From NCBI RefSeq assembly GCF_002946835.1, contig NZ_CP026652.1, forward strand, positions 2,170,001 through 2,234,000: DNA of 64,000 nt, read 5' to 3'. The notes beneath the pieces were generated by a model that was not told where the DNA came from, did no database searches, and saw only the letters and a program-made list of their open reading frames with translations. How positions within the stretch are numbered: the stretch's first letter is position 1; every line of letters starts with the position of its first letter. Below, one piece after another: positions 1 to 64,000 of the stretch. Made by a program: the position numbers and the translations under genes. This stretch comes from Streptomyces dengpaensis (GTDB lineage: Bacteria > Actinomycetota > Actinomycetes > Streptomycetales > Streptomycetaceae).

Positions 1-1097
1 CGGTAATCGGCGGCGGTGAAGCGCCAGGGCCGCCAGGAGACGTGGCGCATCAGGGCTGCGGCGATGCGCAACCCGCCCCAGTCGAAGTCCCCGTGGTACT
101 GGAGTGTCGTCCCGTGCTGATGCAGGTGGCGCAGGAGGGTGAGGGCGGCGGCGGACGGCTGGCCCTGGAGGCACACGAGCGGTGCGGAGTGAGGGCCGTG
201 GGTATCGGCCGCCGCTGCGAGCACGGCCGGGTTCTCGCAGATCCGAACGGTCGCGCCGGTCGAAGCGGGCGGACGGCGCACGAGCTGGCGCAGGGTGAGC
301 ACGGTCGGCTCACCCGCGTCAGCCGTCCAGTCCAGGGCGGGAGTGCCGCGCAGGTTCAGTGTGAGCACGGTCGACGAGAGTTCGTCGCGGAGCAGGCCCG
401 CCGATGCCCAGGCGTCCCGCCGCCACTGGGCGCCGGTGCCGTCCGGGTGACCGCTCAGGGCCCGGATGCCGGAGAGGGTGAGGGTGGCGAGTGCGGTTCC
501 GTCGTCCAGGGCGTGCGCGCTGCCGAGGTGGCGGGCTGCGAAGGCGGGAAGCGACACCGACGGCTCCGCGGGCAGGGCGCGCAGGGCGGTCGCGACCTGG
601 CCGAGGAGGTCGCGGGCCGCGGCGGGGGTGCGGGAGAGGCGACGTACCAGGCCGTCGTCCCGGAGCCGGTCGGCCCATGCGGCAAGGGCCGGGGCCTGGT
701 CCACGAGGGCGTTGAGCGAGGTGTATGCCTCCTGCCAGGCCCGTTCCTCGGCCTCGCGGGCCGGGCCGAGCGGCACGACCGGACCGGTGAGCGCGGCCAC
801 GGCGTCGGCCAGACCGTCGGGGCCGACGCCCGAGCGGCGCAGGAGGGCGTCCACCGCGTCGAGCCGCACGGTCAGGGACCGTCCACTGCCCGGAGCCCGA
901 CCCAGCAGCCGCTCCGCCGCCGCCCGTTGGTCAGGGGTCGGTGTGCCGAGGGAGACCGGGCCGGTGAGCGGCTGCCCTCGTTCCAGGCGTCGGCGTGCCC
1001 GGTCGACCAGCCAGGCGAGGCCGGGATCGCCCAACAGGCGGCGTAGCCGCTGCTCGTCGACCCCGGCGGTGTCGGGTGTGGCGGGTGTCAGGTCCAC
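1..1097 (-). CDS. jetD: Wadjet JetD-like nuclease subunit (DUF2399/TIGR02679), 3' end outside window
   Basis: This is the last gene of the Wadjet operon; its 3' end lies beyond base 1, and about 365 codons are visible. I read it from a GTG at 1097 that overlaps the end of jetC by 10 bases. The C-terminal part carries a Toprim-like signature: a glutamate in the motif ICENPAVL (about residue 288) and the acidic pair in HGDFDWGGLRIA (about 337 and 339). In Wadjet systems JetD is the Toprim nuclease that cuts DNA after the SMC motor has extruded a loop. The rest is helical and Arg/Ala-rich, as in DUF2399 proteins. The identification follows from this motif together with the three upstream partners. 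The start is inferred, and the missing tail cannot be judged. Confidence 0.85.
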   Translation of the reverse strand, partial: MDLTPATPDTAGVDEQRLRRLLGDPGLAWLVDRARRRLERGQPLTGPVSLGTPTPDQRAAAERLLGRAPGSGRSLTVRLDAVDALLRRSGVGPDGLADAVAALTGPVVPLGPAREAEERAWQEAYTSLNALVDQAPALAAWADRLRDDGLVRRLSRTPAAARDLLGQVATALRALPAEPSVSLPAFAARHLGSAHALDDGTALATLTLSGIRALSGHPDGTGAQWRRDAWASAGLLRDELSSTVLTLNLRGTPALDWTADAGEPTVLTLRQLVRRPPASTGATVRICENPAVLAAAADTHGPHSAPLVCLQGQPSAAALTLLRHLHQHGTTLQYHGDFDWGGLRIAAALMRHVSWRPWRFTAADY

Positions 1098-4000
1098 AGC
1101 TGCTCCGGTCCGGCCTCCGCCGAATCCGCGCGCGGTGCCGGGATCATCGTGCTCTCCTGCCGCACCGGGTCCTCGCGGCGCAGCCGCCGGGTGCCGTCCC
1201 ATTCCCAGCGGGTGACGAGCACCGCCGCGACCTCGTCGATCCGCGACAGCTGCGCGATGGCGATGCCCGGCACCTGCGGATAGCAGGCCCATTCCCGCTC
1301 ACTGGTCATCACCACGTCGAGGTCGAAGGCGTGCAGCAGGCTGAGGCACTTGGCGCGTGAGTCGTCGTCCACTCCGGCGAACGCCTCGTCGAGGGTGACC
1401 AGACGGGGCGCGTACGGGCTGCCGGCGCTCGCGTAGTGCGAGGAGGCGGCGGCGAACAGCGGCACGGACACAGCGAGGACCCGCTCGCCACCCGAGGCAG
1501 GGCCGGTGGCCGGGACCCAGCGTCCGTGCTGGTGCCGCTCGACCCCGAACTCGTGCCAGGTGCGGTAGTCGAGTGCGGCCGTGAGGTGCTCGAGCCAGCT
1601 GCCGGACGCGTCGTCGGTGTGCTGCCGGGCGATCTGGGCCTGCAGGAATTCGCCGACGGCCGCGCGGTCCTCAGAGGTCCAGGCGTCGGCCGACTGGCGG
1701 AGGCGGTCACGGGCCTGGCCGAGGCCGGCGGGGGCCTTGCGGGAGGCCCGCCACACGAGCCGCAGCTTCATGCCGGTGGAGGTGGGACGCTCCTCCAGCT
1801 CGACGTTCATGTCCCGTACCTGCCGTTCGGCTGCCCCCATCAATTCCTGGAGCGTGCCCGCGACCTCGGTGATCAGGTGGGTTTCGAGGATCTCCCGCTC
1901 TCGTGCGGTGAGGATGCGGGTGAGTTCGCCGACCTCGGCGGCCAGCGCCTCGGCGAGTTCGGGCACGGCGCGTTCACGGCCCTGGTAGACGATGTCGACG
2001 ACCACGCCGTCCTCCACCATCCGGGCGGAGGCGCTGTGTCCGTGCCGGGACAGGGTGTCCTGGAGGGTCTTGAGTTCCTCGCTGAGGCGGCGCTGCACAC
2101 GTTCCCAGGCGGCGTCCGAGTCGTCGGTCGCCGACAGACCCGCTTCGAGGGCGCGGGCCAGCGCGACGGCGGGGGTGGCGGCCCAGGGGTCACCGTCCGC
2201 GGCAGGCACGGGAAGTTCGGGCAGGGCGACCGCGATCAGGCCGGTGGCCGTGAACCGCTGAAGCGACGCGATGGCCTCCGTGCGTGCCTCGGCGGCCTCC
2301 GTCAGGCCCTTTTCCAGCTGTTCGATGCGACCTTCGGCCTTGCCTGCCGCCCGGTCGGCCTCGGCGTGGCGCTTCCGTGTGAGCTGCTGATCGGCTTCGC
2401 AGGTGCGCAGCGCCTCGGCGGTCTCGGCCAGCCGCCGCTGAAGTTCGGCGACGGCGGCGCCCACCGTCGAGCGCAGGGTGGTATGGCGCTCGTCCGCGGC
2501 GGCCGCCTCGCGCCCGGCCTCCTTCGCACGCAGCGCCAGTTCGGCGGCCCGGTCCCCTGCTTGTCCGGCCTCGGTGGCCTCCTCCTCCGCCTGGCGGGCC
2601 ACCTCGCCCCGCTCCCGCAGGGCAGGCCACAGGGCGGCCAGGACGGCTGCGAGAGAACCGAGGGCGTCACGCACGGCGGACAGCCCCACCGGGTCGGCGG
2701 GCAGCCCCAGATCAGCGGCAGTCCCGGCGAGTTCGGCGGCTGCCCGCTCGGCCTGTTCGGCCGCTTCGGTGAGGTCGGCGGCCCTTTCCTCGCGCCGCGT
2801 ACGGGCCCGGCGTACCGTCTCGGCGGTGGCGGCCACCTGGGCATGTGCCTGGGTGAGGGTGCGCTCGTCGGGTACCGCTGCCAACTCGCCGTCGAGGGTA
2901 CGCCGACGGGCGGCCACCGCGTCGAGTGCGGCCGTGACGGCGTCCATCTCGCCCTGGAGCGCGGCGAGTTCGGTGCGCAGGGCAGCGATACGAGCTCGCC
3001 GTGCGGCATCCCGCGCACCCTCGCCGATGTACTCGGCGGCAGGCTTGGTCCACCGGCCGTCCAGTGTGCCGATCCGGAAACGTCCGTCCGACGCGGCCCA
3101 GGTCCCGGCTTCGCCGTCCGCTGCACCGCCGATGGCCGCGAGCAGCCGCGCCACTGTCTCCTCGCCCACCGCAGCGGCCTGGGCGTCCCCGTGGTCCACG
3201 GCCGGCCGCAGCAGGCCGGCGAGCGATGCGCCGTCCACCGGGCCGGTGGCCGGCGAGATCAGGACGTCGTGGCCGTCGGCGGCCAAGACCGAGCCGTCGG
3301 GGAGGACCCAGGCGTCCAGCATCCCGGACGCTTCGAGTGCCGCCTCCAGCCCGGCGCGTTCCCGCTCCGGGAGTCCGTCGCGGAAGTCCACCAGCCGCCA
3401 CAGGGGTGCGCCCGGCAGCCGCTCGCGCAGGCCCGGGGTCCGGGTGGGCGGAGGCTGGGGTGCTCGGCGCCCGCCTGCTTCGAGCATGGCCAGTTCCTGG
3501 CGCACCTGGTCGGTGTGCTCCGTCAGCTCCGCCCGCCGACGGTCGGCTTCGGCGGCCTGCTCGGCCAGTTGCGCAGAGGCGGTGCTGTGGGCCCGGGTGG
3601 CGTGGGCACGCGCCGGGTAGGGCCCATCGAGGTGCAGGACCCAGTCCTGGAGTTCGTCCAGCAGACCGACCGGATCGGGGTAGGCCAGCTCGGTCCAGGC
3701 GCGGGCACGTTCCCGTACGTCGTCGAGCAGGGCCCGGCCGGCAGCGGCTGCCTCGGCCTCGGCCTGAAGGTGTGCCGTGGTGGCCTCGCCGAGATCGGTG
3801 TCCGCTTCGTCCAGCCGAACGGCTTGCCGGCGGCGTTCTTCGGCCGCGCGCACGGCCGCCTCGGCGAGACCCTCCACGTGGACCAGGACACGGTGCCCTC
3901 GTTCCACCGACTGTTCGGTGGCGCGCCGCAGTTCCGTGTCGGACAGCCGGTCGCCTTCGGGCAGCTCGATCCGGGCGGCGGCGGCCGCCTCGCTTGCCTT

Positions 4001-5224
4001 ACCGAAGGTGTCCGCGGCCAGCTGCCGGGCGGCGCGCAGCCGGTTTTCGGCCGCGCCGAGCCGCTCCAGGGCCCGCGCGTGGAGTCGTGCGGCCTGTTCC
4101 CGGTCGTCCCGGGCCCGGTGCAAGGCGGCGGCCGTGTGCTCCACCGCCGTGGCAGCCTGTTCGAGTTCCCGGGCGCTGCGCATTTCGGGGCCTTCACGCA
4201 GGGCGGTGTCCTGAGCCCGCAGCCGGGCCTGCGTCTCCTCCAGGGCGGCGATCCGGCGCTCTGCCGCGGTCCGTTCCTCCTCGGCCCTGGCCTGCTGGGC
4301 CTGCGCCTCGGCGAGGTCCCGCTGGAGGTGCTCGTAGCGGGCGTGCTCGCCACGCGGAAGGCGGGCGCGCCGACGGGTGACGATACGGGCATAGCGCCGG
4401 TAGTGCTCCAGGAAGCCGGAGGCGGCCCGATCGGCGGCAGAGGCGGCCGCCAGCTCCTCCTTCTCCTCGTCCAGCGAGCGGAAGGCCTCGGCGACATCGG
4501 CGATGACGGCTTGGTCCATGGGGGGCAGGGCCTCGGTGAGGGCCCGGGAGAGAGCCGCCTCGTTGGGGCGTTTGGACAGCTGGGGCTGGCGCAGCTGGAC
4601 AAGCAGGTCGACCAGAGCGCCGTAGCGCTGCTCACCGAGCCCGAAGAGCGTTTCGTCCACGGCCTTGCGGTACGGCCTGGCCTGGTCGTACACCATGCCG
4701 TGCCCGGCGATCGCCTCGGCGAGGCGGTCCCGGGAGAGGGCCGTGCCGGTGGCGTCGAGCAGGCTCAGGGACTCCTCGGCGCGGGCGCCGGGGCCATGGT
4801 CGACACGCTGACAGGTGAGCGCGTACCAGTGGCGGGCGATGCCGCGTCCGCTGACGGCCTTCAGTCCGCAGAGCAGCGTGCGGAAGTGCTGCTCGCCGCT
4901 GGACCCGTCGAGTCTGCCGAACTCGATCCAGGTGTAGCCGAGTCGCTCGGAATGCGGGTGCTCACCGCCGAGGAGCAGATTCCACTCCATCCGCTTGCCG
5001 GGGTCGCCGTCCGGTTCGACCCGACGCGGGCTGAGGTCCCCGTCCAGCAGAAAGGGCAGGGTGAGAGCGAGCACCTTGGACTTGCCGGTGCCGTTGTTGC
5101 CGCGCAGCAACAGTCGTCCGTCCCGGAAGTGGAACTCCTCCACGTCGTAGTGGAAGAGATCGACGAGTCCGATACGCAGGGGCTGCCAGCGGGAACGGAG
5201 TGGCGCGGGCAGAGCGGTGGTCAC
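1088..5224 (-). CDS. jetC: Wadjet JetC-like SMC/MukB-type ATPase (TIGR02680)
   Basis: This 1378-aa protein is the motor of the Wadjet complex, an SMC-like ATPase that extrudes DNA loops on small circular DNA such as plasmids. The N-terminus has a P-loop (GNNGTGKS, residues 42-49). The C-terminus has the ABC signature SGGERVLAV followed by the Walker B segment LVTLDEAFAGVDDDSR. Between them are long Ala/Glu/Arg-rich coiled coils interrupted by a globular hinge-like part around residues 580-760. The GTG start at 5224 overlaps the jetB stop as GTGA, so translation is coupled. The domain order and length fit the SbcC/MukB-like JetC proteins. Plus-strand open frames through this gene are GC-driven shadows. 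Confidence 0.92.
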   Translation of the reverse strand: MTTALPAPLRSRWQPLRIGLVDLFHYDVEEFHFRDGRLLLRGNNGTGKSKVLALTLPFLLDGDLSPRRVEPDGDPGKRMEWNLLLGGEHPHSERLGYTWIEFGRLDGSSGEQHFRTLLCGLKAVSGRGIARHWYALTCQRVDHGPGARAEESLSLLDATGTALSRDRLAEAIAGHGMVYDQARPYRKAVDETLFGLGEQRYGALVDLLVQLRQPQLSKRPNEAALSRALTEALPPMDQAVIADVAEAFRSLDEEKEELAAASAADRAASGFLEHYRRYARIVTRRRARLPRGEHARYEHLQRDLAEAQAQQARAEEERTAAERRIAALEETQARLRAQDTALREGPEMRSARELEQAATAVEHTAAALHRARDDREQAARLHARALERLGAAENRLRAARQLAADTFGKASEAAAAARIELPEGDRLSDTELRRATEQSVERGHRVLVHVEGLAEAAVRAAEERRRQAVRLDEADTDLGEATTAHLQAEAEAAAAGRALLDDVRERARAWTELAYPDPVGLLDELQDWVLHLDGPYPARAHATRAHSTASAQLAEQAAEADRRRAELTEHTDQVRQELAMLEAGGRRAPQPPPTRTPGLRERLPGAPLWRLVDFRDGLPERERAGLEAALEASGMLDAWVLPDGSVLAADGHDVLISPATGPVDGASLAGLLRPAVDHGDAQAAAVGEETVARLLAAIGGAADGEAGTWAASDGRFRIGTLDGRWTKPAAEYIGEGARDAARRARIAALRTELAALQGEMDAVTAALDAVAARRRTLDGELAAVPDERTLTQAHAQVAATAETVRRARTRREERAADLTEAAEQAERAAAELAGTAADLGLPADPVGLSAVRDALGSLAAVLAALWPALRERGEVARQAEEEATEAGQAGDRAAELALRAKEAGREAAAADERHTTLRSTVGAAVAELQRRLAETAEALRTCEADQQLTRKRHAEADRAAGKAEGRIEQLEKGLTEAAEARTEAIASLQRFTATGLIAVALPELPVPAADGDPWAATPAVALARALEAGLSATDDSDAAWERVQRRLSEELKTLQDTLSRHGHSASARMVEDGVVVDIVYQGRERAVPELAEALAAEVGELTRILTAREREILETHLITEVAGTLQELMGAAERQVRDMNVELEERPTSTGMKLRLVWRASRKAPAGLGQARDRLRQSADAWTSEDRAAVGEFLQAQIARQHTDDASGSWLEHLTAALDYRTWHEFGVERHQHGRWVPATGPASGGERVLAVSVPLFAAASSHYASAGSPYAPRLVTLDEAFAGVDDDSRAKCLSLLHAFDLDVVMTSEREWACYPQVPGIAIAQLSRIDEVAAVLVTRWEWDGTRRLRREDPVRQESTMIPAPRADSAEAGPEQLWT

Positions 5225-6456
5225 GATGGGCCGGCCTTTCGCTGCGCCGGCATGCGTGCGGTGCCGGGTTCGAGTACGACGGGATCGCCGACCGCGTATC
5301 GGGCGAGTGCGGGGCGCGGCACGATCCCGTGGGCGGTGCGGGAGACCAGCCCGAGGGCGGTGAGCCGGGTGACGGCCTGTTCGACGAGTTCGGCCTCCAT
5401 GCCGGGGTCCCGCGCGGACTTGGCCCAGAATCCACCGTGCTCGGCGGCAAGTTCGCGTACCCGGCGGGCCAGCTGGTCGGTGGTGACCGCGTCGGCCGCC
5501 CCGGCCAAGTACTCGGCGAGCAGCAGAGTGATGTGGCCGTGCGTGCCCTGCTCCGGCATCCGGACGTCGGTGAGGTCGTCGTCGGGGTCGACCATGGCGA
5601 TGCCCTCGGCCCGGATCTCGGGGACCAGGCCGGTCAGTTCGGTGATGCGGGCGGTGAGGAAGCCCCGCTGCCGGGTGAGGTAGCCGAGCTCGGCGTCGGT
5701 CAGTTCGTCGTAGTAGAGCACCGGGTCGTCCAGCAACCTGCGGGTGAGCGAGTGGCGCATCGCGCGGAAGCGCAGTTCATCGCTGTCCAGGGCGGTCTCG
5801 GAGACGAGCTCGTGCAACCGGTCGTCCAGAGCCTCGGCGTGCACCGTGGAGGGGCCCCGGCGGGTGGCGAGCAGCCCGGCCAGCACCCGCCGTTCGACGT
5901 CGTACAGGACGTCTCCGGCTCCGCTGATGTACGCCTCCTCGTCGCCGGCGACCCGGCGCAGCACACCGAGGCCGAGCAGAAGCCGTACGACGGCGGCGAG
6001 GTCGAGGCGTTCGTCACGGCGGTCCAGGGTGAACTCGATTCCGGCACGGGCGAGTTGCGGGTCCGCGGCGTCCAGCACGACCTGGTCGGCGAGGCGGCCG
6101 AGAGCGATCTGGGCCTCGCCGCGTTCGAGGGCGGCGAGCGCGAGGCAGAGCAGCACGTAGCGGCGGCGAGTGAAGGGGTTGGCAGCACGGGTCGCCTCCC
6201 GTGCAGGGTGGGTTGCGTCCGTGAAGACGCCCGGGATCTTCCGCAGCCTGGCCGTCTCGGCGTCCACCTGGAGGGACCAGCCGGTGTTGCGGTCGAACCA
6301 CTCGCGAAGCTCGGACGCATGGCGGCGGACGAGACGGAACTCGTCGGCGTGCCGGCCGCGGGCGAGCAGGAGAGGCGCTTTCAGCAGCGTGCGGGCGGCT
6401 TTGCGGAGGTCGGCGGCGTGCTGTTCGTCGAGCACCTCGGCGAGGGGGGTGGTCAT
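5221..6456 (-). CDS. jetB: Wadjet JetB-like subunit (DUF2398/TIGR02678)
   Basis: This 411-aa protein matches, from memory, the TIGR02678/DUF2398 family that always accompanies TIGR02677, TIGR02679 and TIGR02680 proteins. In the Wadjet scheme it is the small KITE-type accessory subunit (winged helices) that helps join the kleisin to the SMC ATPase. No catalytic motif is visible. The N-terminal region (residues 1-120) is rich in Arg and Leu helices with the segment RNTGWSLQVD. It starts with ATG overlapping the jetA stop as ATGA and ends in a GTGA overlap with jetC, so all four genes form one tightly coupled unit. The assignment rests on family recall and strict operon context. Confidence 0.85.
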   Translation of the reverse strand: MTTPLAEVLDEQHAADLRKAARTLLKAPLLLARGRHADEFRLVRRHASELREWFDRNTGWSLQVDAETARLRKIPGVFTDATHPAREATRAANPFTRRRYVLLCLALAALERGEAQIALGRLADQVVLDAADPQLARAGIEFTLDRRDERLDLAAVVRLLLGLGVLRRVAGDEEAYISGAGDVLYDVERRVLAGLLATRRGPSTVHAEALDDRLHELVSETALDSDELRFRAMRHSLTRRLLDDPVLYYDELTDAELGYLTRQRGFLTARITELTGLVPEIRAEGIAMVDPDDDLTDVRMPEQGTHGHITLLLAEYLAGAADAVTTDQLARRVRELAAEHGGFWAKSARDPGMEAELVEQAVTRLTALGLVSRTAHGIVPRPALARYAVGDPVVLEPGTARMPAQRKAGPS

Positions 6457-8009
6457 CGGTGGCCGCCTCCGTCCGTCAGATCGACGATCTCGATGAGATG
6501 ATCCGGTCCCCGGAAGGTGCCGGAGGGCGTCCGGACCTCAGCCTCGCCACCGTCGGCGAGTGCGCTCATCCGGATCTCCATGGAACCGTCGTTACTGGTG
6601 GCCACCGTGTGCCGCATACCAGGCCGCCAGGTGGCGAGGGCATCGCCGAGCAGTTGGAGGAAGAACTGGAAGGACGCCGGGTCGAGCTCGCCGAGTTCGG
6701 AGAGCCGGGTGATGCCGTCGGTGACGAGCCGGGCGCGGGCCGCGGCGGTCTCGGCGGCCTGTTTGGCCGCCACCTCGCCGAGGTGGCGGCGCCGATCCTG
6801 CCGGTCCTCGACCTTGCGGGGCTTGCCGCGCCGCTCGTAGCTGCCTGTGCGGCGCAGCTGGGGGCTGATCCGCAGCGGGTCGGCCGAGGCCCAGGGTGTG
6901 GCGGCGGGAACCGGGCGGGCGGCGCGTGCGGCAAGGGTGTCGGCGTCGATGGTGAGGTGCCGTCCGGGGTAGAGCCCGAACGCAGTACGCCACAGCCGGT
7001 GCCGGGAGTCGTCGTCGGGGGCTTCGGCGAACCAGCGGGCGAGTGTGCGGAAGTCGGCGGACCGGTCGGAACGCCCGGCCCGCCGCTCCCCCAGCGACCG
7101 TACGACGGCGAGCATCTGGGGGATCGCCCCGAGGGCCCGGCCGCGCAGCAGCCGGGCCTGCGACTCGCGCCCGTCCCGGCTGATGAACCACGCCGCGAGC
7201 CCGTCCCACCGTCCGGCCCACCGCAGGTAAGCCTCCTGCTCGGCATGCCCGGCCTGCTCGGGCGCGGCGTCGGCGGCCTCACGTGCGGCAGCGGCCCGCA
7301 GCAGCACATCGATGCGGCCGTCCGTCTCCAGGCTCAGGATGAGCTGGGCGATGCGCCCGCCGAGGGTGATCAGGTCCTGGATGAAGCGCTCCAGGTACTG
7401 GATGAGCCGGTCCTTGTAGGCGAGGAAGACCTCCTCCTCCACCTCATGGAGGTCGATAGTGCGCTGCAGGGACCCCATGAAGGCACGGGCGTTGTCGGCG
7501 AGGGCGGTGAACCGGCTCGCCAGCGCGTCCAGCGCCAGATGTGTCTTGGCAGGGTCGGGCCGGTCGTCGGCGGCCACCACGAGGAGGGCTCGCAGCTGGG
7601 TGACGATGTCGTGCAGAGCTACGGCCTGGAGGGCGCCGCGCCGCCCGAGTGTCTCGTCGTACGCCCCCAGAGCCGCCTCGGCGGCCTCGCCGGCCCGCGT
7701 GAGCTGGTAGATGAACCGCTTGCGGTAGAAGTCCTCGACCGCGATCACCCGTGCGGTGTCCGGGTCGGCCCGCAGATTGCCCCAGTCGACCAGGCTGTCC
7801 AGCGCCTTCGTCACCGTCTCCACGTCGGCGGGGCGCTCCCCCGGCTCCATCGCGGTGTGCACGTCCTCCGGCCGCAGGTGGACCGCGAACCGCTCCTTGG
7901 CGGCCAGGAACGTGCGCATCACCTGCCGGTAGAGGGCGGCGTTGGGGACGGTCAGGTGGGCAAAGGAGCTGTAGTCGGGCTGCTCGGGGCCCTCGATCCG
8001 GGGTGTCAT
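6453..8009 (-). CDS. jetA: Wadjet JetA-like kleisin subunit (DUF2397/TIGR02677)
   Basis: This is the first gene of the Wadjet operon (518 aa). It belongs to the TIGR02677/DUF2397 group and corresponds to the kleisin-like JetA/MksF subunit. The N-terminal region (residues 10-120, around YSSFAHLTVPNAALYR) looks like a winged-helix domain. The middle is helical with charged segments, and the end (residues 440-518) is compact, with TSNDGSMEIRMSAL. The ATG at 8009 is preceded by AGGAAG about 11 bases upstream. Only 84 bases separate it from the toxin gene upstream on the same strand, so it may be read with that pair or from a promoter in the gap. I cannot settle whether published naming calls this set type II or type III. 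Confidence 0.87.
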   Translation of the reverse strand: MTPRIEGPEQPDYSSFAHLTVPNAALYRQVMRTFLAAKERFAVHLRPEDVHTAMEPGERPADVETVTKALDSLVDWGNLRADPDTARVIAVEDFYRKRFIYQLTRAGEAAEAALGAYDETLGRRGALQAVALHDIVTQLRALLVVAADDRPDPAKTHLALDALASRFTALADNARAFMGSLQRTIDLHEVEEEVFLAYKDRLIQYLERFIQDLITLGGRIAQLILSLETDGRIDVLLRAAAAREAADAAPEQAGHAEQEAYLRWAGRWDGLAAWFISRDGRESQARLLRGRALGAIPQMLAVVRSLGERRAGRSDRSADFRTLARWFAEAPDDDSRHRLWRTAFGLYPGRHLTIDADTLAARAARPVPAATPWASADPLRISPQLRRTGSYERRGKPRKVEDRQDRRRHLGEVAAKQAAETAAARARLVTDGITRLSELGELDPASFQFFLQLLGDALATWRPGMRHTVATSNDGSMEIRMSALADGGEAEVRTPSGTFRGPDHLIEIVDLTDGGGHR

Positions 8010-8093
8010 CGTCGATCATTCTTCCTGACCCGCGCCCACGCCGGGTACGAGATATCAGAATGCACCCGAAGCCTGATCTTTCCACCTGCGCTA

Positions 8094-8492
8094 CTAGACC
8101 TTCTCAACCACCACCCGGGAGTGCTCGACCGTAAGCATCTCGACGTCCTCTACGTCAGAGGTCAGGATCGTCACCCGCCCCGGCTGCGCCAGCGCCGTCG
8201 CACACAGCATGGCGTCAATGGCGTACTTGTGCCCGTGCAGCCCGGCACCCCGCAGTAGGGCTGCCGCCGACTGCGCGACAGCCTGGGTGACCGGCTCGAC
8301 GCGGAGACGGGAAAGGGTCCACTTCAGCGCGGCGTCATTGATCCTCGGGTGGATGACCTCGACCAGTACCGCGGCCGAGGTGATCACAGGGAGATCCGCG
8401 TCACGAGCTGCCGTCAGCCACTCGTGAACCTCTTGAGCCCGCTGTACGGCCTTGGCCAGACCCTCACTGTCCAGAACCAGGGCTCCACTCAC
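8094..8492 (-). CDS. vapC: PIN-domain ribonuclease toxin (VapC-like)
   Basis: This 132-aa protein has the layout of a PIN-domain toxin, a magnesium-dependent RNase kept silent by its antitoxin. The acidic active-site residues are in place: D8 (LVLDSEGL), E45 (VLVEVIHP), D93 (YAIDAMLCA) and D113 (ILTSDVEDVEML). The ATG overlaps the last codon of the upstream antitoxin gene as ATGA, which is typical of these pairs. It lies 84 bases upstream of the Wadjet operon on the same strand. It may be an ordinary stabilising module or part of the defence locus. The RNA target cannot be predicted from the sequence. Confidence 0.88.
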   Translation of the reverse strand: MSGALVLDSEGLAKAVQRAQEVHEWLTAARDADLPVITSAAVLVEVIHPRINDAALKWTLSRLRVEPVTQAVAQSAAALLRGAGLHGHKYAIDAMLCATALAQPGRVTILTSDVEDVEMLTVEHSRVVVEKV

Positions 8493-8767
8493 GCAGCAGC
8501 CCCGGACTCGGACGCAGAGCCAGTGAGCTTGGCCCGCTTGGCAGCCACGGCCTCCGGATCTGCCGGGCCGTGGGCCTTCTCGAAGTCTGCGATGAGCTCG
8601 TCCAGGTTGTCGCGCTCGATCTGTCGCTGCGCAGCTCGCTCGAGATACGCGGAGACACCACGCCTACCCACCCGCTCGCGGATCGCCTGCAGAGTGCCGG
8701 CGGTCAGCGACACGGAGATACCGCTACTCGGACCGTCGCCCGGGAGGAAGTCAGCGTCATCAGCCAT
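8489..8767 (-). CDS. antitoxin partner of the PIN toxin
   Basis: This 92-aa protein is small and acidic at its start. A short region (residues 17-48, SVSLTAGTLQAIRERVGRRG) has the look of a ribbon-helix-helix or AbrB-like DNA-binding fold. A helical tail rich in Glu, Lys and Ala follows and would wrap around the toxin. It comes first in the pair and overlaps the toxin start by four bases. A perfect inverted repeat sits about 13 bases upstream of the ATG at 8767, suggesting autorepression. Related proteins in Streptomyces are often labelled CopG-like antitoxins; I am not sure of the exact family. Confidence 0.8.
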   Translation of the reverse strand: MADDADFLPGDGPSSGISVSLTAGTLQAIRERVGRRGVSAYLERAAQRQIERDNLDELIADFEKAHGPADPEAVAAKRAKLTGSASESGAAA

Positions 8768-8775
8768 GGAACTAG

Positions 8776-8796
8776 TTTGGCATTCGGAATGCTAAA
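8776..8796. promoter_or_regulatory. palindromic operator upstream of the antitoxin gene
   Basis: The sequence GCATTC-G-GAATGC (8780-8792) is a perfect 13-base palindrome. Its flanks TTTG and CTAAA extend the symmetry to 21 bases with one mismatch pair. It lies just upstream of the antitoxin start and in an A/T-richer patch than its surroundings. The position suits a site where the antitoxin or the toxin-antitoxin complex represses its own promoter. Confidence 0.6.
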
Positions 8797-8993
8797 ACGC
8801 CACCCGCCTACGGTGCGGCGCGACTCCCGGAAACCAGCGGACCCGGTCGCGCACGCATACGCGACCGGGGAGTGTGATGGGGCTCCAGACCGTGCGTCGT
8901 TTGAGCGTCAACAAGCCAAGGACTGCGCCGCCGCCGGCCCAGCAGTTGACGCCACTGCCTGATTCCGCAGGTCAGACGGTATGCGGGCAGGCA

Positions 8994-9016
8994 ATCCAAC
9001 GATTCACCCGTTGGAT
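8994..9016 (-). terminator. hairpin downstream of the RNA methyltransferase
   Basis: Arms ATCCAACG (8994-9001) and CGTTGGAT (9009-9016) pair perfectly around a 7-base loop. The hairpin lies about 47 bases beyond the methyltransferase stop codon. There is no clear T-run, so it is a plausible but weak terminator. The 8768-9062 gap otherwise holds only the antitoxin operator. Confidence 0.4.
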
Positions 9017-9062
9017 AAGCGGAAACAGGTCGAGCAGACGCACCGACCCAAGAAGATGCAGG

Positions 9063-10394
9063 TCAGCGCGCTTTCTTCACCAGTTCAAGAATCGCCACGC
9101 ACTCCACGTGATGCGTCATCGGAAACAGATCGAACGCCCGCAGCGTCCGCACCTGGTAGCCGCCGTCGCGGAAGTACGCCAGGTCGCGGGCCAGCGCCGC
9201 GGGATCGCAGGCCACGTACGCGATCCGACGCGCTCCCAGCGAGGACAGGTGCTCGACGGTCTTCTTGCCGGCGCCCGCACGGGGCGGGTCGAGGACGATG
9301 AGGTCGACCTCGGTGATGCCGGTCCGCGGGAGGACGGACTCGACCTTGCCCTGTTCGATGCGGACACGGTCGAAGCCGGCGAGGTTGTGCCGGGCGTCCT
9401 CCACCGCGCGCTTGCCGGACTCGATGCCCAGGACCGCGCCCTGGTCGCCGAGCCGGTCCGCGAGGGCGCCCGCGAAGAGGCCGACGCCGCAGTACAGGTC
9501 GAGCGCCATCTCGCCCTTGCGCGGCAGCAGGCCCTGCATGACCGCCGTGACGAGGGTGTCGGCGGCCTTCGGGTGGACCTGCCAGAAGCCGCCGCTGCCG
9601 ACGCGGTACGTACGGCCGTCGGCACGCTCACGCACGAACGCGCGGCCGTGCACGCGGTGGATGCCGCCGTCCTTCTCCTCGACGCGCATGACGGAGACGG
9701 GCCTGTCGAGCTCGACGAGGGGCAGCCGGGCGCCGGGCCGGGGCTCCAGGATCACCATGCGGTCCTGGGACCCCGTCGCCGCGATCGCCTCGACCGACGC
9801 CATGCCGGACCAGTCGCGCTGCTCGATGCCGAGCTCGCTGACCCCTTCCGCAGCGATCATGCAGTGCTCGATGGGCTCGACCTCGTGCGAGCGGTGGCGG
9901 CGCAGACCCGCCTTGCCGGTGGAGGCGTCCACCGCGTACTGCACGCGCGTACGCCATGCCGGGACCTCGCCCGCCGGCAGCTTGTCACCCTCGGCGGGCA
10001 TCACCGTGCCGTCCCAGCCGGCCTCCTCGGGCGTGAGGCCCGCGAGGCGCTGGAGCTGTTCGGCGATGACCTCGCCCTTGAGACGGCGCTGCGCGCCCGG
10101 CTTGGCGTGCTGCCAGTCGCAGCCGCCGCAGCGGCCGGGACCCGCGTAGGGGCAGGGGGCCTCGACGCGGTCCTTCGACGCGTCCAGGATCCGCACGGCG
10201 TCCGCGCGCAGGAAGCGCGCGCCCTCCTCGCCCTCCGTCACCCGCGCCACGACGCGCTCGCCGGGCAGGGCGTGCCGGACGAACAGGACCTGGCCCTCGC
10301 TCGTACGGGCGATGCAGTGCCCACCGTGTGCGACGGGGCCGATCTCGACCTCGTACTCCTCCCCCACCAGCGACTTCTTCTGTTCTGCCTGCAT
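9063..10394 (-). CDS. class I SAM-dependent RNA (uracil-5-)methyltransferase, TrmA/RumA family
   Basis: This 443-aa protein has an N-terminal TRAM-like RNA-binding domain (residues 5-65). Next comes a cysteine cluster, CPYAGPGRCGGCDW, that would bind an iron-sulfur cluster. The methyltransferase domain follows, with the SAM motif LDLYCGVGLFAGAL and the catalytic segment AYVACDPAALARDL, whose cysteine attacks C6 of uracil. The family makes 5-methyluridine in rRNA or tRNA. I chose the ATG at 10394 because homology to the TRAM domain starts there and GGAG lies upstream; the longer open frame to 10436 looks spurious. It lies downstream of the KimA-like gene on the same strand, the arrangement of Rv2690c-Rv2689c. 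Its precise target base is unknown. Confidence 0.88.
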   Translation of the reverse strand: MQAEQKKSLVGEEYEVEIGPVAHGGHCIARTSEGQVLFVRHALPGERVVARVTEGEEGARFLRADAVRILDASKDRVEAPCPYAGPGRCGGCDWQHAKPGAQRRLKGEVIAEQLQRLAGLTPEEAGWDGTVMPAEGDKLPAGEVPAWRTRVQYAVDASTGKAGLRRHRSHEVEPIEHCMIAAEGVSELGIEQRDWSGMASVEAIAATGSQDRMVILEPRPGARLPLVELDRPVSVMRVEEKDGGIHRVHGRAFVRERADGRTYRVGSGGFWQVHPKAADTLVTAVMQGLLPRKGEMALDLYCGVGLFAGALADRLGDQGAVLGIESGKRAVEDARHNLAGFDRVRIEQGKVESVLPRTGITEVDLIVLDPPRAGAGKKTVEHLSSLGARRIAYVACDPAALARDLAYFRDGGYQVRTLRAFDLFPMTHHVECVAILELVKKAR

Positions 10395-10507
10395 GGTGGG
10401 GTGACTCCAGTTGAGAAAAGGGGAACGGCGGGACAACAGCCCACCAGTCTACGTGCTCGCGGATGCCGTCAGTCCTTCGCGGCTGCCTGCTCGCCCCGCC
10501 CCTGGCC

Positions 10508-12556
10508 TCACTTCTTCTCGCTGGGCTCCTTCGGGCGCTCCTGGGCCGGTCCCCGGCGCACCGCACCCGGCGCGTTCCAGTCCTGCCGCTTGCGGGCCCG
10601 CTGCTTGGCCGCCTCGGAGGACTCCAGCTGGTAGGGCACGGAGGTCACCATGACGCCCGGCGTGAACAGCAGCCGCCCCTTCAGGCGCAGGGCGCTCTGG
10701 TTGTGCAGGAGATGCTCGTACCAGTGGCCGACCACGTACTCCGGGATGATCACGGAGACCGCGTCGCGCGGCGACTCCTTGCGCAGGCCCTTCACGTAAT
10801 CGATGACCGGCCGCGTGATCTCGCGATACGGCGAGTCCAGGACCTTCAGCGGTACGTCGATGCCGCGCCGCTCCCACTCCTGCCTCAGTGCCTTCGTCTC
10901 GGCCGGGTCGACGTTGACGCTGAGCGCTTCGAGGGTGTCGGAGCGCAGCAGCTTGGCGTAGGCGAGGGCGCGCAGCGTCGGCCGGTGGATCTTGGAGATC
11001 AGGACGACGGAGTGGACGCGGGAGGGGCGGACCGTGTCGTTGGACGGCTCTTCGGGGGCGGCCAGTTCCTCGGCGACCCGGTCGTAGTGCTTACGGATGG
11101 CCGACATCGTCGCGTAGAAGATCACCATGCCGAGCAGAGCGACCCAGGCGCCGTGGGTGAACTTGGTGACGAGTACGACGACCAGGACCAGGCCCGTGAA
11201 GAAGGCGCCGAAGGTGTTGATGCCGCGCGAGCGGTTCATGCGGCGGCGCTTGGCCGGGTCCTTCTCGGTGGCCAGGAGGCGGTTCCAGTGCCGGACCATG
11301 CCGGTCTGGCTGAGCGTGAAGGAGACGAACACGCCGACGATGTACAGCTGGATCAGCCGGGTCGAGTCGGCCCCGTAGATCCACACGAGGAGTCCGGCCG
11401 CGCCGGCAAGGAGGACGATGCCGTTCGAGAAGGTGAGGCGGTCGCCCCGGGTGTGCAGCTGGCGCGGGAGGTAGCGGTCCTGGGCGAGGATCGAGCCGAG
11501 CAGCGGGAAGCCGTTGTACGCGGTGTTGGCCGCGAGGAACAGGACCAGCGCGGTGGCGGTCGCCAGCACGATGAACAGGAAGCTGTCCTTGCCGAAGACG
11601 GCCTCGGCGACCTGCGAGATCACCGGGTTCTGGACGTAGCCGGAGCCGAGCGCGACGCCGTCGTGTATCAGGTCGGTGGCCGGGTTCTCGGCCATCCGGA
11701 CGTTGGTCGCCATGGCGAGGGCGATGATGCCGCAGAACATGGTGACGGCGAGCAGGCCCATCATCGCGAGCGTGATCGCGGCGTTCTTGGACTTCGGCTT
11801 GCGGAAGGCGGGGACGCCGTTGGAGATCGCCTCGACGCCGGTGAGCGCGGCACAGCCGGAGGAGAAGGCGCGCAGCAGCAGGAAGAGGAGGGCGAAGCCC
11901 GCGAGGCCCTGGTGTTCGGCCTTGATCTCGTACGAGGCTGTCGGCGCCCGCAGGGTGTCGTCGAGGACCAGTCCGCGGAACGCGCCCCACGCGATCATGA
12001 TGAAGACGCCCGCGACGAACACGTACGTCGGAATCGCGAAGAGCTTTCCGGACTCCTTGACCCCGCGCAGGTTCATCAGCGTGAGCAGCACGATGACGGC
12101 CACGGCGCAGGGCACCTTGTGCTCGACCACGAAGGGGATCGCCGAGCCCAGGTTCTCGATGCCGGAGGAGATGGAGACGGCGACGGTGAGGACGTAGTCC
12201 ACGAGCAGGGCGCTGGCGACGGTGAGTCCGGCCTTGGGCCCGAGGTTGGTGTTGGCCACCTCGTAGTCGCCGCCGCCGCTCGGGTAGGCGTGGACGTTCT
12301 GCCGGTAGGAGGCGACCACCGTGAACATCAGCACGACGACCGCGACCGCGATCCAGGGACTGAAGTGGTACGCCGACACGCCCGCGATGGAGAGGACCAG
12401 CAGTACCTCTCCGGGCGCGTACGCCACGGAGGAGAGCGGGTCGGAAGCGAAGACGGGGAGCGCGATGCGCTTGGGCAGGAGCGTTTCCCCGAGCCGGTCG
12501 CTGCGCAGGGCGCGCCCGATGAGGATCCGTTTGGGCACGTCGGTCAGTTTGGACAC
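10508..12556 (-). CDS. kimA: APC-superfamily potassium transporter, KimA-like
   Basis: This 682-aa membrane protein has about twelve hydrophobic segments in residues 40-480 and a soluble C-terminal domain of about 200 residues. The opening ALPVFASDPLSSVAYAP matches, from memory, the KimA/YdaO group, high-affinity potassium importers of Bacillus that were once called amino-acid permeases. Its neighbour is a ceoBC-type pair of TrkA proteins, as with Rv2690c-Rv2692 in M. tuberculosis, which supports potassium rather than amino acids as the substrate. I place the start at the GTG of 12556 (VSKLTDVPKR). The open frame runs further upstream, but that part is the translated 23-bp repeat and not protein. 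KimA of Bacillus is inhibited by c-di-AMP; no such site can be read here. Confidence 0.78.
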   Translation of the reverse strand: MSKLTDVPKRILIGRALRSDRLGETLLPKRIALPVFASDPLSSVAYAPGEVLLVLSIAGVSAYHFSPWIAVAVVVLMFTVVASYRQNVHAYPSGGGDYEVANTNLGPKAGLTVASALLVDYVLTVAVSISSGIENLGSAIPFVVEHKVPCAVAVIVLLTLMNLRGVKESGKLFAIPTYVFVAGVFIMIAWGAFRGLVLDDTLRAPTASYEIKAEHQGLAGFALLFLLLRAFSSGCAALTGVEAISNGVPAFRKPKSKNAAITLAMMGLLAVTMFCGIIALAMATNVRMAENPATDLIHDGVALGSGYVQNPVISQVAEAVFGKDSFLFIVLATATALVLFLAANTAYNGFPLLGSILAQDRYLPRQLHTRGDRLTFSNGIVLLAGAAGLLVWIYGADSTRLIQLYIVGVFVSFTLSQTGMVRHWNRLLATEKDPAKRRRMNRSRGINTFGAFFTGLVLVVVLVTKFTHGAWVALLGMVIFYATMSAIRKHYDRVAEELAAPEEPSNDTVRPSRVHSVVLISKIHRPTLRALAYAKLLRSDTLEALSVNVDPAETKALRQEWERRGIDVPLKVLDSPYREITRPVIDYVKGLRKESPRDAVSVIIPEYVVGHWYEHLLHNQSALRLKGRLLFTPGVMVTSVPYQLESSEAAKQRARKRQDWNAPGAVRRGPAQERPKEPSEKK

Positions 12557-12634
12557 GACAGTGAATGCTAAAGGGTCGAACAGGCGGGCGTCCCCACCCA
12601 CTGCCGCCGATCTGACCTCGATCGCCGTGATCTG

Positions 12635-12803
12635 CCGCACGGACCCCCATCGACTCGCCGCTCGAACCTCCGCCGACCGGCCGCATGAATTTCCGCCGAC
12701 CCGCGGCACGGACCCCCCGTCGGCCCGCCGTACGAACCTCCGCCGGCCCGCTGCACGAAACCCCGTCCACCCGCCGCACGGGCCTCCCCCGATCTGCCTC
12801 ACG
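12635..12803. repeat. 23-bp degenerate tandem repeat, about eight units
   Basis: Units begin near 12635, 12658, 12681, 12704, 12728, 12751, 12774 and 12797. Each opens with a variant of CCGCACG, followed by an A/C/T-rich middle (for example GAACCTCCGCCG), giving a 23-24 base period, about two helical turns. The block fills most of the 346-base space between the divergent kimA-like gene (start 12556) and the small ORF at 12903. No reading frame through it is convincing. Confidence 0.75.
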
Positions 12804-12860
12804 AGTGAAATCGGGCTCGGGTCCGGCTGCGGATTCCGCAGGTCGAGCCATCCGCATGCC

Positions 12861-12884
12861 TATATGACAAAACCCCTTCTGTCA
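12861..12884 (+). promoter_or_regulatory. candidate promoter with inverted repeat before the small ORF and ceoBC
   Basis: A TATAT box (12861-12865) merges into TGACA-N10-TGTCA (12865-12869 and 12880-12884), an inverted repeat in an unusually A/T-rich patch. It is just upstream of a strong GGAGG ribosome site (12895-12899) and the small ORF. It could be the promoter or operator for the small ORF and ceoBC. Confidence 0.4.
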
Positions 12885-12902
12885 CCGCCTCACGGAGGTC
12901 CC

Positions 12903-12998
12903 ATGCACGCGTCCGCAGAGCTGATCGGTGCCGTCGTCACGCTCCTCGGCCTCGGAATCCTGACACTGGTCAGCGTCCGCAGCATCGGCCGCCGCTGA
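12903..12998 (+). CDS. 31-aa single-span membrane peptide
   Basis: This short ORF (MHASAELIGAVVTLLGLGIL as the start, then a short basic end VRSIGRR) encodes one clear hydrophobic helix followed by two arginines, so the C-terminus should face the cytoplasm. A strong Shine-Dalgarno, CGGAGGTCCC, lies directly before the ATG. It sits between the divergent KimA-like gene and ceoB, on the ceoB strand, 113 bases upstream of ceoB with a hairpin in between. By analogy with KdpF it could be a small stabilising subunit of a potassium transporter. I do not recognise a named family, and the function is a guess from context. Confidence 0.6.
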   Translation: MHASAELIGAVVTLLGLGILTLVSVRSIGRR

Positions 12999-13007
12999 TC
13001 ACCCAAC

Positions 13008-13036
13008 CCGTGCACGGGGGTCCCCTCCGTGCACGG
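13008..13036 (+). terminator. hairpin between the small ORF and ceoB
   Basis: CCGTGCACGG occurs twice (13008-13017 and 13027-13036). The element is self-complementary, so the two copies form a 10-bp stem, with GGG and CCC inside extending it. It lies 10 bases after the small ORF stop. It may terminate or attenuate transcription into ceoBC, or bind a dimeric regulator. Confidence 0.5.
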
Positions 13037-13111
13037 CACGTGTGTAGCTTGGGCGACGGTCTGAGACCCTGTTAAGACCAAGCAACGACTCTTGACATCG
13101 GAAGGACGGTC

Positions 13112-13783
13112 GTGCACATCGTCATCATGGGCTGCGGCAGAGTGGGTTCCGCTCTCGCGCAGACCTTGGAGCAACAGGGGCACACGGTCGCCGTGGTCGA
13201 CCAGGACCCCACCGCCTTCCGACGACTGGGCTCCGGCTTCGGTGGCCGTCGTGTCACCGGAGTCGGCTTCGACCAGGACACCCTGCGCGAGGCGGGCATC
13301 GAGGAGGCCGGCGCGTTCGCCGCGGTCTCCAGCGGTGACAACTCGAACATCATCGCCGCCCGGGTCGCCCGCGAGATGTTCGGCATCGAGAACGTCGCGG
13401 CCCGTATCTACGACCCCCGCCGCGCCGAGGTCTACCAGCGCCTCGGCATCCCGACCGTCGCCACCGTCCGCTGGACGGCCGACCAGATGCTGCGCCGGCT
13501 GCTGCCCTCGGGCGCCGAGCCGCTGTGGCGCGACCCCACCGGCGGCGTGCAGCTCGCCGAGGTGCACGCGTCGTCGGCCTGGGTGGGCCACAAGATCAGC
13601 CGCCTCCAGGAGGAGACCGGCGTGCGCGTGGCCTTCCTCACCCGGCTGGGCGAGGCGATCCTGCCCTCCTCCCAGACGGTGCTGCAGGAGGGCGACCTGG
13701 TGCACGTGATGATGCGCACCGACGAGGTGGACAAGGTCGAGGCGGCGTTCGCCAAGGGCCCTGAAGAGGAGGCCGGTCACTGA
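13112..13783 (+). CDS. ceoB: TrkA-family potassium uptake regulator, first of pair
   Basis: This 223-aa cytoplasmic protein has an N-terminal RCK/TrkA-N Rossmann fold (GCGRVGSAL, residues 8-16) that binds NAD(H) or a nucleotide. A TrkA-C domain occupies roughly residues 135-220. Such proteins gate potassium channels or transporters. It has a start directly read by the motif MHIVIMGCGRVG, and its stop overlaps the next ATG as TGATG. The adjacent paralogue and the KimA-like gene on the other side match ceoB-ceoC of M. tuberculosis (Rv2691-Rv2692). No Trk/Ktr membrane subunit is present in the window, so the membrane partner may be the KimA-like protein or lie elsewhere. Confidence 0.88.
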   Translation: MHIVIMGCGRVGSALAQTLEQQGHTVAVVDQDPTAFRRLGSGFGGRRVTGVGFDQDTLREAGIEEAGAFAAVSSGDNSNIIAARVAREMFGIENVAARIYDPRRAEVYQRLGIPTVATVRWTADQMLRRLLPSGAEPLWRDPTGGVQLAEVHASSAWVGHKISRLQEETGVRVAFLTRLGEAILPSSQTVLQEGDLVHVMMRTDEVDKVEAAFAKGPEEEAGH

Positions 13784-14460
13784 TGAGAGTCGCCATTGCC
13801 GGTGCCGGTGCCGTGGGCCGCTCGATCGCGGGCGAGCTCCTGGAGAACGGCCACGAGGTCCTGCTGATCGACAAGGCGCCGACCGCCATCTCGGTCGAGC
13901 GCGTGCCGCAGGCGGAGTGGCTGCTCGCCGACGCCTGCGAGATCACCTCGCTGGACGAGGCCGCGCTCCAGCGCTGCAACGTGGTCATCGCGGCCACGGG
14001 TGACGACAAGGTCAACCTCGTCGTCTCCCTGCTCGCGAAGACCGAGTACGGGGTGCCGCGGGTCGTCGCCCGCGTCAACAACCCCAAGAACGAGTGGCTG
14101 TTCAACGAGGCCTGGGGCGTTGACGTCGCCGTCTCCACCCCGCGCCTGATGTCGGCCCTGGTCGAGGAGGCCGTCAGCGTCGGCGACCTGGTCCGCCTCC
14201 TCCGCTTCAGCCACGGCGACGCCAACCTCGTCGAGCTGACCCTGCCCCCGGAGTCCGCCCTGGCCGGGACGACTGTGGGCGACGTCGAGTGGCCCGAGGA
14301 CACCTCCCTGGTCACCATCATCCGCGGCACCCGCGTCCTCACCCCCTCCCGGGAGGACTCCCTGGAGGCGGGCGACGAACTCCTCTTCGTGGCCGCCCAG
14401 GCCCGCGAGGAGCAGCTGGAGGACCTGCTGTCGGTGCGGCGGGAAGACGCGACGAGCTAG
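13783..14460 (+). CDS. ceoC: TrkA-family potassium uptake regulator, second of pair
   Basis: This 225-aa paralogue of the preceding gene has the same order: TrkA-N nucleotide fold (GAGAVGRSIAGEL, residues 6-18) and TrkA-C domain (from about residue 140, LVELTLPPESALAGTTV). It is coupled to ceoB by a one-base overlap (TGATG), so the two proteins are made together and probably form a mixed complex. A very strong hairpin ends the transcript at 14474-14515. RCK-C domains in other Gram-positive bacteria bind c-di-AMP; whether this one does cannot be read from the sequence. Confidence 0.88.
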   Translation: MRVAIAGAGAVGRSIAGELLENGHEVLLIDKAPTAISVERVPQAEWLLADACEITSLDEAALQRCNVVIAATGDDKVNLVVSLLAKTEYGVPRVVARVNNPKNEWLFNEAWGVDVAVSTPRLMSALVEEAVSVGDLVRLLRFSHGDANLVELTLPPESALAGTTVGDVEWPEDTSLVTIIRGTRVLTPSREDSLEAGDELLFVAAQAREEQLEDLLSVRREDATS

Positions 14461-14473
14461 TCGCTTCCGGTAC

Positions 14474-14515
14474 GAGGATGGGGGCGCCCGGAGATTTCCG
14501 GGCGCCCCCATCCTC
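14474..14515. terminator. strong bidirectional terminator after ceoC
   Basis: GAGGATGGGGGCGCCCGGA (14474-14492) pairs perfectly over 19 bp with 14497-14515 around the loop GATT. It starts 14 bases after the ceoC stop and lies between convergent genes. Confidence 0.85.
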
Positions 14516-14676
14516 AGCCCGTCCGGCGTTCGAGGACGAGGCCGTTCAGGCCGACGGTTCCAGCCCGTCCGGCGTTCGAGGACGAGGCCGTTCAGGCCGA
14601 CGGTTCCAGCCCGTCCGGCGTTCGAGGACGAGGCCGTTCAGGCCGACAGCGGGGGTCTGGGGGCGGCAGCCCCCAG
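14516..14676. repeat. three 46-bp tandem copies of a Streptomyces intergenic repeat
   Basis: The unit beginning AGCCCGTCCGGCGTTCGAGG occurs at 14516, 14562 and 14608, the copies being essentially identical. The array ends in the hairpin CTGGGGGC-GGCA-GCCCCCAG (14657-14676). This is the common REP-like element of Streptomyces intergenic regions, here amplified in tandem. There are no spacers, so it is not a CRISPR array. A single diverged copy is at 28331-28382. Confidence 0.85.
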
Positions 14677-14726
14677 GGACGCCGACACCCGCGCCGGGTA
14701 CCTACACGGCGGACGGCGCCAGGTAC

Positions 14727-15446
14727 CTACTCGGCCGACGGCGCGGCAGCCTTCCGCTCCTTCTCGGCCTTCTCCTCGGCCTCCATCTCCGCGAACACGT
14801 CGATCGGCGCGGGGGCCTTGACCAGGAAGAGCCAGGTGAGCCAGACGGCGAGGAGGAAGGGCGGGATCTTGAGGGCGACCAGAACCCAGCCGAACTTGGT
14901 GGTGTCGGCCCACCAGTAGAGCGGGAAGAGCACGGCGCACTTGGCGAGCAGGATCAGACCCCAGGCCCAGCTGGCCTTCGCGTACGCCTTCTTGCGGCCG
15001 GGGTTGCGGGTGCGCCAGGAGAGGTTCTCCTTGAAGACCGGGCCGAGGATCAGGCCGATCAGCGGGACGCCCGCGAGGGTCGTGATGATGTAGGCCATGG
15101 CCAGGCCGAGCGTGTAGAGCATGCCCGGCAGATAGAAGTCCTTCGCGTTGCCCGTCATCATCGCGAAGACCACGCCGAACGCGACACCGAAGACGCCGCC
15201 GAAGGCGTGCTTGATGGTGTCCCGCATCACGAGTCGGACCACGACGAGCAGCAGGGACACTCCGAGGGCGGCGATCGCCGACCAGTGGAGGTCCTTGTTG
15301 ATCGTGAAGATGGTGACGAAGAGGAGACCGGGCAGCACCGTCTCGACCATGCCCCGGACTCCGCCGAACGCCTCGAAGAGCGCGGCCTCGGTCACCGCCC
15401 TCGAATCCTTGTGGGCGTCTTCGGTCGGCTTGTCGAGCGACGTCAC
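14727..15446 (-). CDS. DUF3159 membrane protein
   Basis: This 239-aa protein has five or six hydrophobic segments (for example around residues 40-70, 80-100, 105-135 and 170-215) and a charged C-terminal tail ending in Lys/Glu-rich AEEKAEKERK. It matches DUF3159, which follows ceoBC in many actinobacteria (Rv2693c in M. tuberculosis). The family has no established function; the neighbourhood suggests a link to ion or envelope homeostasis. It starts 3 bases after the stop of the OB-fold gene, so the two are one transcript. The stop at 14727 is just beyond the 46-bp repeat array. Confidence 0.85.
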   Translation of the reverse strand: MTSLDKPTEDAHKDSRAVTEAALFEAFGGVRGMVETVLPGLLFVTIFTINKDLHWSAIAALGVSLLLVVVRLVMRDTIKHAFGGVFGVAFGVVFAMMTGNAKDFYLPGMLYTLGLAMAYIITTLAGVPLIGLILGPVFKENLSWRTRNPGRKKAYAKASWAWGLILLAKCAVLFPLYWWADTTKFGWVLVALKIPPFLLAVWLTWLFLVKAPAPIDVFAEMEAEEKAEKERKAAAPSAE

Positions 15447-15449
15447 CGG

Positions 15450-15848
15450 CTACTCCCGTCCAAGCGGTCTGAGTTCGTACTTCGGGTTGAACAGCACCCT
15501 ACGGCCCCGGCTCATCGAAATGCGGCCCGAGGCGATCAGCCTGCGCCCCGGTTCGATTCCGACGATGGAGCGGCGGCCGAGCCAGACCACGTCCAGAGCG
15601 GCCGAGCCGTCGAACAGCTCGGCCTCCAGGGCCGGGACACCGGCCCGTGGCCGCAGAGTGACCGTGCGCAAGGTACCAGTAACCGTGACGATCTGCCGGT
15701 CGTGACAGTCGCCTATGCGCGTACAGCCCGCGGTCTCGGCGTCCTCCCGCAGTTCCTCGGACTCCAGGTCCTCCTGCGACGAGGAGAGCCGGTCCATCAT
15801 GCGCCGGAACCGGCCCGCCGGCTTTTCGGAACGAGGAACAGCGTTCAT
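15450..15848 (-). CDS. OB-fold nucleic-acid-binding protein
   Basis: This 132-aa protein has a basic start and an acidic stretch (residues 20-40). From residue 52 (RQIVTVTGTLRTVTLRP) it carries a five-strand OB-fold typical of RecG-wedge-like single-strand nucleic acid binders. The segment LDVVWLGRRSIVGIEPGRRL and the end RVLFNPKYEL agree with the conserved actinobacterial family next to DUF3159 (Rv2694c). It is the first gene of a two-gene unit with the DUF3159 gene 3 bases downstream. Its exact role is unknown. Confidence 0.82.
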   Translation of the reverse strand: MNAVPRSEKPAGRFRRMMDRLSSSQEDLESEELREDAETAGCTRIGDCHDRQIVTVTGTLRTVTLRPRAGVPALEAELFDGSAALDVVWLGRRSIVGIEPGRRLIASGRISMSRGRRVLFNPKYELRPLGRE

Positions 15849-15961
15849 AGGGAAAGCGTACCGGGGGGACGCCGGCGCCGACGCCCCCCTCGCGCCGGCG
15901 CCCGAACCGGTTTCCTAAAGCCACCGCTCACACTCGAACCGGGCCCGGGCCGACTCGCGGC

Positions 15962-16645
15962 TCACTTCTCGAACCGGTACCCCATCCCCGGCTCCGTCAT
16001 GAAGTGCCGCGGGTGCGAGGGGTCCACCTCCAGCTTGCGGCGCAGCTGGGCCATGTAGACCCGGAGGTAGTTCGTCTCCGTGCCGTACGACGGTCCCCAG
16101 ACCTCCTGGAGCAGCTGCTTCTGGCTGACCAGGCGGCCCGTGTTGCGCACCAGGACCTCCAGGAGGTGCCACTCCGTGGGGGTCAGGCGGACGTCGCGGC
16201 CGCCGCGGTTGACCTTCTTGGCGGCCAGGTCGACGGTGAAGTCCTCGGTCTCGACGATCACGTCGTCCTCGCCGCCCCCGGTGGGCTCCGCGCGGCGGAC
16301 GGCGGCGCGCAGCCGGGCGAGCAGCTCGTCCATGCCGAAGGGCTTGGTGACGTAGTCGTCAGCGCCCGCGTCGAGCGCCTCGACCTTCTCGTCGGAGGAG
16401 TGCCGGGCAGAGAGCACCAGGATCGGCACTCGGGTCCAGCCGCGCAGCCCTTTGATCACCTCGACGCCGTCCATGTCGGGAAGGCCCAGGTCGAGCACGA
16501 CCACGTCGGGGTGCCGCGCGGCGGCGAGCTGAAGTGCGGTGGCTCCGTCAGGGGCCGCGTCGACCTCGTACTTGCGTGCCTTCAGATTGATCACGAGGGC
16601 TCGGGTGATCTGCGGTTCGTCGTCGACCACGAGGACCCGGGTCAT
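15962..16645 (-). CDS. kdpE: KdpE, OmpR-type response regulator
   Basis: This 227-aa protein has a receiver domain (phospho-acceptor D52 in VVLDLGLPDMDG, conserved K in YVTKPFG) and a winged-helix output domain with TPTEWHLLEVLVRNTG and the end MTEPGMGYRFEK. This is the classic KdpE signature. It normally activates the kdpFABC potassium-ATPase operon at low potassium. The ATG overlaps the kdpD stop as ATGA. No kdpFABC genes are in the window, so the pair is an orphan here and must act on genes elsewhere. An open frame extending far upstream through kdpD is a shadow. Confidence 0.93.
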   Translation of the reverse strand: MTRVLVVDDEPQITRALVINLKARKYEVDAAPDGATALQLAAARHPDVVVLDLGLPDMDGVEVIKGLRGWTRVPILVLSARHSSDEKVEALDAGADDYVTKPFGMDELLARLRAAVRRAEPTGGGEDDVIVETEDFTVDLAAKKVNRGGRDVRLTPTEWHLLEVLVRNTGRLVSQKQLLQEVWGPSYGTETNYLRVYMAQLRRKLEVDPSHPRHFMTEPGMGYRFEK

Positions 16646-19197
16646 GAAGCCTGCCTTTCTGCGCTTGCCGTGGCCAGGTCTGGTGCCGTGGCCTGGTCGG
16701 GCCGGTGGTCCACCGCCCGGACCGTGAGGACCATGGTGAGTCCGCCGCCGGGGGTGTCCTCGGCGTTGAGGGTGCCGCCCATCGCCTCGGCGAAGCCGCG
16801 GGCGACCGCGAGGCCGAGGCCTACGCCCGCGCCGCGCGGGGAGTCGCCGTGGCGCTGGAAGGGGGCGAAGATGCGTTCCTTGGCCTCGTCGGGGACGCCG
16901 GGGCCGCGGTCCACCACGCGCACCTCCACGCGGTCGGCGAGGGCGCTCGCGGAGACCAGGACCGGTTCGTCGACCGGGCTGTACTTGACGGCGTTCTCGA
17001 CGAGGTTGCCGACCGAGCGCTCCAGCAGCCCCGCGTCGACGGCGACCATCGGCAGGGTCTCGGGGATGTCCAGCTCGACGCTGTCCTCGGGGACGCCGCC
17101 GAGTGCCATCGGGACCACCTCGTCGAGGTCGATCTCGCGGATCAGCGGGGAGACCGTGCCGGTCTGGAGGCGGGACATGTCCAGCAGGTTGCCGACCAGG
17201 TGGTCGAGGCGGTCGGCGCCCTCCTCGATGCCTTCGAGAAGTTCCGCCTGGTCCTCCTCGGACCAGGCGACGTCGTCGGACCGCAATGAGGTCACGGCGG
17301 CCTTGATGCCGGCCAGCGGGGTGCGCAGGTCGTGGCTGACAGCGGCGAGCAGCGCCGTACGGATGCGGTTGCCCTCGGCCAGCTCCTTGGCCTGGTCGGC
17401 CTCGTGCTGGAGCCGCTGGCGGTCCAGGACCACCGCCGCCTGGGCGGCGAAGGCGGCGAGCACCCGGCGGTCCGAGGCGGGCAGCACGCGGCCCGAGAGC
17501 GCGAGGGCCATGTGGTCGCCCACCGGCATGTCGACATCGGCGTCCTCGGGACGGACTGAGGGTGCCGGGCCCACACTGCCCGCGCACGTCCACGGATCGA
17601 CGTCGCTCTCGCGTTCCAGCAGCGCGACCGACTCCATCCCGAAGGTCTCCCGCACCCGCTCCAGCAGGGCTTCGAGGCTGGTCTCGCCGCGCAGCACGCT
17701 GCCCGCCAGAAAGGAGAGGATCTCCGACTCCGAGCGCAGCCGCGCCGCCTGATGGGTGCGGCGGGCCGCCAGGTCCACCACCGACGCCACGGACACGGCG
17801 ACACCGACGAAGATCACCAGCGCGACGATGTTCCTCGGGTCGGAGATCGTGAGCCGGTGGAGGGGCTCTGTGTAGTAGTAGTTCAGCGGCAGCGAACCCA
17901 AGAGCGCCGAGGCGAGGGCCGGATAGAGGCCGCCGAGCAGCGCCGCCGCCACCGTCACCGACAGGAACAGCAGCATGCCGTTGGCGAGCCCGAGGTCGAC
18001 CATGCCCAGCAGCACCCAGAGTGCGACCGGGCAGACCACGCCGACCAGCCAGCCCCAGATGAGCCGGGCGCGGCCGAGTTGGCTGCGCGGGATGGTGGCC
18101 AGGCCCCGCCCCTTGCCCGCCTTGTCGTGGGTGATCAGGTGGACGTCGAGGTCTGGCCCCGACTCCCGGGCCACCGTCGCGCCGACGCCCGGCCCGAGGA
18201 CGTACTGCCAGCCCTTGCGCCGGGACACCCCGAGCACGATCTGGGTGGCGTTGACCCCGCGCGCGAACTCCAGCAGTGCCGCGGGGACGTCCTCTCCTAT
18301 GACGTGATGGAAGGTTCCGCCCAGATCCTCGACAAGGGTGCGCTGGACGGCGAGTTCCTTGGGCGAGGCGGAGGTCAGCCCGTCACTGCGGGAGATGTAG
18401 ACCGCCATGACCTCGCCGCCCGCGCCCTTCTCCGCGAGGCGGGCGGCGCGGCGGATGAGCGTACGGCCCTCGGGACCGCCCGTCAGCCCGACGACGATCC
18501 GCTCCCTGGAACCCCAGATCTTCGAGACCCGGTGCTCACTGCGGTACTCGGTGAGGTACTCATCGACCCGGTCGGCGACCCAGAGCAGCGCCAGCTCCCG
18601 CAGCGCGGTCAGATTCCCGGGCCGGAAGTAATTGGACAAGGCCGCATCGACCTTGTCGGACTTGTAGATGTTGCCGTGCGCCATCCGCCGTCGCAGCGCC
18701 TGCGGCGACATGTCGACCAGCTCGATCTGGTCCGCCCGGCGCACCACCTCGTCCGGCACCGTCTCCCGCTGCCGCACACCCGTTATCGACTCCACGACAT
18801 CACCCAGCGACTCCAGGTGCTGGATGTTGACCGTGGAGATCACATCGATCCCGGCAGCGAGCAGCTCCTCGACATCCTGCCAGCGCTTGTCGTTGCGGGA
18901 GCCCGGGATGTTGGTGTGCGCGAGCTCGTCCACCACGGCGACGGCCGGGGCACGCCCGAGCACGGCGTCCACATCCATCTCGGTGAACACCGAGCCCCGG
19001 TACTCCAGCTCCTTGCGCGCCACCTGCTCCAGGCCGTGCAGCATCACCTCGGTGCGCGCCCGGCTGTGGTGCTCCACGAACGCCACCACACAGTCCGTGC
19101 CCCGCTCGACACGACGATGCGCCTCGGAGAGCATCGCGTACGTCTTGCCGACGCCCGGAGCCGCGCCCAGGTAGATCCGGAGTTTGCCGCGTCCCAT
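16642..19197 (-). CDS. kdpD: KdpD, potassium/turgor sensor histidine kinase
   Basis: This 851-aa protein shows the full KdpD order: N-terminal KdpD domain with a P-loop (GAAPGVGKT, residues 11-19), a USP-like domain (about 240-370), four closely spaced membrane helices (about 395-490), a GAF-like region, then the kinase with H-box AVSHDLRTPL and the ATP-binding N, G1 and G2 boxes (ENAVKYSP, DRGPGVP, GVGLGLAVA). I start it at the ATG of 19197 because MGRGKLRIYLGAAPGVGKT is the family N-terminus. It overlaps kdpE by four bases. Other KdpD USP domains bind c-di-AMP; that motif cannot be confirmed here. The USP and transmembrane parts sense potassium or ionic strength. Confidence 0.93.
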   Translation of the reverse strand: MGRGKLRIYLGAAPGVGKTYAMLSEAHRRVERGTDCVVAFVEHHSRARTEVMLHGLEQVARKELEYRGSVFTEMDVDAVLGRAPAVAVVDELAHTNIPGSRNDKRWQDVEELLAAGIDVISTVNIQHLESLGDVVESITGVRQRETVPDEVVRRADQIELVDMSPQALRRRMAHGNIYKSDKVDAALSNYFRPGNLTALRELALLWVADRVDEYLTEYRSEHRVSKIWGSRERIVVGLTGGPEGRTLIRRAARLAEKGAGGEVMAVYISRSDGLTSASPKELAVQRTLVEDLGGTFHHVIGEDVPAALLEFARGVNATQIVLGVSRRKGWQYVLGPGVGATVARESGPDLDVHLITHDKAGKGRGLATIPRSQLGRARLIWGWLVGVVCPVALWVLLGMVDLGLANGMLLFLSVTVAAALLGGLYPALASALLGSLPLNYYYTEPLHRLTISDPRNIVALVIFVGVAVSVASVVDLAARRTHQAARLRSESEILSFLAGSVLRGETSLEALLERVRETFGMESVALLERESDVDPWTCAGSVGPAPSVRPEDADVDMPVGDHMALALSGRVLPASDRRVLAAFAAQAAVVLDRQRLQHEADQAKELAEGNRIRTALLAAVSHDLRTPLAGIKAAVTSLRSDDVAWSEEDQAELLEGIEEGADRLDHLVGNLLDMSRLQTGTVSPLIREIDLDEVVPMALGGVPEDSVELDIPETLPMVAVDAGLLERSVGNLVENAVKYSPVDEPVLVSASALADRVEVRVVDRGPGVPDEAKERIFAPFQRHGDSPRGAGVGLGLAVARGFAEAMGGTLNAEDTPGGGLTMVLTVRAVDHRPDQATAPDLATASAERQAS

Positions 19198-19408
19198 GAG
19201 CCCATTGTCTTCCTGTCGCCACTGGGTAGGCAGCGTCGGCTGTGTACACAGCGCCGAGTGCCTACGCAGCGTCGACCTTACGGCCAACAATCCCGACAAA
19301 AGGGCGGAGGGGTGCGCAGGGGGCGGCTTTGACACAACCCTGATGCGTCTTCCGGCCCTGGTGCGGGGTGCCTGAAGGACCGGGAGACCGGAGGCGGGAC
19401 ATGAGAAA

Positions 19409-19439
19409 GGGCCGCCCCCCGGTGAAAGGGGTGCGGCCC
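19409..19439 (-). terminator. terminator of the DUF3710 transcript
   Basis: GGGCCGC (19409-19415) pairs with GCGGCCC (19433-19439), extended by CCCC/GGGG inside. On the minus strand the stem is followed by CTTTCTC. It lies 20 bases beyond the DUF3710 stop. Confidence 0.7.
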
Positions 19440-19459
19440 ACTCGTGCTTCACACAGCCG

Positions 19460-20218
19460 TCAGCGAACCTCGGTGATCTCCGGTCCGCGCTGCAGCTGCC
19501 CCATGCCGCCGGAGAAGCGGGATCCGCTCTGCTCCTCCTGCTGGACACCCTCGGGGACCATCTGCGCGTCGTTCGGCAGCTTCAGGACGATCGGGTCGCG
19601 GGGGGCCATCGGACCCTCGCCGCGCACGACCACCGTGTCCCGGAAGATCTGCTCCAGCAGGCCCGCGGCCTGCGGCTGCACCGCGCCCTGCCCGGAGATC
19701 ACTCCGCGCAGGAACCACCGCGGGCCGTCCACACCGACGAACCGCACGACCTGGTAACCGCCCGTGCCGTCCGGCAGCTGTACCGGCACCTGCGCCCGCA
19801 GCTCCCAGCCCAGCGGGCCCTCGACCTCGTCGATGACACCGCCCTGCTGGGTGATCCCGGAGGCGATCTCCTCGCGCACCTCGCCCCAGATGCCCTCGCG
19901 CTTGGGTGCGGCGAAGGCCTGCAACTGGACGGCGCTGTCCTTGAGAACCACGGTCGCCGCGACAATCGCGTCGCCCGCGACCTCGACCCGCAGCTCCATG
20001 CCGTCTACTCCGGGCACAAAGAGACCGCCCAGGTCCACCCGGCCCTCGGCCGGGTCGCGGACCTCCGAGCTGTCCCAGGGCCCGTCGGGGCGCGGCTCGG
20101 GTTCGAGCCTCACGCGCTCCGCCGCCTCGTCCGCCTCGGTGTCGACGTCGTCGACGACCTGCTCGGCCGCGCTCGCCGCGTCCTCGGCGGCACTGCCCTT
20201 CTTGCGACGTCCGAACAC
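19460..20218 (-). CDS. DUF3710 protein
   Basis: This 252-aa soluble protein begins MFGRRKKGS, then has an acidic linker rich in Asp and Glu (residues 10-60) and a folded DUF3710 domain with the segments VDLGGLFVPGVDGMEL and VRFVGVDGPRWFLRGV. The family is restricted to actinobacteria and always sits beside dut (Rv2696c-Rv2697c). Its function is unknown. The start is a GTG at 20218, one base after the dut stop region, so it is co-transcribed with dut. A longer frame upstream is only the dut region read in another phase. Confidence 0.85.
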   Translation of the reverse strand: MFGRRKKGSAAEDAASAAEQVVDDVDTEADEAAERVRLEPEPRPDGPWDSSEVRDPAEGRVDLGGLFVPGVDGMELRVEVAGDAIVAATVVLKDSAVQLQAFAAPKREGIWGEVREEIASGITQQGGVIDEVEGPLGWELRAQVPVQLPDGTGGYQVVRFVGVDGPRWFLRGVISGQGAVQPQAAGLLEQIFRDTVVVRGEGPMAPRDPIVLKLPNDAQMVPEGVQQEEQSGSRFSGGMGQLQRGPEITEVR

Positions 20219-20219
20219 G

Positions 20220-20735
20220 TCACTGTCCTTCCCGGTCGGATACGACCGAAGCGTATCGATTCCCACCCGTTGTACTGCCCACGGCGGCATGACCACCGGT
20301 GGACCCGAAGCCCCCTGCGGCCCGCGCCGAGTCGGGAAGCTCCGCGACCTCCTGGAAGCGGACCTTCTCGACCTGCTGAACGACCAGTTGGGCAATCCGG
20401 TCGAAGCGCTCGAACCGCACACACTCGCGCGGATCGAGATTCACCACGATCACCTTGATCTCCCCACGGTACCCGGCATCCACCGTCCCCGGGGCATTCA
20501 CGAGGGCGACACCGCAGCGGGCGGCGAGCCCTGAACGTGGGTGCACGAAGGCCGCGTACCCCTCGGGCAGCGCGATGGAAACTCCCGTGGGCAGAACCGC
20601 ACGTTCGCCCGGCTTCAGTTCGCGGCTCTCGGTGGTGCGCAGATCGGCTCCCGCGTCACCGGGGTGCGCGTACGCGGGAAGCGGGACGTCCGGGTCGACG
20701 CGCCGGATCAGCACGTCTACGGGATTACGGGTCAC
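20220..20735 (-). CDS. dut: deoxyuridine 5'-triphosphate nucleotidohydrolase
   Basis: This 171-aa enzyme hydrolyses dUTP to dUMP and pyrophosphate, keeping uracil out of DNA and supplying thymidylate synthesis. All five trimeric dUTPase motifs are visible: AGADLR (I), HPRSGLAAR (II), GTVDAGYRGEI (III), RIAQLVV (IV) and the C-terminal ARAAGGFGSTG (V) that closes over the active site. A 25-residue tail follows motif V. The GTG start at 20735 overlaps the stop of the thioesterase gene as GTGA. It forms an operon with the thioesterase upstream and DUF3710 downstream. Confidence 0.95.
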   Translation of the reverse strand: MTRNPVDVLIRRVDPDVPLPAYAHPGDAGADLRTTESRELKPGERAVLPTGVSIALPEGYAAFVHPRSGLAARCGVALVNAPGTVDAGYRGEIKVIVVNLDPRECVRFERFDRIAQLVVQQVEKVRFQEVAELPDSARAAGGFGSTGGHAAVGSTTGGNRYASVVSDREGQ

Positions 20736-21316
20736 GGGTTCACCTCGAAAGCGCGGGCGCGCCGGATCTGGTCCGGGTCGTTCATGGCGGCCCGGATCTC
20801 CTCAGGGCGGCCGTTGTCGATGAAGTGGTCGACCTTCACCTCGATGAAGACGGCGTCGGCATGGACGGCGACGGGACCGTCGGGGCCGCCGATCCGCCCG
20901 GTGGCGGTGGAGTAGATCTTCCGGCCGGCCACCGCGGTGACCTCGGCCTCCAGATAGAGCACCGTGCCGACCGGCACCGGGAGCCGGAAGTCGGTCTCCA
21001 GCCGTCCGGTCACGGCGATCGTGCGCAGCAGCCAGTTCAGCGAGCCGAGCGTCTCGTCGAGCGCGGTGGCGAGGACGCCGCCGTGCGCGAGACCCGGGGC
21101 GCCCTGATGGGCGGGCCGTACGGTGAACTCCGCCGTGATCCGGACCCCCTCCCCCGCGCGGGCCTCCAGGTGCAGTCCGTGGGACTGCTCGCCGCCGCAC
21201 CCGAAACACTGTTCGTAGTGCGCGCCGAGGAGTTCGCCGGGGGCGGGCGCGTCGGGGTGCCGCACCGGCGCGACGGCGTCGGCGGGAGGCTGCAGAGCTG
21301 CGGAATTACCACTCAC
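20732..21316 (-). CDS. PaaI-family hotdog thioesterase
   Basis: This 194-aa protein has a hotdog fold of the PaaI/YigI type. The segment GLAHGGVLATALDETLG (about residues 72-88) carries the HGG and acidic residues of acyl-CoA thioesterases. An N-terminal extension holds EQCFGCGGEQSHGLHLEAR, a cysteine motif often seen in actinobacterial members. The substrate is unknown. I start it at the GTG of 21316. The open frame further upstream is the translated 55-bp repeat. It is the first gene of the thioesterase-dut-DUF3710 unit. Confidence 0.82.
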   Translation of the reverse strand: MSGNSAALQPPADAVAPVRHPDAPAPGELLGAHYEQCFGCGGEQSHGLHLEARAGEGVRITAEFTVRPAHQGAPGLAHGGVLATALDETLGSLNWLLRTIAVTGRLETDFRLPVPVGTVLYLEAEVTAVAGRKIYSTATGRIGGPDGPVAVHADAVFIEVKVDHFIDNGRPEEIRAAMNDPDQIRRARAFEVNP

Positions 21317-21340
21317 AGCCGCAGACCTTACCCGCCCGCC

Positions 21341-21549
21341 CGTCTCCCACCACCGCCCTGCCGGACAGCGCTCAGCCCTGGCCCCCTCATCGGCTCGTCT
21401 CCCACCACCGCCCTGCCCGACAGCACTCAGCCCTGGCCCCCTCATCCGCCCCTCTCCCACCACCGCCCTGCCCAACAGCGCTCAGCCCGGGGGCCCTCAT
21501 CCGCCCCTCTCACCCTGCCGGACAGCGCTCCGCGCCGCCCCCCTCATCC
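21341..21549. repeat. 55-bp tandem repeat, four units
   Basis: Units start at 21341, 21396, 21451 and 21506, exactly 55 bases apart. Each carries the core CCCTGCCGGACAGCGCTCAG (with small changes) followed by CCTGGCCCCCTCATC. The fourth unit has lost a few bases near its start. The array lies between the divergent thioesterase and DUF3093 genes and probably contains their promoters. There is no spacer structure. Confidence 0.85.
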
Positions 21550-21584
21550 AGGCCGCCGGTACGCACCATGCCAAGCTTGGTTTC

Positions 21585-22046
21585 ATGCAGCTCTCCGCCT
21601 CGCCGTACGAAGAACGCCTCACCGCCCCCCGCACCTGGTGGCTGGTCTGCTGCCTGGCCGGGGTCGCGATGGCCCTGATCCTGCTCCCGTTCGGCACGCT
21701 GCCGCTGCTGGGCGGCCTGGTCGGCGGCACGGCGGTCTCGGCGGTCGTGGTCAGCTCGTACGGCTCGATCCGCATCCGTGTCGTCGGGGACTCCCTGATC
21801 GCGGGCGAGGCGAAGATCCCGGTCGCGGCCCTCGGCGACGCCGAGATCCTGGATCAGGAGGAGGCGCGCGCCTGGCGCACGCACAAGGCGGACCCCCGCG
21901 CCTTCATGCTCCTGCGCGCCTACATCCCCACGGCCCTGCGCGTCCAGGTCACGGACCCGGCCGACCCGACGCCGTACCTGTACTTGTCGACTCGCGAGCC
22001 GGAGAAACTGTCGGCGGCGCTGGAGGCGGCGCGGGTGACGGCGTAG
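21585..22046 (+). CDS. DUF3093 membrane protein
   Basis: This 153-aa protein has two adjacent membrane segments near its start (about residues 18-38 and 42-60) and then a soluble PH-like beta domain with SYGSIRIRVVGDSLIAGEAK and PYLYLSTREPEKLSAAL. It matches DUF3093, which lies beside dut across actinobacteria (Rv2698). The role is unknown; a membrane-anchored structural or sensing role is possible. The ATG at 21585 follows the 55-bp repeat array. Confidence 0.83.
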   Translation: MQLSASPYEERLTAPRTWWLVCCLAGVAMALILLPFGTLPLLGGLVGGTAVSAVVVSSYGSIRIRVVGDSLIAGEAKIPVAALGDAEILDQEEARAWRTHKADPRAFMLLRAYIPTALRVQVTDPADPTPYLYLSTREPEKLSAALEAARVTA

Positions 22047-22086
22047 ACCGCCTTAAGGACCGCGGGGGGCGCCGCCCGGCAGGGGC

Positions 22087-22998
22087 TCAGCGCCCCAGCT
22101 CCCTAGGGATCTCTCCCATCCGCAACGGATCCGCCGGAGGCTCCAGCGGCGGAAGGTCGGAAAGCGCGTCCCACGGCACCTGCATCTTCCGCAGGTCCTG
22201 CCGGATGCGCCCCGCGAGGCGCTTCGTGTCGCGGCGGTTCATGACGGCCCCGACCGCCGCGCCGACCATGAACGGCATCAGGTTGGGCAGGTCCCGGACC
22301 ATGCGCTTCATGATCTGCTGGCGCAGCTCGCGCTTCATCCGGCCGCCCAACGCGGCGTTGATCGTCGACGGCTTCGTCACGTCGATCCCGCGCTCCCCGG
22401 ACCAGGAGTTCAGATACGCGGTACTGCGCTGCTTGAGATTGCCCGGCGGCCGCAGGCCGTAGACCTCATGGAGCTCGGCGATCAGCTTCAGCTCGATCGC
22501 GGCGACACCGGTGATCTCGGTGGCGAGCTCCGTGGGCATCGCGGGTGGCACGGGCAGCATCGCGGCTGCGCCGATCCCGGCGCCGACCGTGGACGTCGCG
22601 GCGGCCGCGCCCGCGACGAGTTTGTCCGCGAGCTCCTCCGGGCCGAGACCCGGGAACTGCTTGCGGAGGGTCGCGAGGTCCCGTACGGGGACGCGCGGGG
22701 CGAGGTCGATGATCCGGTCGGCGAGATACGTCAGGCCCGCCCTGGCCCGGCTGCCGCCTTTCTGGATGCCTTTCCTGAGCCCGTCCCGGACTACTGCCGC
22801 GCGGCGCCTGGCGGCGGGCGCGGGAGTGCCCGCGGAGGCCGGCAGGCCGCCTGTGGCGCGCGCCGGCTCGAGCGAGGCTGATCCCGGTTCGGAAGAGCCC
22901 CGCTCGTCGTCACGCACGCCTTCAGAGCCGTAGGACGGCCCTTCGTCCGCTCCCCGCGTGGAGGAGCGGCGCTTCCAGGGAGGGGTCGAGCCAGTCAC
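22087..22998 (-). CDS. EcsC-like conserved protein
   Basis: This 303-aa protein has a disordered, charged N-terminus (residues 1-75) and a helical region with a glycine/alanine-rich hydrophobic stretch (AGAAAATSTVGAGIGAAAML, about residues 128-147). The pattern GAAVGAVMNRRDTKRLAGRI near the C-terminus resembles EcsC-family proteins and phage-shock-like membrane associates. I am only moderately sure of the family. The GTG start at 22998 lies 13 bases after the DUF4193 stop, so the two are probably co-transcribed. Function unknown. Confidence 0.65.
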   Translation of the reverse strand: MTGSTPPWKRRSSTRGADEGPSYGSEGVRDDERGSSEPGSASLEPARATGGLPASAGTPAPAARRRAAVVRDGLRKGIQKGGSRARAGLTYLADRIIDLAPRVPVRDLATLRKQFPGLGPEELADKLVAGAAAATSTVGAGIGAAAMLPVPPAMPTELATEITGVAAIELKLIAELHEVYGLRPPGNLKQRSTAYLNSWSGERGIDVTKPSTINAALGGRMKRELRQQIMKRMVRDLPNLMPFMVGAAVGAVMNRRDTKRLAGRIRQDLRKMQVPWDALSDLPPLEPPADPLRMGEIPRELGR

Positions 22999-23011
22999 GG
23001 CCGACCCTGCC

Positions 23012-23308
23012 TTAGTCGCAGTCGCGGCAGATCGGCTGACCGTTCTTCTCGCGGGCCAGCTGACTGCGGTGGTGCACCAGGAAGCAGCTCATGCAGGTGA
23101 ACTCGTCCTGCTGCTTGGGCAGTACCCGGACGGCCAGCTCCTCGTTCGAGAGGTCGGCTCCGGGCAGTTCGAGGCCTTCTGCGGCCTCGAACTCGTCTAC
23201 GTCGACGGACGAGGTCGACTTGTCGTTCCGGCGGGCCTTCAGTTCTTCAAGGCTGTCCGAGTCGACGTCGTCGTCGGTCTTGCGTGGGGTGTCGTAATCC
23301 GTTGCCAT
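23012..23308 (-). CDS. DUF4193 small zinc-ribbon protein
   Basis: This 98-aa acidic protein has a C-terminal zinc-ribbon-like pattern with the pairs CMSC and CRDC (in FTCMSCFLVHHRSQL and QPICRDCD). It matches DUF4193, conserved in actinobacteria beside DUF3093 (Rv2699c). Members may bind RNA polymerase or another large complex, but this is not established. I start it at the ATG of 23308, preceded by GGGGAGAG. The open frame continues 14 codons upstream without a better ribosome site. Confidence 0.82.
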   Translation of the reverse strand: MATDYDTPRKTDDDVDSDSLEELKARRNDKSTSSVDVDEFEAAEGLELPGADLSNEELAVRVLPKQQDEFTCMSCFLVHHRSQLAREKNGQPICRDCD

Positions 23309-23526
23309 GTCGCTCTCCCCCTCTGGGTGTCTGCGGTGTCTCCAGCGCACGTAACGCGTGAGAGGCCGGACTTGTGCCCGACCCGAGGCGGAGATTTTGC
23401 CTCACATCAAGGTCTGTTACTCAATCGACACCCAACCGGACTCCTCAAGAGTGATCGGCTTGGATGGCGATGCGGACCGTACACCGTCCGCGGGCCGCAC
23501 TTCAAAGGCGTCCCACCGTGTACTTC

Positions 23527-23610
23527 CCGTGATCAAGACCCCCGAAAACCCGGATTTTCCCGGCTTTCCGACAGCCTGCATGATCACGGAGAGTAGATGG
23601 CCGGAAAATC
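23527..23610. promoter_or_regulatory. nested inverted repeats upstream of DUF4193
   Basis: CCGTGATCA (23527-23535) and TGATCACGG (23581-23589) are perfect 9-base inverted arms 45 bases apart. Inside and beside them, CGGATTTTCCCGG and CCGGAAAATCG are near-inverted copies of each other. The 393-base gap between DUF4193 and cutS shows no gene. This block could be a looped operator, the leader of DUF4193, or a cutS terminator. Confidence 0.4.
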
Positions 23611-23701
23611 GCCCTTGTGATCGATCGCACACGGGCCGCCCGGGTGGGTGACCAGAAAATTCCGCGCAAAGCGAACATCGTCGCGTGTCGGCGACAGGAT
23701 C

Positions 23702-24934
23702 TCAGACGGGAAGGGTCACGCGCATCACGAGGCCACCCCCCTCGCGCGGCTCCGCGGAGATGTGGCCCCCGTGGGCGCGCGCCACCGACCGGGCGATGGA
23801 AAGGCCGAGGCCCACGCCCTTGTCGCTGCCCGTGCGCTCCGTACGCAGCCGCCGGAAGGGCTCGAAGAGATTGTCGATCTCGTACGCGGGCACCACGGGC
23901 CCCGTGTTCGACACCACCAGGACCGCCTGACCGTGCTGGACCTCGGTCGTGACCTCGACCCAGCCGCCCTGCGGCACGTTGTACCGAACGGCGTTCTGGA
24001 CCAGGTTCAGGGCGATCCGCTCCAGCAGGACGCCGTTGCCCTGGACGACCGCCGGAGCCCGCTGCCCGCGGATCTCCACGCCCTTGGCCTCCGCCTCGGC
24101 GTGCACCTGGTCGACGGCCTGCGAGGCGACCTCGGCAAGGTCCACGGGCTTGCGCTCGACGATCTGGTTGTCGCTGCGGGCGAGCAGCAGCAGACCCTCG
24201 ACGAGTTGCTCGCTGCGCTCGTTCGTGGCGAGCAGGGTCTTGCCGAGCTGTTGCAGTTCGACCGGTGCGTGGGGATCCGAGAGGTGCACTTCGAGAAGCG
24301 TGCGGTTGATCGCGAGGGGTGTGCGCAACTCGTGCGAGGCGTTCCCGACGAACCGCTGCTGGGCGGTGAAGGCCCGCTGCAGCCGCTCCAGCATGTCGTC
24401 GAAGGTGTCCGCCAGCTCCTTCAGCTCGTCGTCCGGGCCGTCCAGCTCGATCCGCCGGGACAGGTCCGAGCCCGCCACCGCGCGCGCGGTGCGGGTCATC
24501 CGGCCGAGCGGCGCGAGGACGCGGCCCGCCATGGCGTAGCCGAAGGCGAACGCGATGATCGCGAGGCCGAGCAGGGTCAGCAGCGAGCGGCTGAGCAGGT
24601 TGTCCAGGGCGTGCTGGCGCTGTTCGTTGACGCACGCGTTCATGGCGTTGTTGAACACGTCGGGCGAGGCACTGTCGGGAAGGTTGCAGATGGTGCTGGT
24701 GACCCTGCCCTCAGTGATCTTGAAGGGCAGTTCGGTGCCGACGTTCAGCGCCTGCGCCGCGAGCAGGTAGATGATCGACAGCAGCATGATGCCGGCGATC
24801 AGGAACATGCCGCCGTACAGCAGCGTGAGCCTTATCCGGATGGTCGGGCGCAGCCAGGGGAACGGCGGCTCCGCCCTTCTCGGGTCCCAAGTGGGTTTCG
24901 GAGGCGCCGTGGGGGGCGCGGGAGTCGTGGCCAC
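23702..24934 (-). CDS. cutS: CutS sensor histidine kinase
   Basis: This 410-aa membrane kinase has a Pro-rich start, a first membrane helix (about residues 37-60), an extracellular sensor of about 70 residues, a second helix (about 115-137), HAMP, then the H-box NASHELRTPL and ATP-binding boxes (LVQNAVRYN, SNTGPVV, GVGLGLSIA). The sensor holds two cysteines, C83 and C101, in ICNLPDS and NACVNEQ. Such a pair could report on disulfide state outside the membrane. It is 6 bases downstream of cutR on the same transcript. The cut pair is known in Streptomyces as a regulator affecting secretion stress and antibiotic output. Confidence 0.92.
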   Translation of the reverse strand: MATTPAPPTAPPKPTWDPRRAEPPFPWLRPTIRIRLTLLYGGMFLIAGIMLLSIIYLLAAQALNVGTELPFKITEGRVTSTICNLPDSASPDVFNNAMNACVNEQRQHALDNLLSRSLLTLLGLAIIAFAFGYAMAGRVLAPLGRMTRTARAVAGSDLSRRIELDGPDDELKELADTFDDMLERLQRAFTAQQRFVGNASHELRTPLAINRTLLEVHLSDPHAPVELQQLGKTLLATNERSEQLVEGLLLLARSDNQIVERKPVDLAEVASQAVDQVHAEAEAKGVEIRGQRAPAVVQGNGVLLERIALNLVQNAVRYNVPQGGWVEVTTEVQHGQAVLVVSNTGPVVPAYEIDNLFEPFRRLRTERTGSDKGVGLGLSIARSVARAHGGHISAEPREGGGLVMRVTLPV

Positions 24935-24940
24935 CGTGGA

Positions 24941-25594
24941 TCAGATCCGGTAGCCGGAGCCGGGCACGGTGACGATGACGGGCGGCTCACCAAGCTTGCG
25001 GCGCAGGGTCATCACGGTGACGCGCACGACGTTGGTGAAGGGGTCCGTGTTCTCGTCCCAGGCCTTCTCCAGGAGCTGCTCGGCGGAGACGACCGCGCCC
25101 TCGCTGCGCAGCAGCACCTCCAGGACGGCGAACTCCTTGGGCGCGAGCTGGACCTCCTGGCCGTCGCGGAACACCTCGCGGCGGTTGGGGTCGAGCTTGA
25201 TCCCGGCGCGCTCCAGGACGGGCGGCAGCGGCACGCTCGTACGGCGTCCGAGGGCACGCACGCGTGCCGTCAGCTCGCTGAACGCGAACGGCTTGGGGAG
25301 GTAGTCGTCGGCGCCGATCTCCAGTCCCTCGACCCGGTCGCTGACGTCGCCGGAGGCCGTGAGCATCAGCACGCGCGTGGGCATGCCGAGTTCGACGATC
25401 TTGCGGCAGACGTCGTCGCCGTGCACCAGCGGGAGGTCGCGGTCGAGGACGACCACGTCGTAGTCGTTGACGCCGATGCGCTCCAGGGCGGCCGCACCGT
25501 CGTACACGACGTCGACGGCCATGGCCTCCCGGCGCAGTCCGGTGGCCACCGCATCGGCGAGCAGTTGCTCGTCCTCGACGACGAGTACGCGCAC
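24941..25594 (-). CDS. cutR: CutR response regulator
   Basis: This 217-aa OmpR-type regulator has its phospho-acceptor at D51 (VVVLDRDLPLVHGDD), the conserved lysine in DDYLPKPFAF, and a winged-helix output with APKEFAVLEVLLRSEG and the end TVPGSGYRI. The GTG start at 25594 gives the published CutR length of 217 residues. It lies directly upstream of cutS and controls transcription with it. About 100 bases upstream is a GTAA-N7-GTAA direct repeat that may be its own binding site. Confidence 0.93.
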   Translation of the reverse strand: MRVLVVEDEQLLADAVATGLRREAMAVDVVYDGAAALERIGVNDYDVVVLDRDLPLVHGDDVCRKIVELGMPTRVLMLTASGDVSDRVEGLEIGADDYLPKPFAFSELTARVRALGRRTSVPLPPVLERAGIKLDPNRREVFRDGQEVQLAPKEFAVLEVLLRSEGAVVSAEQLLEKAWDENTDPFTNVVRVTVMTLRRKLGEPPVIVTVPGSGYRI

Positions 25595-25692
25595 GTCGCT
25601 TGTCCTTCCTCTGTCCACCCGGGTAGCGCGTTTCTGGGCACCACACGGGTGGGTCTGTCACGGGTGTGACCTCCATCCTGCCCTTTTCGGCC

Positions 25693-25707
25693 GTAAACCG
25701 GCTGTAA
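25693..25707 (-). promoter_or_regulatory. candidate CutR autoregulatory site
   Basis: GTAAACCGGCTGTAA reads as two GTAA boxes 11 bases apart, one helical turn, as in many OmpR-family sites. It is about 100 bases upstream of cutR. Nothing else stands out in the 489-base gap from 25595 to 26083; no gene is supported there. Confidence 0.35.
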
Positions 25708-26083
25708 GGCGTCGGGAGGGGCCGGCAGGAGCGGGAGAAGTGCCTGAGCAGCGCCCCGGATCCGCCCGGCATCCACCTGGGAAGCGCGAGGGAAGCAGGC
25801 GGGAAAGCGGTCTGCGGGACCGGGAATGCGAGATTTTCTCGTCGCGTTGAGGTTTCCCCGGAAGGGAGCGGGGGGAGGACGGCTTTACACCCCGCGATCA
25901 CGCTCTGCATGTGGCAAGCCACCTTGTGGTACGTCCAACCGCTTCCGCAGAGCGGCGTGGGTGTCCGGCACCGTCGCCGCCCAGCCCGGGCAGCGCTGGG
26001 CACCCATCTGGAGACGTGATCGCCCCTTCCGAACGGCACACCCCCGTGCCACCGACCCACGACCCAGGACGAGGGGGCGCAGC

Positions 26084-26257
26084 ATGGACGCATTCACCGC
26101 AGGACTTCTGCAGCGCATAAGGGCGACCGAGTCCGACCTGACGCGGGCTCGCGAAACAGGCGACGACTTCCTCGCGGAGGTCGAGCAGGCCGAGCTCGAC
26201 GACCTGCACCGCCTCGCCGCCGAGCACGGTGTGGAGGTCGGCGCGACACGCGTCTGA
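26084..26257 (+). CDS. 57-aa conserved helical protein
   Basis: This short protein (start MDAFTAGLLQRIRATESDL, end HRLAAEHGVEVGATRV) is a strongly charged, amphipathic helix pair, with heptad-like Leu and Ile positions over residues 8-48. GAGGGGGC precedes the ATG at 26084. A T-rich terminator follows 16 bases after the stop. It is a single-gene transcript between divergent cutRS and convergent suhB. I recognise it as a conserved Streptomyces hypothetical, without a known function. Confidence 0.72.
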   Translation: MDAFTAGLLQRIRATESDLTRARETGDDFLAEVEQAELDDLHRLAAEHGVEVGATRV

Positions 26258-26272
26258 GCAGTCTGTACGAGA

Positions 26273-26318
26273 GCGGGCCCCGGCATCGATCCAGTGCCGG
26301 GGCCCCGCTTTTTGCCCG
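26273..26318 (+). terminator. rho-independent terminator after the 57-aa gene
   Basis: GCGGGCCCCGGCA pairs with TGCCGGGGCCCCGC (one bulge) around TCGATCCAG, followed by CTTTTTG. The stem plus T-run is a textbook terminator, and it also separates this gene from convergent suhB. Confidence 0.9.
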
Positions 26319-26345
26319 ATCGCCTACGGGTGGCTCGTGCAGCCG

Positions 26346-27161
26346 TCAGTCGTGCCAGGCGCCGAAGTCCTCCAGCAGCCGCTGGAGGGGCTCGAAGACC
26401 CCCGGCGACGCGGCCACCGTGAGATCGCGTGCGGGGCGCTCTCCGGGACGTCCACCGGTCAGGGCGCCGGCCTCACGGGCGATCAGGTCACCCGCCGCGA
26501 GGTCCCAGGGGTTGAGCCCCCGCTCGTAGTAGCCGTCGAGGCGGCCGGCCGCGACGTCGCACAGGTCGACCGCCGCCGAGCCGCTGCGCCGGATGTCGCG
26601 CAGCAGCGGGATCAGCCGCTGGGCGACGTCGGCCTGGTGGGCCTTGACCTCGGCCACATAGTTGAACCCGGTCGAGACCAGGGCCTGGTCCAGGGGCGGC
26701 GCGGGGCGGCAGGCGAGCCGGCGCTCCCCGTCCCAGGCGCCGACGGCCCAGGCCCCGCCGCCGCGCACCGCGTGGTACGTCTCGCCGCGCATCGGAGCCG
26801 CGACGACCCCGACGACCCTCTCGCCGTCCTGCTCGGCCGCGATGGACACGGCCCAGGTCGGCAGTCCGTACAGGTAGTTGACCGTGCCGTCGAGCGGGTC
26901 GATGACCCAGCGGATGCCGCTGGTGCCCTCCGTGGAGGCACCCTCCTCGCCGAGGAAGCCGTCGTCCGGGCGGTGCACGGAGATCAGGTCGGTGATCAGC
27001 TTCTCGGCGGCGATGTCCATCTCGGTGACGACGTCGATCGGGCTGGACTTGGTCGCGGCGACCGTAAGGTCCGCGGGCCGGCCGTCCCGCAGCAGCTCCC
27101 CGGCGCGACGGGCGGCCTCCTGGGCGAGCTGGAGCAGATCGGTGCGCAGGGGGTCGGTCAC
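26346..27161 (-). CDS. suhB: inositol-1-monophosphatase family protein
   Basis: This 271-aa enzyme has the metal-binding signatures of the IMPase superfamily: TEMDIAAEK, GEEGAS, WVIDPLDGTVNY and the C-terminal WDLAAGDLIAREAG. It hydrolyses inositol phosphates or related sugar phosphates with magnesium. I prefer the GTG at 27161, since AGGAG lies 5 bases upstream. An ATG at 27173, overlapping the hemH stop, is the alternative. It follows hemH directly and is probably co-transcribed. It matches suhB (Rv2701c) in the conserved actinobacterial block. Confidence 0.88.
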   Translation of the reverse strand: MTDPLRTDLLQLAQEAARRAGELLRDGRPADLTVAATKSSPIDVVTEMDIAAEKLITDLISVHRPDDGFLGEEGASTEGTSGIRWVIDPLDGTVNYLYGLPTWAVSIAAEQDGERVVGVVAAPMRGETYHAVRGGGAWAVGAWDGERRLACRPAPPLDQALVSTGFNYVAEVKAHQADVAQRLIPLLRDIRRSGSAAVDLCDVAAGRLDGYYERGLNPWDLAAGDLIAREAGALTGGRPGERPARDLTVAASPGVFEPLQRLLEDFGAWHD

Positions 27162-27169
27162 GGGGCTCC

Positions 27170-28297
27170 TCATGCGTAGGGGCTGTCGGCGCCCGCGGCG
27201 GCGGGCTTGGGGACTCGGCCGGGGCAGCAGCCGACCGGGCACAGGTCGTGGCTCGCGCCGAGCGCGCCGAGGGCACACGGGGTCACTGGCCGCCCTCTCT
27301 CGGTCGCGGCGCGCTCCAGGACGAGTTCACGGATCGCCGCGGCGAACCGGGGGTCGGCGCCCACGGTGGCCGAGCGGCGCACCGGCAGACCCAGCTCCTC
27401 GGCCTTGGCCTTCGCCTCCGTGTCGAGGTCGTACAGGACCTCCATGTGGTCCGACACGAAGCCGATGGGGGCCATCACGACGGCCGGTACCCCGGAGCCG
27501 TGCAGCTCCTCCAGGTGGTCGCAGATGTCGGGCTCCAGCCACGGAATGTGCGGGGCTCCGGAGCGCGACTGGTAGACGAGCCGCCAGGGGTGCTCGATCC
27601 CGGTCTCCTCGCGCACGGCGTCGGCGATCAGCTGCGCGACGACCAGGTGCTGCTCGACGTATGCGCCACCGTCGCCGTGGCCCTCGACCGGTCCCGAGGT
27701 GTCCGCGGCGGAGGTCGGGATGGAGTGCGTGGTGAAGGCGAGGTGCGCGCTCTCCCGTACGTCCTCGGGGAGTTCGGCGAGCGACTTCAGGACGCCCTCG
27801 ATCATGGGCTCCACGAAGCCGGGGTGGTTGAAGTAGTGCCGCAGCTTGTCGATCCTCGGCAGCTCCAGGCCTTCGGCTTCGAGCGTGGCCAGGGCCCCGG
27901 CGAGGTCCTCCCGGTACTGGCGGCAGCCCGAGTACGAGGCGTACGCGCTGGTGGCGATGACGAGGATGCGGCGGCGGCCGTCGCCGATCATCTCGCGCAG
28001 GGTGTCGGTCAGGTACGGCGCCCAGTTGCGGTTGCCCCAGTAGACGGGCAGGTCCAGGCCGTGGCCGGCGAACTCCTTGCGGAGGGCTTCGAGCAGGGCG
28101 CGGTTCTGGTCGTTGATGGGGCTGACCCCGCCGAACAGGAAGTAGTGCTGCCCCACCTCCTTGAGCCGTTCCTTGGGGATGCCGCGCCCCCGCGTCACGT
28201 TCTCCAGGAACGGGAGCACGTCGTCCGGGCCTTCGGGACCGCCGAACGAGAGCAGGAGCAGGGCGTCGTAGGGGGTGGCATCGAGCGCATCTGGCAT
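27170..28297 (-). CDS. hemH: ferrochelatase (actinobacterial coproporphyrin type)
   Basis: This 375-aa enzyme inserts iron into the porphyrin; in actinobacteria the substrate is coproporphyrin III, the last-but-one step of haem synthesis. The start [20 protein letters not shown] and the segment [11 protein letters not shown], with the active-site histidine, are the family hallmarks. Cysteines in VTPCALG and LCPVGCCPG near the C-terminus fit the [2Fe-2S] ligands of this lineage. I start it at the ATG of 28297. The open frame upstream runs into a REP-type repeat and is not coding. suhB follows in the same transcript. Confidence 0.92.
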
Positions 28298-28330
28298 ACC
28301 ACCGATCCTGCCACCCACCACTGACAGAAG

Positions 28331-28382
28331 AACCAGCCCCTCCGGCGTTTGAGGAGCGGGGTCTGGGGCGGAGCCCCAGGTG
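28331..28382. repeat. single Streptomyces REP-like element
   Basis: ACCAGCCCCTCCGGCGTTTG followed by AGGAGCGGGGTCTGGGG and the hairpin TGGGGC-GGA-GCCCCA is a diverged copy of the element that is tandem at 14516-14676. It lies in the 337-base gap between divergent hemH and the MFS gene. The rest of the gap shows no gene. Confidence 0.8.
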
Positions 28383-28634
28383 ACGGGAATGGGAAGGGGC
28401 GGCCGGGGGCGAGGAAAACCCACCCCGCGCCAACGGACGCGGCGAGCCCGCCACACCGGGCGGCGTGGCGGTTACGTCAGGCCACGGTGGCGTGCAGGGG
28501 GGCGTGCGTTGAGGGTCACCTCACCCGTAAGCTGTATCGGCTGGCTTCACGCCTTACCCGCCAGCGTCACGCCCAACCGGAGTCCGACCGCCCGTAGTGA
28601 CCGAGCGGCCGAGCCGAGCCGACCGGAGACCCCC

Positions 28635-29873
28635 GTGCCCAGCCCGTACCGCGCTCTGTTCGCCGCCCCTGGCTCCAAGGGCTTCTCCGCCGCGGGCTTC
28701 CTCGGCCGTATGCCGCTGTCGATGATGGGCATCGGCGTGGTCACGATGATCTCCCAGCTCACCGGTCGGTACGGCCTCGCGGGCGCGCTGTCCGCCACCA
28801 TCGCGCTGGCCGCCGCGGTGGCGGGCCCGCAGGTCTCGCGCCTGGTGGACCAGTACGGGCAGCGGCGGGTACTGCGCCCGGCCACGCTCTTCGCGCTCGC
28901 GGCTTCGGCCGGACTGCTTCTCGCCGCGCATTACGGGTGGCCGGACTGGACGCTGTTCCTGTTCAGCGCCGGCATCGGCTGCGTACCGAGCCTCGGCGCG
29001 ATGATCCGCGCCCGCTGGGCGGCCGTGTACCGGGGCACACCGCAGCTGCACACCGCGTACTCCTTCGAGTCCGTGGTCGACGAGGTCTGCTTCATCTTCG
29101 GGCCGATCATCTCCATCGGCCTGTCCACGGCCTGGTTCCCGGAGGCCGGACCGCTGCTGGCGGCCTGCTTCCTGGCGGTCGGCGTCTTCTGGCTGACCGC
29201 GCAGCGCGCCACCGAGCCCGAGCCGCATCCGCGCGAGCAGCACGGCGGCGGCTCGGCGCTGCGCGCGCCCGGCCTCCAGGTGCTGGTGGCCACCTTCATT
29301 GCGACCGGAGCGATCTTCGGGGGCGTCGACGTGGTCACCGTCGCCTTCGCCGACGAGCAGGGCCACAAGGGCGCCGCGAGCGTCGTGCTCGCCCTGTACG
29401 CGGCGGGCTCCTGCGTAGCAGGAGCCGTGTTCGGGCTGCTGCGCTTCAGCGGAGCGCCCGAACCTCGGTGGCTGCTGGGCATATGCGCGATGGCCGTGAG
29501 TATGATCCCCCTCCTACTGGTCGGAAACTTGCCGTTCCTGGCCGTGGCGCTGTTCGTTGCGGGTCTGTCCATCGCGCCCACGATGATCACGACGATGTCC
29601 CTCATCGAACAGCACGTACCACGCGCGAAACTGACCGAGGGCATGACCTGGGTGAGCACCGGACTCGCGGTCGGGGTCGCGCTCGGCTCCTCCGTGGCCG
29701 GCTGGGTGATCGACGCCGCCGGCGCGAAGGCCGGGTACGGGGTTCCGGCGGTGTCCGGGACCGTCGCGGCCGCGGTCGGTTTCCTCGGGTACCGCCGGCT
29801 GAGCAAGCCGGTTCCGCGGCGGGGAGGGTCCCATGAGCACCACAGCGAGCGGGAAGAGCGGCACGTGGCGTAA
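28635..29873 (+). CDS. MFS-type transporter
   Basis: This 412-aa membrane protein has about twelve hydrophobic helices, paired in the MFS way, with the loop segment SRLVDQYGQRRVLRP (about residues 68-82) in the position of the family motif. The start at a GTG (28635, SPYRALFAAPGSKGFSAAGF) is the usual start of this Streptomyces exporter group. The C-terminus (RRGGSHEHHSEREERHVA) overlaps the next gene by 41 bases, so the two are coupled. No substrate can be named; the exporter may move the product or substrate of the oxidase next door. Confidence 0.8.
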   Translation: MPSPYRALFAAPGSKGFSAAGFLGRMPLSMMGIGVVTMISQLTGRYGLAGALSATIALAAAVAGPQVSRLVDQYGQRRVLRPATLFALAASAGLLLAAHYGWPDWTLFLFSAGIGCVPSLGAMIRARWAAVYRGTPQLHTAYSFESVVDEVCFIFGPIISIGLSTAWFPEAGPLLAACFLAVGVFWLTAQRATEPEPHPREQHGGGSALRAPGLQVLVATFIATGAIFGGVDVVTVAFADEQGHKGAASVVLALYAAGSCVAGAVFGLLRFSGAPEPRWLLGICAMAVSMIPLLLVGNLPFLAVALFVAGLSIAPTMITTMSLIEQHVPRAKLTEGMTWVSTGLAVGVALGSSVAGWVIDAAGAKAGYGVPAVSGTVAAAVGFLGYRRLSKPVPRRGGSHEHHSEREERHVA

Positions 29874-31152
29874 CTGGGCGGGGAACGTCACCGCCCGGCC
29901 GGTACGGGAGATCACTCCCGCCTCGGTCGAGGAACTCTCCGCCGTCGTACGGAAGGCCGCCGACGACGGTCTGACGGTGAAGGCCGTCGGCACGGGGCAC
30001 TCCTTCACGGCCGCCGCCGCGACCGACGGCATATTGATCCGCCCTCAACTGCTGACCGGTATCCGCAAGATCGACCGTGAGGCGGGGACGGTCACGGTCG
30101 ACGCGGGCACCCCGCTCAAGCGTCTCAATGTGGCTCTCGCGCGCGAGAGGCTGTCGCTCACGAACATGGGCGACATCATGGAGCAGACGGTTTCGGGCGC
30201 GACCAGCACCGGAACGCACGGCACGGGGCGTGACTCGGCCTCGATCGCCGCGCAGATCAAGGAACTTGAGCTGGTCACGGCGGACGGTTCGGTGCTCACC
30301 TGCTCCGAGAAGGAGAATCCCGACGTCTTCGCGGCGGCCAGCGTCGGAATCGGCGCCCTGGGGATCATCACCGCGATCACCCTCTCCGTAGAGCCCCTTT
30401 TTCTGCTCACGGCCCGCGAGGAGCCGATGACCTTCGACAAGGTCACGGCCGACTTCGACGAACTCTTCACCGAGAACGAGCACTTCGAGTTCTACTGGTT
30501 CCCGCACACCGGCAACTGCAACACCAAGCGCAACAACCGCAGCGCAGGACCCGAGAAGCCGGTGTCACAGCTGAGCGGCTGGATCGAGGACGAGTTCCTC
30601 TCCAACGGCGTCTTCCACGCGGCCAATCTGGTGGGCCGCGCCGTGCCCGCCGCCATCCCGGCGATCACGAAGATCTCCAGCCGCGCGCTGTCCGCCCGGA
30701 CGTACACCGACATTCCCTACAAGGTCTTCACGTCTCCGCGCCGGGTGCGGTTCGTGGAGATGGAGTACGCCGTCCCGCGCGAGGCCCTCGTCGAGACGCT
30801 GCGCGAGCTGAAGGCGATGGTCGACCGCTCGAACCTGCGGATCAGCTTCCCCGTCGAGGTGCGCACGGCGCCCGCCGACGACATCACGCTCTCCACGGCG
30901 TCGGGCCGGGACAGCGCGTACATCGCCGTCCACATGTTCAGGGGCACCCCCTATCAGGCGTACTTCACCGCCGCCGAGCGGATCTTCACGGCGCACGAGG
31001 GACGGCCGCACTGGGGCAAGGTGCACACGCGCGACGCGGAGTACTTCTCCGAGGTCTATCCGCGCTTCGGCGAGTTCACGGCGCTGAGGAATCGTCTCGA
31101 CCCGGATCGGCGCTTCGGGAACGACTACTTGCGTCGGGTGCTGGGCTCGTAG
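29833..31152 (+). CDS. FAD-linked sugar-lactone oxidase (D-arabinono-1,4-lactone oxidase family)
   Basis: This 439-aa flavoenzyme has an N-terminal FAD_binding_4 domain (KAVGTGHSF, residues 53-61; SGATSTGTHGTG, about 123-134) and a C-terminal ALO domain with the signature HWGKVHTRD near residue 397. Such enzymes oxidise aldonolactones with oxygen as acceptor. No clear twin-arginine signal is present, so it should act in the cytoplasm. The 41-base overlap with the upstream MFS gene indicates coupled expression. Its last 77 bases overlap, in the other direction, the end of a frameshifted gene. Confidence 0.87.
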   Translation: MSTTASGKSGTWRNWAGNVTARPVREITPASVEELSAVVRKAADDGLTVKAVGTGHSFTAAAATDGILIRPQLLTGIRKIDREAGTVTVDAGTPLKRLNVALARERLSLTNMGDIMEQTVSGATSTGTHGTGRDSASIAAQIKELELVTADGSVLTCSEKENPDVFAAASVGIGALGIITAITLSVEPLFLLTAREEPMTFDKVTADFDELFTENEHFEFYWFPHTGNCNTKRNNRSAGPEKPVSQLSGWIEDEFLSNGVFHAANLVGRAVPAAIPAITKISSRALSARTYTDIPYKVFTSPRRVRFVEMEYAVPREALVETLRELKAMVDRSNLRISFPVEVRTAPADDITLSTASGRDSAYIAVHMFRGTPYQAYFTAAERIFTAHEGRPHWGKVHTRDAEYFSEVYPRFGEFTALRNRLDPDRRFGNDYLRRVLGS

Positions 31153-31868
31153 TCGTCGTCGGCGAACTGGGCGTGGGGGTCGCGGTGGTGTTCCCGGCCC
31201 CCGAGGGCACGCTCGAACTCGGCGTCGGCGTGGGAGTCGTACCGCTGTCGCCGTCCTCCTGAGCGGCACCGGCGCCGGCACCGCTGTCACCGGAGGCCGG
31301 CTCCTCGGATGAACCGGAGGGGGAGCCGGAGGCGGAATCCGAGGGCGACCCGGAAGCCGAGTCGGAGGAGGAGCCAGTCGAGGGCGTCGTATCGGGCACC
31401 GAATCCTGGGAGTTGGAGCCGCTGCCCCGGAACGCGTTGCCGACGGTCGTGCTCTTCCCGTCGCCGCTGAAGCTCTGCCCCGACGCGAGTTCGTACACGG
31501 TGCGTCATGGTGATGCCGAAGACGAGCGCCGCGGCGACCAGCGGCCGCCGCCAGCTCTTGACCCGCGCGCGGTAGACGGTCCCTTCGGTGAACTCCCCCA
31601 CGGCGGGGGCCCGCTCGGGTTTCGGCTTGGCCTGGACCGTCACATCGCGTATCTGCTCGCCCGTGCGCTTGAAGAAGTTCTGGAAGACGGTGCCTCCGAA
31701 GGTGGCGATGGCGCTCACCACTCCGGCGCCCAGGATCGTCCCGTACACCCCGAAGTAGGAGGCGAGTTTGGCCACCGCCGCGGCCACGGCACTGCCCGCT
31801 ACTTGCGGAACGTTCAGATCCAACCGCTTCTTCTTCGGCTCCTCCTCGGCATCCGACTTCTCACGCAT
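31076..31868 (-). pseudogene. membrane protein with Ser/Pro/Thr-rich tail, split by a frameshift
   Basis: Two minus-strand frames fit end to end. The first starts at an ATG (31868, MREKSDAEEEPKKKRLDLNV), has a glycine/alanine-rich hydrophobic helix (about residues 18-50) and a second one ending VAAALVFGITM. The second frame continues at about 31498 with YELASGQSFSGDGKST, then a 110-residue tail of Ser, Pro, Thr, Gly, Asp and Glu. From memory the intact Streptomyces protein joins the second helix directly to YELASGQSFSG. Near 31497-31510 the frame shifts, and the first frame then turns into improbable Arg-rich residues. It could be a real inactivating change or a sequencing error. The gene also overlaps the lactone oxidase end by 77 bases. 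Confidence 0.6.
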
Positions 31869-31933
31869 CCCCGGACCTTGCCTGCCTTTCCCGTACTTCA
31901 CCTACCGACTGCAGGACAAAGGGACGTACTAGC

Positions 31934-31979
31934 GAAACCATTAGTTCCGTTTCAGGTGATTACGTGGAGTACGCCACGT
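31934..31979. promoter_or_regulatory. two inverted repeats upstream of the frameshifted gene and sepH
   Basis: GAAAC (31934-31938) and GTTTC (31949-31953), then ACGTGG (31962-31967) and CCACGT (31974-31979) with a 6-base centre. The region is A/T-richer than its surroundings and is the divergent promoter area. Further on, GAGCCC (32084-32089) and GGGCTC (32142-32147) enclose an imperfect hairpin in the sepH leader. No gene is supported between 31869 and 32340. Confidence 0.4.
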
Positions 31980-32340
31980 TTCATGGTCACGAAAACGGCG
32001 CATCGGGCGGCGAACCGCCACCCCCCACCGGAAGTTGAGCGGCGCGCCGATCCACGCACGTGGTCCGAATGGAGTACTGTTGCGAGCCCTGGGTCCGGAC
32101 TCCCGCCAGGGTGTCCGGGGCCTTGCAGGACCGCCGGGAGGGGGCTCGTTGCACAGGGTGATGGAGTTCGTCACTTAGCGTTGCGAATAGGTAACCGTGC
32201 CATAACGGCGATCCCGGGCCCGCGCCCGACACGCCGGGCAACTCGGCAAGGTTGTGGCAGGCTGCACCCGGGCAGGCCACACTCGACTAGCGGAAGCAGC
32301 GACGCACGTGACGTCGGCAGGCACCACCCGGGAGGTCCCC

Positions 32341-33393
32341 ATGCCGGAACTGCGTGTCGTGGCCGTCTCTAACGACGGCACACGGCTGGTGCTGAAGGCT
32401 GCGGACAGCACGGAGTACACGCTTCCGATTGACGAGCGTCTGCGCGCCGCCGTACGCGGCGACCGTCCCCGCCTCGGCCAGATCGAGATCGAGGTGGAGA
32501 GCCATCTCCGCCCCCGAGACATCCAGGCGCGGATACGTGCCGGCGCCTCCGCGGAGGAAGTCGCCCAGCTCGCCGGAATCCCTGTCGACCGCGTACGCCG
32601 CTTCGAGGGCCCGGTGCTCGCCGAGCGCGCCTTCATGGCCGAGCGCGCGCGGAAGACCCCCGTCCGCCGCCCCGGTGAGAACGCCGGACCCCAGCTCGGC
32701 GAGGCCGTCCAGGAGCGACTGCTGCTGCGCGGCGCCGAGAAGGACACCGTCCAGTGGGACTCGTGGCGCCGTGACGACGGCACCTGGGAAGTACTGCTGG
32801 TCTACCGGGTCGCGGGTGAGCCGCACTCGGCGAGCTGGACGTACGACCCGCCGCGGCGGCTCGTCCAGGCCGTCGACGACGAGGCGCGCTCGCTGATCGG
32901 CGAGTCCGACGACCTCGCGGCGCCCGAGCCGAGCTTCCCGTTCGTACCGCGGATCGCACGGCTGCCCCGCGACCGCCCGCTCGACCGCGCCCTGGACCGG
33001 CAGACGGAGCGGCCGAGCCTGCCGTCGCCGTCCCCGGAGCCGGTCGAGGAGTCGGGCGAACGGGACTCGCTCACCAGCCTCTTGGAGGCGGTGCCCAGCT
33101 TCCGGGGCGACATGGTGGTGCCCGAGCGGCCCTCCACCACCGAGCGTCCCGCCGCGGAGGAGCCGGCTCCCGAGCCCGAGTCGGAGGAGCCCCCGGCTCC
33201 CGCGGCCTCGGCCGGCGCCGGTTCCGCCTACGCGGACGTCCTCATGCCCCGCTCGGTCGGCAGCCACCGCGACCGTCTCGTCGGCGCCACCGACCGCCAG
33301 GCCGAGGCCGACGGCGTCCGCCCGGGCCGCAGAGCGGCGGTCCCGAGCTGGGACGAGATCGTCTTCGGCACGCGTCGGAAGAAGCAGGACTAG
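32341..33393 (+). CDS. sepH: SepH, septation regulator
   Basis: This 350-aa protein is the actinobacterial cell-division factor SepH, which binds FtsZ and promotes Z-ring assembly. The N-terminal DUF3071 part (start MPELRVVAVSNDGTRLVLKA) includes a helix-turn-helix-like segment, AEEVAQLAGIPVDRVRRFEG (about residues 69-88). A Pro/Glu-rich disordered region (about 230-300) and a basic end with WDEIVFGTRRKKQD follow. I start it at the ATG of 32341, as the preceding open frame lacks homology. A 16-bp perfect hairpin (33404-33445) ends the transcript. It is a single-gene transcript. Confidence 0.93.
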   Translation: MPELRVVAVSNDGTRLVLKAADSTEYTLPIDERLRAAVRGDRPRLGQIEIEVESHLRPRDIQARIRAGASAEEVAQLAGIPVDRVRRFEGPVLAERAFMAERARKTPVRRPGENAGPQLGEAVQERLLLRGAEKDTVQWDSWRRDDGTWEVLLVYRVAGEPHSASWTYDPPRRLVQAVDDEARSLIGESDDLAAPEPSFPFVPRIARLPRDRPLDRALDRQTERPSLPSPSPEPVEESGERDSLTSLLEAVPSFRGDMVVPERPSTTERPAAEEPAPEPESEEPPAPAASAGAGSAYADVLMPRSVGSHRDRLVGATDRQAEADGVRPGRRAAVPSWDEIVFGTRRKKQD

Positions 33394-33403
33394 TCGGTTG
33401 TAC

Positions 33404-33445
33404 GGCGATGGGGCCCGCGCCAGGCAGGTGCGGGCCCCATCGCCG
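33404..33445. terminator. bidirectional terminator between sepH and the sulfurtransferase gene
   Basis: CGGCGATGGGGCCCGC (33404-33419) pairs perfectly over 16 bp with 33430-33445. Immediately after come two exact copies of the 18-mer GCTGAAGTCTTCGCCGTC (33448-33465 and 33466-33483), the second reaching into the stop codon of the next gene. Confidence 0.85.
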
Positions 33446-33481
33446 TGGCTGAAGTCTTCGCCGTCGCTGAAGTCTTCGCCG

Positions 33482-34309
33482 TCACTGAGGGTCCGGGCCC
33501 ACCGCGACCGGGCGGTTCGCGTCCTGGGACCACTCCGACCAGGAGCCCACGTACAGGGCGGCGGGAATGCCCGCGACGGCGAGGGCCAGCACCTCGTGGG
33601 CAGCGGAGACACCCGATCCGCAGTAGACGCCGACCTCGGAAGTGCCGGTCGCGCCAAGGGACTTGAAGCGGTCGGCGAGGTCCGCGCCCGGCAGGAACCG
33701 TCCGTCGTCGGTGACGTTCTCCGTGGTCGGCGCGGAGACCGCCCCGGGGATGTGCCCGCCGACGGGGTCGATCGGCTCGACCTCGCCCCGGTACCGCTCA
33801 CCGGCCCGGGCGTCGAGCAGCACGCCGGTGCGGGCGAGCGCCGCCGCTCCGTCCGCGTCGAGCAACCGCCGCGCACCCGGGACCGGTGCGAAGCTCCCGG
33901 GGACGGGCGCGGGGATCTCCGAGGAGACCGGCCCGCTCCAGGCGGCGAGCCCGCCGTCAAGCACGCGTACCGACGGATGACCCATATAGCCCAGCAACCA
34001 CCAGGCGCGCGCGGCGGCCCAGCCCTGCCCGCCGTCGTACACAACGACATCGCGGTCCGCCGAGACTCCGGCGGCCCGCATCGCCGCGCCGAAGACCTCC
34101 AGGCCGGGAAGCGGATGCCGGCCCCCGGACCCGGCCGGACCAGCAAGTTCGGAATCCAAATCGACAAAAACGGCCCCTGGAATGTGCGCCTCCTCGTACA
34201 CGGAGCGCAGGTTCGGGCCGCCCAGCTGCCAGCGGACGTCGAGGAGGACCGGAGGGTTGGGACCGGCCAGGTCACTCGCGAGTTCGGACGCGGAAATGAT
34301 GGCGTTCAT
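33482..34309 (-). CDS. two-domain rhodanese sulfurtransferase
   Basis: This 275-aa enzyme has two rhodanese domains. The active one holds the loop CGSGVSA (in VGVYCGSGVSAAHEV, about residue 231), the 3-mercaptopyruvate/thiosulfate sulfurtransferase type. The first domain, with LLDVRWQLGG and VVYDGGQGWAA, is catalytically dead, having Asp in place of Cys. It moves sulfur from a thiol donor to an acceptor such as cyanide or a protein. I prefer the ATG at 34309 (MNAIISASEL) over one three codons upstream. The gap to the divergent VOC gene (34310-34649) shows only a direct repeat of AGGTCCGA (34347 and 34374), and no gene. Confidence 0.9.
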   Translation of the reverse strand: MNAIISASELASDLAGPNPPVLLDVRWQLGGPNLRSVYEEAHIPGAVFVDLDSELAGPAGSGGRHPLPGLEVFGAAMRAAGVSADRDVVVYDGGQGWAAARAWWLLGYMGHPSVRVLDGGLAAWSGPVSSEIPAPVPGSFAPVPGARRLLDADGAAALARTGVLLDARAGERYRGEVEPIDPVGGHIPGAVSAPTTENVTDDGRFLPGADLADRFKSLGATGTSEVGVYCGSGVSAAHEVLALAVAGIPAALYVGSWSEWSQDANRPVAVGPDPQ

Positions 34310-34649
34310 GGCCTCCATCCTTGCGTACGGGGTGGCCGCGTGGCCCAGGTCCGACTACTCTGCTCCGCCGGACAGGTCCGATCACGAGGCGTATGGGATC
34401 GGGCACATGCTGTACAGCCGATGGCCACCACGCGGCAATGACGCCGAAACGGATGGGAAACGGCAGACCGGGCATTCTCCGGCCGAAAGCCGCCAAGGAC
34501 GGCCTCGCCGGGACGCACCGTACGACCGGTGGTGCGAACATCGGCACGGGGCGTGCACGGACGCGGTACGCGTGCTCGCAGGCGACCGCGGTACGTGTTC
34601 GTAGGCGGAAGGTGACCGGCCACCGCGAGGGGCCGAGAAGAGAGTGACG

Positions 34650-35453
34650 ATGACCGAGGCACGGGGGTCGGCCGGCCTGAACGGCGCAACGCACGCCCGG
34701 CACACGCCCGGCACACCTTGCTGGGTGAGTCTGATGGTGCACGGGATGGCCGCGACCCAGGAGTTCTACGGAGCGTTGTTCGGCTGGGAGTTCCGGCCGG
34801 GACCGCAGCAGCTCGGCCCGTACGTGCGGGCCCTGCTCGGCGGCCAAGAGGTGGCGGGGATCGGCCAGTTGCCACCCGACCGGCATCTGCCCATCGCATG
34901 GACGCCGTACCTCGCCTCGGACGACGTGGACCAGACCGCCGCGACGGTCCGCCACAGCGGTGGCACCGTGGGCGTCGGCCCCCTCGACGCCGGGGAGGCC
35001 GGGCGGCTGGCGATCGCCTCGGACCCGGCGGGCGCCGTTTTCGGCATCTGGCAGGCGGCCGCCCACCTGGGCACCGGAATCACTGGCGTGCCGGGCACGC
35101 CCGCCTGGAACGAGCTCGTGACCCGCGACTCCGAGAGCGTCGTCAAGTTCTACCAAGGGGTCTTCGGCTTCGAGCAGGAGGCGGTCGTCTCGGCCGACTT
35201 CGACTACGTGACCCTCCACGTCGAGGGCCGCCCGGTGGCCGGCATCCACGGCGTCGGACGCGGTCTGCCCCGCGACCGCGGCCCGCACTGGATGACGTAC
35301 TTCGAGGTCGCGGACGTGGACGACGCCGTCGACCATGTCCTCGAGCTCGGCGGGCACCTCCTGAAGGCCGCGCGCGACTCGCCGTACGGGCGGGTGGCGA
35401 CGGTGGCGGATCCGGAGGGAGCGATGTTCTCGCTGATCCACTCCGTGCGCTGA
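34650..35453 (+). CDS. VOC-family protein with two glyoxalase-like domains
   Basis: This 267-aa protein has two vicinal-oxygen-chelate repeats (about residues 24-125 and 148-262). Recognisable segments are PCWVSLMVHGMAATQEFYGA and WNELVTRDSESVVKFYQGVF, each opening a beta-alpha-beta unit. Similar Streptomyces proteins are annotated as hydroxylases or bleomycin-resistance relatives without proof. A GTG six bases upstream (34644) is an alternative start; AGAGAG lies before both. The substrate is unknown. Confidence 0.82.
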   Translation: MTEARGSAGLNGATHARHTPGTPCWVSLMVHGMAATQEFYGALFGWEFRPGPQQLGPYVRALLGGQEVAGIGQLPPDRHLPIAWTPYLASDDVDQTAATVRHSGGTVGVGPLDAGEAGRLAIASDPAGAVFGIWQAAAHLGTGITGVPGTPAWNELVTRDSESVVKFYQGVFGFEQEAVVSADFDYVTLHVEGRPVAGIHGVGRGLPRDRGPHWMTYFEVADVDDAVDHVLELGGHLLKAARDSPYGRVATVADPEGAMFSLIHSVR

Positions 35454-35525
35454 GCGGCGGGGCCGCGGCGCGCCGCCGAAACGGCTGGCTCGCGGCTGCC
35501 ACAACGGCCGCCTCGCGGCAGCCGA

Positions 35526-36125
35526 TCAGGAGGAGGCGATCGGCAGTACGTCCGGCGACAGGGCGCCCGCGCGGCTCGCCGCGGCCGTCATACGGCGACG
35601 GTGGTGCCGACGGCACAGCACTTCGTAGCCGATGTCCTCCGACTGGTTGACGTCGCCGACGACCACCTGGGCGCCCTCGACGACCATCTCGCCGCCTATG
35701 GTGCGGGCGTTGTGGGTGGCGCGGGCGCCGCACCAGCACAGGGCCTCGACCTGGAGCACCTCGACCCGGTCCGCGAGCTCCACCAGCCGCTGCGAACCGG
35801 GGAAGAGCTTGGAGCGGAAGTCTGTGGTGATGCCGAAGGCGTAGCCGTCGAGGCCCAGGTCGTCGACCACACGGGCGAGTTGGTCGATCTGCTCCGGCGT
35901 GAGGAACTGCGCCTCGTCGGCGATCACGTAGTCCGCGCGCCCGCCCTGGGAGAGGTGGTCGACCAGGTAGACGTACAGGTCCTGCCCGTCCTCGACCTCC
36001 ACCGCGTCCGTGACCAGGCCCAGGCGCGACGAGAGCTTGCCCTCGCCAGCGCGGTCGTCCCGCGTGAAGATCATGCCCTGCAGACCCCGCGCCGAGCGGT
36101 TGTGCTCGATCTGGAGAGCCAGCGT
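35526..36125 (-). pseudogene. tdk: headless native thymidine kinase
   Basis: From codon 17 onward this reads as a normal Streptomyces thymidine kinase (TLALQIEHNRSARGLQG), through the general base DEAQFL, the zinc cysteines CWCGARATH and CRRHH, to a proper stop. Upstream of position 36125 homology stops abruptly: the P-loop residues SGTMDCGKS are replaced by unrelated sequence with no start codon. The first in-frame ATG (36074) is 17 codons later, so any product would lack the ATP site. Codon use is normal for the chromosome, unlike the second copy at 42828-43478. The two proteins are about three quarters identical by eye. It is the left remnant of a tdk gene split by an island. Confidence 0.85.
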
Positions 36126-36405
36126 CCTTTTGCTTGACCATCCACCATCTGCTGATCTCTCAGAATGAGGCCCACGCTCCCGGTCGTGACGCGAGAATCG
36201 TCGGCTGGGCGATGGATACCGACGTCTCCGGCGGCGGGTGTGTCAATTCAGACACTCCCTGTCGCGGCGGTACGCATCCGTGCTGAGGTCCGGATGACTG
36301 CGATGGCGGCCCTCCTCTGCGTGACCGGCCTCCGTCCCCGTGGGTCGCGATCAGCCGAGCAGGAAAGGCAACGCGACCACCACGACGAGCAGCAGGAAGG
36401 AGGAG

Positions 36406-36436
36406 GTGCCCCGACCGCACGAAGCGGGCCGGGGCA
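36406..36436 (-). terminator. hairpin after the secreted phosphoesterase gene
   Basis: GTGCCCC-GACCGC pairs with GCGGGC-CGGGGCAC around ACGAA. It lies 29 bases beyond the stop at 36465. The remaining gap to 36126 shows no recognisable gene, only a 28-codon hydrophobic frame (36351-36437, minus) that overlaps this stem. Confidence 0.65.
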
Positions 36437-36464
36437 CCGGGTGGAGCAGACAGCAGCGGTGGAG

Positions 36465-39400
36465 TTAACCGACCGCCACCGGCTGGGTGGCGGTCACCGC
36501 GTTGATGGTCACGGACAGCGATCCGCTGCCCGGCCGCAGTGCGGTGAGCACCCCGGTCCGCGGGTCGTAGGCGGCGATGTCCTGCGTCCCGGCCTGGTCG
36601 GCCGGGCCGATGTGGATGTTGTCCGTTCCCGACCAGTCGGCGCTGACCGGGTAGGCCACAGGCACCGTGACTCCGCGCTGGGTCACCCTCGCCCGGATGT
36701 CGGTCTGCGCTCCGGCGGACAGCTCACCGACCGGGGCGAGGGCAAGCTTGTCCACGTGCGCCCGGAACTCGACCTGGATCCACGGGTGGGCCGAGCGCGA
36801 CTCGGGCGCCGCGCGGTGCCGTGCGTCGACGGGGGCCCGGTCGCCGTGGGGGTCGATGCCCACCAGCGACCAGCCGGTGAAACCGCCGTCTCCGACCGAT
36901 GTGGACGGCGCCTTGCCGCTGTTGCCGTTGACGAGGTACTGGACGCCGTCGATGCTGTTGGCGGAGAACTGGCCGACGTGGGACCCGATGAAGGCCGCGC
37001 CCTTGCCGGTGTCGCGGCGGAAGTCGGCCAGCCAGTCCTCGACGACGGCCGCCTCGGTCCGGTTGGTCATCTGGCTGTTCGCCAGCGGCGACGGGTCACG
37101 CGGCGGGTGGTGCCACATCGCGACGACACCGTTGACGCTGTCGTCCTCGGCCGCCTTGTCGAGCTCGTCCCGGAGCATCTCCCACTGGTCGAATCCGCCA
37201 CCGTTCAGCGTGCCGAGCGAGGAGTCCAGCAGGATGAAGCGGGTTCCCTCATGCTCGAAGGTCCGGTGGGTGTCGCCGAACTCCTTGCGGAAGTTGTCCT
37301 GGCTGCCCGAGCCGTAGACCTCGTGATTGCCCGGGTTGTAGTACCAGGGCACCTTGTCGCCGAGCTCCTCGTCGATGATGCGGTGCGCCAGCGCCAGGTC
37401 CTCGGGGTAACCGGTGTCGACCCAGTCTCCGTTGATGACGATGAAGTCCGGATCGGCCGCCAGCGCCTCGCGGAGGGTACGCCGCGCGGCGTCGACGAGC
37501 GGGCTGTCCGGGTCGGCGGCGATGAACTGGGCGTCCGAGACGACGGCGAAGCGCCAGCGGCGCGAGTCGCCGGCCACGGAGCCGTCCTGCAGGATGACCG
37601 GGTCCGGCACCACGGGCGCGGCGGGCACCTGGACCTGCGGCGCGACCCGGGCCGTGATGTCGTCGACCAGCACGGAGCCGGTGTACTGCTTGCTCGCCGA
37701 CGTCTCGATCGTGTAGAAGCGGTTGACGCTCACCGGGAACGCGACGGTCTGGGGGATCTGCACCTCCATGTACCGCCAGCCGGTCCAGGTGATGTAGGGC
37801 CCGTAGAGGGACTGGGACTTGCCCTGGGCGTCGATGATGTTGAACGCGGTCCACTCGCCCTTGCCCGAGCCGTACACCCAGGCGCCCAGCGACAGCGGCT
37901 GGCCGGGAAGCTGAATGGGCTTCGGCGAGGTGGCGTAGGCGGTCCTGGTCGCCGTGGACCGGGTGAAGTCGTAGTTCAGCTTCAGGGCGGGGCCGCCGTC
38001 GCGACCGGTCGCCGCCTCGACCGAGCCGGCACCCCGGGCGGTGCCGAACCGCCACTGTGCGGCATCGGCCATGTCGGCGGCCACGACATCCTGGAGCCCC
38101 ACGCTGACCGGCACCTGGGTGACAACGCCCTGCACGGTGGCGGTGACCACGGTGCCGAGGCTGTCCTTCTTCGGCGTGACCGAGAAGGTGCCCTCCTCGG
38201 TGGGGGTGAGCTCCAGCAGCTCGTGGTCGTAGTCGAGCGTGACGTCGGCCGGCTCGATGGGGGCCTGGAAGCCGTCCCCGTCGTAGCCGACGATGCCGAA
38301 CTCTCCGGTTGCCTTCCCGTCCTTGAGCGAGATCTTGTCCACGTCCGGCCGGGTGCGGGCGAGTTCACCGAGCACGGTCATCCGCAGCCGTCCGGTGGCG
38401 TCCCCGGCCTGCGCGACCACCTCGGCGTCGCCCGGCCGGCGGGCGGCGAAGGTGCCGTCCTGCTCGACCTTGCCGACCGCGGACACCGCCACATGCCAGT
38501 GCGGTTCCGCACTGACGGGCGCGTAGGTCTCGTCGTGGCCGAGCGCGTCCAGTTCACGGGTGAGGCCGGGGAAGACGCGGCTGAGCGACTCGTCCTCCTC
38601 GTCGGCTGTCGGCGCGACCCGCATGCCGGTGAGTCGGCCGCTGCCTTCCTCCGCGAAGAGCGCGAGGCCGTTCGGGACAGGGCGCTCGGCACCGTCGGAG
38701 GGGGTGTTCTCCAGGTCGACGCCCTCCTCGCCGGCCTCGCGGGCGACGAGGGTGGAGGAGCCGCCGCCATCGAGGTTGAGCGCGTCGTTGGCCCCGAGCT
38801 CCTTCATGAAGGAGCCGAGCTCGTCGTACGACATGCCGCGGCTCTCGGCGCTGCGCCCGTCGATGGTGACCAGGAACATCTTCTTTCCGTCGGCCGAGAA
38901 GCCCACGGACGTACGGGGATGGACAGCCTTGTCGCCCTGCGGCTGTACGACGCCGTCGCGCAGCAGCACGGTGTTGCCGCCGATCGCGAAGCCCATGTCC
39001 TTGCCGTCCTCGGAGCGCGGCGCGTAGTCCAGCGAGACGGCGTCGCCGACGCTCAACGCGGCCATGGCGTCGGCTCCGGAACCACGGCCGAGGAGCACGA
39101 AGCCGTTCTCGGGGATGGCACCGGACCCGGCCTGGGTGGCGGTGGCCGTCACCTTGCCGTCGACGACCGTGACCTCACGGACCGGACCGGTGCCTGCCGA
39201 GCCGCTCCGCGAGTAGCTGCCCCACAGCGAGGTGTAGGCGCCGATGCCGTTGGCCGGAAGCTGGTGCTGGTTGAGCCCATCGAGGCGCGCGGTGCGCCCC
39301 TCGGGCATGGACACCGAGCCCTCGAGGAACATCCGGGTCATCCGCCCGATACCCTCGGCATCGACGCCGACGGCGTTGTTCCAGCCCGGAACGGGGCCCT

Positions 39401-39917
39401 TGACCGCGCCGTCCTGGGAGACACCGATGCCCAGAGGGGCACTGGAGTTGTTGATGTCGAAGAAGTCGCCGTTCACGGCGGCGACCGCACCCTCGCGCTC
39501 GGCCTGCTCGGACAGCGCCTGGCTCCGTGCCACTTCACCGGGGAACAGATAGTCGCCGGACAGGCCGTCCGTGCCGAGGTCGGCCACGAGCACGTCGCCA
39601 CGCATGAAGCCGACGGAGTCGAGCCACTGAAAGGAGGTCAGGTCGAGCCCGGGAGCCACCGGCCGCTTGTCCTCATCGAGGACGATGCGCCGGTCTCCGG
39701 CTTCCCCGAGGACCAGGTTCGGTTCGTCGAGCTTGGACGAGGCCGCCGGGGTCCGCCCCAGCTCGGGATCGGCTCCCTCAAGTACCGGGGCGGAGTTGAG
39801 GGGTCCGTGGTCGTCACCGTCTGATTCGCTTGCCGCTGCCGAGGGGGCCATGGAACCCATGACCAGCCCTGCCGAGAAAGCAGTCACCCCAAGCCGTATC
39901 AATGTATTTCGCACCAC
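36465..39917 (-). CDS. secreted phosphodiester glycosidase / metallophosphoesterase fusion
   Basis: This 1150-aa protein has a signal peptide (RNTLIRLGVTAFSAGL, then cleavage near SAAA-SES). An NAGPA-type phosphodiester-glycosidase domain (about residues 90-430, with VNGDFFDINNSSAPLG and the motif ALNLDGGGSSTL) follows, then beta-rich Big-like and carbohydrate-binding-like modules (about 440-780). Next is a metallophosphoesterase (about 800-1040) with SDAQ, INGDWVD, NPGNHEVYG, MWHHPP and GSHVG, and a C-terminal beta domain. The first MPE motif has Gln where His is usual. It should act outside the cell on phosphodiester-linked sugars or teichoic-acid-like polymers. Two adjacent GTG codons are possible starts, with no strong ribosome site. 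It lies inside the tdk island. Confidence 0.82.
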   Translation of the reverse strand: MVRNTLIRLGVTAFSAGLVMGSMAPSAAASESDGDDHGPLNSAPVLEGADPELGRTPAASSKLDEPNLVLGEAGDRRIVLDEDKRPVAPGLDLTSFQWLDSVGFMRGDVLVADLGTDGLSGDYLFPGEVARSQALSEQAEREGAVAAVNGDFFDINNSSAPLGIGVSQDGAVKGPVPGWNNAVGVDAEGIGRMTRMFLEGSVSMPEGRTARLDGLNQHQLPANGIGAYTSLWGSYSRSGSAGTGPVREVTVVDGKVTATATQAGSGAIPENGFVLLGRGSGADAMAALSVGDAVSLDYAPRSEDGKDMGFAIGGNTVLLRDGVVQPQGDKAVHPRTSVGFSADGKKMFLVTIDGRSAESRGMSYDELGSFMKELGANDALNLDGGGSSTLVAREAGEEGVDLENTPSDGAERPVPNGLALFAEEGSGRLTGMRVAPTADEEDESLSRVFPGLTRELDALGHDETYAPVSAEPHWHVAVSAVGKVEQDGTFAARRPGDAEVVAQAGDATGRLRMTVLGELARTRPDVDKISLKDGKATGEFGIVGYDGDGFQAPIEPADVTLDYDHELLELTPTEEGTFSVTPKKDSLGTVVTATVQGVVTQVPVSVGLQDVVAADMADAAQWRFGTARGAGSVEAATGRDGGPALKLNYDFTRSTATRTAYATSPKPIQLPGQPLSLGAWVYGSGKGEWTAFNIIDAQGKSQSLYGPYITWTGWRYMEVQIPQTVAFPVSVNRFYTIETSASKQYTGSVLVDDITARVAPQVQVPAAPVVPDPVILQDGSVAGDSRRWRFAVVSDAQFIAADPDSPLVDAARRTLREALAADPDFIVINGDWVDTGYPEDLALAHRIIDEELGDKVPWYYNPGNHEVYGSGSQDNFRKEFGDTHRTFEHEGTRFILLDSSLGTLNGGGFDQWEMLRDELDKAAEDDSVNGVVAMWHHPPRDPSPLANSQMTNRTEAAVVEDWLADFRRDTGKGAAFIGSHVGQFSANSIDGVQYLVNGNSGKAPSTSVGDGGFTGWSLVGIDPHGDRAPVDARHRAAPESRSAHPWIQVEFRAHVDKLALAPVGELSAGAQTDIRARVTQRGVTVPVAYPVSADWSGTDNIHIGPADQAGTQDIAAYDPRTGVLTALRPGSGSLSVTINAVTATQPVAVG

Positions 39918-40015
39918 CGAACGATGACTGAGTCTGTTGCTGGGACTGCGTCCTGCGAGTGACCAGATCCGGAACCTTTTGATCGATCATTTGACTTGCC
40001 GTCGCCTGTGCGTTC

Positions 40016-40437
40016 ATGTGGCGTGAGGTCGCGCACCGCCGACAGTCTGGCGCCCTGCCCGGGACTCAAACCTGCGACGAATCTCAGACCGAGCAGGCCG
40101 GACGCGACCCCGACGTGGTCCTGGAAGCCACTTACGGCTGGTACTGGGTGGCCGACGTCCTGCAGGCCGCCGGGGCACGCGTCCACCTGGCCCACCCGCT
40201 GGGCGTGAAGGGCTTCGCTTATCGGCGCGTGAAGAACGACATCCGCGACGCCGCGGACCTGGCCGACCTGCTGCGGATGGGACGGCTGCCGGAAGCCTGG
40301 ATCGCACCACCGCAGGTCCGCGAGCTGCGGGAACTAGCTGCGGGAACTAGTGCGCTAGCGGGCCAAGCTCGTCGCTTTGCGCTCCGGGCTGAAGGCCCAG
40401 GTGCACACCGTGCCTCGTCGCCGCTCGCATCTCGCAA
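40016..40437 (+). pseudogene. IS110-family transposase remnant
   Basis: From about 40109 the frame reads DVVLEATYGWYWVADVLQAA and KNDIRDAADLADLLRMGRLP, the DEDD-type catalytic domain of IS110/IS1111 transposases. Past PQVRELREL the frame breaks. A duplicated GCGGGAACTAG and an internal stop (GTGCGCTAGCGG, where the family has a tyrosine) shift it to a second frame, with RAKLVALRSGLKAQVHTV, which also stops being recognisable by about 40430. The N-terminal part and the whole C-terminal Tnp_20 domain are missing. Neither ends nor target duplications are visible. It is a decayed fragment within the tdk island. Confidence 0.82.
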
Positions 40438-40671
40438 GGTGCGAGGAGGAGCGCACTGTTGACGGTGCTCTTGTGCGGGGCTCCCTTGCACATTCCGGTC
40501 CGACGCCCCACGGAATCACCGACACACGGAATCATCGAAAGAGGGCGCCTGCTGTCGGATGCGGAGACCTACGTGGGCTCAGGCACCTCCCATCACCGTT
40601 CACAGCGTGAACCTCAAGCAGCTCCGTAGTTCCAGGGGCACTTGCGAGGTGAGAGACCTCGGGTTCCGCGA

Positions 40672-42111
40672 CTATCGGGGCTGCCACGCCCGTACGAGGT
40701 CCTCCGGTCCCCAGTGCGCGGTCAGCGGCAGATCATCGACCACCCCGCAGCGGGAGACCGCGACCAGCGGAGTGTCCGGCGCGGTACCGGGGACAGCGAG
40801 CATGTCGCGTACCAAGGCGTCGTACTCATGACGGCCGAAGGGCTGGGTCTCCAGCCACTTGACCGATCCGACGAAGTGCACCTGCCGGGCCACCGGTTCG
40901 CGGTCTGCACCGATGAGATCGATCTCGGGGTTGTTTTGACGGTTCCACCAACCGCCGATGGCCTCGGTCTCGGGCCACTCGTCATTGGGCATCAGACGCA
41001 GCAAGGACTCGCGGATCAGTGGCTCGACCGCTCGCCCGCGCCAAGTGGTCCATGACCGCTCGATGCGTTCCAGCGCCAAGTCACCGCGGCCACGCTCGAT
41101 GAGTGGGATCGCGCGCGCCAGAAAGGCCAGCCAGAACCGCAGATACGGGTCGGCGATCCGGTAGCGCTTGTTCTTGCTGTCCGGCTTGACGGACAGGGGG
41201 AGATCAGCGGCCAGGACTCGCTTGGCCTGCAGCATGGCCAGCAGCGGGGAGAGCGTGCCGGACGGCAGCGCGCTGGCGCCGCCGGCCTGGGCTGCGATCG
41301 CGCTGAACGTGCGCTCACCGCTGCCAACCGCTTCCAGTACAGCCCGTGAGTGCGAAGCCTCAGGAAATTCGCCCAGCAGGGACAGCTCGCCAGCCACCAG
41401 CAGGGGCGAGAGAGGATTGGCGACCGAAGCCTGCAAGAACGCCGTACGCCCCATTCCCGGCCGCCATGACTGCACGATCTCGGGGAATCCTCCAGTGATC
41501 AACTGGGCGTCGACGGCCCCTGCGGCGTCGAGCTCGGTCATGGCCTGCACGTCGGCCAGGTTCAGGGGACGGACGGTCATTTTCGCCGCCCGGCCGAAGA
41601 ACGGGCGCCCGTACGACTGCAGTGCCTCCATCACCGATGTATCGCTGCCAACCAGCAGCAGAAGCACGGGCTTGGAAGAGAGGTGACGGTCCCAGACAGT
41701 TTGGAGTGCGCCCTCGAATTCCTGATCCTGCTCGACCAGCCAGGGCACCTCGTCAATCACCGCGATGCTGAGTGAGTCATCGGGTACCGCGAGCGCCAGC
41801 GAGCGCAGGGCCTGGTTCCAGTCCTGCGCCTGGAGGCCGGCGACCAGCTCCACCCCCGGCAGTGGGGACTGCGCGAGGGTCGCGGCAAAGTCGGCGCGCT
41901 CCGTCACAGGGTTACGCCCCCGGGTGGCCTGGAACACCACGTACGGCGCTCCCGAGCGGTCGCAGAACTCCTGGACCAGTCGCGACTTCCCCACTCGGCG
42001 CCGGCCCGTCATGATCACAGCCCGCCCTCGAGTGGCTCCAACACCCTCTGCCACCGTCCGGTACTGCTCGGCCAGCAGTTCAAGATCTCCGGCCCGACCT
42101 TGGAACTCCAC
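40672..42111 (-). CDS. AAA-type ATPase with DUF234-like C-terminus
   Basis: This 479-aa protein has a P-loop (TGRRRVGKSRLV, residues 35-46) and Walker B (SIAVIDEVPWLVE), the archaeal-type ATPase_2 fold. Winged-helix segments follow (about 270-330), then a DUF234-like tail resembling a PD-(D/E)XK nuclease. In the tail, NPEIDLIGAD supplies the acidic residue, but the following ExK reads GSVKW, so the glutamate is gone and the nuclease is probably dead. Such ATPases are stand-alone mobile or defence-related genes of unknown role. The start is a GTG at 42111. It belongs to the tdk island, and its promoter region is unusually A/T-rich. Confidence 0.75.
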   Translation of the reverse strand: MEFQGRAGDLELLAEQYRTVAEGVGATRGRAVIMTGRRRVGKSRLVQEFCDRSGAPYVVFQATRGRNPVTERADFAATLAQSPLPGVELVAGLQAQDWNQALRSLALAVPDDSLSIAVIDEVPWLVEQDQEFEGALQTVWDRHLSSKPVLLLLVGSDTSVMEALQSYGRPFFGRAAKMTVRPLNLADVQAMTELDAAGAVDAQLITGGFPEIVQSWRPGMGRTAFLQASVANPLSPLLVAGELSLLGEFPEASHSRAVLEAVGSGERTFSAIAAQAGGASALPSGTLSPLLAMLQAKRVLAADLPLSVKPDSKNKRYRIADPYLRFWLAFLARAIPLIERGRGDLALERIERSWTTWRGRAVEPLIRESLLRLMPNDEWPETEAIGGWWNRQNNPEIDLIGADREPVARQVHFVGSVKWLETQPFGRHEYDALVRDMLAVPGTAPDTPLVAVSRCGVVDDLPLTAHWGPEDLVRAWQPR

Positions 42112-42124
42112 GACACACCCCAGG

Positions 42125-42165
42125 CGATTAACGTAGATAGATTATTACGTAGATTGAATCTTACT
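42125..42165 (-). promoter_or_regulatory. A/T-rich promoter with ACGTAGAT direct repeat
   Basis: ACGTAGAT occurs at 42131-42138 and 42147-42154, a 16-base period, in the only really A/T-rich stretch of the window. It is 14-54 bases upstream of the ATPase start. On the minus strand it gives TAATAAT/TAATCT elements that could be a -10 box, with the repeats as operator. Confidence 0.5.
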
Positions 42166-42527
42166 TCATCCCGGGCGACCTAGCGGATCGAGTGCAGAGG
42201 CGGGTACGGAGGGCGAGATTGCGGTTGGAGCCAACACCCTGCTCGGCGAGGGTGACTGTCAGGGGGCGCGAAGGCGGTGGCTCCACCAGCCCCACGAACG
42301 AAACTCACACGCAACGAGCATCGCGGCTGATCAGAAGCCGCTCGTGGAGCTGCGGAACTGAGATCTCTACCGAACCCGGGGCGGTTCAAACCGTTGTGCG
42401 GCCCCTTCCGGGGCCGACAGCGCGAAGCCGCTTACGTACTTGATCTCCGGACGGCGCCCTGCCGGAGGGTCAGCACCAAGTCAGCACAGGGACAGGAAAC
42501 AGGCTGATCCAGCCGGAGAAAACAGGA

Positions 42528-42555
42528 AGGGGCCAGACCCGAACATCTGGCCCCT
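42528..42555. terminator. hairpin in the decayed part of the island
   Basis: AGGGGCCAGA (42528-42537) pairs perfectly with TCTGGCCCCT (42546-42555), followed by GACCTAGGGTTTCTT. It is a terminator-like hairpin. The 42112-42827 stretch otherwise holds no convincing gene. A minus-strand tail DKVMKFRFNV before a stop at 42610-42612 may be the end of a lost gene. Confidence 0.6.
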
Positions 42556-42827
42556 GACCTAGGGTTTCTTAACCTGACCAGCCACTTCAGCCGATCAAGG
42601 AATCAGGCGTCACACGTTGAAGCGGAACTTCATGACTTTGTCCCGTCACCGCCAGCCTGTGCGTGCCGGCGTCCGGGTTGATCAGGACACACCCCTGCCG
42701 TGGGGCTTCTCGTTACAGCGAGGCGGTCACTGTCGCCACCAGCGACCCAACGGTAGCCTGCGGCGATTCCGCTTTCCGGGGCCTTCGGCGAGCGAGCCAG
42801 ACCTGAGCCCTGGCGTCACAGCCGGGG

Positions 42828-43478
42828 TCAGGCGGGGGTGACTGGCAATACGTCGGGCGACAGCGCCGCTGCCCGGGCCGCCGCGCTCGTCATCCGCTTG
42901 CGGTGATGGCGTCGGCACAGCACCTCATAGCCGACCTCATCGGCCGGCCTGTCAACATCCCCCACCACAACCTGGTCGCCCTCGACCACCATCGCCCCGC
43001 CCACCGTGCGGGCGTTGTGCGTTGCCCGGGCGCCGCACCAACACATCGCCTCGACCTGCAACGTCTCTATACGGTCCGCCAGCTCGATCATCCGCTGCGA
43101 ACCGGGGAACAGCTTGGTCCGGAAGTCCGTGGTGATGCCGAACGCGAAGACGTCCATCTCCAGGTCATCCACGACACGCGCCAGCTGGTCGATCTGCCCG
43201 GGTGCGAGGAACTGCGCCTCATCCACGATCGCGTAATCGACCCGCGCGCCGTGCGACATCTGCTCCACCAGATACCCGTACAGATCCATACCCGGAGCAG
43301 CCTCGACCGCCTCCGTCACCAACCCCAGACGCGACGACAGCTTCCCCTCACCCGCACGGTCATCACGCGTGAAGATCACACCCTGCAAGCCGCGCGCCGA
43401 ACGGTTGTGCGCAATTTGAAGCGCCAAAGTCGACTTCCCGCAGTCCATCGTTCCGGAGAAGAACACCAGCTCGGGCAT
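42828..43478 (-). CDS. tdk: thymidine kinase, complete second copy
   Basis: This 216-aa enzyme phosphorylates thymidine with ATP for the salvage of dTMP. The P-loop SGTMDCGKST (residues 8-17), general base in IVDEAQFLAP, lasso/substrate segment and zinc cysteines (CWCGARATH, CRRHH) are complete. It begins MPELVFFSGTMDCGKS, the standard Streptomyces N-terminus. From codon 17 the codons turn unusual (ACT TTG CTT CAA ATT, many GTG/GGT/GAT). I read this as the native first 16 codons fused to an element-borne body. It starts 49 bases after the alkaline-phosphatase-family gene, in the native operon position, so it should be expressed. The other, native body is at 35526-36125. Confidence 0.92.
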   Translation of the reverse strand: MPELVFFSGTMDCGKSTLALQIAHNRSARGLQGVIFTRDDRAGEGKLSSRLGLVTEAVEAAPGMDLYGYLVEQMSHGARVDYAIVDEAQFLAPGQIDQLARVVDDLEMDVFAFGITTDFRTKLFPGSQRMIELADRIETLQVEAMCWCGARATHNARTVGGAMVVEGDQVVVGDVDRPADEVGYEVLCRRHHRKRMTSAAARAAALSPDVLPVTPA

Positions 43479-43527
43479 GGGAAGTTGAGCACCTTTCGGC
43501 GAGGGAGACATGAGGGCGGGCCGCGCT

Positions 43528-44769
43528 TCAGGAACGTACTTGCAGGAGGGGCACGAGCTGCTCGGCGGGGGTCATCGAGCCGTGGTTGCCGACCATCGCC
43601 GACTCCTTCGGCTCCCGCTCCGACGCGATGATCAGGACGTCGTCGCGGGCCGCCGCGACGACGTCGCCGATCCGGGCGTACACCCGCTCGTCGACGTGCG
43701 GGCCGAACCAGCCCGCCGCGATCGCCTCGTCCCGCGAGGCCACCCAGAACTGCTCGCCCAGCACCTCGCGCCAGCAGGTCAGGACGTCCGCCTCGGCGCC
43801 CGGCACCGCGTAGGCGTGCCGGGCGCGGCCCTCGCCGCCGAACAGGGCGACGCCTGCGCGCAGCTCCCAGTCCTCGTCGAAGTCGATACGGTGCTGTTCG
43901 TCGAAGGGGATGTCGATCATGCCGTGGTCGGCGGTCACGTACAGGGCGCTGCGCGGCGGCAGTTGCTCCGCGAGGCGCTGGACGAGGCGGTCGACGTACA
44001 TGAGCTGGCCGCGCCAGGGGTCCGAGTCGACGCCGAAGCGGTGGCCCTTGCCGTCCACCTCGGCGTAGTACGTGTAGACCAACGAGCGGTCAGCGGCGGC
44101 CAGTTGCTCGGCCGCGAGGTCCATGCGCTCCTCGCCGGACAGCCGCCCGTGGAACGTCCCGCCGCTGAGCGCGATCTTTGTCAGGGGCGTGTTCTGGAAG
44201 GCGGGCGACGAGACCTGGGCGGTGTGCACGCCCGCCGCGTCGGCCAGCTGGAAGACCGTGGGGTAGGGCTGCCAGGCGCGCGGTTCCGTCCATGGGTTCC
44301 AGCGGAGCTGGTTCATCAGCTCGCCGGTCTGGGGGTTGCGCGCGGTGTAGCCGGGCAGGCCGTGCGCACCGGGCGGGAGGCCGGTGCCGACGGAGGCGAG
44401 GGAGGTCGCGGTGGTCGCGGGGTAGCCCGCGGTGATCGGGCGGCCGGTGCCGCCGCGCGAGGACGCCAGGAGTGACGTCATGAACGGGGCCTCGTCGGGG
44501 TGCGCCTTCAGCTGCTCCCAGCCGAGACCATCGATCAGGAAGACGCAGTTCCGGTCGGCCTCGGTCAGTTCCGGGATCGCGGCGGTCATGCCGGGTACGG
44601 CCATGCCTGCGGCGAGCGTGGGCAGCAGGTCGGCCAGCGACCCGGCGCCGTATTCGGGGACGGGTGCGGAGCCGACGGCGAGCGGTTCCGGGTGGTCCCA
44701 GGTGGAAGCGGGCGGGGCGGGGGCGAAGCGCCCTCCATCATGGGCGGCGGGGGAGGACGGGTGAGACAT
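43528..44769 (-). CDS. alkaline-phosphatase-superfamily nucleotide pyrophosphatase/phosphodiesterase
   Basis: This 413-aa protein belongs to the type I phosphodiesterase/nucleotide pyrophosphatase branch. Recognisable parts are VFLIDGLGWEQL with the first metal-binding aspartate, TATSLASVGTG with the nucleophile threonine, YAEVDGKGHRFG, YVTADHGMIDIP, and the final metal histidine in GNHGSMTPAE. No membrane segment or signal peptide is seen, so it should be cytoplasmic. It shares one base with the DUF5998 stop (TGATG) and lies 49 bases before tdk. It is next to tdk in other Streptomyces, which suggests nucleotide turnover. Confidence 0.87.
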   Translation of the reverse strand: MSHPSSPAAHDGGRFAPAPPASTWDHPEPLAVGSAPVPEYGAGSLADLLPTLAAGMAVPGMTAAIPELTEADRNCVFLIDGLGWEQLKAHPDEAPFMTSLLASSRGGTGRPITAGYPATTATSLASVGTGLPPGAHGLPGYTARNPQTGELMNQLRWNPWTEPRAWQPYPTVFQLADAAGVHTAQVSSPAFQNTPLTKIALSGGTFHGRLSGEERMDLAAEQLAAADRSLVYTYYAEVDGKGHRFGVDSDPWRGQLMYVDRLVQRLAEQLPPRSALYVTADHGMIDIPFDEQHRIDFDEDWELRAGVALFGGEGRARHAYAVPGAEADVLTCWREVLGEQFWVASRDEAIAAGWFGPHVDERVYARIGDVVAAARDDVLIIASEREPKESAMVGNHGSMTPAEQLVPLLQVRS

Positions 44770-45356
44770 CAGCGCGTGATGTCCGCGGTCGCCTCGGAGA
44801 GGGACTGCGCGAAGGCGAGGGCCTGGCGGACCGTCTCCGGCCCGTCCCCGGCCTCGCTGACGCGCAGGCTGAGGTCGTCCGCCGTCGAACTGCCCGTGTA
44901 GCCGTGGTCCGCCTCGCAGTTGGGGTCGCCGCAGGCGGCGGGCTCCAGGTCGATGCGGGAGACCGCGCCCCAGCCGATGGTCAGGACGACCTCGCGGGGC
45001 AGCGTGCCCGGCGTGTACTCCTCCGGATTGGCGACGACGCGGCTGACGACGACCGACGAGATCCGGCCGAGCTTCACCGACTCGGTGGACGTCGTGGCGT
45101 ACGGGGTCGGCGACGTGGTGTCCGCGGCCTGCTCGTCGGTGTGGCTCACGATGAAGCGGTTGCCCGTGAGGACGAGCACGGTGACGTGCCGGCGCACCTC
45201 GTTCGCGTCGAACGTCGTCTCCTGGTGGACCAGGTACGACCGGATGGCCTCGCCGCCGATCGCGGCCTCCACCGCCTCGGCCACGAGGGCCGGGTAGTAG
45301 CCGCTGCGCTCGATCGCCGCTCGCAGCCCCTGGGTCGTCGTACTGGTCTTGGCCAT
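44769..45356 (-). CDS. DUF5998 protein
   Basis: This 195-aa soluble protein is a beta-rich conserved actinobacterial family now called DUF5998. Features are TTQGLRAAIERSGYYPALVA, the acidic TTFDANEVRRHVTVLVL and, near the C-terminus, CGDPNCEADHGYTGS, which holds two cysteines. Its function is unknown. I choose the ATG at 45356 (MAKTSTTT); an ATG three codons upstream is the alternative. It is the first gene of the DUF5998-phosphodiesterase-tdk unit. Confidence 0.82.
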   Translation of the reverse strand: MAKTSTTTQGLRAAIERSGYYPALVAEAVEAAIGGEAIRSYLVHQETTFDANEVRRHVTVLVLTGNRFIVSHTDEQAADTTSPTPYATTSTESVKLGRISSVVVSRVVANPEEYTPGTLPREVVLTIGWGAVSRIDLEPAACGDPNCEADHGYTGSSTADDLSLRVSEAGDGPETVRQALAFAQSLSEATADITR

Positions 45357-45431
45357 GACGTCCATCCTACGGGGGCCCACTGACTGCGAGGCACCGCTCG
45401 CGGGTCTCTGTCGTGGACCGAACAGATACGC

Positions 45432-45484
45432 GCGTGGACCAGCACGGCTCGGACAACCGCGTGGACCAGGGGCGGCTCAGACGA
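45432..45484. repeat. 27-bp tandem repeat at the end of the acyl-CoA synthetase gene
   Basis: GCGTGGACCAG-N3-GGCTC-GAC units start at 45432 and 45459; a weaker copy begins near 45412. The second unit reaches the stop codon region (45477-45479). It therefore copies sequence around the 3' end of the gene, as at 49960-50092. This 120-base gap contains no gene. Confidence 0.65.
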
Positions 45485-48359
45485 CAGGGAGAGTCCGCGG
45501 GCCGAGGTCGTCGCGGACGGGCGCACGGGCCAGCCGCAAGGTGGCGCCGAGCACACTCAGGCCGCGCGGGGCGACGACCACGGGCTCCAGGGAGACGGCG
45601 ACGACCTCCGGGTGGTCGTCGACCAGCCGGGACACGCGCAGCATCAGCTCCTCGAGGGCCGCCGTGTCCACCGGTGCGGAGCCGCGCCAGCCGAAGAGGA
45701 GCGGCGCCGTCCGGATCGACCGCACCAGCGACGCCGCGTCCCGGTCGGTGACCGGAATCAGCCGGTGCGCGGTGTCCCCGAGCAGGTCCGAGGCGGCCCC
45801 GGCTAGCCCGAACGACAGCACCGCCCCCGCCGCCGGGTCGATCACGGTTCGTACGACCGTGTCGACGCCGCGTGGCGCCATGCCCTGCACGACCGGGCGC
45901 AGCTCCTCCGGCTTCCCGAACAGCTCGGTCAACTCCGTGTATGCCCGCCGCAGTTGCTCCTCGTCCGCCAGGTCGAGCCGTACGCCGCCCAGGTCGGCGC
46001 GGTGCCTCAGGTGCGGGGCGGTGGTCTTGAGAGCCACGGGGTAACCGATGGTGCGCGCGGCCGCCACGGCGGCGTCCGGCGTCGGCGCGGGCAGCGCACG
46101 GCGTACGTCGATGCCGTACCGCCCGAGCAGCACACAGGTCTCCTCCGGGCCGAGCGTCAGCCCCTCGCCCCGCGCGAGCAGCTCGTCGATCTGCTCGGCG
46201 GCCCCTTTCTCGTCGATGTCCTCGTACTCGGGCACCTTGCCGGGCTCGACGGCGTCCCGCCGCCACTGCGCGTACCTGACGGCTTCGGCAAGAGCCCGGA
46301 CGGCGCGCTCGGCAGCGGGGTAGGCGGGGATGAGACGAGCTCCTTCGGGGGGCGCTACCGCGGGGGCGTCCGCCGGTCCCGCGGTGGGCAGTCGTCCCGC
46401 GGGGCGATGGGGATCCCCCCTCTCGAGCGAAGCCGAGAGGGGGGGAGGGTGGGCACCGCCTGCAGCGCCGGGTGCCGTGTCACCGGCTTGTGGTGCGGTG
46501 CTGGCCGCGGCGGACAAGGCCTCCGCGAGCCCGCCCAGCTCGACGTGCACCACAAGTACCGGCTTCGAAGGAGCCGCCGCGGCCGAGGAACGGAGCGCCT
46601 CGGCAAGGGCGGCGTCCGCGGCCGGGGTCTCCCCCACCGCCGGAATGGCGGTCACGACGACCGCATCGCACCCGTCGTCGGCAAGCGCGTCCGACAGCGC
46701 CCGGTGAAAGTCCTCCGCCGAAGCCGCCATCGTCAGGTCCAGAGGCGGCAACGGCCGAAGCCCTTCGGCGAGGCACGCGTCGTACGTAAGAAGACCGAGC
46801 GACTCGGAGTTCCCGAGGATCGCCACCCGGGGCCCAGGAGGAAGCGGCTGGCGTGCCAGCAGAAGCCCCGCGTCGACGAGCTCCGTGATCGTGTCCACCC
46901 GGATCACCCCGGCCTGCCGCAGCAACGCCGACACCGTGGCGTGCGGCAACCGCGTGGCCCGTACGGCATGTCCTTGGGGAGCCGCCCCGCCATGCCGCGC
47001 CCCTTGGACCACGACCAGCGGCTTCACCGCGGCCGTCCGCCGTGCGAGGCGCGTGAACTTGCGCGGGTTGCCGATGGATTCGAGGTACATCAGCGCGACA
47101 TCGGTGTCCGGGTCGTCGTACCAGTACTGGAGTACATCGTTGCCGGACACGTCCGCCCGGTTCCCGGAGGAGACGAAGGTCGACACGCCAGTCACGCCCG
47201 TGACACCGCCGCCGCGCCGGTGCAGCCGGGACAGCAGCGCGATGCCGATGGCGCCGGACTGCGCGAAGAGGCCTATCCGTCCGGGGCGGGGCATCTCGGG
47301 GGCGAGCGAGGCGTTGAGCCGCACATCGGGGGACGTGTTGATGACCCCGAAGGCGTTCGGCCCGATGATGCGCATCCCGTACGTACGCGCCTGGCGCACG
47401 AGTTCGCGCTGGCGCTCACGCCCCTCGGGGCCGCTCTCGGCGTACCCCGCGGACACGACCACGAGCCCCTGCACCCCGTGTTCGCCGCACTCCATGACGA
47501 CCTCGGGGACATACGGCGCGGGCACGGCGACGACGGCGAGATCGACGGGTTCGTCGATCTCGCGGACGGAGCGGTACGCGGGGACTCCGTCGAGCTCCTC
47601 CTCCTGGAGCGCCTTGTTCACCGCGTACAGGCGTCCGGTGAATCCGGCGTCCCGGAGGTTGGTGAGGACGCTGCGGCCGACGCCGCCAGGTGTGCGGCCC
47701 GCGCCGATGACGGCGACCGAGCCGGGCGCGAGTAGCCGCTGCACGGAGCGGGCCTCGGCGCGCTGCTCCCGCGCGCGCTGCACGGCGAGCGACCGGTCCG
47801 TGGGCTCCAGGTCGAACTCCAGGCGTACGACGCCGTCCTCGAAGCTGCGTTTCTGGGTGTAGCCGGCGTCCGTGAACACCTTGATCATCTTGGAGTTGGC
47901 GGGCAGCACCTCGGCGGCGAAGCGACGGATACCGCGCTCACGGGCCACGGCCGCGATGTGTTCGAGGAGGGCCGATGCGACGCCGCGGCCCTGGTGGGCG
48001 TCCTGCACGAGGAAGGCGACCTCGGCCTCGTCGGCCGGGGAGGAGGCGGGCAGGCCCTCGGCATTAATACGGTCATAGCGTACGGTGGCGATGAACTCGC
48101 CGCCCACCGTGGCCGCGAGCCCCACCCTGTCCACAAAGTCGTGGTGCGTGAAGCGGTGGACATCCTTGGCGGACAGACGCGGGTAGGGCGCGAAGAAGCG
48201 GTAGTACTTCGACTCGTCCGAGACCTGCTCGTAGAAGCTGACCAGGCGTGTGGCGTCATCAACGGTGATGGGCCTGATGCGCGCGGTGCCGCCGTCGCGC
48301 AGCACCACGTCGGCTTCCCAGTGGGCGGGGTACTCGTGCCGGTCCGACGAGGTCTGCAT
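45477..48359 (-). CDS. GNAT acetyltransferase fused to an NDP-forming acyl-CoA synthetase
   Basis: This 960-aa protein begins with a GNAT acetyltransferase (residues 20-185, acetyl-CoA loop QDAHQGRGVASALLEHI). A CoA-binding domain follows (about 215-320, SVAVIGAGRTPGGVGRS), then a succinyl-CoA-synthetase-like part (about 340-620, with the active histidine in ATRLPHATV) and an ATP-grasp subdomain at the end (about 720-960). The layout is that of protein lysine acetyltransferases of the Pat type, which control acyl-CoA synthetases in actinobacteria, and this N-terminal-GNAT order is also known from Streptomyces lividans PatA. A REP-like sequence is inserted in frame in the linker around residues 635-650. 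Start ATG at 48359. Confidence 0.87.
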   Translation of the reverse strand: MQTSSDRHEYPAHWEADVVLRDGGTARIRPITVDDATRLVSFYEQVSDESKYYRFFAPYPRLSAKDVHRFTHHDFVDRVGLAATVGGEFIATVRYDRINAEGLPASSPADEAEVAFLVQDAHQGRGVASALLEHIAAVARERGIRRFAAEVLPANSKMIKVFTDAGYTQKRSFEDGVVRLEFDLEPTDRSLAVQRAREQRAEARSVQRLLAPGSVAVIGAGRTPGGVGRSVLTNLRDAGFTGRLYAVNKALQEEELDGVPAYRSVREIDEPVDLAVVAVPAPYVPEVVMECGEHGVQGLVVVSAGYAESGPEGRERQRELVRQARTYGMRIIGPNAFGVINTSPDVRLNASLAPEMPRPGRIGLFAQSGAIGIALLSRLHRRGGGVTGVTGVSTFVSSGNRADVSGNDVLQYWYDDPDTDVALMYLESIGNPRKFTRLARRTAAVKPLVVVQGARHGGAAPQGHAVRATRLPHATVSALLRQAGVIRVDTITELVDAGLLLARQPLPPGPRVAILGNSESLGLLTYDACLAEGLRPLPPLDLTMAASAEDFHRALSDALADDGCDAVVVTAIPAVGETPAADAALAEALRSSAAAAPSKPVLVVHVELGGLAEALSAAASTAPQAGDTAPGAAGGAHPPPLSASLERGDPHRPAGRLPTAGPADAPAVAPPEGARLIPAYPAAERAVRALAEAVRYAQWRRDAVEPGKVPEYEDIDEKGAAEQIDELLARGEGLTLGPEETCVLLGRYGIDVRRALPAPTPDAAVAAARTIGYPVALKTTAPHLRHRADLGGVRLDLADEEQLRRAYTELTELFGKPEELRPVVQGMAPRGVDTVVRTVIDPAAGAVLSFGLAGAASDLLGDTAHRLIPVTDRDAASLVRSIRTAPLLFGWRGSAPVDTAALEELMLRVSRLVDDHPEVVAVSLEPVVVAPRGLSVLGATLRLARAPVRDDLGPRTLPVV
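46415..46444. repeat. REP-like palindrome inserted inside a coding gene
   Basis: CCCCCCTCTCG (46415-46425) pairs with CGAGAGGGGGG (46434-46444) around AGCGAAGC, the common Streptomyces intergenic palindrome. Here it is translated in frame as HPPPLSASLERGD in a disordered linker of the acyl-CoA synthetase protein. Confidence 0.75.
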
Positions 48360-48534
48360 GGGCCCCAGAGTACGGCTCGCGTCCGACAACGGCGCGAGGC
48401 AATCTGTGGAGAACGACGTCGGACCGAGGCCGCGGTTCGACTCGCTTCCGGACGGGACGAAGGACCGCTCCGGGCATGCTTCACCATATGGAACACTGGT
48501 CTAGACAACCCTGAAAAATGAAGGGCAGCATCAC

Positions 48535-48816
48535 ATGGCTGAGCGCCGCGTCAACGTCGGCTGGGCCGAGGGCCTCCACGCCCGCCCCGCTTCCATCTTC
48601 GTCCGGGCCGCCACGGCCTCAGGCATCCCCGTGACGATCGCCAGGGCCGACGGCACCCCCGTCAACGCGGCCTCCATGCTCGCGGTCCTCGGCCTGGGCG
48701 CCCAGGGCGGTGAGGAGATCGTCCTCACCTCCGACGCCGAGGGTGCGGAAGTCGCCCTTGACCGTCTGGCGAAGCTGGTCTCGGAGGGTCTCGAGGAGCT
48801 CCCCGAGACCGTCTGA
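48535..48816 (+). CDS. ptsH: HPr, PTS phosphocarrier
   Basis: This 93-aa protein carries phosphate from enzyme I to the sugar-specific IIA components of the phosphotransferase system. The active histidine is H15 in GLHARPAS. The region around residue 46, where other Gram-positive HPr proteins have a regulatory serine, reads NAASMLAV, so a serine is present at about position 47, though no HPr kinase is expected in actinobacteria. It is a single-gene transcript, divergent from the acetyltransferase gene, and ends in a hairpin at 48940. The preceding GAAGGGCAG is a good ribosome site. Confidence 0.95.
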   Translation: MAERRVNVGWAEGLHARPASIFVRAATASGIPVTIARADGTPVNAASMLAVLGLGAQGGEEIVLTSDAEGAEVALDRLAKLVSEGLEELPETV

Positions 48817-48939
48817 GCGCGCACCCCTTTGCGCCTGAGCCGGCGCCGCTCTCGCGGAGGTGGTTGCTCGCCGTTGGGGTTGCTCAATTGATGGTTGCGG
48901 TGGCCTTCGTTCCAAAAGACGTCGCGCCGCACACATGGT

Positions 48940-48974
48940 GAAGGGCTCGCTCGAAAACCTCGGGCGGGCCCTTC
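48940..48974 (+). terminator. terminator after ptsH
   Basis: GAAGGGC (48940-48946) pairs with GCCCTTC (48968-48974), extended inside by CG/CG pairs. It is followed by GCTTTG. It lies 124 bases after the ptsH stop, a rather long 3' UTR. Confidence 0.6.
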
Positions 48975-49042
48975 GCTTTGGGGATTACGGGCAGCAGAAA
49001 TAATCCCCCGCGCATTACTTCTCTTTGTATACGGTGTCCTTG

Positions 49043-49738
49043 TTAATGCCGCGGGCCCGTCATGTTTACGGGATGTTGCGAAGTCCTCACACGTTCCGGC
49101 CGATCTCCGTTACCGGGAAATCGGAGCCGGTGCGCGGCCGTCGCGCGCTCGGTGTGCAGGGCCGTGATCGCCCGGGCCCGCTCGCTGTCGCCGCGTGCGA
49201 CGGCGTCCACTATGCCGCCGTGCTCCGCCCAGGACTCCGCGGGGTCGGCCGGCGCCTCGACCGCGTACATCCAGGCGATCTTGTGCCGCAGCTGGGCCAG
49301 CGTGGAGGTCAGTGCGGGGCTTCCGGAGGCCTGCGCGAGCGTCTCGTGGAACCAGCCGCCCAGGGAACGCAGATCCTCGCTGTTGCCCCTCCTGGCCCGC
49401 TCCTGACCCAGCCTGACCAGGCCTCGGAGCACCTTGAGGTGGGCCTCGGTGCGGCGCTGCGCGGCCCGCGCGGCGCCCAGCGGCTCCAGGAGCATGCGCA
49501 TCTCCAGCAGGTCGGAGGCCTCCTGCTCGGTGGGCTCCGCGACGCACGCGCCCGCGTGCCGGCGGGTGACCACGAAGCCCTCGGCCTCCAGCGTGCGCAG
49601 GGCCTCGCGCACGGGGACGCGCGAGACGCCGTAGCGGCGCGCGAGCAGTTCCTCGGTGAGCCGGCCGCCTCGCTCGTAGACACCCGCGACGATGTCGTCA
49701 CGGATCGCCGTGCATACCGAGTGCGCCGGAATACGCAT
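49043..49738 (-). CDS. GntR-family (FadR-type) regulator
   Basis: This 231-aa regulator has an N-terminal winged helix (residues 5-70, with LTEELLARRYGVSRVPVREA as the recognition region) and a helical FCD effector domain (about 80-205, with the histidine in WFHETLAQASGSP and SWAEHGGIVDAVARGD binding the metal). Such proteins repress metabolic operons until a small carboxylate binds. No target is adjacent: it stands between ptsH and the M23 peptidase gene, so it probably controls genes elsewhere or its own expression. A 15-bp perfect palindromic hairpin lies upstream at 49886-49918. Confidence 0.9.
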   Translation of the reverse strand: MRIPAHSVCTAIRDDIVAGVYERGGRLTEELLARRYGVSRVPVREALRTLEAEGFVVTRRHAGACVAEPTEQEASDLLEMRMLLEPLGAARAAQRRTEAHLKVLRGLVRLGQERARRGNSEDLRSLGGWFHETLAQASGSPALTSTLAQLRHKIAWMYAVEAPADPAESWAEHGGIVDAVARGDSERARAITALHTERATAAHRLRFPGNGDRPERVRTSQHPVNMTGPRH

Positions 49739-49885
49739 GACCGGACCTCCGCTTTAATCCCCGCGAAACGCCATCGATTGACGCTTGTTCAGTGACTCTA
49801 TTGCAGGAAGCCCGAATTTCCGATGGCGGCCCGGAATCCATGGATATTTTTTGGACAGCCCCCGTAACGACGGTCTCACGAAACG

Positions 49886-49918
49886 CCGATGCCCCGGCTC
49901 GGCGAGCCGGGGCATCGG
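49886..49918. terminator. perfect 15-bp palindromic hairpin
   Basis: CCGATGCCCCGGCTC (49886-49900) pairs with GAGCCGGGGCATCGG (49904-49918) around GGC. It is downstream of the M23 peptidase repeat region and upstream of the GntR gene, and should end M23 transcription. Confidence 0.8.
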
Positions 49919-49959
49919 ATGCGGTGAAGCGGCGGTGAGGCAGTGAGGAATGCGGCCGT

Positions 49960-50092
49960 CAGACGTGCATGCCGTGCGGCCGGACCGTGTGTGTGTCAGA
50001 GCTCACGCCGTGCGGCCGGACCGTGCGGGGATCAGACGTGCATGCCGTGCGGCCGGACCGTGCGGGGATCAGACGTTCACGCCGTGCGAGCG
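49960..50092. repeat. 36-37-bp tandem repeat copying the 3' end of the M23 gene
   Basis: CAGACGTGCATGCCGTGCGG and its variants start at 49960, 49997, 50033 and 50070. The last unit is the genuine end of the peptidase gene (its stop is 50069-50071). The other three are downstream copies of that end with some change, including the stop triplet. Confidence 0.85.
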
Positions 50093-50833
50093 CAGGTACG
50101 CGACCGGGTCGATGTCCGAGCCGTACTCCGAGGTCGTACGCGCCTCGAAGTGGAGGTGCGGCCCGGTGGTGTTGCCGGTGGCCCCGGAGACGCCTATCCG
50201 CTGGCCCGGGGTGACCGTCTGCCCCACGGAGACACCGACGGACGACAGGTGGCCGTACATGGTGTACGTGCCGTCATGCATCTTGATCACGACTTGATTG
50301 CCGTAGGCACCGCCCCAGCCGGCTGTGACGACCGTGCCGGAGCCGACGGCGTGCACCGTGGTGCCGGACGCGGCGTGGAAGTCGACACCGGTGTGGCTAC
50401 CGGAGGACCAGAGGCTGCCGCCTGCCTTGTAGCCGGTGGAGATGTACGAGCCGGTGATCGGCGGCACGAAGGAGTTGAGGCGCTTGCGTTCTGCCTCGCG
50501 GGCGGCCCGCTCCTTGGCCTCGCGCTCCTTCTTGGCCTTCTCCGCGGCCCGCTTGCGGGTGGCCTCCTCGGCCTTCTTCTCCGCGGCGGCCTCGTCGGCG
50601 GCCTGCTGCTGGGCGGCGGCCTGCGCGTCGATCTGCTCGGCGACCGAGTCGCCGATCGTGATGACCGGGATGAGCCCGGTCTGCTCGACGGAGGTGTCCG
50701 CGGCGAGCGCCGGGGAGGCCAGGGTTCCGATGACACCGGTGGTGGTGAGCGCCGCGACGCCGACGGCGTTCGTGGTCGTACGCTTCACCCGGCCCGGTCG
50801 GCGGTGCTTCCCGGTGCCACAGATGAACGCCAT
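50069..50833 (-). CDS. secreted M23 peptidoglycan endopeptidase
   Basis: This 254-aa protein has a signal sequence (RTTTNAVGVAALTTTGVIGT, cleavage near ALA-ADT), a coiled, Ala/Glu/Lys-rich middle (about residues 60-120) and an M23/LytM domain (about 130-254). The zinc ligands are in HTGVDFH (about 147) and GPHLHFE (about 230). It should cut peptide crosslinks of peptidoglycan during growth or germination. A c-di-AMP riboswitch in its leader (50860-51000) fits the known control of Streptomyces wall hydrolases by this second messenger. ATG at 50833. Confidence 0.93.
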   Translation of the reverse strand: MAFICGTGKHRRPGRVKRTTTNAVGVAALTTTGVIGTLASPALAADTSVEQTGLIPVITIGDSVAEQIDAQAAAQQQAADEAAAEKKAEEATRKRAAEKAKKEREAKERAAREAERKRLNSFVPPITGSYISTGYKAGGSLWSSGSHTGVDFHAASGTTVHAVGSGTVVTAGWGGAYGNQVVIKMHDGTYTMYGHLSSVGVSVGQTVTPGQRIGVSGATGNTTGPHLHFEARTTSEYGSDIDPVAYLRSHGVNV

Positions 50834-50859
50834 GGAGAGGCTGATCCTTTCCTTCCTTC

Positions 50860-51000
50860 TCGCCTACCGGGTTAGCTGACGGGTTCGGAGCAGGAAGGTC
50901 TCCTACGGACCCCCTCCGAGGAGGGCCGTCCGATTCACCCCAGGGACTGCGTGTGGGTCCCCGGCTCCCCTGGCTCGCGCCGTACGGGGACTCGGCGATG
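50860..51000 (-). promoter_or_regulatory. c-di-AMP riboswitch (ydaO-yuaA motif)
   Basis: On the minus strand, the conserved core reads in order CCGGGGACCCAC, GGGGTGAATC, CCGTAGGAG and CCGAACCCGTCAGCTAACCC, ending GGTAGGCGA. The outer stem pairs TCGCC (near 50998) with GGCGA (near 50860). This is the ydaO-type aptamer that binds c-di-AMP and turns transcription off. It lies 27 bases before the M23 peptidase start. The remaining leader up to 51172 shows no gene. Confidence 0.88.
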
Positions 51001-51172
51001 ACTGTCCGGTGCCGCGGGCGCGGCGCACTGCCTGACGAACAGCCGGACCGACGCTAAACGGGACATCTTTCAAACAACAAACGGATCACGGCTTTTGTAG
51101 CGCATGCCACAGGTCAGACAGGCAACCTCCCTACCAATACGGACAACTGAGGACGAAGGCAGGGTAAAAGGA

Positions 51173-51202
51173 GGCCCAGGTGACTCTGCAGTCACCTGGG
51201 CC
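51173..51202 (-). terminator. terminator of the M16 peptidase operon
   Basis: GGCCCAGGTGACT (51173-51185) pairs perfectly with AGTCACCTGGGCC (51190-51202) around CTGC, 20 bases beyond the M16 stop. On the minus strand it is followed by TCCTTTTACCC. Confidence 0.88.
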
Positions 51203-51221
51203 CTCAGGGAGTCGCGCCGTT

Positions 51222-52610
51222 CTACTCGGCCCGGACGACGGTCACTTCGCCGATTCCGAGCGCCTTGACCGGCTCCTCGATCTGCGCGGCGTCACCCACC
51301 AGGACCGTCACCAGACGGTCCACCGGGAACGCGTTCACGGCGGCCGCGGTGGCCTCCACGGTGCCGGTCGCGGCGAGCTGCTGGTACAGCGTCGCCTGGT
51401 AGTCGTCCGGCAGGTGCTGCTCGACCTGGTCGGCGAGCGTGCTCGCGACGGCCGCCGCGGTCTCGAACTTGAGGGGCGCCACACCCACCAGGTTCTGTAC
51501 CGCGACGTCGCGCTCGGCGTCCGTCAGCCCCTCGGCGGCGAGGGTGCGCAGCACCTTCCAGAGGTCGTCGAGCGCCGGACCGGTGTTCGGGGTGTCCACA
51601 GAGCCGCTGATGGCGAGCATGGCGACGCCCGTGGCGTCCGGTGCCGAGCGCAGCACCTGGCCGAACGCCCGCACACCGTAGGTGTAGCCCTTTTCCTCGC
51701 GCAGGACGCGGTCCAGGCGCGAGGTGAGGGTGCCGCCGAGGCAGTACGTGCCGAGCACCTGGGCGGGCCAGACGCGATCGTGCCGGTCGGCGCCCACACG
51801 GCCGATGAGCAGCTGCGTCTGGACGGCGCCGGGGCGGTCCACGATGATCACGCGGCCGGTGTCGTCGGCGCTCACCGGCGGCACGGGGCGCGGCTCGGCG
51901 GACGAGCCGGTCCAGGCGCCGAGCGTGTCGGCGAGCAGCTCGTCGAGGTCGACACCGGTCAGGTCACCGACGATGACGGCGGTGGCCGTCGCGGGGCGTA
52001 CGTGCTTCTCGTAGAAGGCGCGTACGGCCGCCGAGTCGATCTTCTGGACGGTCTCCTCGGTGCCCTGGCGCGGGCGCGACATGCGCGAGGTCGCCGGGAA
52101 CAGCTCCTTGGAGAGCTCCTTGGCGGCGCGGCGGGCCGGGTTGGCCATCTCGTGCGGGATCTCGTCCAGCCGGTTGCGGACCAGTCGCTCGACCTCGCTG
52201 TCCGCGAACGCCGGTGCCCTGAGGGCGTCGGCGAGCAGGCCCAGCGCCTTGGAAAGGCGCGAGACGGGGACTTCGAGTGACAGGCGCACGCCGGGGTGGT
52301 CGGCGTGCGCGTCGAGGGTGGCGCCGCAGCGTTCCAGCTCGGCGGCGAACTCCTCGGCGGAGTGACGGTCGGTGCCTTCGGAGAAGGCACGCGCCATGAT
52401 CGTGGCGAGGCCGTCGAGGCCCGCCGGTTCGGCCTCCAGCGGCGCGGCGAGGATCACCTCGACGGCGACGACCTGCTGGCCCGGGCGGTGGCAGCGCAAC
52501 AGGGTCAGGCCGTTGTCGAGCGTGCCGCGCTCGGGTGCCGGGAAGGCCCACGGCTTGGCCTTGCCGGCCTGGGGCTGCGGGTGGAAGTCCATGGTGGCGA
52601 GCTCGGTCAC
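51222..52610 (-). CDS. M16-family peptidase homologue, inactive partner
   Basis: This 462-aa protein has the M16 fold, but the zinc motif HxxEH is missing: the corresponding region reads LATIMARAFSEGTDR. The conserved R/Y-containing C-terminal lobe (about residues 170-450, with EEKGYTYGVRAF) is intact. Such non-catalytic subunits pair with an active M16 subunit to form a chamber. The GTG at 52610 overlaps the stop of the active partner as GTGA, so the two are made one-to-one. An alternative ATG is at 52592. A 941-codon frame running through both genes is only a shadow. Confidence 0.88.
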   Translation of the reverse strand: MTELATMDFHPQPQAGKAKPWAFPAPERGTLDNGLTLLRCHRPGQQVVAVEVILAAPLEAEPAGLDGLATIMARAFSEGTDRHSAEEFAAELERCGATLDAHADHPGVRLSLEVPVSRLSKALGLLADALRAPAFADSEVERLVRNRLDEIPHEMANPARRAAKELSKELFPATSRMSRPRQGTEETVQKIDSAAVRAFYEKHVRPATATAVIVGDLTGVDLDELLADTLGAWTGSSAEPRPVPPVSADDTGRVIIVDRPGAVQTQLLIGRVGADRHDRVWPAQVLGTYCLGGTLTSRLDRVLREEKGYTYGVRAFGQVLRSAPDATGVAMLAISGSVDTPNTGPALDDLWKVLRTLAAEGLTDAERDVAVQNLVGVAPLKFETAAAVASTLADQVEQHLPDDYQATLYQQLAATGTVEATAAAVNAFPVDRLVTVLVGDAAQIEEPVKALGIGEVTVVRAE

Positions 52611-53959
52611 TTCGCCGCCTCCTCGTCGGTGCCGTCGGCGGCGTCGGTGTCTTCGGTGGCGGTCGGCTCGTAGACGAGCACCGCGCGGTTGTCGGGGCGC
52701 AGGCGGGACTTGGCGACCTCCTGGACCTCCTCGGCGGTGACCGCGAGTACGCGCTGCACGGCGGTCAGGGCGAGCTGCGGGTCGCCGAACAGGACGGCGT
52801 ACCGGCACAGTTCGTCGGCGCGGCCCGCGACCGTGCCGAGCCGGTCCAGCCACTCGCGCTCCAACTGGGCCTGGGCACGCTCCATTTCCTCGGCCGTGGG
52901 GCCCTCCTCGGCGAACCGGGCGAGCTCCTCGTCGACGGCGGCCTCGATGACCGGGACCTCGACGTCGCCGGACGTCTTCACGTCCAGCCACCCCAGGGAG
53001 GGCGCCCCGGCCAGGCGCAGCAGGCCGAACCCGGCCGCGACGGCGGTGCGGTCGCGGCGTACCAGCCGGTTGTAGAGCCGGGAGGACTCGCCGCCGCCGA
53101 GGACGGTCAGCGCCAGGTCGGCCGCGTCGCACACGCGCGTGCCGTCCTCCGGGAGCCGGTAGGCGGCCATCAGGGCGCGCGCCGGGACCTCCTCCTCGAC
53201 GACCTCGCGCAGCTGCTCGCCGATGATTTCGCGCAGCGAGCCGTCGCGCGGGGCGGGCTTGCCTTCGTGCCCGGGGATGGAGCCGAAGTACTTCTCGATC
53301 CAGGCGAGCGTCTGCTGCGGGTCGATGTCGCCGACGACCGACAGGACCGCGTTGTTGGGCGCGTAGTAGGTGCGGAAGAACGCGCGGGCGTCCTCCAGGG
53401 TGGCCGCGTCCAGGTCCGCCATCGACCCGATCGGGGTGTGGTGGTACGGGTGGCCCTCGGGGTACGCGAGCGCGGTCAGCTTCTCGAACGCGGTGCCGTA
53501 GGGCACGTTGTCGTACCGCTGCCGGCGCTCGTTCTTGACGACGTCCCGCTGGTTCTCCATGGACTCGTCGTCGAGCGCGGCGAGCAGGGAGCCCATGCGG
53601 TCGGCCTCCAGCCAGAGGGCGAGCTCCAGCTGGTGGGCGGGCATGGTCTCGAAGTAGTTGGTGCGCTCGAAGCTCGTGGTGCCGTTGAGCGAGCCGCCGG
53701 CGCCCTGGACGAGCTCGAAGTGGCCGTTGCCCTTCACCTGCCCGGAGCCCTGGAACATCAGGTGCTCGAAGAGGTGAGCCAGGCCGGTACGCCCCTTGAC
53801 CTCGTGGCGCGAGCCGACGTCGTACCAGAGGCACACCGCCGCGACCGGGGTCAGGTGGTCCTCGGACAGCACGACGCGCAGGCCGTTGGCCAGGCGGTGC
53901 TCGGTCGCTGTCAGGCCGCCGGAGCCTGCCTCGGCTGTGGCCGTGTGACCCATGGGCAT
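52607..53959 (-). CDS. M16-family zinc peptidase, active subunit
   Basis: This 450-aa peptidase carries the inverted zinc motif HLFEH (H62, E65, H66 in GLAHLFEHLMFQG) and the distal glutamate in ENQRDVVKNERRQ. It belongs to the pitrilysin/processing-peptidase clan and should cut unfolded or signal-type peptides. The inactive partner follows directly with a four-base overlap. I start it at the ATG of 53959, preceded by GAAGGGA. The C-terminal 20 residues are acidic. It is divergent from parC, with about 255 bases between. Confidence 0.9.
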   Translation of the reverse strand: MPMGHTATAEAGSGGLTATEHRLANGLRVVLSEDHLTPVAAVCLWYDVGSRHEVKGRTGLAHLFEHLMFQGSGQVKGNGHFELVQGAGGSLNGTTSFERTNYFETMPAHQLELALWLEADRMGSLLAALDDESMENQRDVVKNERRQRYDNVPYGTAFEKLTALAYPEGHPYHHTPIGSMADLDAATLEDARAFFRTYYAPNNAVLSVVGDIDPQQTLAWIEKYFGSIPGHEGKPAPRDGSLREIIGEQLREVVEEEVPARALMAAYRLPEDGTRVCDAADLALTVLGGGESSRLYNRLVRRDRTAVAAGFGLLRLAGAPSLGWLDVKTSGDVEVPVIEAAVDEELARFAEEGPTAEEMERAQAQLEREWLDRLGTVAGRADELCRYAVLFGDPQLALTAVQRVLAVTAEEVQEVAKSRLRPDNRAVLVYEPTATEDTDAADGTDEEAAK

Positions 53960-54215
53960 GTACGTCCCTTCGATCGCGGAAACTGCGAAATCCTGTCGGT
54001 CCTGCCACTGTATGCAAGCGCGCCGACAGCTGGCGAAGTTCCCGCACCTCGTACGCCGAGAGCGAGACTCCCGGACGTCACGGCCGCGGCCCAGGAGCCC
54101 TCCCGGGCCCGCTACGGACGGGTCGCGGTCGGCGTTGTCAGTGGGGCGGTCCACAATGGTCGGCGTCAGATCCCACTCATGCCCCGGCAGAGACTGTGAA
54201 GGAGTCGCAGCAGCG

Positions 54216-56672
54216 ATGGCCCGCCGCAGCACGAAGACCCCGCCCGACGACTCGTACGAGGAGAAGATCCTCGACATCGACGTCGTGGACGAAATGCAGG
54301 GCTCCTTCCTCGAGTACGCGTACTCGGTCATCTACTCGCGAGCCCTGCCGGACGCCCGCGACGGCCTCAAGCCCGTGCACCGCCGCATCGTGTACCAGAT
54401 GAACGAGATGGGGCTGCGCCGCGACCGCGGCTATGTGAAGTGCGCCCGCGTCATCGGCGAGGTCATGGGTAAGCTCCACCCGCACGGCGACGCGTCGATC
54501 TACGACGCGTTGGTGCGCCTGGCCCAGCCCTTCTCGATGCGCCTGCCGCTCGTGGACGGCCACGGCAACTTCGGCTCGCTCGGCAACGACGACCCGCCGG
54601 CCGCCATGCGTTACACCGAGTGCCGGATGGCCGACGCGACGTCACTGATGACCGAGTCCATCGACGAGGACACGGTCGATTTCACGCCGAACTACGACGG
54701 TCAGGAGCAGGAGCCCGTCGCCCTGCCCGCCGCCTTCCCGAACCTCCTGGTCAACGGCGCGTCGGGCATCGCCGTCGGCATGGCCACCAACATGCCGCCG
54801 CACAACCTGAGCGAGGTCATCGCCGCCGCCCGCCACCTCATCCGGCACCCGGGCGCCGACCTCGAGACGCTGATGAAGCACATCCCGGGCCCCGACCTGC
54901 CCACCGGCGGCCGGATCGTCGGCCTCTCCGGGATCAGGGACGCGTACGAGAAGGGCCGCGGCACCTTCAAGATCCGTGCCACCGTGGCAGTGGAGACCGT
55001 GACGGCGCGCCGCAAGGGGCTCGTCGTCACCGAGCTGCCGTTCACCGTCGGCCCGGAGAAGGTGATCGCCAAGATCAAGGACCTGGTCGGGGCGAAGAAG
55101 CTCCAGGGCATCGCCGACGTCAAGGACCTCACGGACCGTGAGCACGGCCTGCGTCTGGTCATCGAGATCAAGAACGGCTTCGTGCCGGAGGCCGTCCTGG
55201 AGCAGCTCTACAAGCTGACGCCGATGGAGGAGTCCTTCGGCATCAACAACGTGGCGCTGGTGGACGGCCAGCCGCTCACGCTGGGCCTCAAGGAGCTCCT
55301 GGAGGTCTACCTCGACCACCGCTTCGACGTCGTACGCCGCCGCAGCGAGTTCCGCCGCAGCAAGAAGCGCGACCGGCTGCACCTGGTCGAGGGCCTCCTC
55401 GTCGCCCTCCTGGACATCGACGAGGTCATCCGCCTCATCCGCTCCAGCGAGAACTCGGCGCAGGCCAAGGAGCGCCTGATCGAGCACTTCGCGCTGAGCG
55501 AGGTCCAGACGCAGTACATCCTGGACACGCCGCTGCGCCGCCTGACCAAGTTCGACCGTATCGAGCTGGAGTCGGAGCGCGACCGGCTCAACGGCGAGAT
55601 CGACGAGCTGACCGGCATCCTGGATTCGGACGCGGAGCTGCGCAAGCTGGTCTCCGGCGAACTGGCCGCGGTGGCCAAGAAGTTCGGCACCGAGAGGCGC
55701 ACCGTGCTCCTGGAGTCCGCGGGCGCCCCCGTCGCAGCGGTCCCGCTCCAGGTGGCGGACGACCCGTGCCGCGTCCTGCTGTCCTCGACGGGGCTGACGG
55801 CGCGCACGGTGAACGGTGCCCCCTTCGGGGAGGACACGGACGGCAGGCGCACGAAGCACGACGTGATCGTCTCCGCGGTGCCGGCGACGGCCCGCGGCGA
55901 GATCGGCGCGGTCATGTCCTCGGGCCGGTTGCTCCGCCTGAACGTGATCGACCTCCCGCAGCTGCCGGAGACGGCGGTGGCGCCCAACCTCTCCGGGGGC
56001 GCGCCGATCTCGGAGTTCCTGTCCTCCCTGGAGCCGGACGAGACGGTGGTCTGCCTGACGACGCTCGACGAGTCGTCGCCGGGCCTGGCGCTCGGCACGG
56101 AGCAGGGTGTCGTCAAGCGTGTGGTGCCCGACTACCCCTCGAACAAGGAGGAGTTGGAGGTCGTCACGCTCAAGGAAGGCGACCGGATCGTCGGCGCGGT
56201 CGAGCTGCGCACCGGCGAGGAGGACCTGGTCTTCATCACGGACGACGCTCAGTTGCTGCGCTACCAGGCCTCGCAGGTGCGCCCGCAGGGCCGCGCGGCG
56301 GGCGGCATGGCGGGCATCAAGCTCGCCGACGGCGCGAAGGTGATCTCCTTCACGGCGATCGACCCGGCGGTGGACGCGGTGGTGTTCACGGTGGCGGGCT
56401 CGCGCGGCACGCTGGACGACTCCGTCCAGACCACGGCCAAGCTGACCCCCTTCGACCAGTACCCGCGCAAGGGCCGCGCCACGGGTGGCGTGCGCTGCCA
56501 GCGGTTCCTGAAGGGCGAGGACTGCCTCGCGCTGGCCTGGGCCGGCGCGGCACCGGCGCGGGCGGCGCAGAAGAACGGCACGCCCGTCGAGCTGCCGGAG
56601 ATCGACCCGCGCCGCGACGGTTCGGGCGTGTCCCTGACGAAGACGGTGGCGGTTTTGGCGGGCCCGGTGTAG
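54216..56672 (+). CDS. parC: type IIA topoisomerase subunit A (ParC-type)
   Basis: This 818-aa protein is the cutting subunit of a type IIA topoisomerase. The active tyrosine is Y133 in [11 protein letters not shown]. The quinolone region reads [12 protein letters not shown], with Ala93 where E. coli GyrA has Ser83, as is usual in actinobacteria. The core (residues 30-500) is followed by a beta-pinwheel C-terminal domain (about 520-800, with [11 protein letters not shown] and [16 protein letters not shown]). From position and divergence from GyrA I call it topoisomerase IV A, which decatenates chromosomes. GAAGGAG precedes the ATG. It is the sole gene of its transcript and converges with the COG0523 gene one base away. 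Confidence 0.93.
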
Positions 56673-56673
56673 G

Positions 56674-57729
56674 TCAGCCGACCGCTTCGAGGTCCTCGGG
56701 ATCCCTGTCCTGTACGTAGCGAAGGACGCCCCACATGCTGTGCTCGTCGGCGTGTGGGGCGTCCTCTTCGCACGCCTCCAGCTCCTTGGTCAGAGCCGCC
56801 GTGTCGATGCCGGACCCGATGAGGACGAGCTGGGTGAGACGCGCCTCGGCGCGGGCCCAGGGCTCCGGCCAGAAGCGCAGGAACCGTCCGACGGCATGCA
56901 CCGCGTACCGGTTGGCACTGTCCTGGACGCCGAAGTCGACGTACCCCTTGATGCGGTAGAGGCCCTCCGGCCTGCTGTCGAGGAAGTCCATCAACCGGCG
57001 GGGGTTGAGCGGCGCTTCGGAGGTGAAGGAGAGGGATTCATAGGCCGAGTGCAGGTGGTCGGTGTGGTCGTGCGCTTCATGATCATGGAGATCGTCGAAG
57101 GACAGCTGCCCAACGCGCTCCTCGCTCGGCCGGCAGTCGAAGAGGAACTCGGGGTCGATGCGGCCGTAGGTGGCGGGTACGACGGCGGCGCGGTCGGCCA
57201 GATCCCGGACGACGCGCAGCACACGCCCGCCGTCGTCGGCCCGGTCGGCCTTATTGACGACGACAAGATCCGCGAGGGCCAGGTGCCGGTCGATCTCGGG
57301 GTGCTTCTCGCGCGTACCGTCGAACTCGGCCGCGTCGACAACCTCGACGAGCCCCCCGTAGACGACCCTCGGATGCTCGCTGGCGAGCACCATCCGCACC
57401 AGCTCCTGCGGCTCGGCGAGCCCGCTCGCCTCGATGACGATGACGTCGATGCCGGCCGAGGGCTGGGCGAGCCGCTCCAGATAGACGTCGAGCTCACTCG
57501 CGTCGACGGCACAGCACAGACACCCGTTCCCCAGCGAAACGGTGGAATCCCCCAGCGCTCCCGCCACCGCCATGGCGTCGATCTCGATCGCGCCGAAGTC
57601 GTTGACGATGGCTCCGATCCGGCTGCCTCCGCTGCGGTGCAGCAGGTGATTGAGGAGTGTGGTCTTACCGGAGCCCAGGAATCCGGCGAGGACGACGACC
57701 GGGATCTGCTGTGGACTCTGCTGACTCAA
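56674..57729 (-). CDS. COG0523 (CobW-like) metal-chaperone GTPase
   Basis: This 351-aa GTPase has a P-loop (GFLGSGKT, residues 16-23), the metal-binding CLCC in GNGCLCCAVD, the switch ASGLAEPQEL and the guanine motif VVNKAD. A histidine-rich loop (DLHDHEAHDHTDHLHSAYE) lies in the middle. It is a metal-delivery protein of the zinc/cobalt type. I choose the TTG at 57729, 8 bases after AGAGAGGG, though the frame stays open to a GTG at 57759. The divergent gap (57730-58079) has a CTCGTACGAG palindrome at 57806 and no gene; a zinc-regulator box was looked for and not found. Confidence 0.87.
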   Translation of the reverse strand: MSQQSPQQIPVVVLAGFLGSGKTTLLNHLLHRSGGSRIGAIVNDFGAIEIDAMAVAGALGDSTVSLGNGCLCCAVDASELDVYLERLAQPSAGIDVIVIEASGLAEPQELVRMVLASEHPRVVYGGLVEVVDAAEFDGTREKHPEIDRHLALADLVVVNKADRADDGGRVLRVVRDLADRAAVVPATYGRIDPEFLFDCRPSEERVGQLSFDDLHDHEAHDHTDHLHSAYESLSFTSEAPLNPRRLMDFLDSRPEGLYRIKGYVDFGVQDSANRYAVHAVGRFLRFWPEPWARAEARLTQLVLIGSGIDTAALTKELEACEEDAPHADEHSMWGVLRYVQDRDPEDLEAVG

Positions 57730-58079
57730 CGTGCGCCCTCTCTGAACCGTCGCGTACACCGGCTCACGGACCGGCTCCTGTACGAGGGCGGCTCACGCAC
57801 GGGCACTCGTACGAGGAATGAATGCCGACCCAGCATACGAGCGGGAGGAAACGCCCCGAAGTGAACGATTGTTAGCGGCGCTCGCGGGGCACACGTTGGA
57901 CATGGCGCCGGTAAACGCGACCCGCACTTCCCTCCGTGCGCCTCCTCTCCGCCTCCCTGCCGATCAGAGCCGCTCGGCAAAACTGGGAGACGGCAAGCGC
58001 GCCGCCCACCGCTCGCCGGTCCGCTCCCTGTCGCCCACAACCGACGACCGGCGGATGGTCGCCTGATTCGGGGGTTGAC

Positions 58080-58634
58080 ATGGCCACACAGAAATTTGGG
58101 GTGCAAAGGTTGAGTTCTGCCGCAACGGCAGGGCTTGCCTTCGCGGTCGGGGTCCTCGTGGTCCTGGCCGCTCAACAGCGACGGTTCGAGGCTCTTCGCC
58201 TGAGGGTCGCGCAGGTGGAGCAGGCCGACGGCCGGAACGCGAGGCTCGCGGAACAGCAACGCTTTCAGACGTACCTGCTCGAAAAGGCCCTGGACGATCA
58301 GGACCTCGCCGAGGTTCTGAGCACCATCAACGAGCTGGACCCGACCAGGCGGCGTCAATACCTCTTCGCCAACGCGCTGTACACCAACGCCCTGCGCGCC
58401 CACCGGGCGGGGGACGTCAACTGGGACGAGCTGCACGGCCATCTTCGAGTGATCTGCCAGAGTGCGATCTTTCGGGACTACTGGGATGCGACCCGCCATC
58501 ATCGCGCGAGCCTCAAGGAGAGGTCGCAGGAGGCGCGGGTGGGCCAAATGGTGGACGCGCTCATCCGCGATCTGGACGAATCAGACACGGAGGAGTGGTG
58601 GGTCGTGGGCGAGCCTCCGTCGGAACAGGACTGA
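58080..58634 (+). CDS. DUF6082 membrane-anchored protein
   Basis: This 184-aa protein has a membrane helix near the start (about residues 13-31, TAGLAFAVGVLVVLAA), then a soluble helical part with LLEKALDDQDLAEVLSTINE and YLFANALYTNALRAHRAGDV, a pattern conserved in the DUF6082 family of Streptomyces. Many copies are usually present per genome, often near regulators of development. The function is unknown. GGGGGTTGAC precedes the ATG at 58080. The 78-codon gene follows 126 bases downstream. Confidence 0.8.
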   Translation: MATQKFGVQRLSSAATAGLAFAVGVLVVLAAQQRRFEALRLRVAQVEQADGRNARLAEQQRFQTYLLEKALDDQDLAEVLSTINELDPTRRRQYLFANALYTNALRAHRAGDVNWDELHGHLRVICQSAIFRDYWDATRHHRASLKERSQEARVGQMVDALIRDLDESDTEEWWVVGEPPSEQD

Positions 58635-58760
58635 CGTCCGAGAGTCGAACCATCAATCCCAATAGGCCAGTTGGACTAACCAGGGCCGGAGTTTAACCTG
58701 CTAAAGTCTCGGCTACTGTGTCCCCGTTTTCACTGTCTAAACCTGAGGACCGGGATCACC

Positions 58761-58997
58761 TTGAACATCGTGCGCCGCATCGGCGCGTCTCCACGCGAGC
58801 GAGGCAGCCTGTCGGGCGAGACGTGCCCAGACATCTTTGAGCTCAGCGACGGAAATTTCGCTGTCATCGGCACAGAGGCCACCGCGAAGCTCGACCCCCA
58901 ACTCCCTCGCGACGCGGCGCGCGCGGACTACGAGCGCATCGTGGTCATCAGCCGGGAAACGCTCATCCGTGCAAAGTCGGACATCCCTGACAGGTGA
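58761..58997 (+). CDS. 78-aa conserved Streptomyces protein
   Basis: This small acidic protein (start MNIVRRIGASPRERGS, then TCPDIFELSDGNFAVIGTEA) starts with TTG. It is a conserved small family in Streptomyces, often found beside helix-turn-helix regulators with DUF397 proteins, though none is here. The GAGGACCGGG before the start is a fair ribosome site. No function is known. Downstream a 30-bp palindrome (59196-59225) may end the transcript. Confidence 0.72.
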   Translation: MNIVRRIGASPRERGSLSGETCPDIFELSDGNFAVIGTEATAKLDPQLPRDAARADYERIVVISRETLIRAKSDIPDR

Positions 58998-59195
58998 AGC
59001 GGTCGCAGGGCTGAGACAGGACACGTCCGTGGTCCGTCGAGATTCATCGGTCACCCCGACCCATCTCCGGACGACGGCCTCATTCCCCGGCCCCCCACAC
59101 TTGCACCACACGCCCCGCGCAGTATCCCCTGCCGCCGGAGCGTCCGAGCAACGCCGACGCCCACCACGCACCGCGCCGCTCGACACAGGCTTCCC

Positions 59196-59225
59196 GAGGT
59201 CCAGCACCGATCGGTGCTGGACCTC
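59196..59225. terminator. perfect 30-bp palindrome after the 78-aa gene
   Basis: GAGGTCCAGCACCGA (59196-59210) is followed directly by its complement (59211-59225), with no loop. It is about 200 bases beyond the gene and has no T-run. The 58998-59359 gap contains no gene besides this. Confidence 0.6.
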
Positions 59226-59359
59226 TCGCGTCCTGGGCCACGCCCGGTACCGCCACCGGCGCCCCGGTCCCACATACCGATCCGCCGGCGTAGAACTCCA
59301 CGTTGGTGTGCAGCTCGGCCGGGCCCCGGTTCGCACGGCTGGAAGTGCCCCGTCCCAAG

Positions 59360-59378
59360 TCAGGTTAGGCTCACCTCT
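59360..59378 (+). promoter_or_regulatory. iron box (DmdR/IdeR-type) touching the start codon
   Basis: TCAGGTTAGGCTCACCTCT matches 16 of 19 positions of the DtxR-family iron box consensus TTAGGTTAGGCTCACCTAA as I know it. It ends one base before the GTG at 59379, so a repressor bound here would block transcription or initiation. If the mRNA begins inside the box, the gene would be translated from a nearly leaderless transcript. Confidence 0.8.
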
Positions 59379-60323
59379 GTGAGTACGTGCACGACCGCGT
59401 CGCGGCACCTCGACGAGCCCCTCGGGGGGACGGCGGCCACCGCCAGGACATGGCTGCTGATCGAACAGCCCGGGCCCTGGGGTGCCAAGGCGCTCACCGC
59501 GAGCCACCTGGACCCCGTGCTCGGCCGCGCCCTTGAGGCGGCCGCGGAAGGCACCGGCGTACGGATCGCACTCATCCGCCGCCCCGGCCGGCACGCCGAC
59601 TGCGGTACTCCCTCCGAACGTCATGTGTATGCGGCCCACACCACTCCGGGAAACGTATGGCTGCACGGCGCCATAACGTCCGACCCCCAGCAGCTGCTCA
59701 ACCTCGACTTCGCCGCGCTGGGCATGGGTGACCCGCATACCTTCGACACGGTTCTCCAGGGCCGGCCCCACACAGGCGACCCGCTCGCCCTCGTCTGCAC
59801 CAACGGCAAGCGCGATCGCTGCTGCGCCCTGCTCGGACGCCCCCTCGCGGCCGCGCTCGCCGCCTCCGGGCTGCAGGGCGTCTGGGAGGTCACCCACTTG
59901 GGCGGTCACCGCTTCTCGCCCACGCTGCTCGTCCTGCCGTATGGATACGCGTACGGGCGCGCCGAGGCCCACGCCGTCAAGGAGATCCTCCAGGGCATCC
60001 GGGAGGGGCGTGTCGTCACCGAGGGCTGTCGGGGGAGCTCCGCCTGGGAGCGGCCGGGCCAGGCGGCCGAGCTGGCCGTGCGTACGGCCACGGGAGAGCG
60101 CGCCGCCGCTGCCCTGACCGTGGTCGGCACGGATGGTGCCGCCCCGCGCTGGGAGGTCACCGTCGCGCACACCGACGGCCGTCTGTGGCGTGTCATCGTC
60201 ACGCAGGGCGCCTCGCTGCCGCCCCGCCCGGAGAGCTGCGGTTCGGCGCTCGGGTCGCCCGCCCGGATGGACGTGGTGGCGGTACAAGAGCTGACGCGGA
60301 CGGCGCTCGTCGTACCCTGCTGA
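59379..60323 (+). CDS. sucrase/ferredoxin-like protein (iron-regulated)
   Basis: This 314-aa protein belongs to the sucrase/ferredoxin-like group, thioredoxin-fold proteins with an iron-sulfur-type C-terminal region. Segments seen are WLLIEQPGPWGAKAL near the N-terminus, LVCTNGKRDRCCALLGRPLA (the CNG..RDxCC part) and HLGGHRFSPTLLVLPYGYAYGR. The iron box directly at its start codon indicates control by the iron repressor, and this fits a role in iron or siderophore metabolism. The GTG start at 59379 is fixed by homology (STCTTASRHLDEPLGGT). No separate ribosome site is apparent because the box occupies that place. Confidence 0.85.
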   Translation: MSTCTTASRHLDEPLGGTAATARTWLLIEQPGPWGAKALTASHLDPVLGRALEAAAEGTGVRIALIRRPGRHADCGTPSERHVYAAHTTPGNVWLHGAITSDPQQLLNLDFAALGMGDPHTFDTVLQGRPHTGDPLALVCTNGKRDRCCALLGRPLAAALAASGLQGVWEVTHLGGHRFSPTLLVLPYGYAYGRAEAHAVKEILQGIREGRVVTEGCRGSSAWERPGQAAELAVRTATGERAAAALTVVGTDGAAPRWEVTVAHTDGRLWRVIVTQGASLPPRPESCGSALGSPARMDVVAVQELTRTALVVPC

Positions 60324-60517
60324 GGCGTCTCCGGCTGCGCCCCAGGGCGGCTTCGGCGCTCGTACGACCGCGGTTCCCGCACGTGTGCGACGGCACCGCC
60401 CGCGCCCGTCGGCCCGGTACCCATATAGCTCCCGCACGGCTCCCCCACGCGACGATCAAGAGATCCACGCCACACCCCCTTACGGCGGGGCCCGCACGCC
60501 GCCGTACCGTCAAGGGC

Positions 60518-62257
60518 ATGAGCCCCACTCCTCCCGTACGACGACTGCGCCTCGGCCTGCCGCGGCGGGTGTTCCAGCAGGTGCTGCTGATGCAGGTCGC
60601 GATCGCCGCGGGCGTCGCCGTGCTCGCCACCGGGCTGTTCCTCGCGCCCCTCAGTGCACTGCTGGACGACCAGGCGATGCGCCGGGCTCTCGCGATCGCG
60701 CAGACCACGGCGGTCCAGCCGCAGATCGCCGAGGACCTTCAGATGACACGGCCGTCCGCGGGCGGGCCCGTGCAGGTCGAGGCGGAGCGGATACGGAAGG
60801 CCAGCGGAGCCGAGTACGTCGTGGTGATGAACATGCACGGCGTGCGCTGGTCTCACACCGACACCGCGGAGATCGGCCACCTCGTCTCGACCGACCCGAG
60901 GCAGGCCCTGGCCGGCCAGAACGTCATGGAGATCGACACCGGCACACTGGGCCGCTCCGCGCGCGGCAAGGTACCGCTGCGCGACACGGACGGGAAGATC
61001 ATCGGCGCGGTCTCCGTCGGTATCAAGTACGACAGCGTGCGGGCCCGGCTGATCGACGCGATCCCCGGACTGTTCGCGTACGCGGGCGGGGCCCTGGCCG
61101 TCGGTGCGCTGGCCGCGTATCTGATCTCCCGCAGGGTGCAACGGCAGACCCGCGACCTGGCGTTCTCCGACATCTCCGCGCTGCTCGCGGAGCGCGAGGC
61201 GATGCTGCACGGCATCCGCGAGGGTGTCGTCGCCCTGGACCGCGGCGGCCGCGTACGCCTCCTCAACGACGAGGCCCAACGTCTCCTGGGCGTCGATGCC
61301 GAGGCCATCGGGCAGCCGCTCGACGACGCGCTCGGTCCGGGACGTACGACCGATGTGCTGGCCGGCCGCGTCACCGGCACCGATCTCCTCACCGTCCGCG
61401 GCCACCGCGTCCTGGTCGCCAACCGCATGCCCACCGACGACGGCGGTGCCGTCGCCACGCTGCGCGACCGCACCGAGCTGGAGCAACTCGGCCGTGAACT
61501 CGACTCGACGCGCGGTCTGATCGACGCCCTGCGCGCCCAGGACCACGAGCACGCCAACCGCATGCACACGCTCCTGGGGCTGCTCGAACTGGAGATGTAC
61601 GACGAGGCCGTGGAGTTCGTCGGAGAGGTGGTCGGCGACCACAGGGTGACCGCGGAACAGGTCACCGAGAAGATCCACGATCCCCTGCTCGCCGCCCTGC
61701 TGGTCGGCAAGGCGACCGTCGCGGCCGAGCGCGGTGTGGCCCTGCGGATCTCGGACAGGACACTGTTGCCGGATCGTTTGATCGACCCGGGGGGACTGGT
61801 GACCGTCGTCGGGAACCTCGTCGACAACGCGCTCGACGCCGTCGCGGGCACGCCCCACGCACGCGTGGAGGTCGAATTGCGCGCCGAGGGGCGTACCGCC
61901 GTGCTGCGGGTACGGGACACCGGGCCGGGCATACCGGAGGAGCGCCGGGAGTTGATCTTCACCGACGGCTGGACCACCAAGAAGCCCCCGGCGCACGGAA
62001 AGCGCGGAATAGGTCTCTCCTTGGTGCGCCGGCTCGCCGAGCGGCAGGGTGGCAGCGCGGCGGTCGCCGAGGCGGAGGGCGGGGGCGCGGAGTTCACGGT
62101 CGTACTGCCGGAGGCGCTGACGGACCCGGAAGCACTGACGGACCCGGAGGCACCGACGGATCCGGGGCTCGCGGCGGAGCCCTCCCCGAAGACCGCCGTC
62201 ACCGCTGTCACGGAAGCCAAGGACGACGCCGAGGGCGCCAAGGAGGGGTCGCGATGA
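60518..62257 (+). CDS. CitA/DcuS-type sensor histidine kinase
   Basis: This 579-aa kinase has a membrane helix (about residues 21-45), a periplasmic PAS-like sensor (about 50-185), a second helix (about 190-207), a cytoplasmic PAS (about 225-320), then the HPK5-type H-box DHEHANRMHTLLGLLELE and ATP-binding boxes (LVDNALDAVAG, DTGPGIPEE, RGIGLSLVRR). This is the class that senses citrate, C4-dicarboxylates or similar acids. The C-terminal tail is a three-unit repeat of EALTDP (18 bases per unit). The stop overlaps the regulator gene as ATGA. The acetate-type symporter nearby may be a target. Confidence 0.9.
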   Translation: MSPTPPVRRLRLGLPRRVFQQVLLMQVAIAAGVAVLATGLFLAPLSALLDDQAMRRALAIAQTTAVQPQIAEDLQMTRPSAGGPVQVEAERIRKASGAEYVVVMNMHGVRWSHTDTAEIGHLVSTDPRQALAGQNVMEIDTGTLGRSARGKVPLRDTDGKIIGAVSVGIKYDSVRARLIDAIPGLFAYAGGALAVGALAAYLISRRVQRQTRDLAFSDISALLAEREAMLHGIREGVVALDRGGRVRLLNDEAQRLLGVDAEAIGQPLDDALGPGRTTDVLAGRVTGTDLLTVRGHRVLVANRMPTDDGGAVATLRDRTELEQLGRELDSTRGLIDALRAQDHEHANRMHTLLGLLELEMYDEAVEFVGEVVGDHRVTAEQVTEKIHDPLLAALLVGKATVAAERGVALRISDRTLLPDRLIDPGGLVTVVGNLVDNALDAVAGTPHARVEVELRAEGRTAVLRVRDTGPGIPEERRELIFTDGWTTKKPPAHGKRGIGLSLVRRLAERQGGSAAVAEAEGGGAEFTVVLPEALTDPEALTDPEAPTDPGLAAEPSPKTAVTAVTEAKDDAEGAKEGSR

Positions 62258-62934
62258 TCGAGGTCCTGGTCGTGGACGACGACACCCGCGTGGCGCGGGT
62301 CAACGCCGCCTACGTGGAGAAGGTTCCGGGCTTCCATGTCGCGGGCCAGGCGCACAGCGCGGCCGAGGCGCTGCGCCGGATGGAGGCACTGCCCCGCCTG
62401 GACCTGGTCCTCATGGACCACTATCTGCCGGACGAGACGGGCCTCGCGGTCGTCCAGGAGATGCGTCGGCGCGGCCACCAGACCGACGTGATCATGGTGA
62501 CCGCGGCCCGTGACATCTCGACCGTCCAGGCGGCGATGCGGCAGGGCGCCCTCCAGTACCTGGTCAAGCCGTTCGCGTTCGCGGGCCTGCGCACCAAGCT
62601 GGAGGCATACGCGGATCTGCGCCGCACCCTCGACGGCGGCGGCGAGGCCGAACAGTCCGAGGTGGACCGGATCTTCGGCGCCCTCTCGGCAAGCGCGGAG
62701 CCGGATCTGCCGAAGGGCCACTCCCCCACGACCGCGGAGCTCGTACGCCGCGCCCTGGTGAGCGCCGAAGGCCCGCTGTCGGCCCAGGAGGTCGCGGAGG
62801 AGACCGGACTGAGCCGGCAGACCGCCCAGCGCTATCTGAAGCTCCTGGAGCGCACGGGACGGGCCAGACTGACCCTCAAATACGGCGACGCGGGCCGCCC
62901 GGAACATCGCTACGTCTGGGCGACCCGCGCCTGA
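62254..62934 (+). CDS. CitB/DcuR-type response regulator
   Basis: This 226-aa regulator has its receiver domain at the N-terminus (phospho-acceptor D55 in LVLMDHYLPDETG, conserved lysine in YLVKPFAFAGL) and a helix-turn-helix output at the end (about residues 165-215, SAQEVAEETGLSRQTAQRYL). It is coupled to the kinase by the four-base ATGA overlap. It should switch on transport or metabolism genes for the sensed organic acid. It converges with the symporter gene, with a 32-base gap. Confidence 0.92.
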   Translation: MIEVLVVDDDTRVARVNAAYVEKVPGFHVAGQAHSAAEALRRMEALPRLDLVLMDHYLPDETGLAVVQEMRRRGHQTDVIMVTAARDISTVQAAMRQGALQYLVKPFAFAGLRTKLEAYADLRRTLDGGGEAEQSEVDRIFGALSASAEPDLPKGHSPTTAELVRRALVSAEGPLSAQEVAEETGLSRQTAQRYLKLLERTGRARLTLKYGDAGRPEHRYVWATRA

Positions 62935-62966
62935 TCGCGCCTCGCACGGGGCGGCTCTGGGCGCTC

Positions 62967-64000
62967 TCAGACGGCCCCGGCTCCGGTGAGCGCGCGCACC
63001 TCGGTCTCGGCGTGCTTGGCCTCGTCCGGAGGCTCCGCCGAGGTGACCGTGCCGAGCCAGCCCGCGAGGAAGCCCAGGGGGATCGAGACGAGGCCCGGGT
63101 TCTCCAGCGGGAAGTACTGGAAGTCCACGCCCGGGAACAGCGATGCGGGGCTCCCCGACACCATCGGCGACAGCAGCACGAGCACCAGCGCCGGCACCAG
63201 GCCGCCGTAGACGGCCCACACCGCGCCGCGCGTCGTGAAGGACCGCCAGAACAGCGAATACAGCAGCACCGGCAGATTCGCGGACGCGGCGACCGCGAAG
63301 GCGAGGCCCACCAGGAAGGCCACGTTGAGATCGCGGGCGAGCAGCCCCAGGCCGATCGCGACGACGCCGATGCCGACGGCCGCCGCTCGCGCCACGGCCA
63401 CCTCGCTGCGCGGCTTCGCGTGCCGACGGCGCAACGACGCGTACAGGTCGTGGGCCACGGACGCCGAGGACGCGAGGGTGATTCCGGCGACGACCGCCAG
63501 GATCGTGGCGAAGGCAACGGCGGCGACGATCGCGAAAAGAACCGTTCCTCCCGTTGAATTCGTGCCACCGCCCAGATCGAGCGCCAGCAGCGGGACCGCC
63601 GTGTTCCCCGCCGCGTTCGACCCCCGCACCGTCTGCGGACCGACGATCGCGGCCGCGCCGAAGCCCAGGACGATCGTCATCAGGTAGAAGCCCCCGATGA
63701 GTCCGATCGACCAGACCACCGAGCGGCGCGCGGCCCGCGCCGTCGGCACGGTGTAGAAGCGGGACAGGATGTGCGGCAGCCCGGCCGTGCCGAGCACCAG
63801 CGCAAGGCCAAGGCTGATGAAGTCGAAGCGCGCCGTCCAGTCCCCGCCGTACTTCAGCCCGGGCGCCAGGAACGCGTCACCGTGCCCGCTGCGCGCCGCC
63901 GCCGCCCGCAGCAACTCGTTGAAGTCCCCGTGGAATCGCACCAGGACGAGCACGGTCAGTGCCATGGCCCCGCTCAGCAGCAGGACGGCCTTGACGATCT
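62967..64000 (-). CDS. sodium:solute symporter (acetate/cation type), 5' end outside window
   Basis: This gene runs off the window at base 64000; 344 codons are visible. It has multiple hydrophobic helices typical of the SSF family: FDFISLGLALVLGTAGLPHI, the conserved AVVAGITLASSASVAHDLYA and DLNVAFLVGLAFAVAASANL. These match ActP-type monocarboxylate symporters. In-frame residues IVKAVLLLSGAM continue to the edge, so the ATG at 63965 is not the true start. It converges with the CitB-type regulator gene, which may control it. Confidence 0.88.
   Translation of the reverse strand, partial: IVKAVLLLSGAMALTVLVLVRFHGDFNELLRAAAARSGHGDAFLAPGLKYGGDWTARFDFISLGLALVLGTAGLPHILSRFYTVPTARAARRSVVWSIGLIGGFYLMTIVLGFGAAAIVGPQTVRGSNAAGNTAVPLLALDLGGGTNSTGGTVLFAIVAAVAFATILAVVAGITLASSASVAHDLYASLRRRHAKPRSEVAVARAAAVGIGVVAIGLGLLARDLNVAFLVGLAFAVAASANLPVLLYSLFWRSFTTRGAVWAVYGGLVPALVLVLLSPMVSGSPASLFPGVDFQYFPLENPGLVSIPLGFLAGWLGTVTSAEPPDEAKHAETEVRALTGAGAV

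Follow-up and report, generated by a model that had tools for sequence, protein, structure and literature searches.

Elements that split a gene and restore it are already known. One earlier study reportedly dealt with integration into protein-gene targets and with regulated gene integrity, and SCC elements form tandem composites. As the available text of PMC4383910 describes them, tRNA and tmRNA islands split their target and restore it from island sequence, with the displaced fragment at the far end, and can be found in tandem arrays. Other systems enter protein genes: SCCmec and the enterococcal cassette chromosome (ECC) use large serine recombinases at the conserved housekeeping gene rlmH and carry variable cargo (PMC6222049, whose available text notes that tandem ECCs were not observed directly), and the dusA-specific islands supply a new 5' end to their target and have an integrase family of their own (available text of PMC4482086).

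The island analyzed here lies in a window of 64,000 nucleotides from Streptomyces dengpaensis (contig NZ_CP026652.1) and has an intact thymidine kinase gene (tdk) on one edge and the native displaced fragment of this gene on the other, the arrangement of a gene-restoring island. The logic of splitting, restoring and displacing is the same as in the tRNA/tmRNA islands (Islander). Those, however, usually have tyrosine integrases, RNA genes as targets and a target fragment in attP, whereas the tdk islands have a serine integrase, a protein gene as target and a 2-bp core, with a whole replacement gene having its own start in seven genomes. SCC enters the 3' region of rlmH, while the tdk islands cut at codon 17 of 216 and replace nearly the whole protein; they do not belong with SCC, the target being tdk and the CcrA and CcrB models reaching 58.7 of 900 and 23.2 of 700 bits, far below cut-off. 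The dusA islands replace the 5' end of their target, whereas here the body is replaced. The resemblance to the Bxb1-like and actinophage serine integrases consists in an attP dyad around a 2-bp core, the top-listed phage match having ~32% identity. The best NCBIfam match is the fdxN element excision recombinase XisF (NF041201), below cut-off, and the tdk islands give no sign of programmed excision. The earlier note on this DNA knew of no described element targeting tdk, and our literature search (supplements and subscription journals lying outside its reach) found no account of one either; “tdk” and “thymidine kinase” have no occurrence in the main text of PMC12884075, as far as available. What appears new is the likely tdk target together with an attB in the P-loop.

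The two tdk copies and the attachment site

The two tdk copies are on the minus strand. The left one (35526..36125) is the displaced host gene, a headless body running from codon 17 to the stop: it covers only positions 38-176 of the Pfam TK profile, its homology to the right copy opens at codon 17 (base 36125) and the P-loop is absent. The right copy (42828..43478, minus strand) is a complete TK in operon position, host-like until codon 16 and foreign beyond, in which the host-like head (codons 1-16, 43431..43478) is fused in frame, with intact translation, to a foreign body (codon 17 to the stop, 42828..43430) identified by tree, GC3 and dN/dS. By coordinate arithmetic, its codon 16/17 boundary is 43431/43430. 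The two bodies are 76.6% identical across 585 nt, and GC3 falls to 0.824 in the right one, as against 0.933 in the left one and 0.935 in the adjacent host gene. Over its initial 50 nt the right copy is the same as at least seven host-clade relatives (G001, G003, G009, G016, G020, G026, G033), the sequences diverging afterwards; taken alone this is weak evidence, because the head is well conserved across the genus. Joining the host head to the left body in silico restores an open reading frame. On the head side lies the host operon gene (phosphodiesterase/nucleotide pyrophosphatase, 43528..44769, minus strand), and at the other island edge, past the displaced body, the host glyoxalase-like gene “voc” (34644..35453, plus strand). 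The earlier note had described these two copies, the left one reduced to codon 17 to the stop and the right one complete but shifting in codon use after codon 16, and its junctions are confirmed to the base. Its claim of a site-specific insertion at the codon 16/17 boundary is supported as well, this boundary being the crossover.

The crossover dinucleotide is AC, bases 1-2 of the Thr17 codon. On the attR side it is found at 36124..36125 (minus strand), placed there by alignment with the reconstructed sites of four other genomes, in which it is the centre of the attP dyad, and within the hybrid gene at 43429..43430 (minus strand). The P arm of attR (TGGTGGATGGTCAAGCAAAAGG, 36126..36147, minus strand) is common to other islands and, read on the plus strand, contains by eye a TTGACC resembling a -35 box. 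It matches the rcP' arms of seven islands at a mean of 13.3 of 22 positions (shuffled, 5.8), and all 23 P arms tested, this one included, match the rcP' arms of other genomes in the AC register, with means of 11.3-16.7 of 22 versus 5.6-6.0 after shuffling; these 23 are not independent tests, because the arms are related to each other. The set leaves aside G202 (near-identical to G150), G191 and three G070 fragments without P arm.

The attP site was reconstructed from the genomes in which both island ends are readable (G012, G281, G199 and G326); the islands of G199 and G326 are large or divided between two contigs, and their two ends may come from different insertions. The four sites show dyad symmetry at 17-18 of 28 positions in the AC register only (the next best register reaching 12), a value attained by 0-2 of 20000 shuffles, and the shared core is therefore 2 bp, as expected for a serine integrase. 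The symmetry of attB at the core is 5-8 of 28, so that attP is the more symmetric of the two around the 2-bp crossover, as it is for large serine integrases. In two of these genomes (G199, C7 ~195595-195640, and G326, C141 ~119920-119963), the integrase gene is preceded by a P-arm-like sequence that is joined to a non-tdk sequence, apparently common to both; this may reflect a modified attP or insertion at a different site.

Origin of the two bodies

With the operon neighbour as host reference for relatedness, 20 relatives have at least 84.2% identity in this gene and a full tdk, which is closer to the left body in 11 and to the right body in 9. In those 11 host-clade relatives, tdk is 84.8-89.6% identical to the left body and 74.9-78.2% to the right. 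Among all the bodies compared, the closest to the right one are that of G110 (86.3%) and then the island tdk of G199 (85.8%), whose hosts are more distant by the operon gene (76-80%).

In a tree of 76 tdk rows, the left body falls within a clade of 24 rows, formed by 17 empty-site relatives, three further single genes (from G026, G121 and G193) and the displaced bodies found in the window (G000), G199, G326 and G334. The right body is placed in a 19-row clade (support 99/89) together with the island tdks of G199, G326, G215, G263 and G639. Constraining it into the host clade costs 168.8 log units and is rejected (AU p 3e-36), a value which leans in favour of the 12-row clade used in the test, because this clade was drawn up after the identity table was known. 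These results bear out the reading of the right body as foreign and of the left one as native, and also dispose of the grouping with the host clade that would have contradicted it.

The locus itself decides which type is native: in 17 of 29 relatives' loci, 17-313 nt separate the glyoxalase-like gene from a full tdk that adjoins the operon gene, which provides the empty site that the earlier note had advised looking for. The left body is of the native type, because at this locus all 17 empty-site tdks are members of its 24-row clade. In the remaining 12 loci the glyoxalase-like gene is outside the stretch examined, and one of the stretches ends at a contig end. A tdk of the right-body clade occupies 6 of the 29 loci (G002, G007, G021, G022, G025, G029); each has a single tdk match, and the glyoxalase-like gene is near tdk in none of the six. 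Together with G308 and G313, which also have one tdk match of the right-body clade, they are probable cases of past passage, with the headless fragment gone or outside the stretch. The island tdks of G012, G281 and G334 lie outside this clade, and the islands therefore acquired tdk more than once. Against three near relatives, the right body shows a dN of 0.05-0.06 and a dS of 0.58-0.68 (dN/dS 0.07-0.09) and is thus under purifying selection.

Integrase, shared junctions and stacked elements

On the plus strand, 36 bases from the left junction, the window keeps a remnant of a tdk-associated large serine integrase (36161..36235), 25 residues long, which corresponds to residues 29-53 with 76% identity (tblastn E 1.5e-5; E 5.7e-7 in the junction flank). 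No integrase copy at E <= 1e-60 was found in the genome of the window, and the island itself has no functional integrase. The intact gene is found in related islands, the place where the earlier note had advised searching. In G012 it starts 37 bases from the headless tdk match, and its product matches PF07508 and PF00239, thus having both the resolvase N-terminal and the Recombinase domain. Copies with 70-100% identity are present in 5 of 392 Streptomyces genomes and in G639, from a second sample of 345 genomes which partly overlaps the 392. All six (G012, G281, G199, G334, G326, G639) have a duplicated tdk, and the five from the first sample fall among the 31 of 392 genomes with more than one tdk match (hypergeometric 2e-6). 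The integrase is full-length in four of the six (G012, G281, G199, G334), split by a frameshift in G326 and without residues 1-26 in the G639 match. It starts 37-38 nt from a headless tdk match in three (G012, G281, G334), and in G639, where a stub and a full tdk are also present, the headless tdk abuts it. In G199 it lies between two tdk copies, ~20 kb from the headless one, and in G326 a distance of 17 kb separates it from the full tdk, the headless body being on another contig. The smallest arrangement is a 2.5-kb element in G334 (G334:C28:299952-303123), consisting of headless tdk, integrase and full tdk, with little room for other cargo.

As for its relatives, the integrase scores 105.4 bits against NF041201 (cut-off 375 bits), and the nearest solved structure is entry 9iu2, a 500-aa integrase (E 7e-37) which we take to be Bxb1 integrase. 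The top-listed match in phage records has the ~32% identity given above and none of the 1251 matching records reaches 60%, as is the case for the 480 plasmid records; viral contigs yielded no close copy (in a search that detects close relatives only) and no match to the P|tdk junction pattern. More distant integrases (41-45% identity) occur in G128, G212, G244, G259 and G443, with one tdk match each, and also in G233 and G281, which both have tdk arrays; six regions with such integrases, inspected by eye, showed no clear target gene.

The junction recurs in other Streptomyces, where the earlier note had proposed to look for it: a pattern built from the headless copies (<=2 mismatches) gave 12 matches in 7 of 392 genomes, and the reversed-pattern control gave none, so that the recurrence exceeds chance. 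The tdk search itself had a match in 379 of the 392, with the 31 genomes above having more than one (by reading of the table), and the DNA was read for 25 of these 31, the others being G031, G065, G134, G170, G178 and G331. A P arm is joined to a headless body in 16 of the 25 (G000, which is the window, G012, G070, G107, G121, G150, G191, G199, G202, G223, G233, G281, G326, G334, G345 and G401), and two (G215, G263) have a stub with no P arm detected. Neither a P arm-tdk junction nor a stub was found in the remaining seven (G110, G132, G193, G218, G251, G363, G409), among which G363 resembles a single broken gene. Wherever they are within the stretch, the operon gene adjoins the complete tdk, and the glyoxalase-like and rhodanese genes are on the side of the headless bodies.

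Several headless bodies behind P arms are found in a single genome (five in G281, one of them with a degenerate arm, four in G233, and two each in G345 and G012), which shows that elements stack at tdk. The DNA beyond the junctions differs, with some flanks recurring: a two-gene element is ~95% identical in G223, G233 and G345 and partial in G191, and a flank is 98% identical over 2.5 kb in G070 and G281. When 25 junction flanks of 2.5 kb were searched with three integrase queries, a match below E 0.1 appeared only in the window and in one G326 flank. That most junctions are without integrase suggests mobilization in trans or loss of the integrase.

Three further headless bodies in G070 (C214, 117103, 122629 and 128127) have no usual P arm upstream, and two of them match tdk only from about codon 8 onwards; they may belong to a second integration family or be decayed. 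In G121 (C131, tdk at 2778-3379 and 44102-44746) the genome's own tdk lies between both neighbours, in an apparently empty locus, and a P arm with a tdk body, whose first codons are by eye of the island type, is found ~41 kb away, beyond the rhodanese gene. The 147 kb between the tdk att ends of G012 (G012:C1:2483001-2629946) include genes that by eye look like core genes (homoserine dehydrogenase, threonine synthase, prfA and ATP synthase genes), and the chromosome therefore seems rearranged around the island.

Concerning cargo, the window's island encodes a protein of 1150 aa with phosphodiester glycosidase and metallophosphatase domains (36465..39917, minus strand; PF09992, PF00149), a fragment of an IS110-type transposase (40016..40462, plus strand; PF01548, positions 43-144 of 155) and an ATPase_2/DUF234 protein which matches the PADLOC candidate defence model PDC-S27 (40672..42111, minus strand; E 9e-21). 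Elsewhere, G150 carries an RHS protein that bears a T7SS signal, and G281 a glutamine-deamidase-type domain with Imm35 as well as an NB-ARC/TPR protein. One of the two cargo genes of G223 has the Pfam domain PRiA4_ORF3, and this pair had no PADLOC or NCBIfam match. Pfam detected no virion genes among 10 cargo ORFs of G223, G150 and G281. Since the arrays contain T7SS-linked polymorphic toxins together with an immunity domain and an NB-ARC/TPR protein, the site may be a hotspot for competition genes.

Restoration of tdk and rival explanations

The earlier note supposed that the tdk sequence brought by the element spans codon 17 to the stop, and this part needs correction, while its view that the host keeps a complete tdk in operon position is upheld. 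In seven genomes (G012, G199, G215, G263, G281, G326, all among the 392, and G639, from the second sample), the host stub runs to codon 17 and is followed by a P' arm and then by a complete tdk with its own start, 131-176 nt from stub start to island tdk start. In these intact cases, stub head and island head are identical at 36-41 of 45 nt (80-91%), a similarity that might permit a small deletion from one to the other. Stub and P' arm are present in five of the six integrase-bearing genomes, with G334 as the exception, and the stub is missing in 19 of the 25 multi-match genomes read, including the window and G334. Hybrids of the window type lack both stub and P' arm. The tdk body was tried in the role of P' arm and this was unsupported: hybrid bodies match the P arm at 5-9 of 22 positions (shuffle mean ~5.8), and in none of five cases tested does their symmetry peak at the core register.

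These observations can be joined in a single explanation: the island in the window is very probably what is left of an integrative element that relied on a large serine integrase, with attB in the Walker A codons of tdk, a site at which elements can stack. The predicted recombinase would join attP with tdk at the AC of codon Thr17 and would in this way be the maker of the junctions, a role assigned to it from the sequences. On the operon side a stub of codons 1-17 would persist; the old body, now headless, would end up at the opposite edge, with the P arm and the integrase gene in front of it. The element would bring a complete tdk with its own start, so that thymidine kinase would be kept. 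Since this tdk again contains the target codons, further elements could stack there, many of them without integrase at the junction. The window's island would subsequently have undergone recombination of the stub head with the element head, in which the P' arm was lost and the host start became joined to the foreign body; with the integrase mostly lost as well, the island would now be locked in. Points against this explanation are the distance between integrase and headless body in G199 and G326, the nine of 20 near relatives whose tdk is nearer the right body and the G121 junction at 41 kb from an apparently empty locus. To these can be added that two of the six integrase copies are incomplete, that the island tdks of G012, G281 and G334 fall outside the right-body clade, that three G070 bodies have no P arm and that seven of the 25 multi-match genomes read have neither junction nor stub.

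Three other explanations can be weighed against this one. The hybrid could arise directly, if attP itself contained tdk from codon 17 to the stop, as tDNA islands carry a target fragment in attP according to the available text on Islander (PMC4383910). This would account for the 19 of 25 genomes without stub, including the window and G334, and for the host-like head which reaches the core in the window and also in G022, despite a body closest to islands with another codon 16. The P arms of hybrid islands, however, match the P' arms of other islands and not the tdk body, and five of six integrase genomes have stub, P' arm and full tdk. Additionally, the head of G007 already has TCA at Ser16, otherwise seen only in island heads, and its breakpoint therefore seems to be upstream of the core, inside the head. 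Direct fusion is therefore, in our assessment, unlikely. Because the tdk body has no P'-arm symmetry while the P arms do match P' arms, we regard the window's hybrid as a later deletion product, the P' arm having probably been lost by recombination between the two heads. G334, and also G022, whose breakpoint is at the core, fit either course. Since G334 has an intact integrase gene together with its hybrid, hybrids are not necessarily old.

A homologous exchange of tdk for foreign DNA, in which no integrase acts at the site, would agree with a window that lacks an intact integrase and with the near relatives closer to the right body, and recombination between heads is already part of the preferred explanation; but it is very improbable in view of the exact base common to the junctions, the neighbouring P arm and remnant of the integrase, and the islands with both att ends. 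Even less credible is an old tandem duplication with a left copy decayed at its 5' end, which the earlier note had named as what would overturn the insertion. The copies are indeed neighbours in the same orientation, but the tree, within its model, rejects left and right as sisters (p 2.7e-11), the orthologue is the left body, and other genomes repeat the junction sequence next to different DNA. The tree and the common junctions were the grounds for discarding both tandem duplication and simple homologous replacement.

Returning to the integrase-driven element, we lean slightly towards a broader scheme, in which an integrase aimed at the P-loop codons travels with a complete, differently coded rescue tdk. 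As this gene would rebuild the attachment site, elements could pile up and mobile tdk lineages could spread through the genus, until loss of the P' arm fixes an island in place. If so, the host would from then on rely on the island for its thymidine kinase, and the formerly mobile element would have become a permanent resident. The gene tdk is likely a new integration target, of a serine integrase with P-loop coding sequence as attB. A housekeeping gene almost wholly replaced by passing islands would mislead tdk phylogenies, given the right-body-clade tdk in 6 of 29 relatives' loci. For Streptomyces genetics, a new integrase whose attP is defined and whose attB is endogenous could be of use.

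Elsewhere in the window, and unrelated to the island, there is a c-di-AMP riboswitch (RF00379, 85.4 bits) at 50847-51007 on the minus strand.
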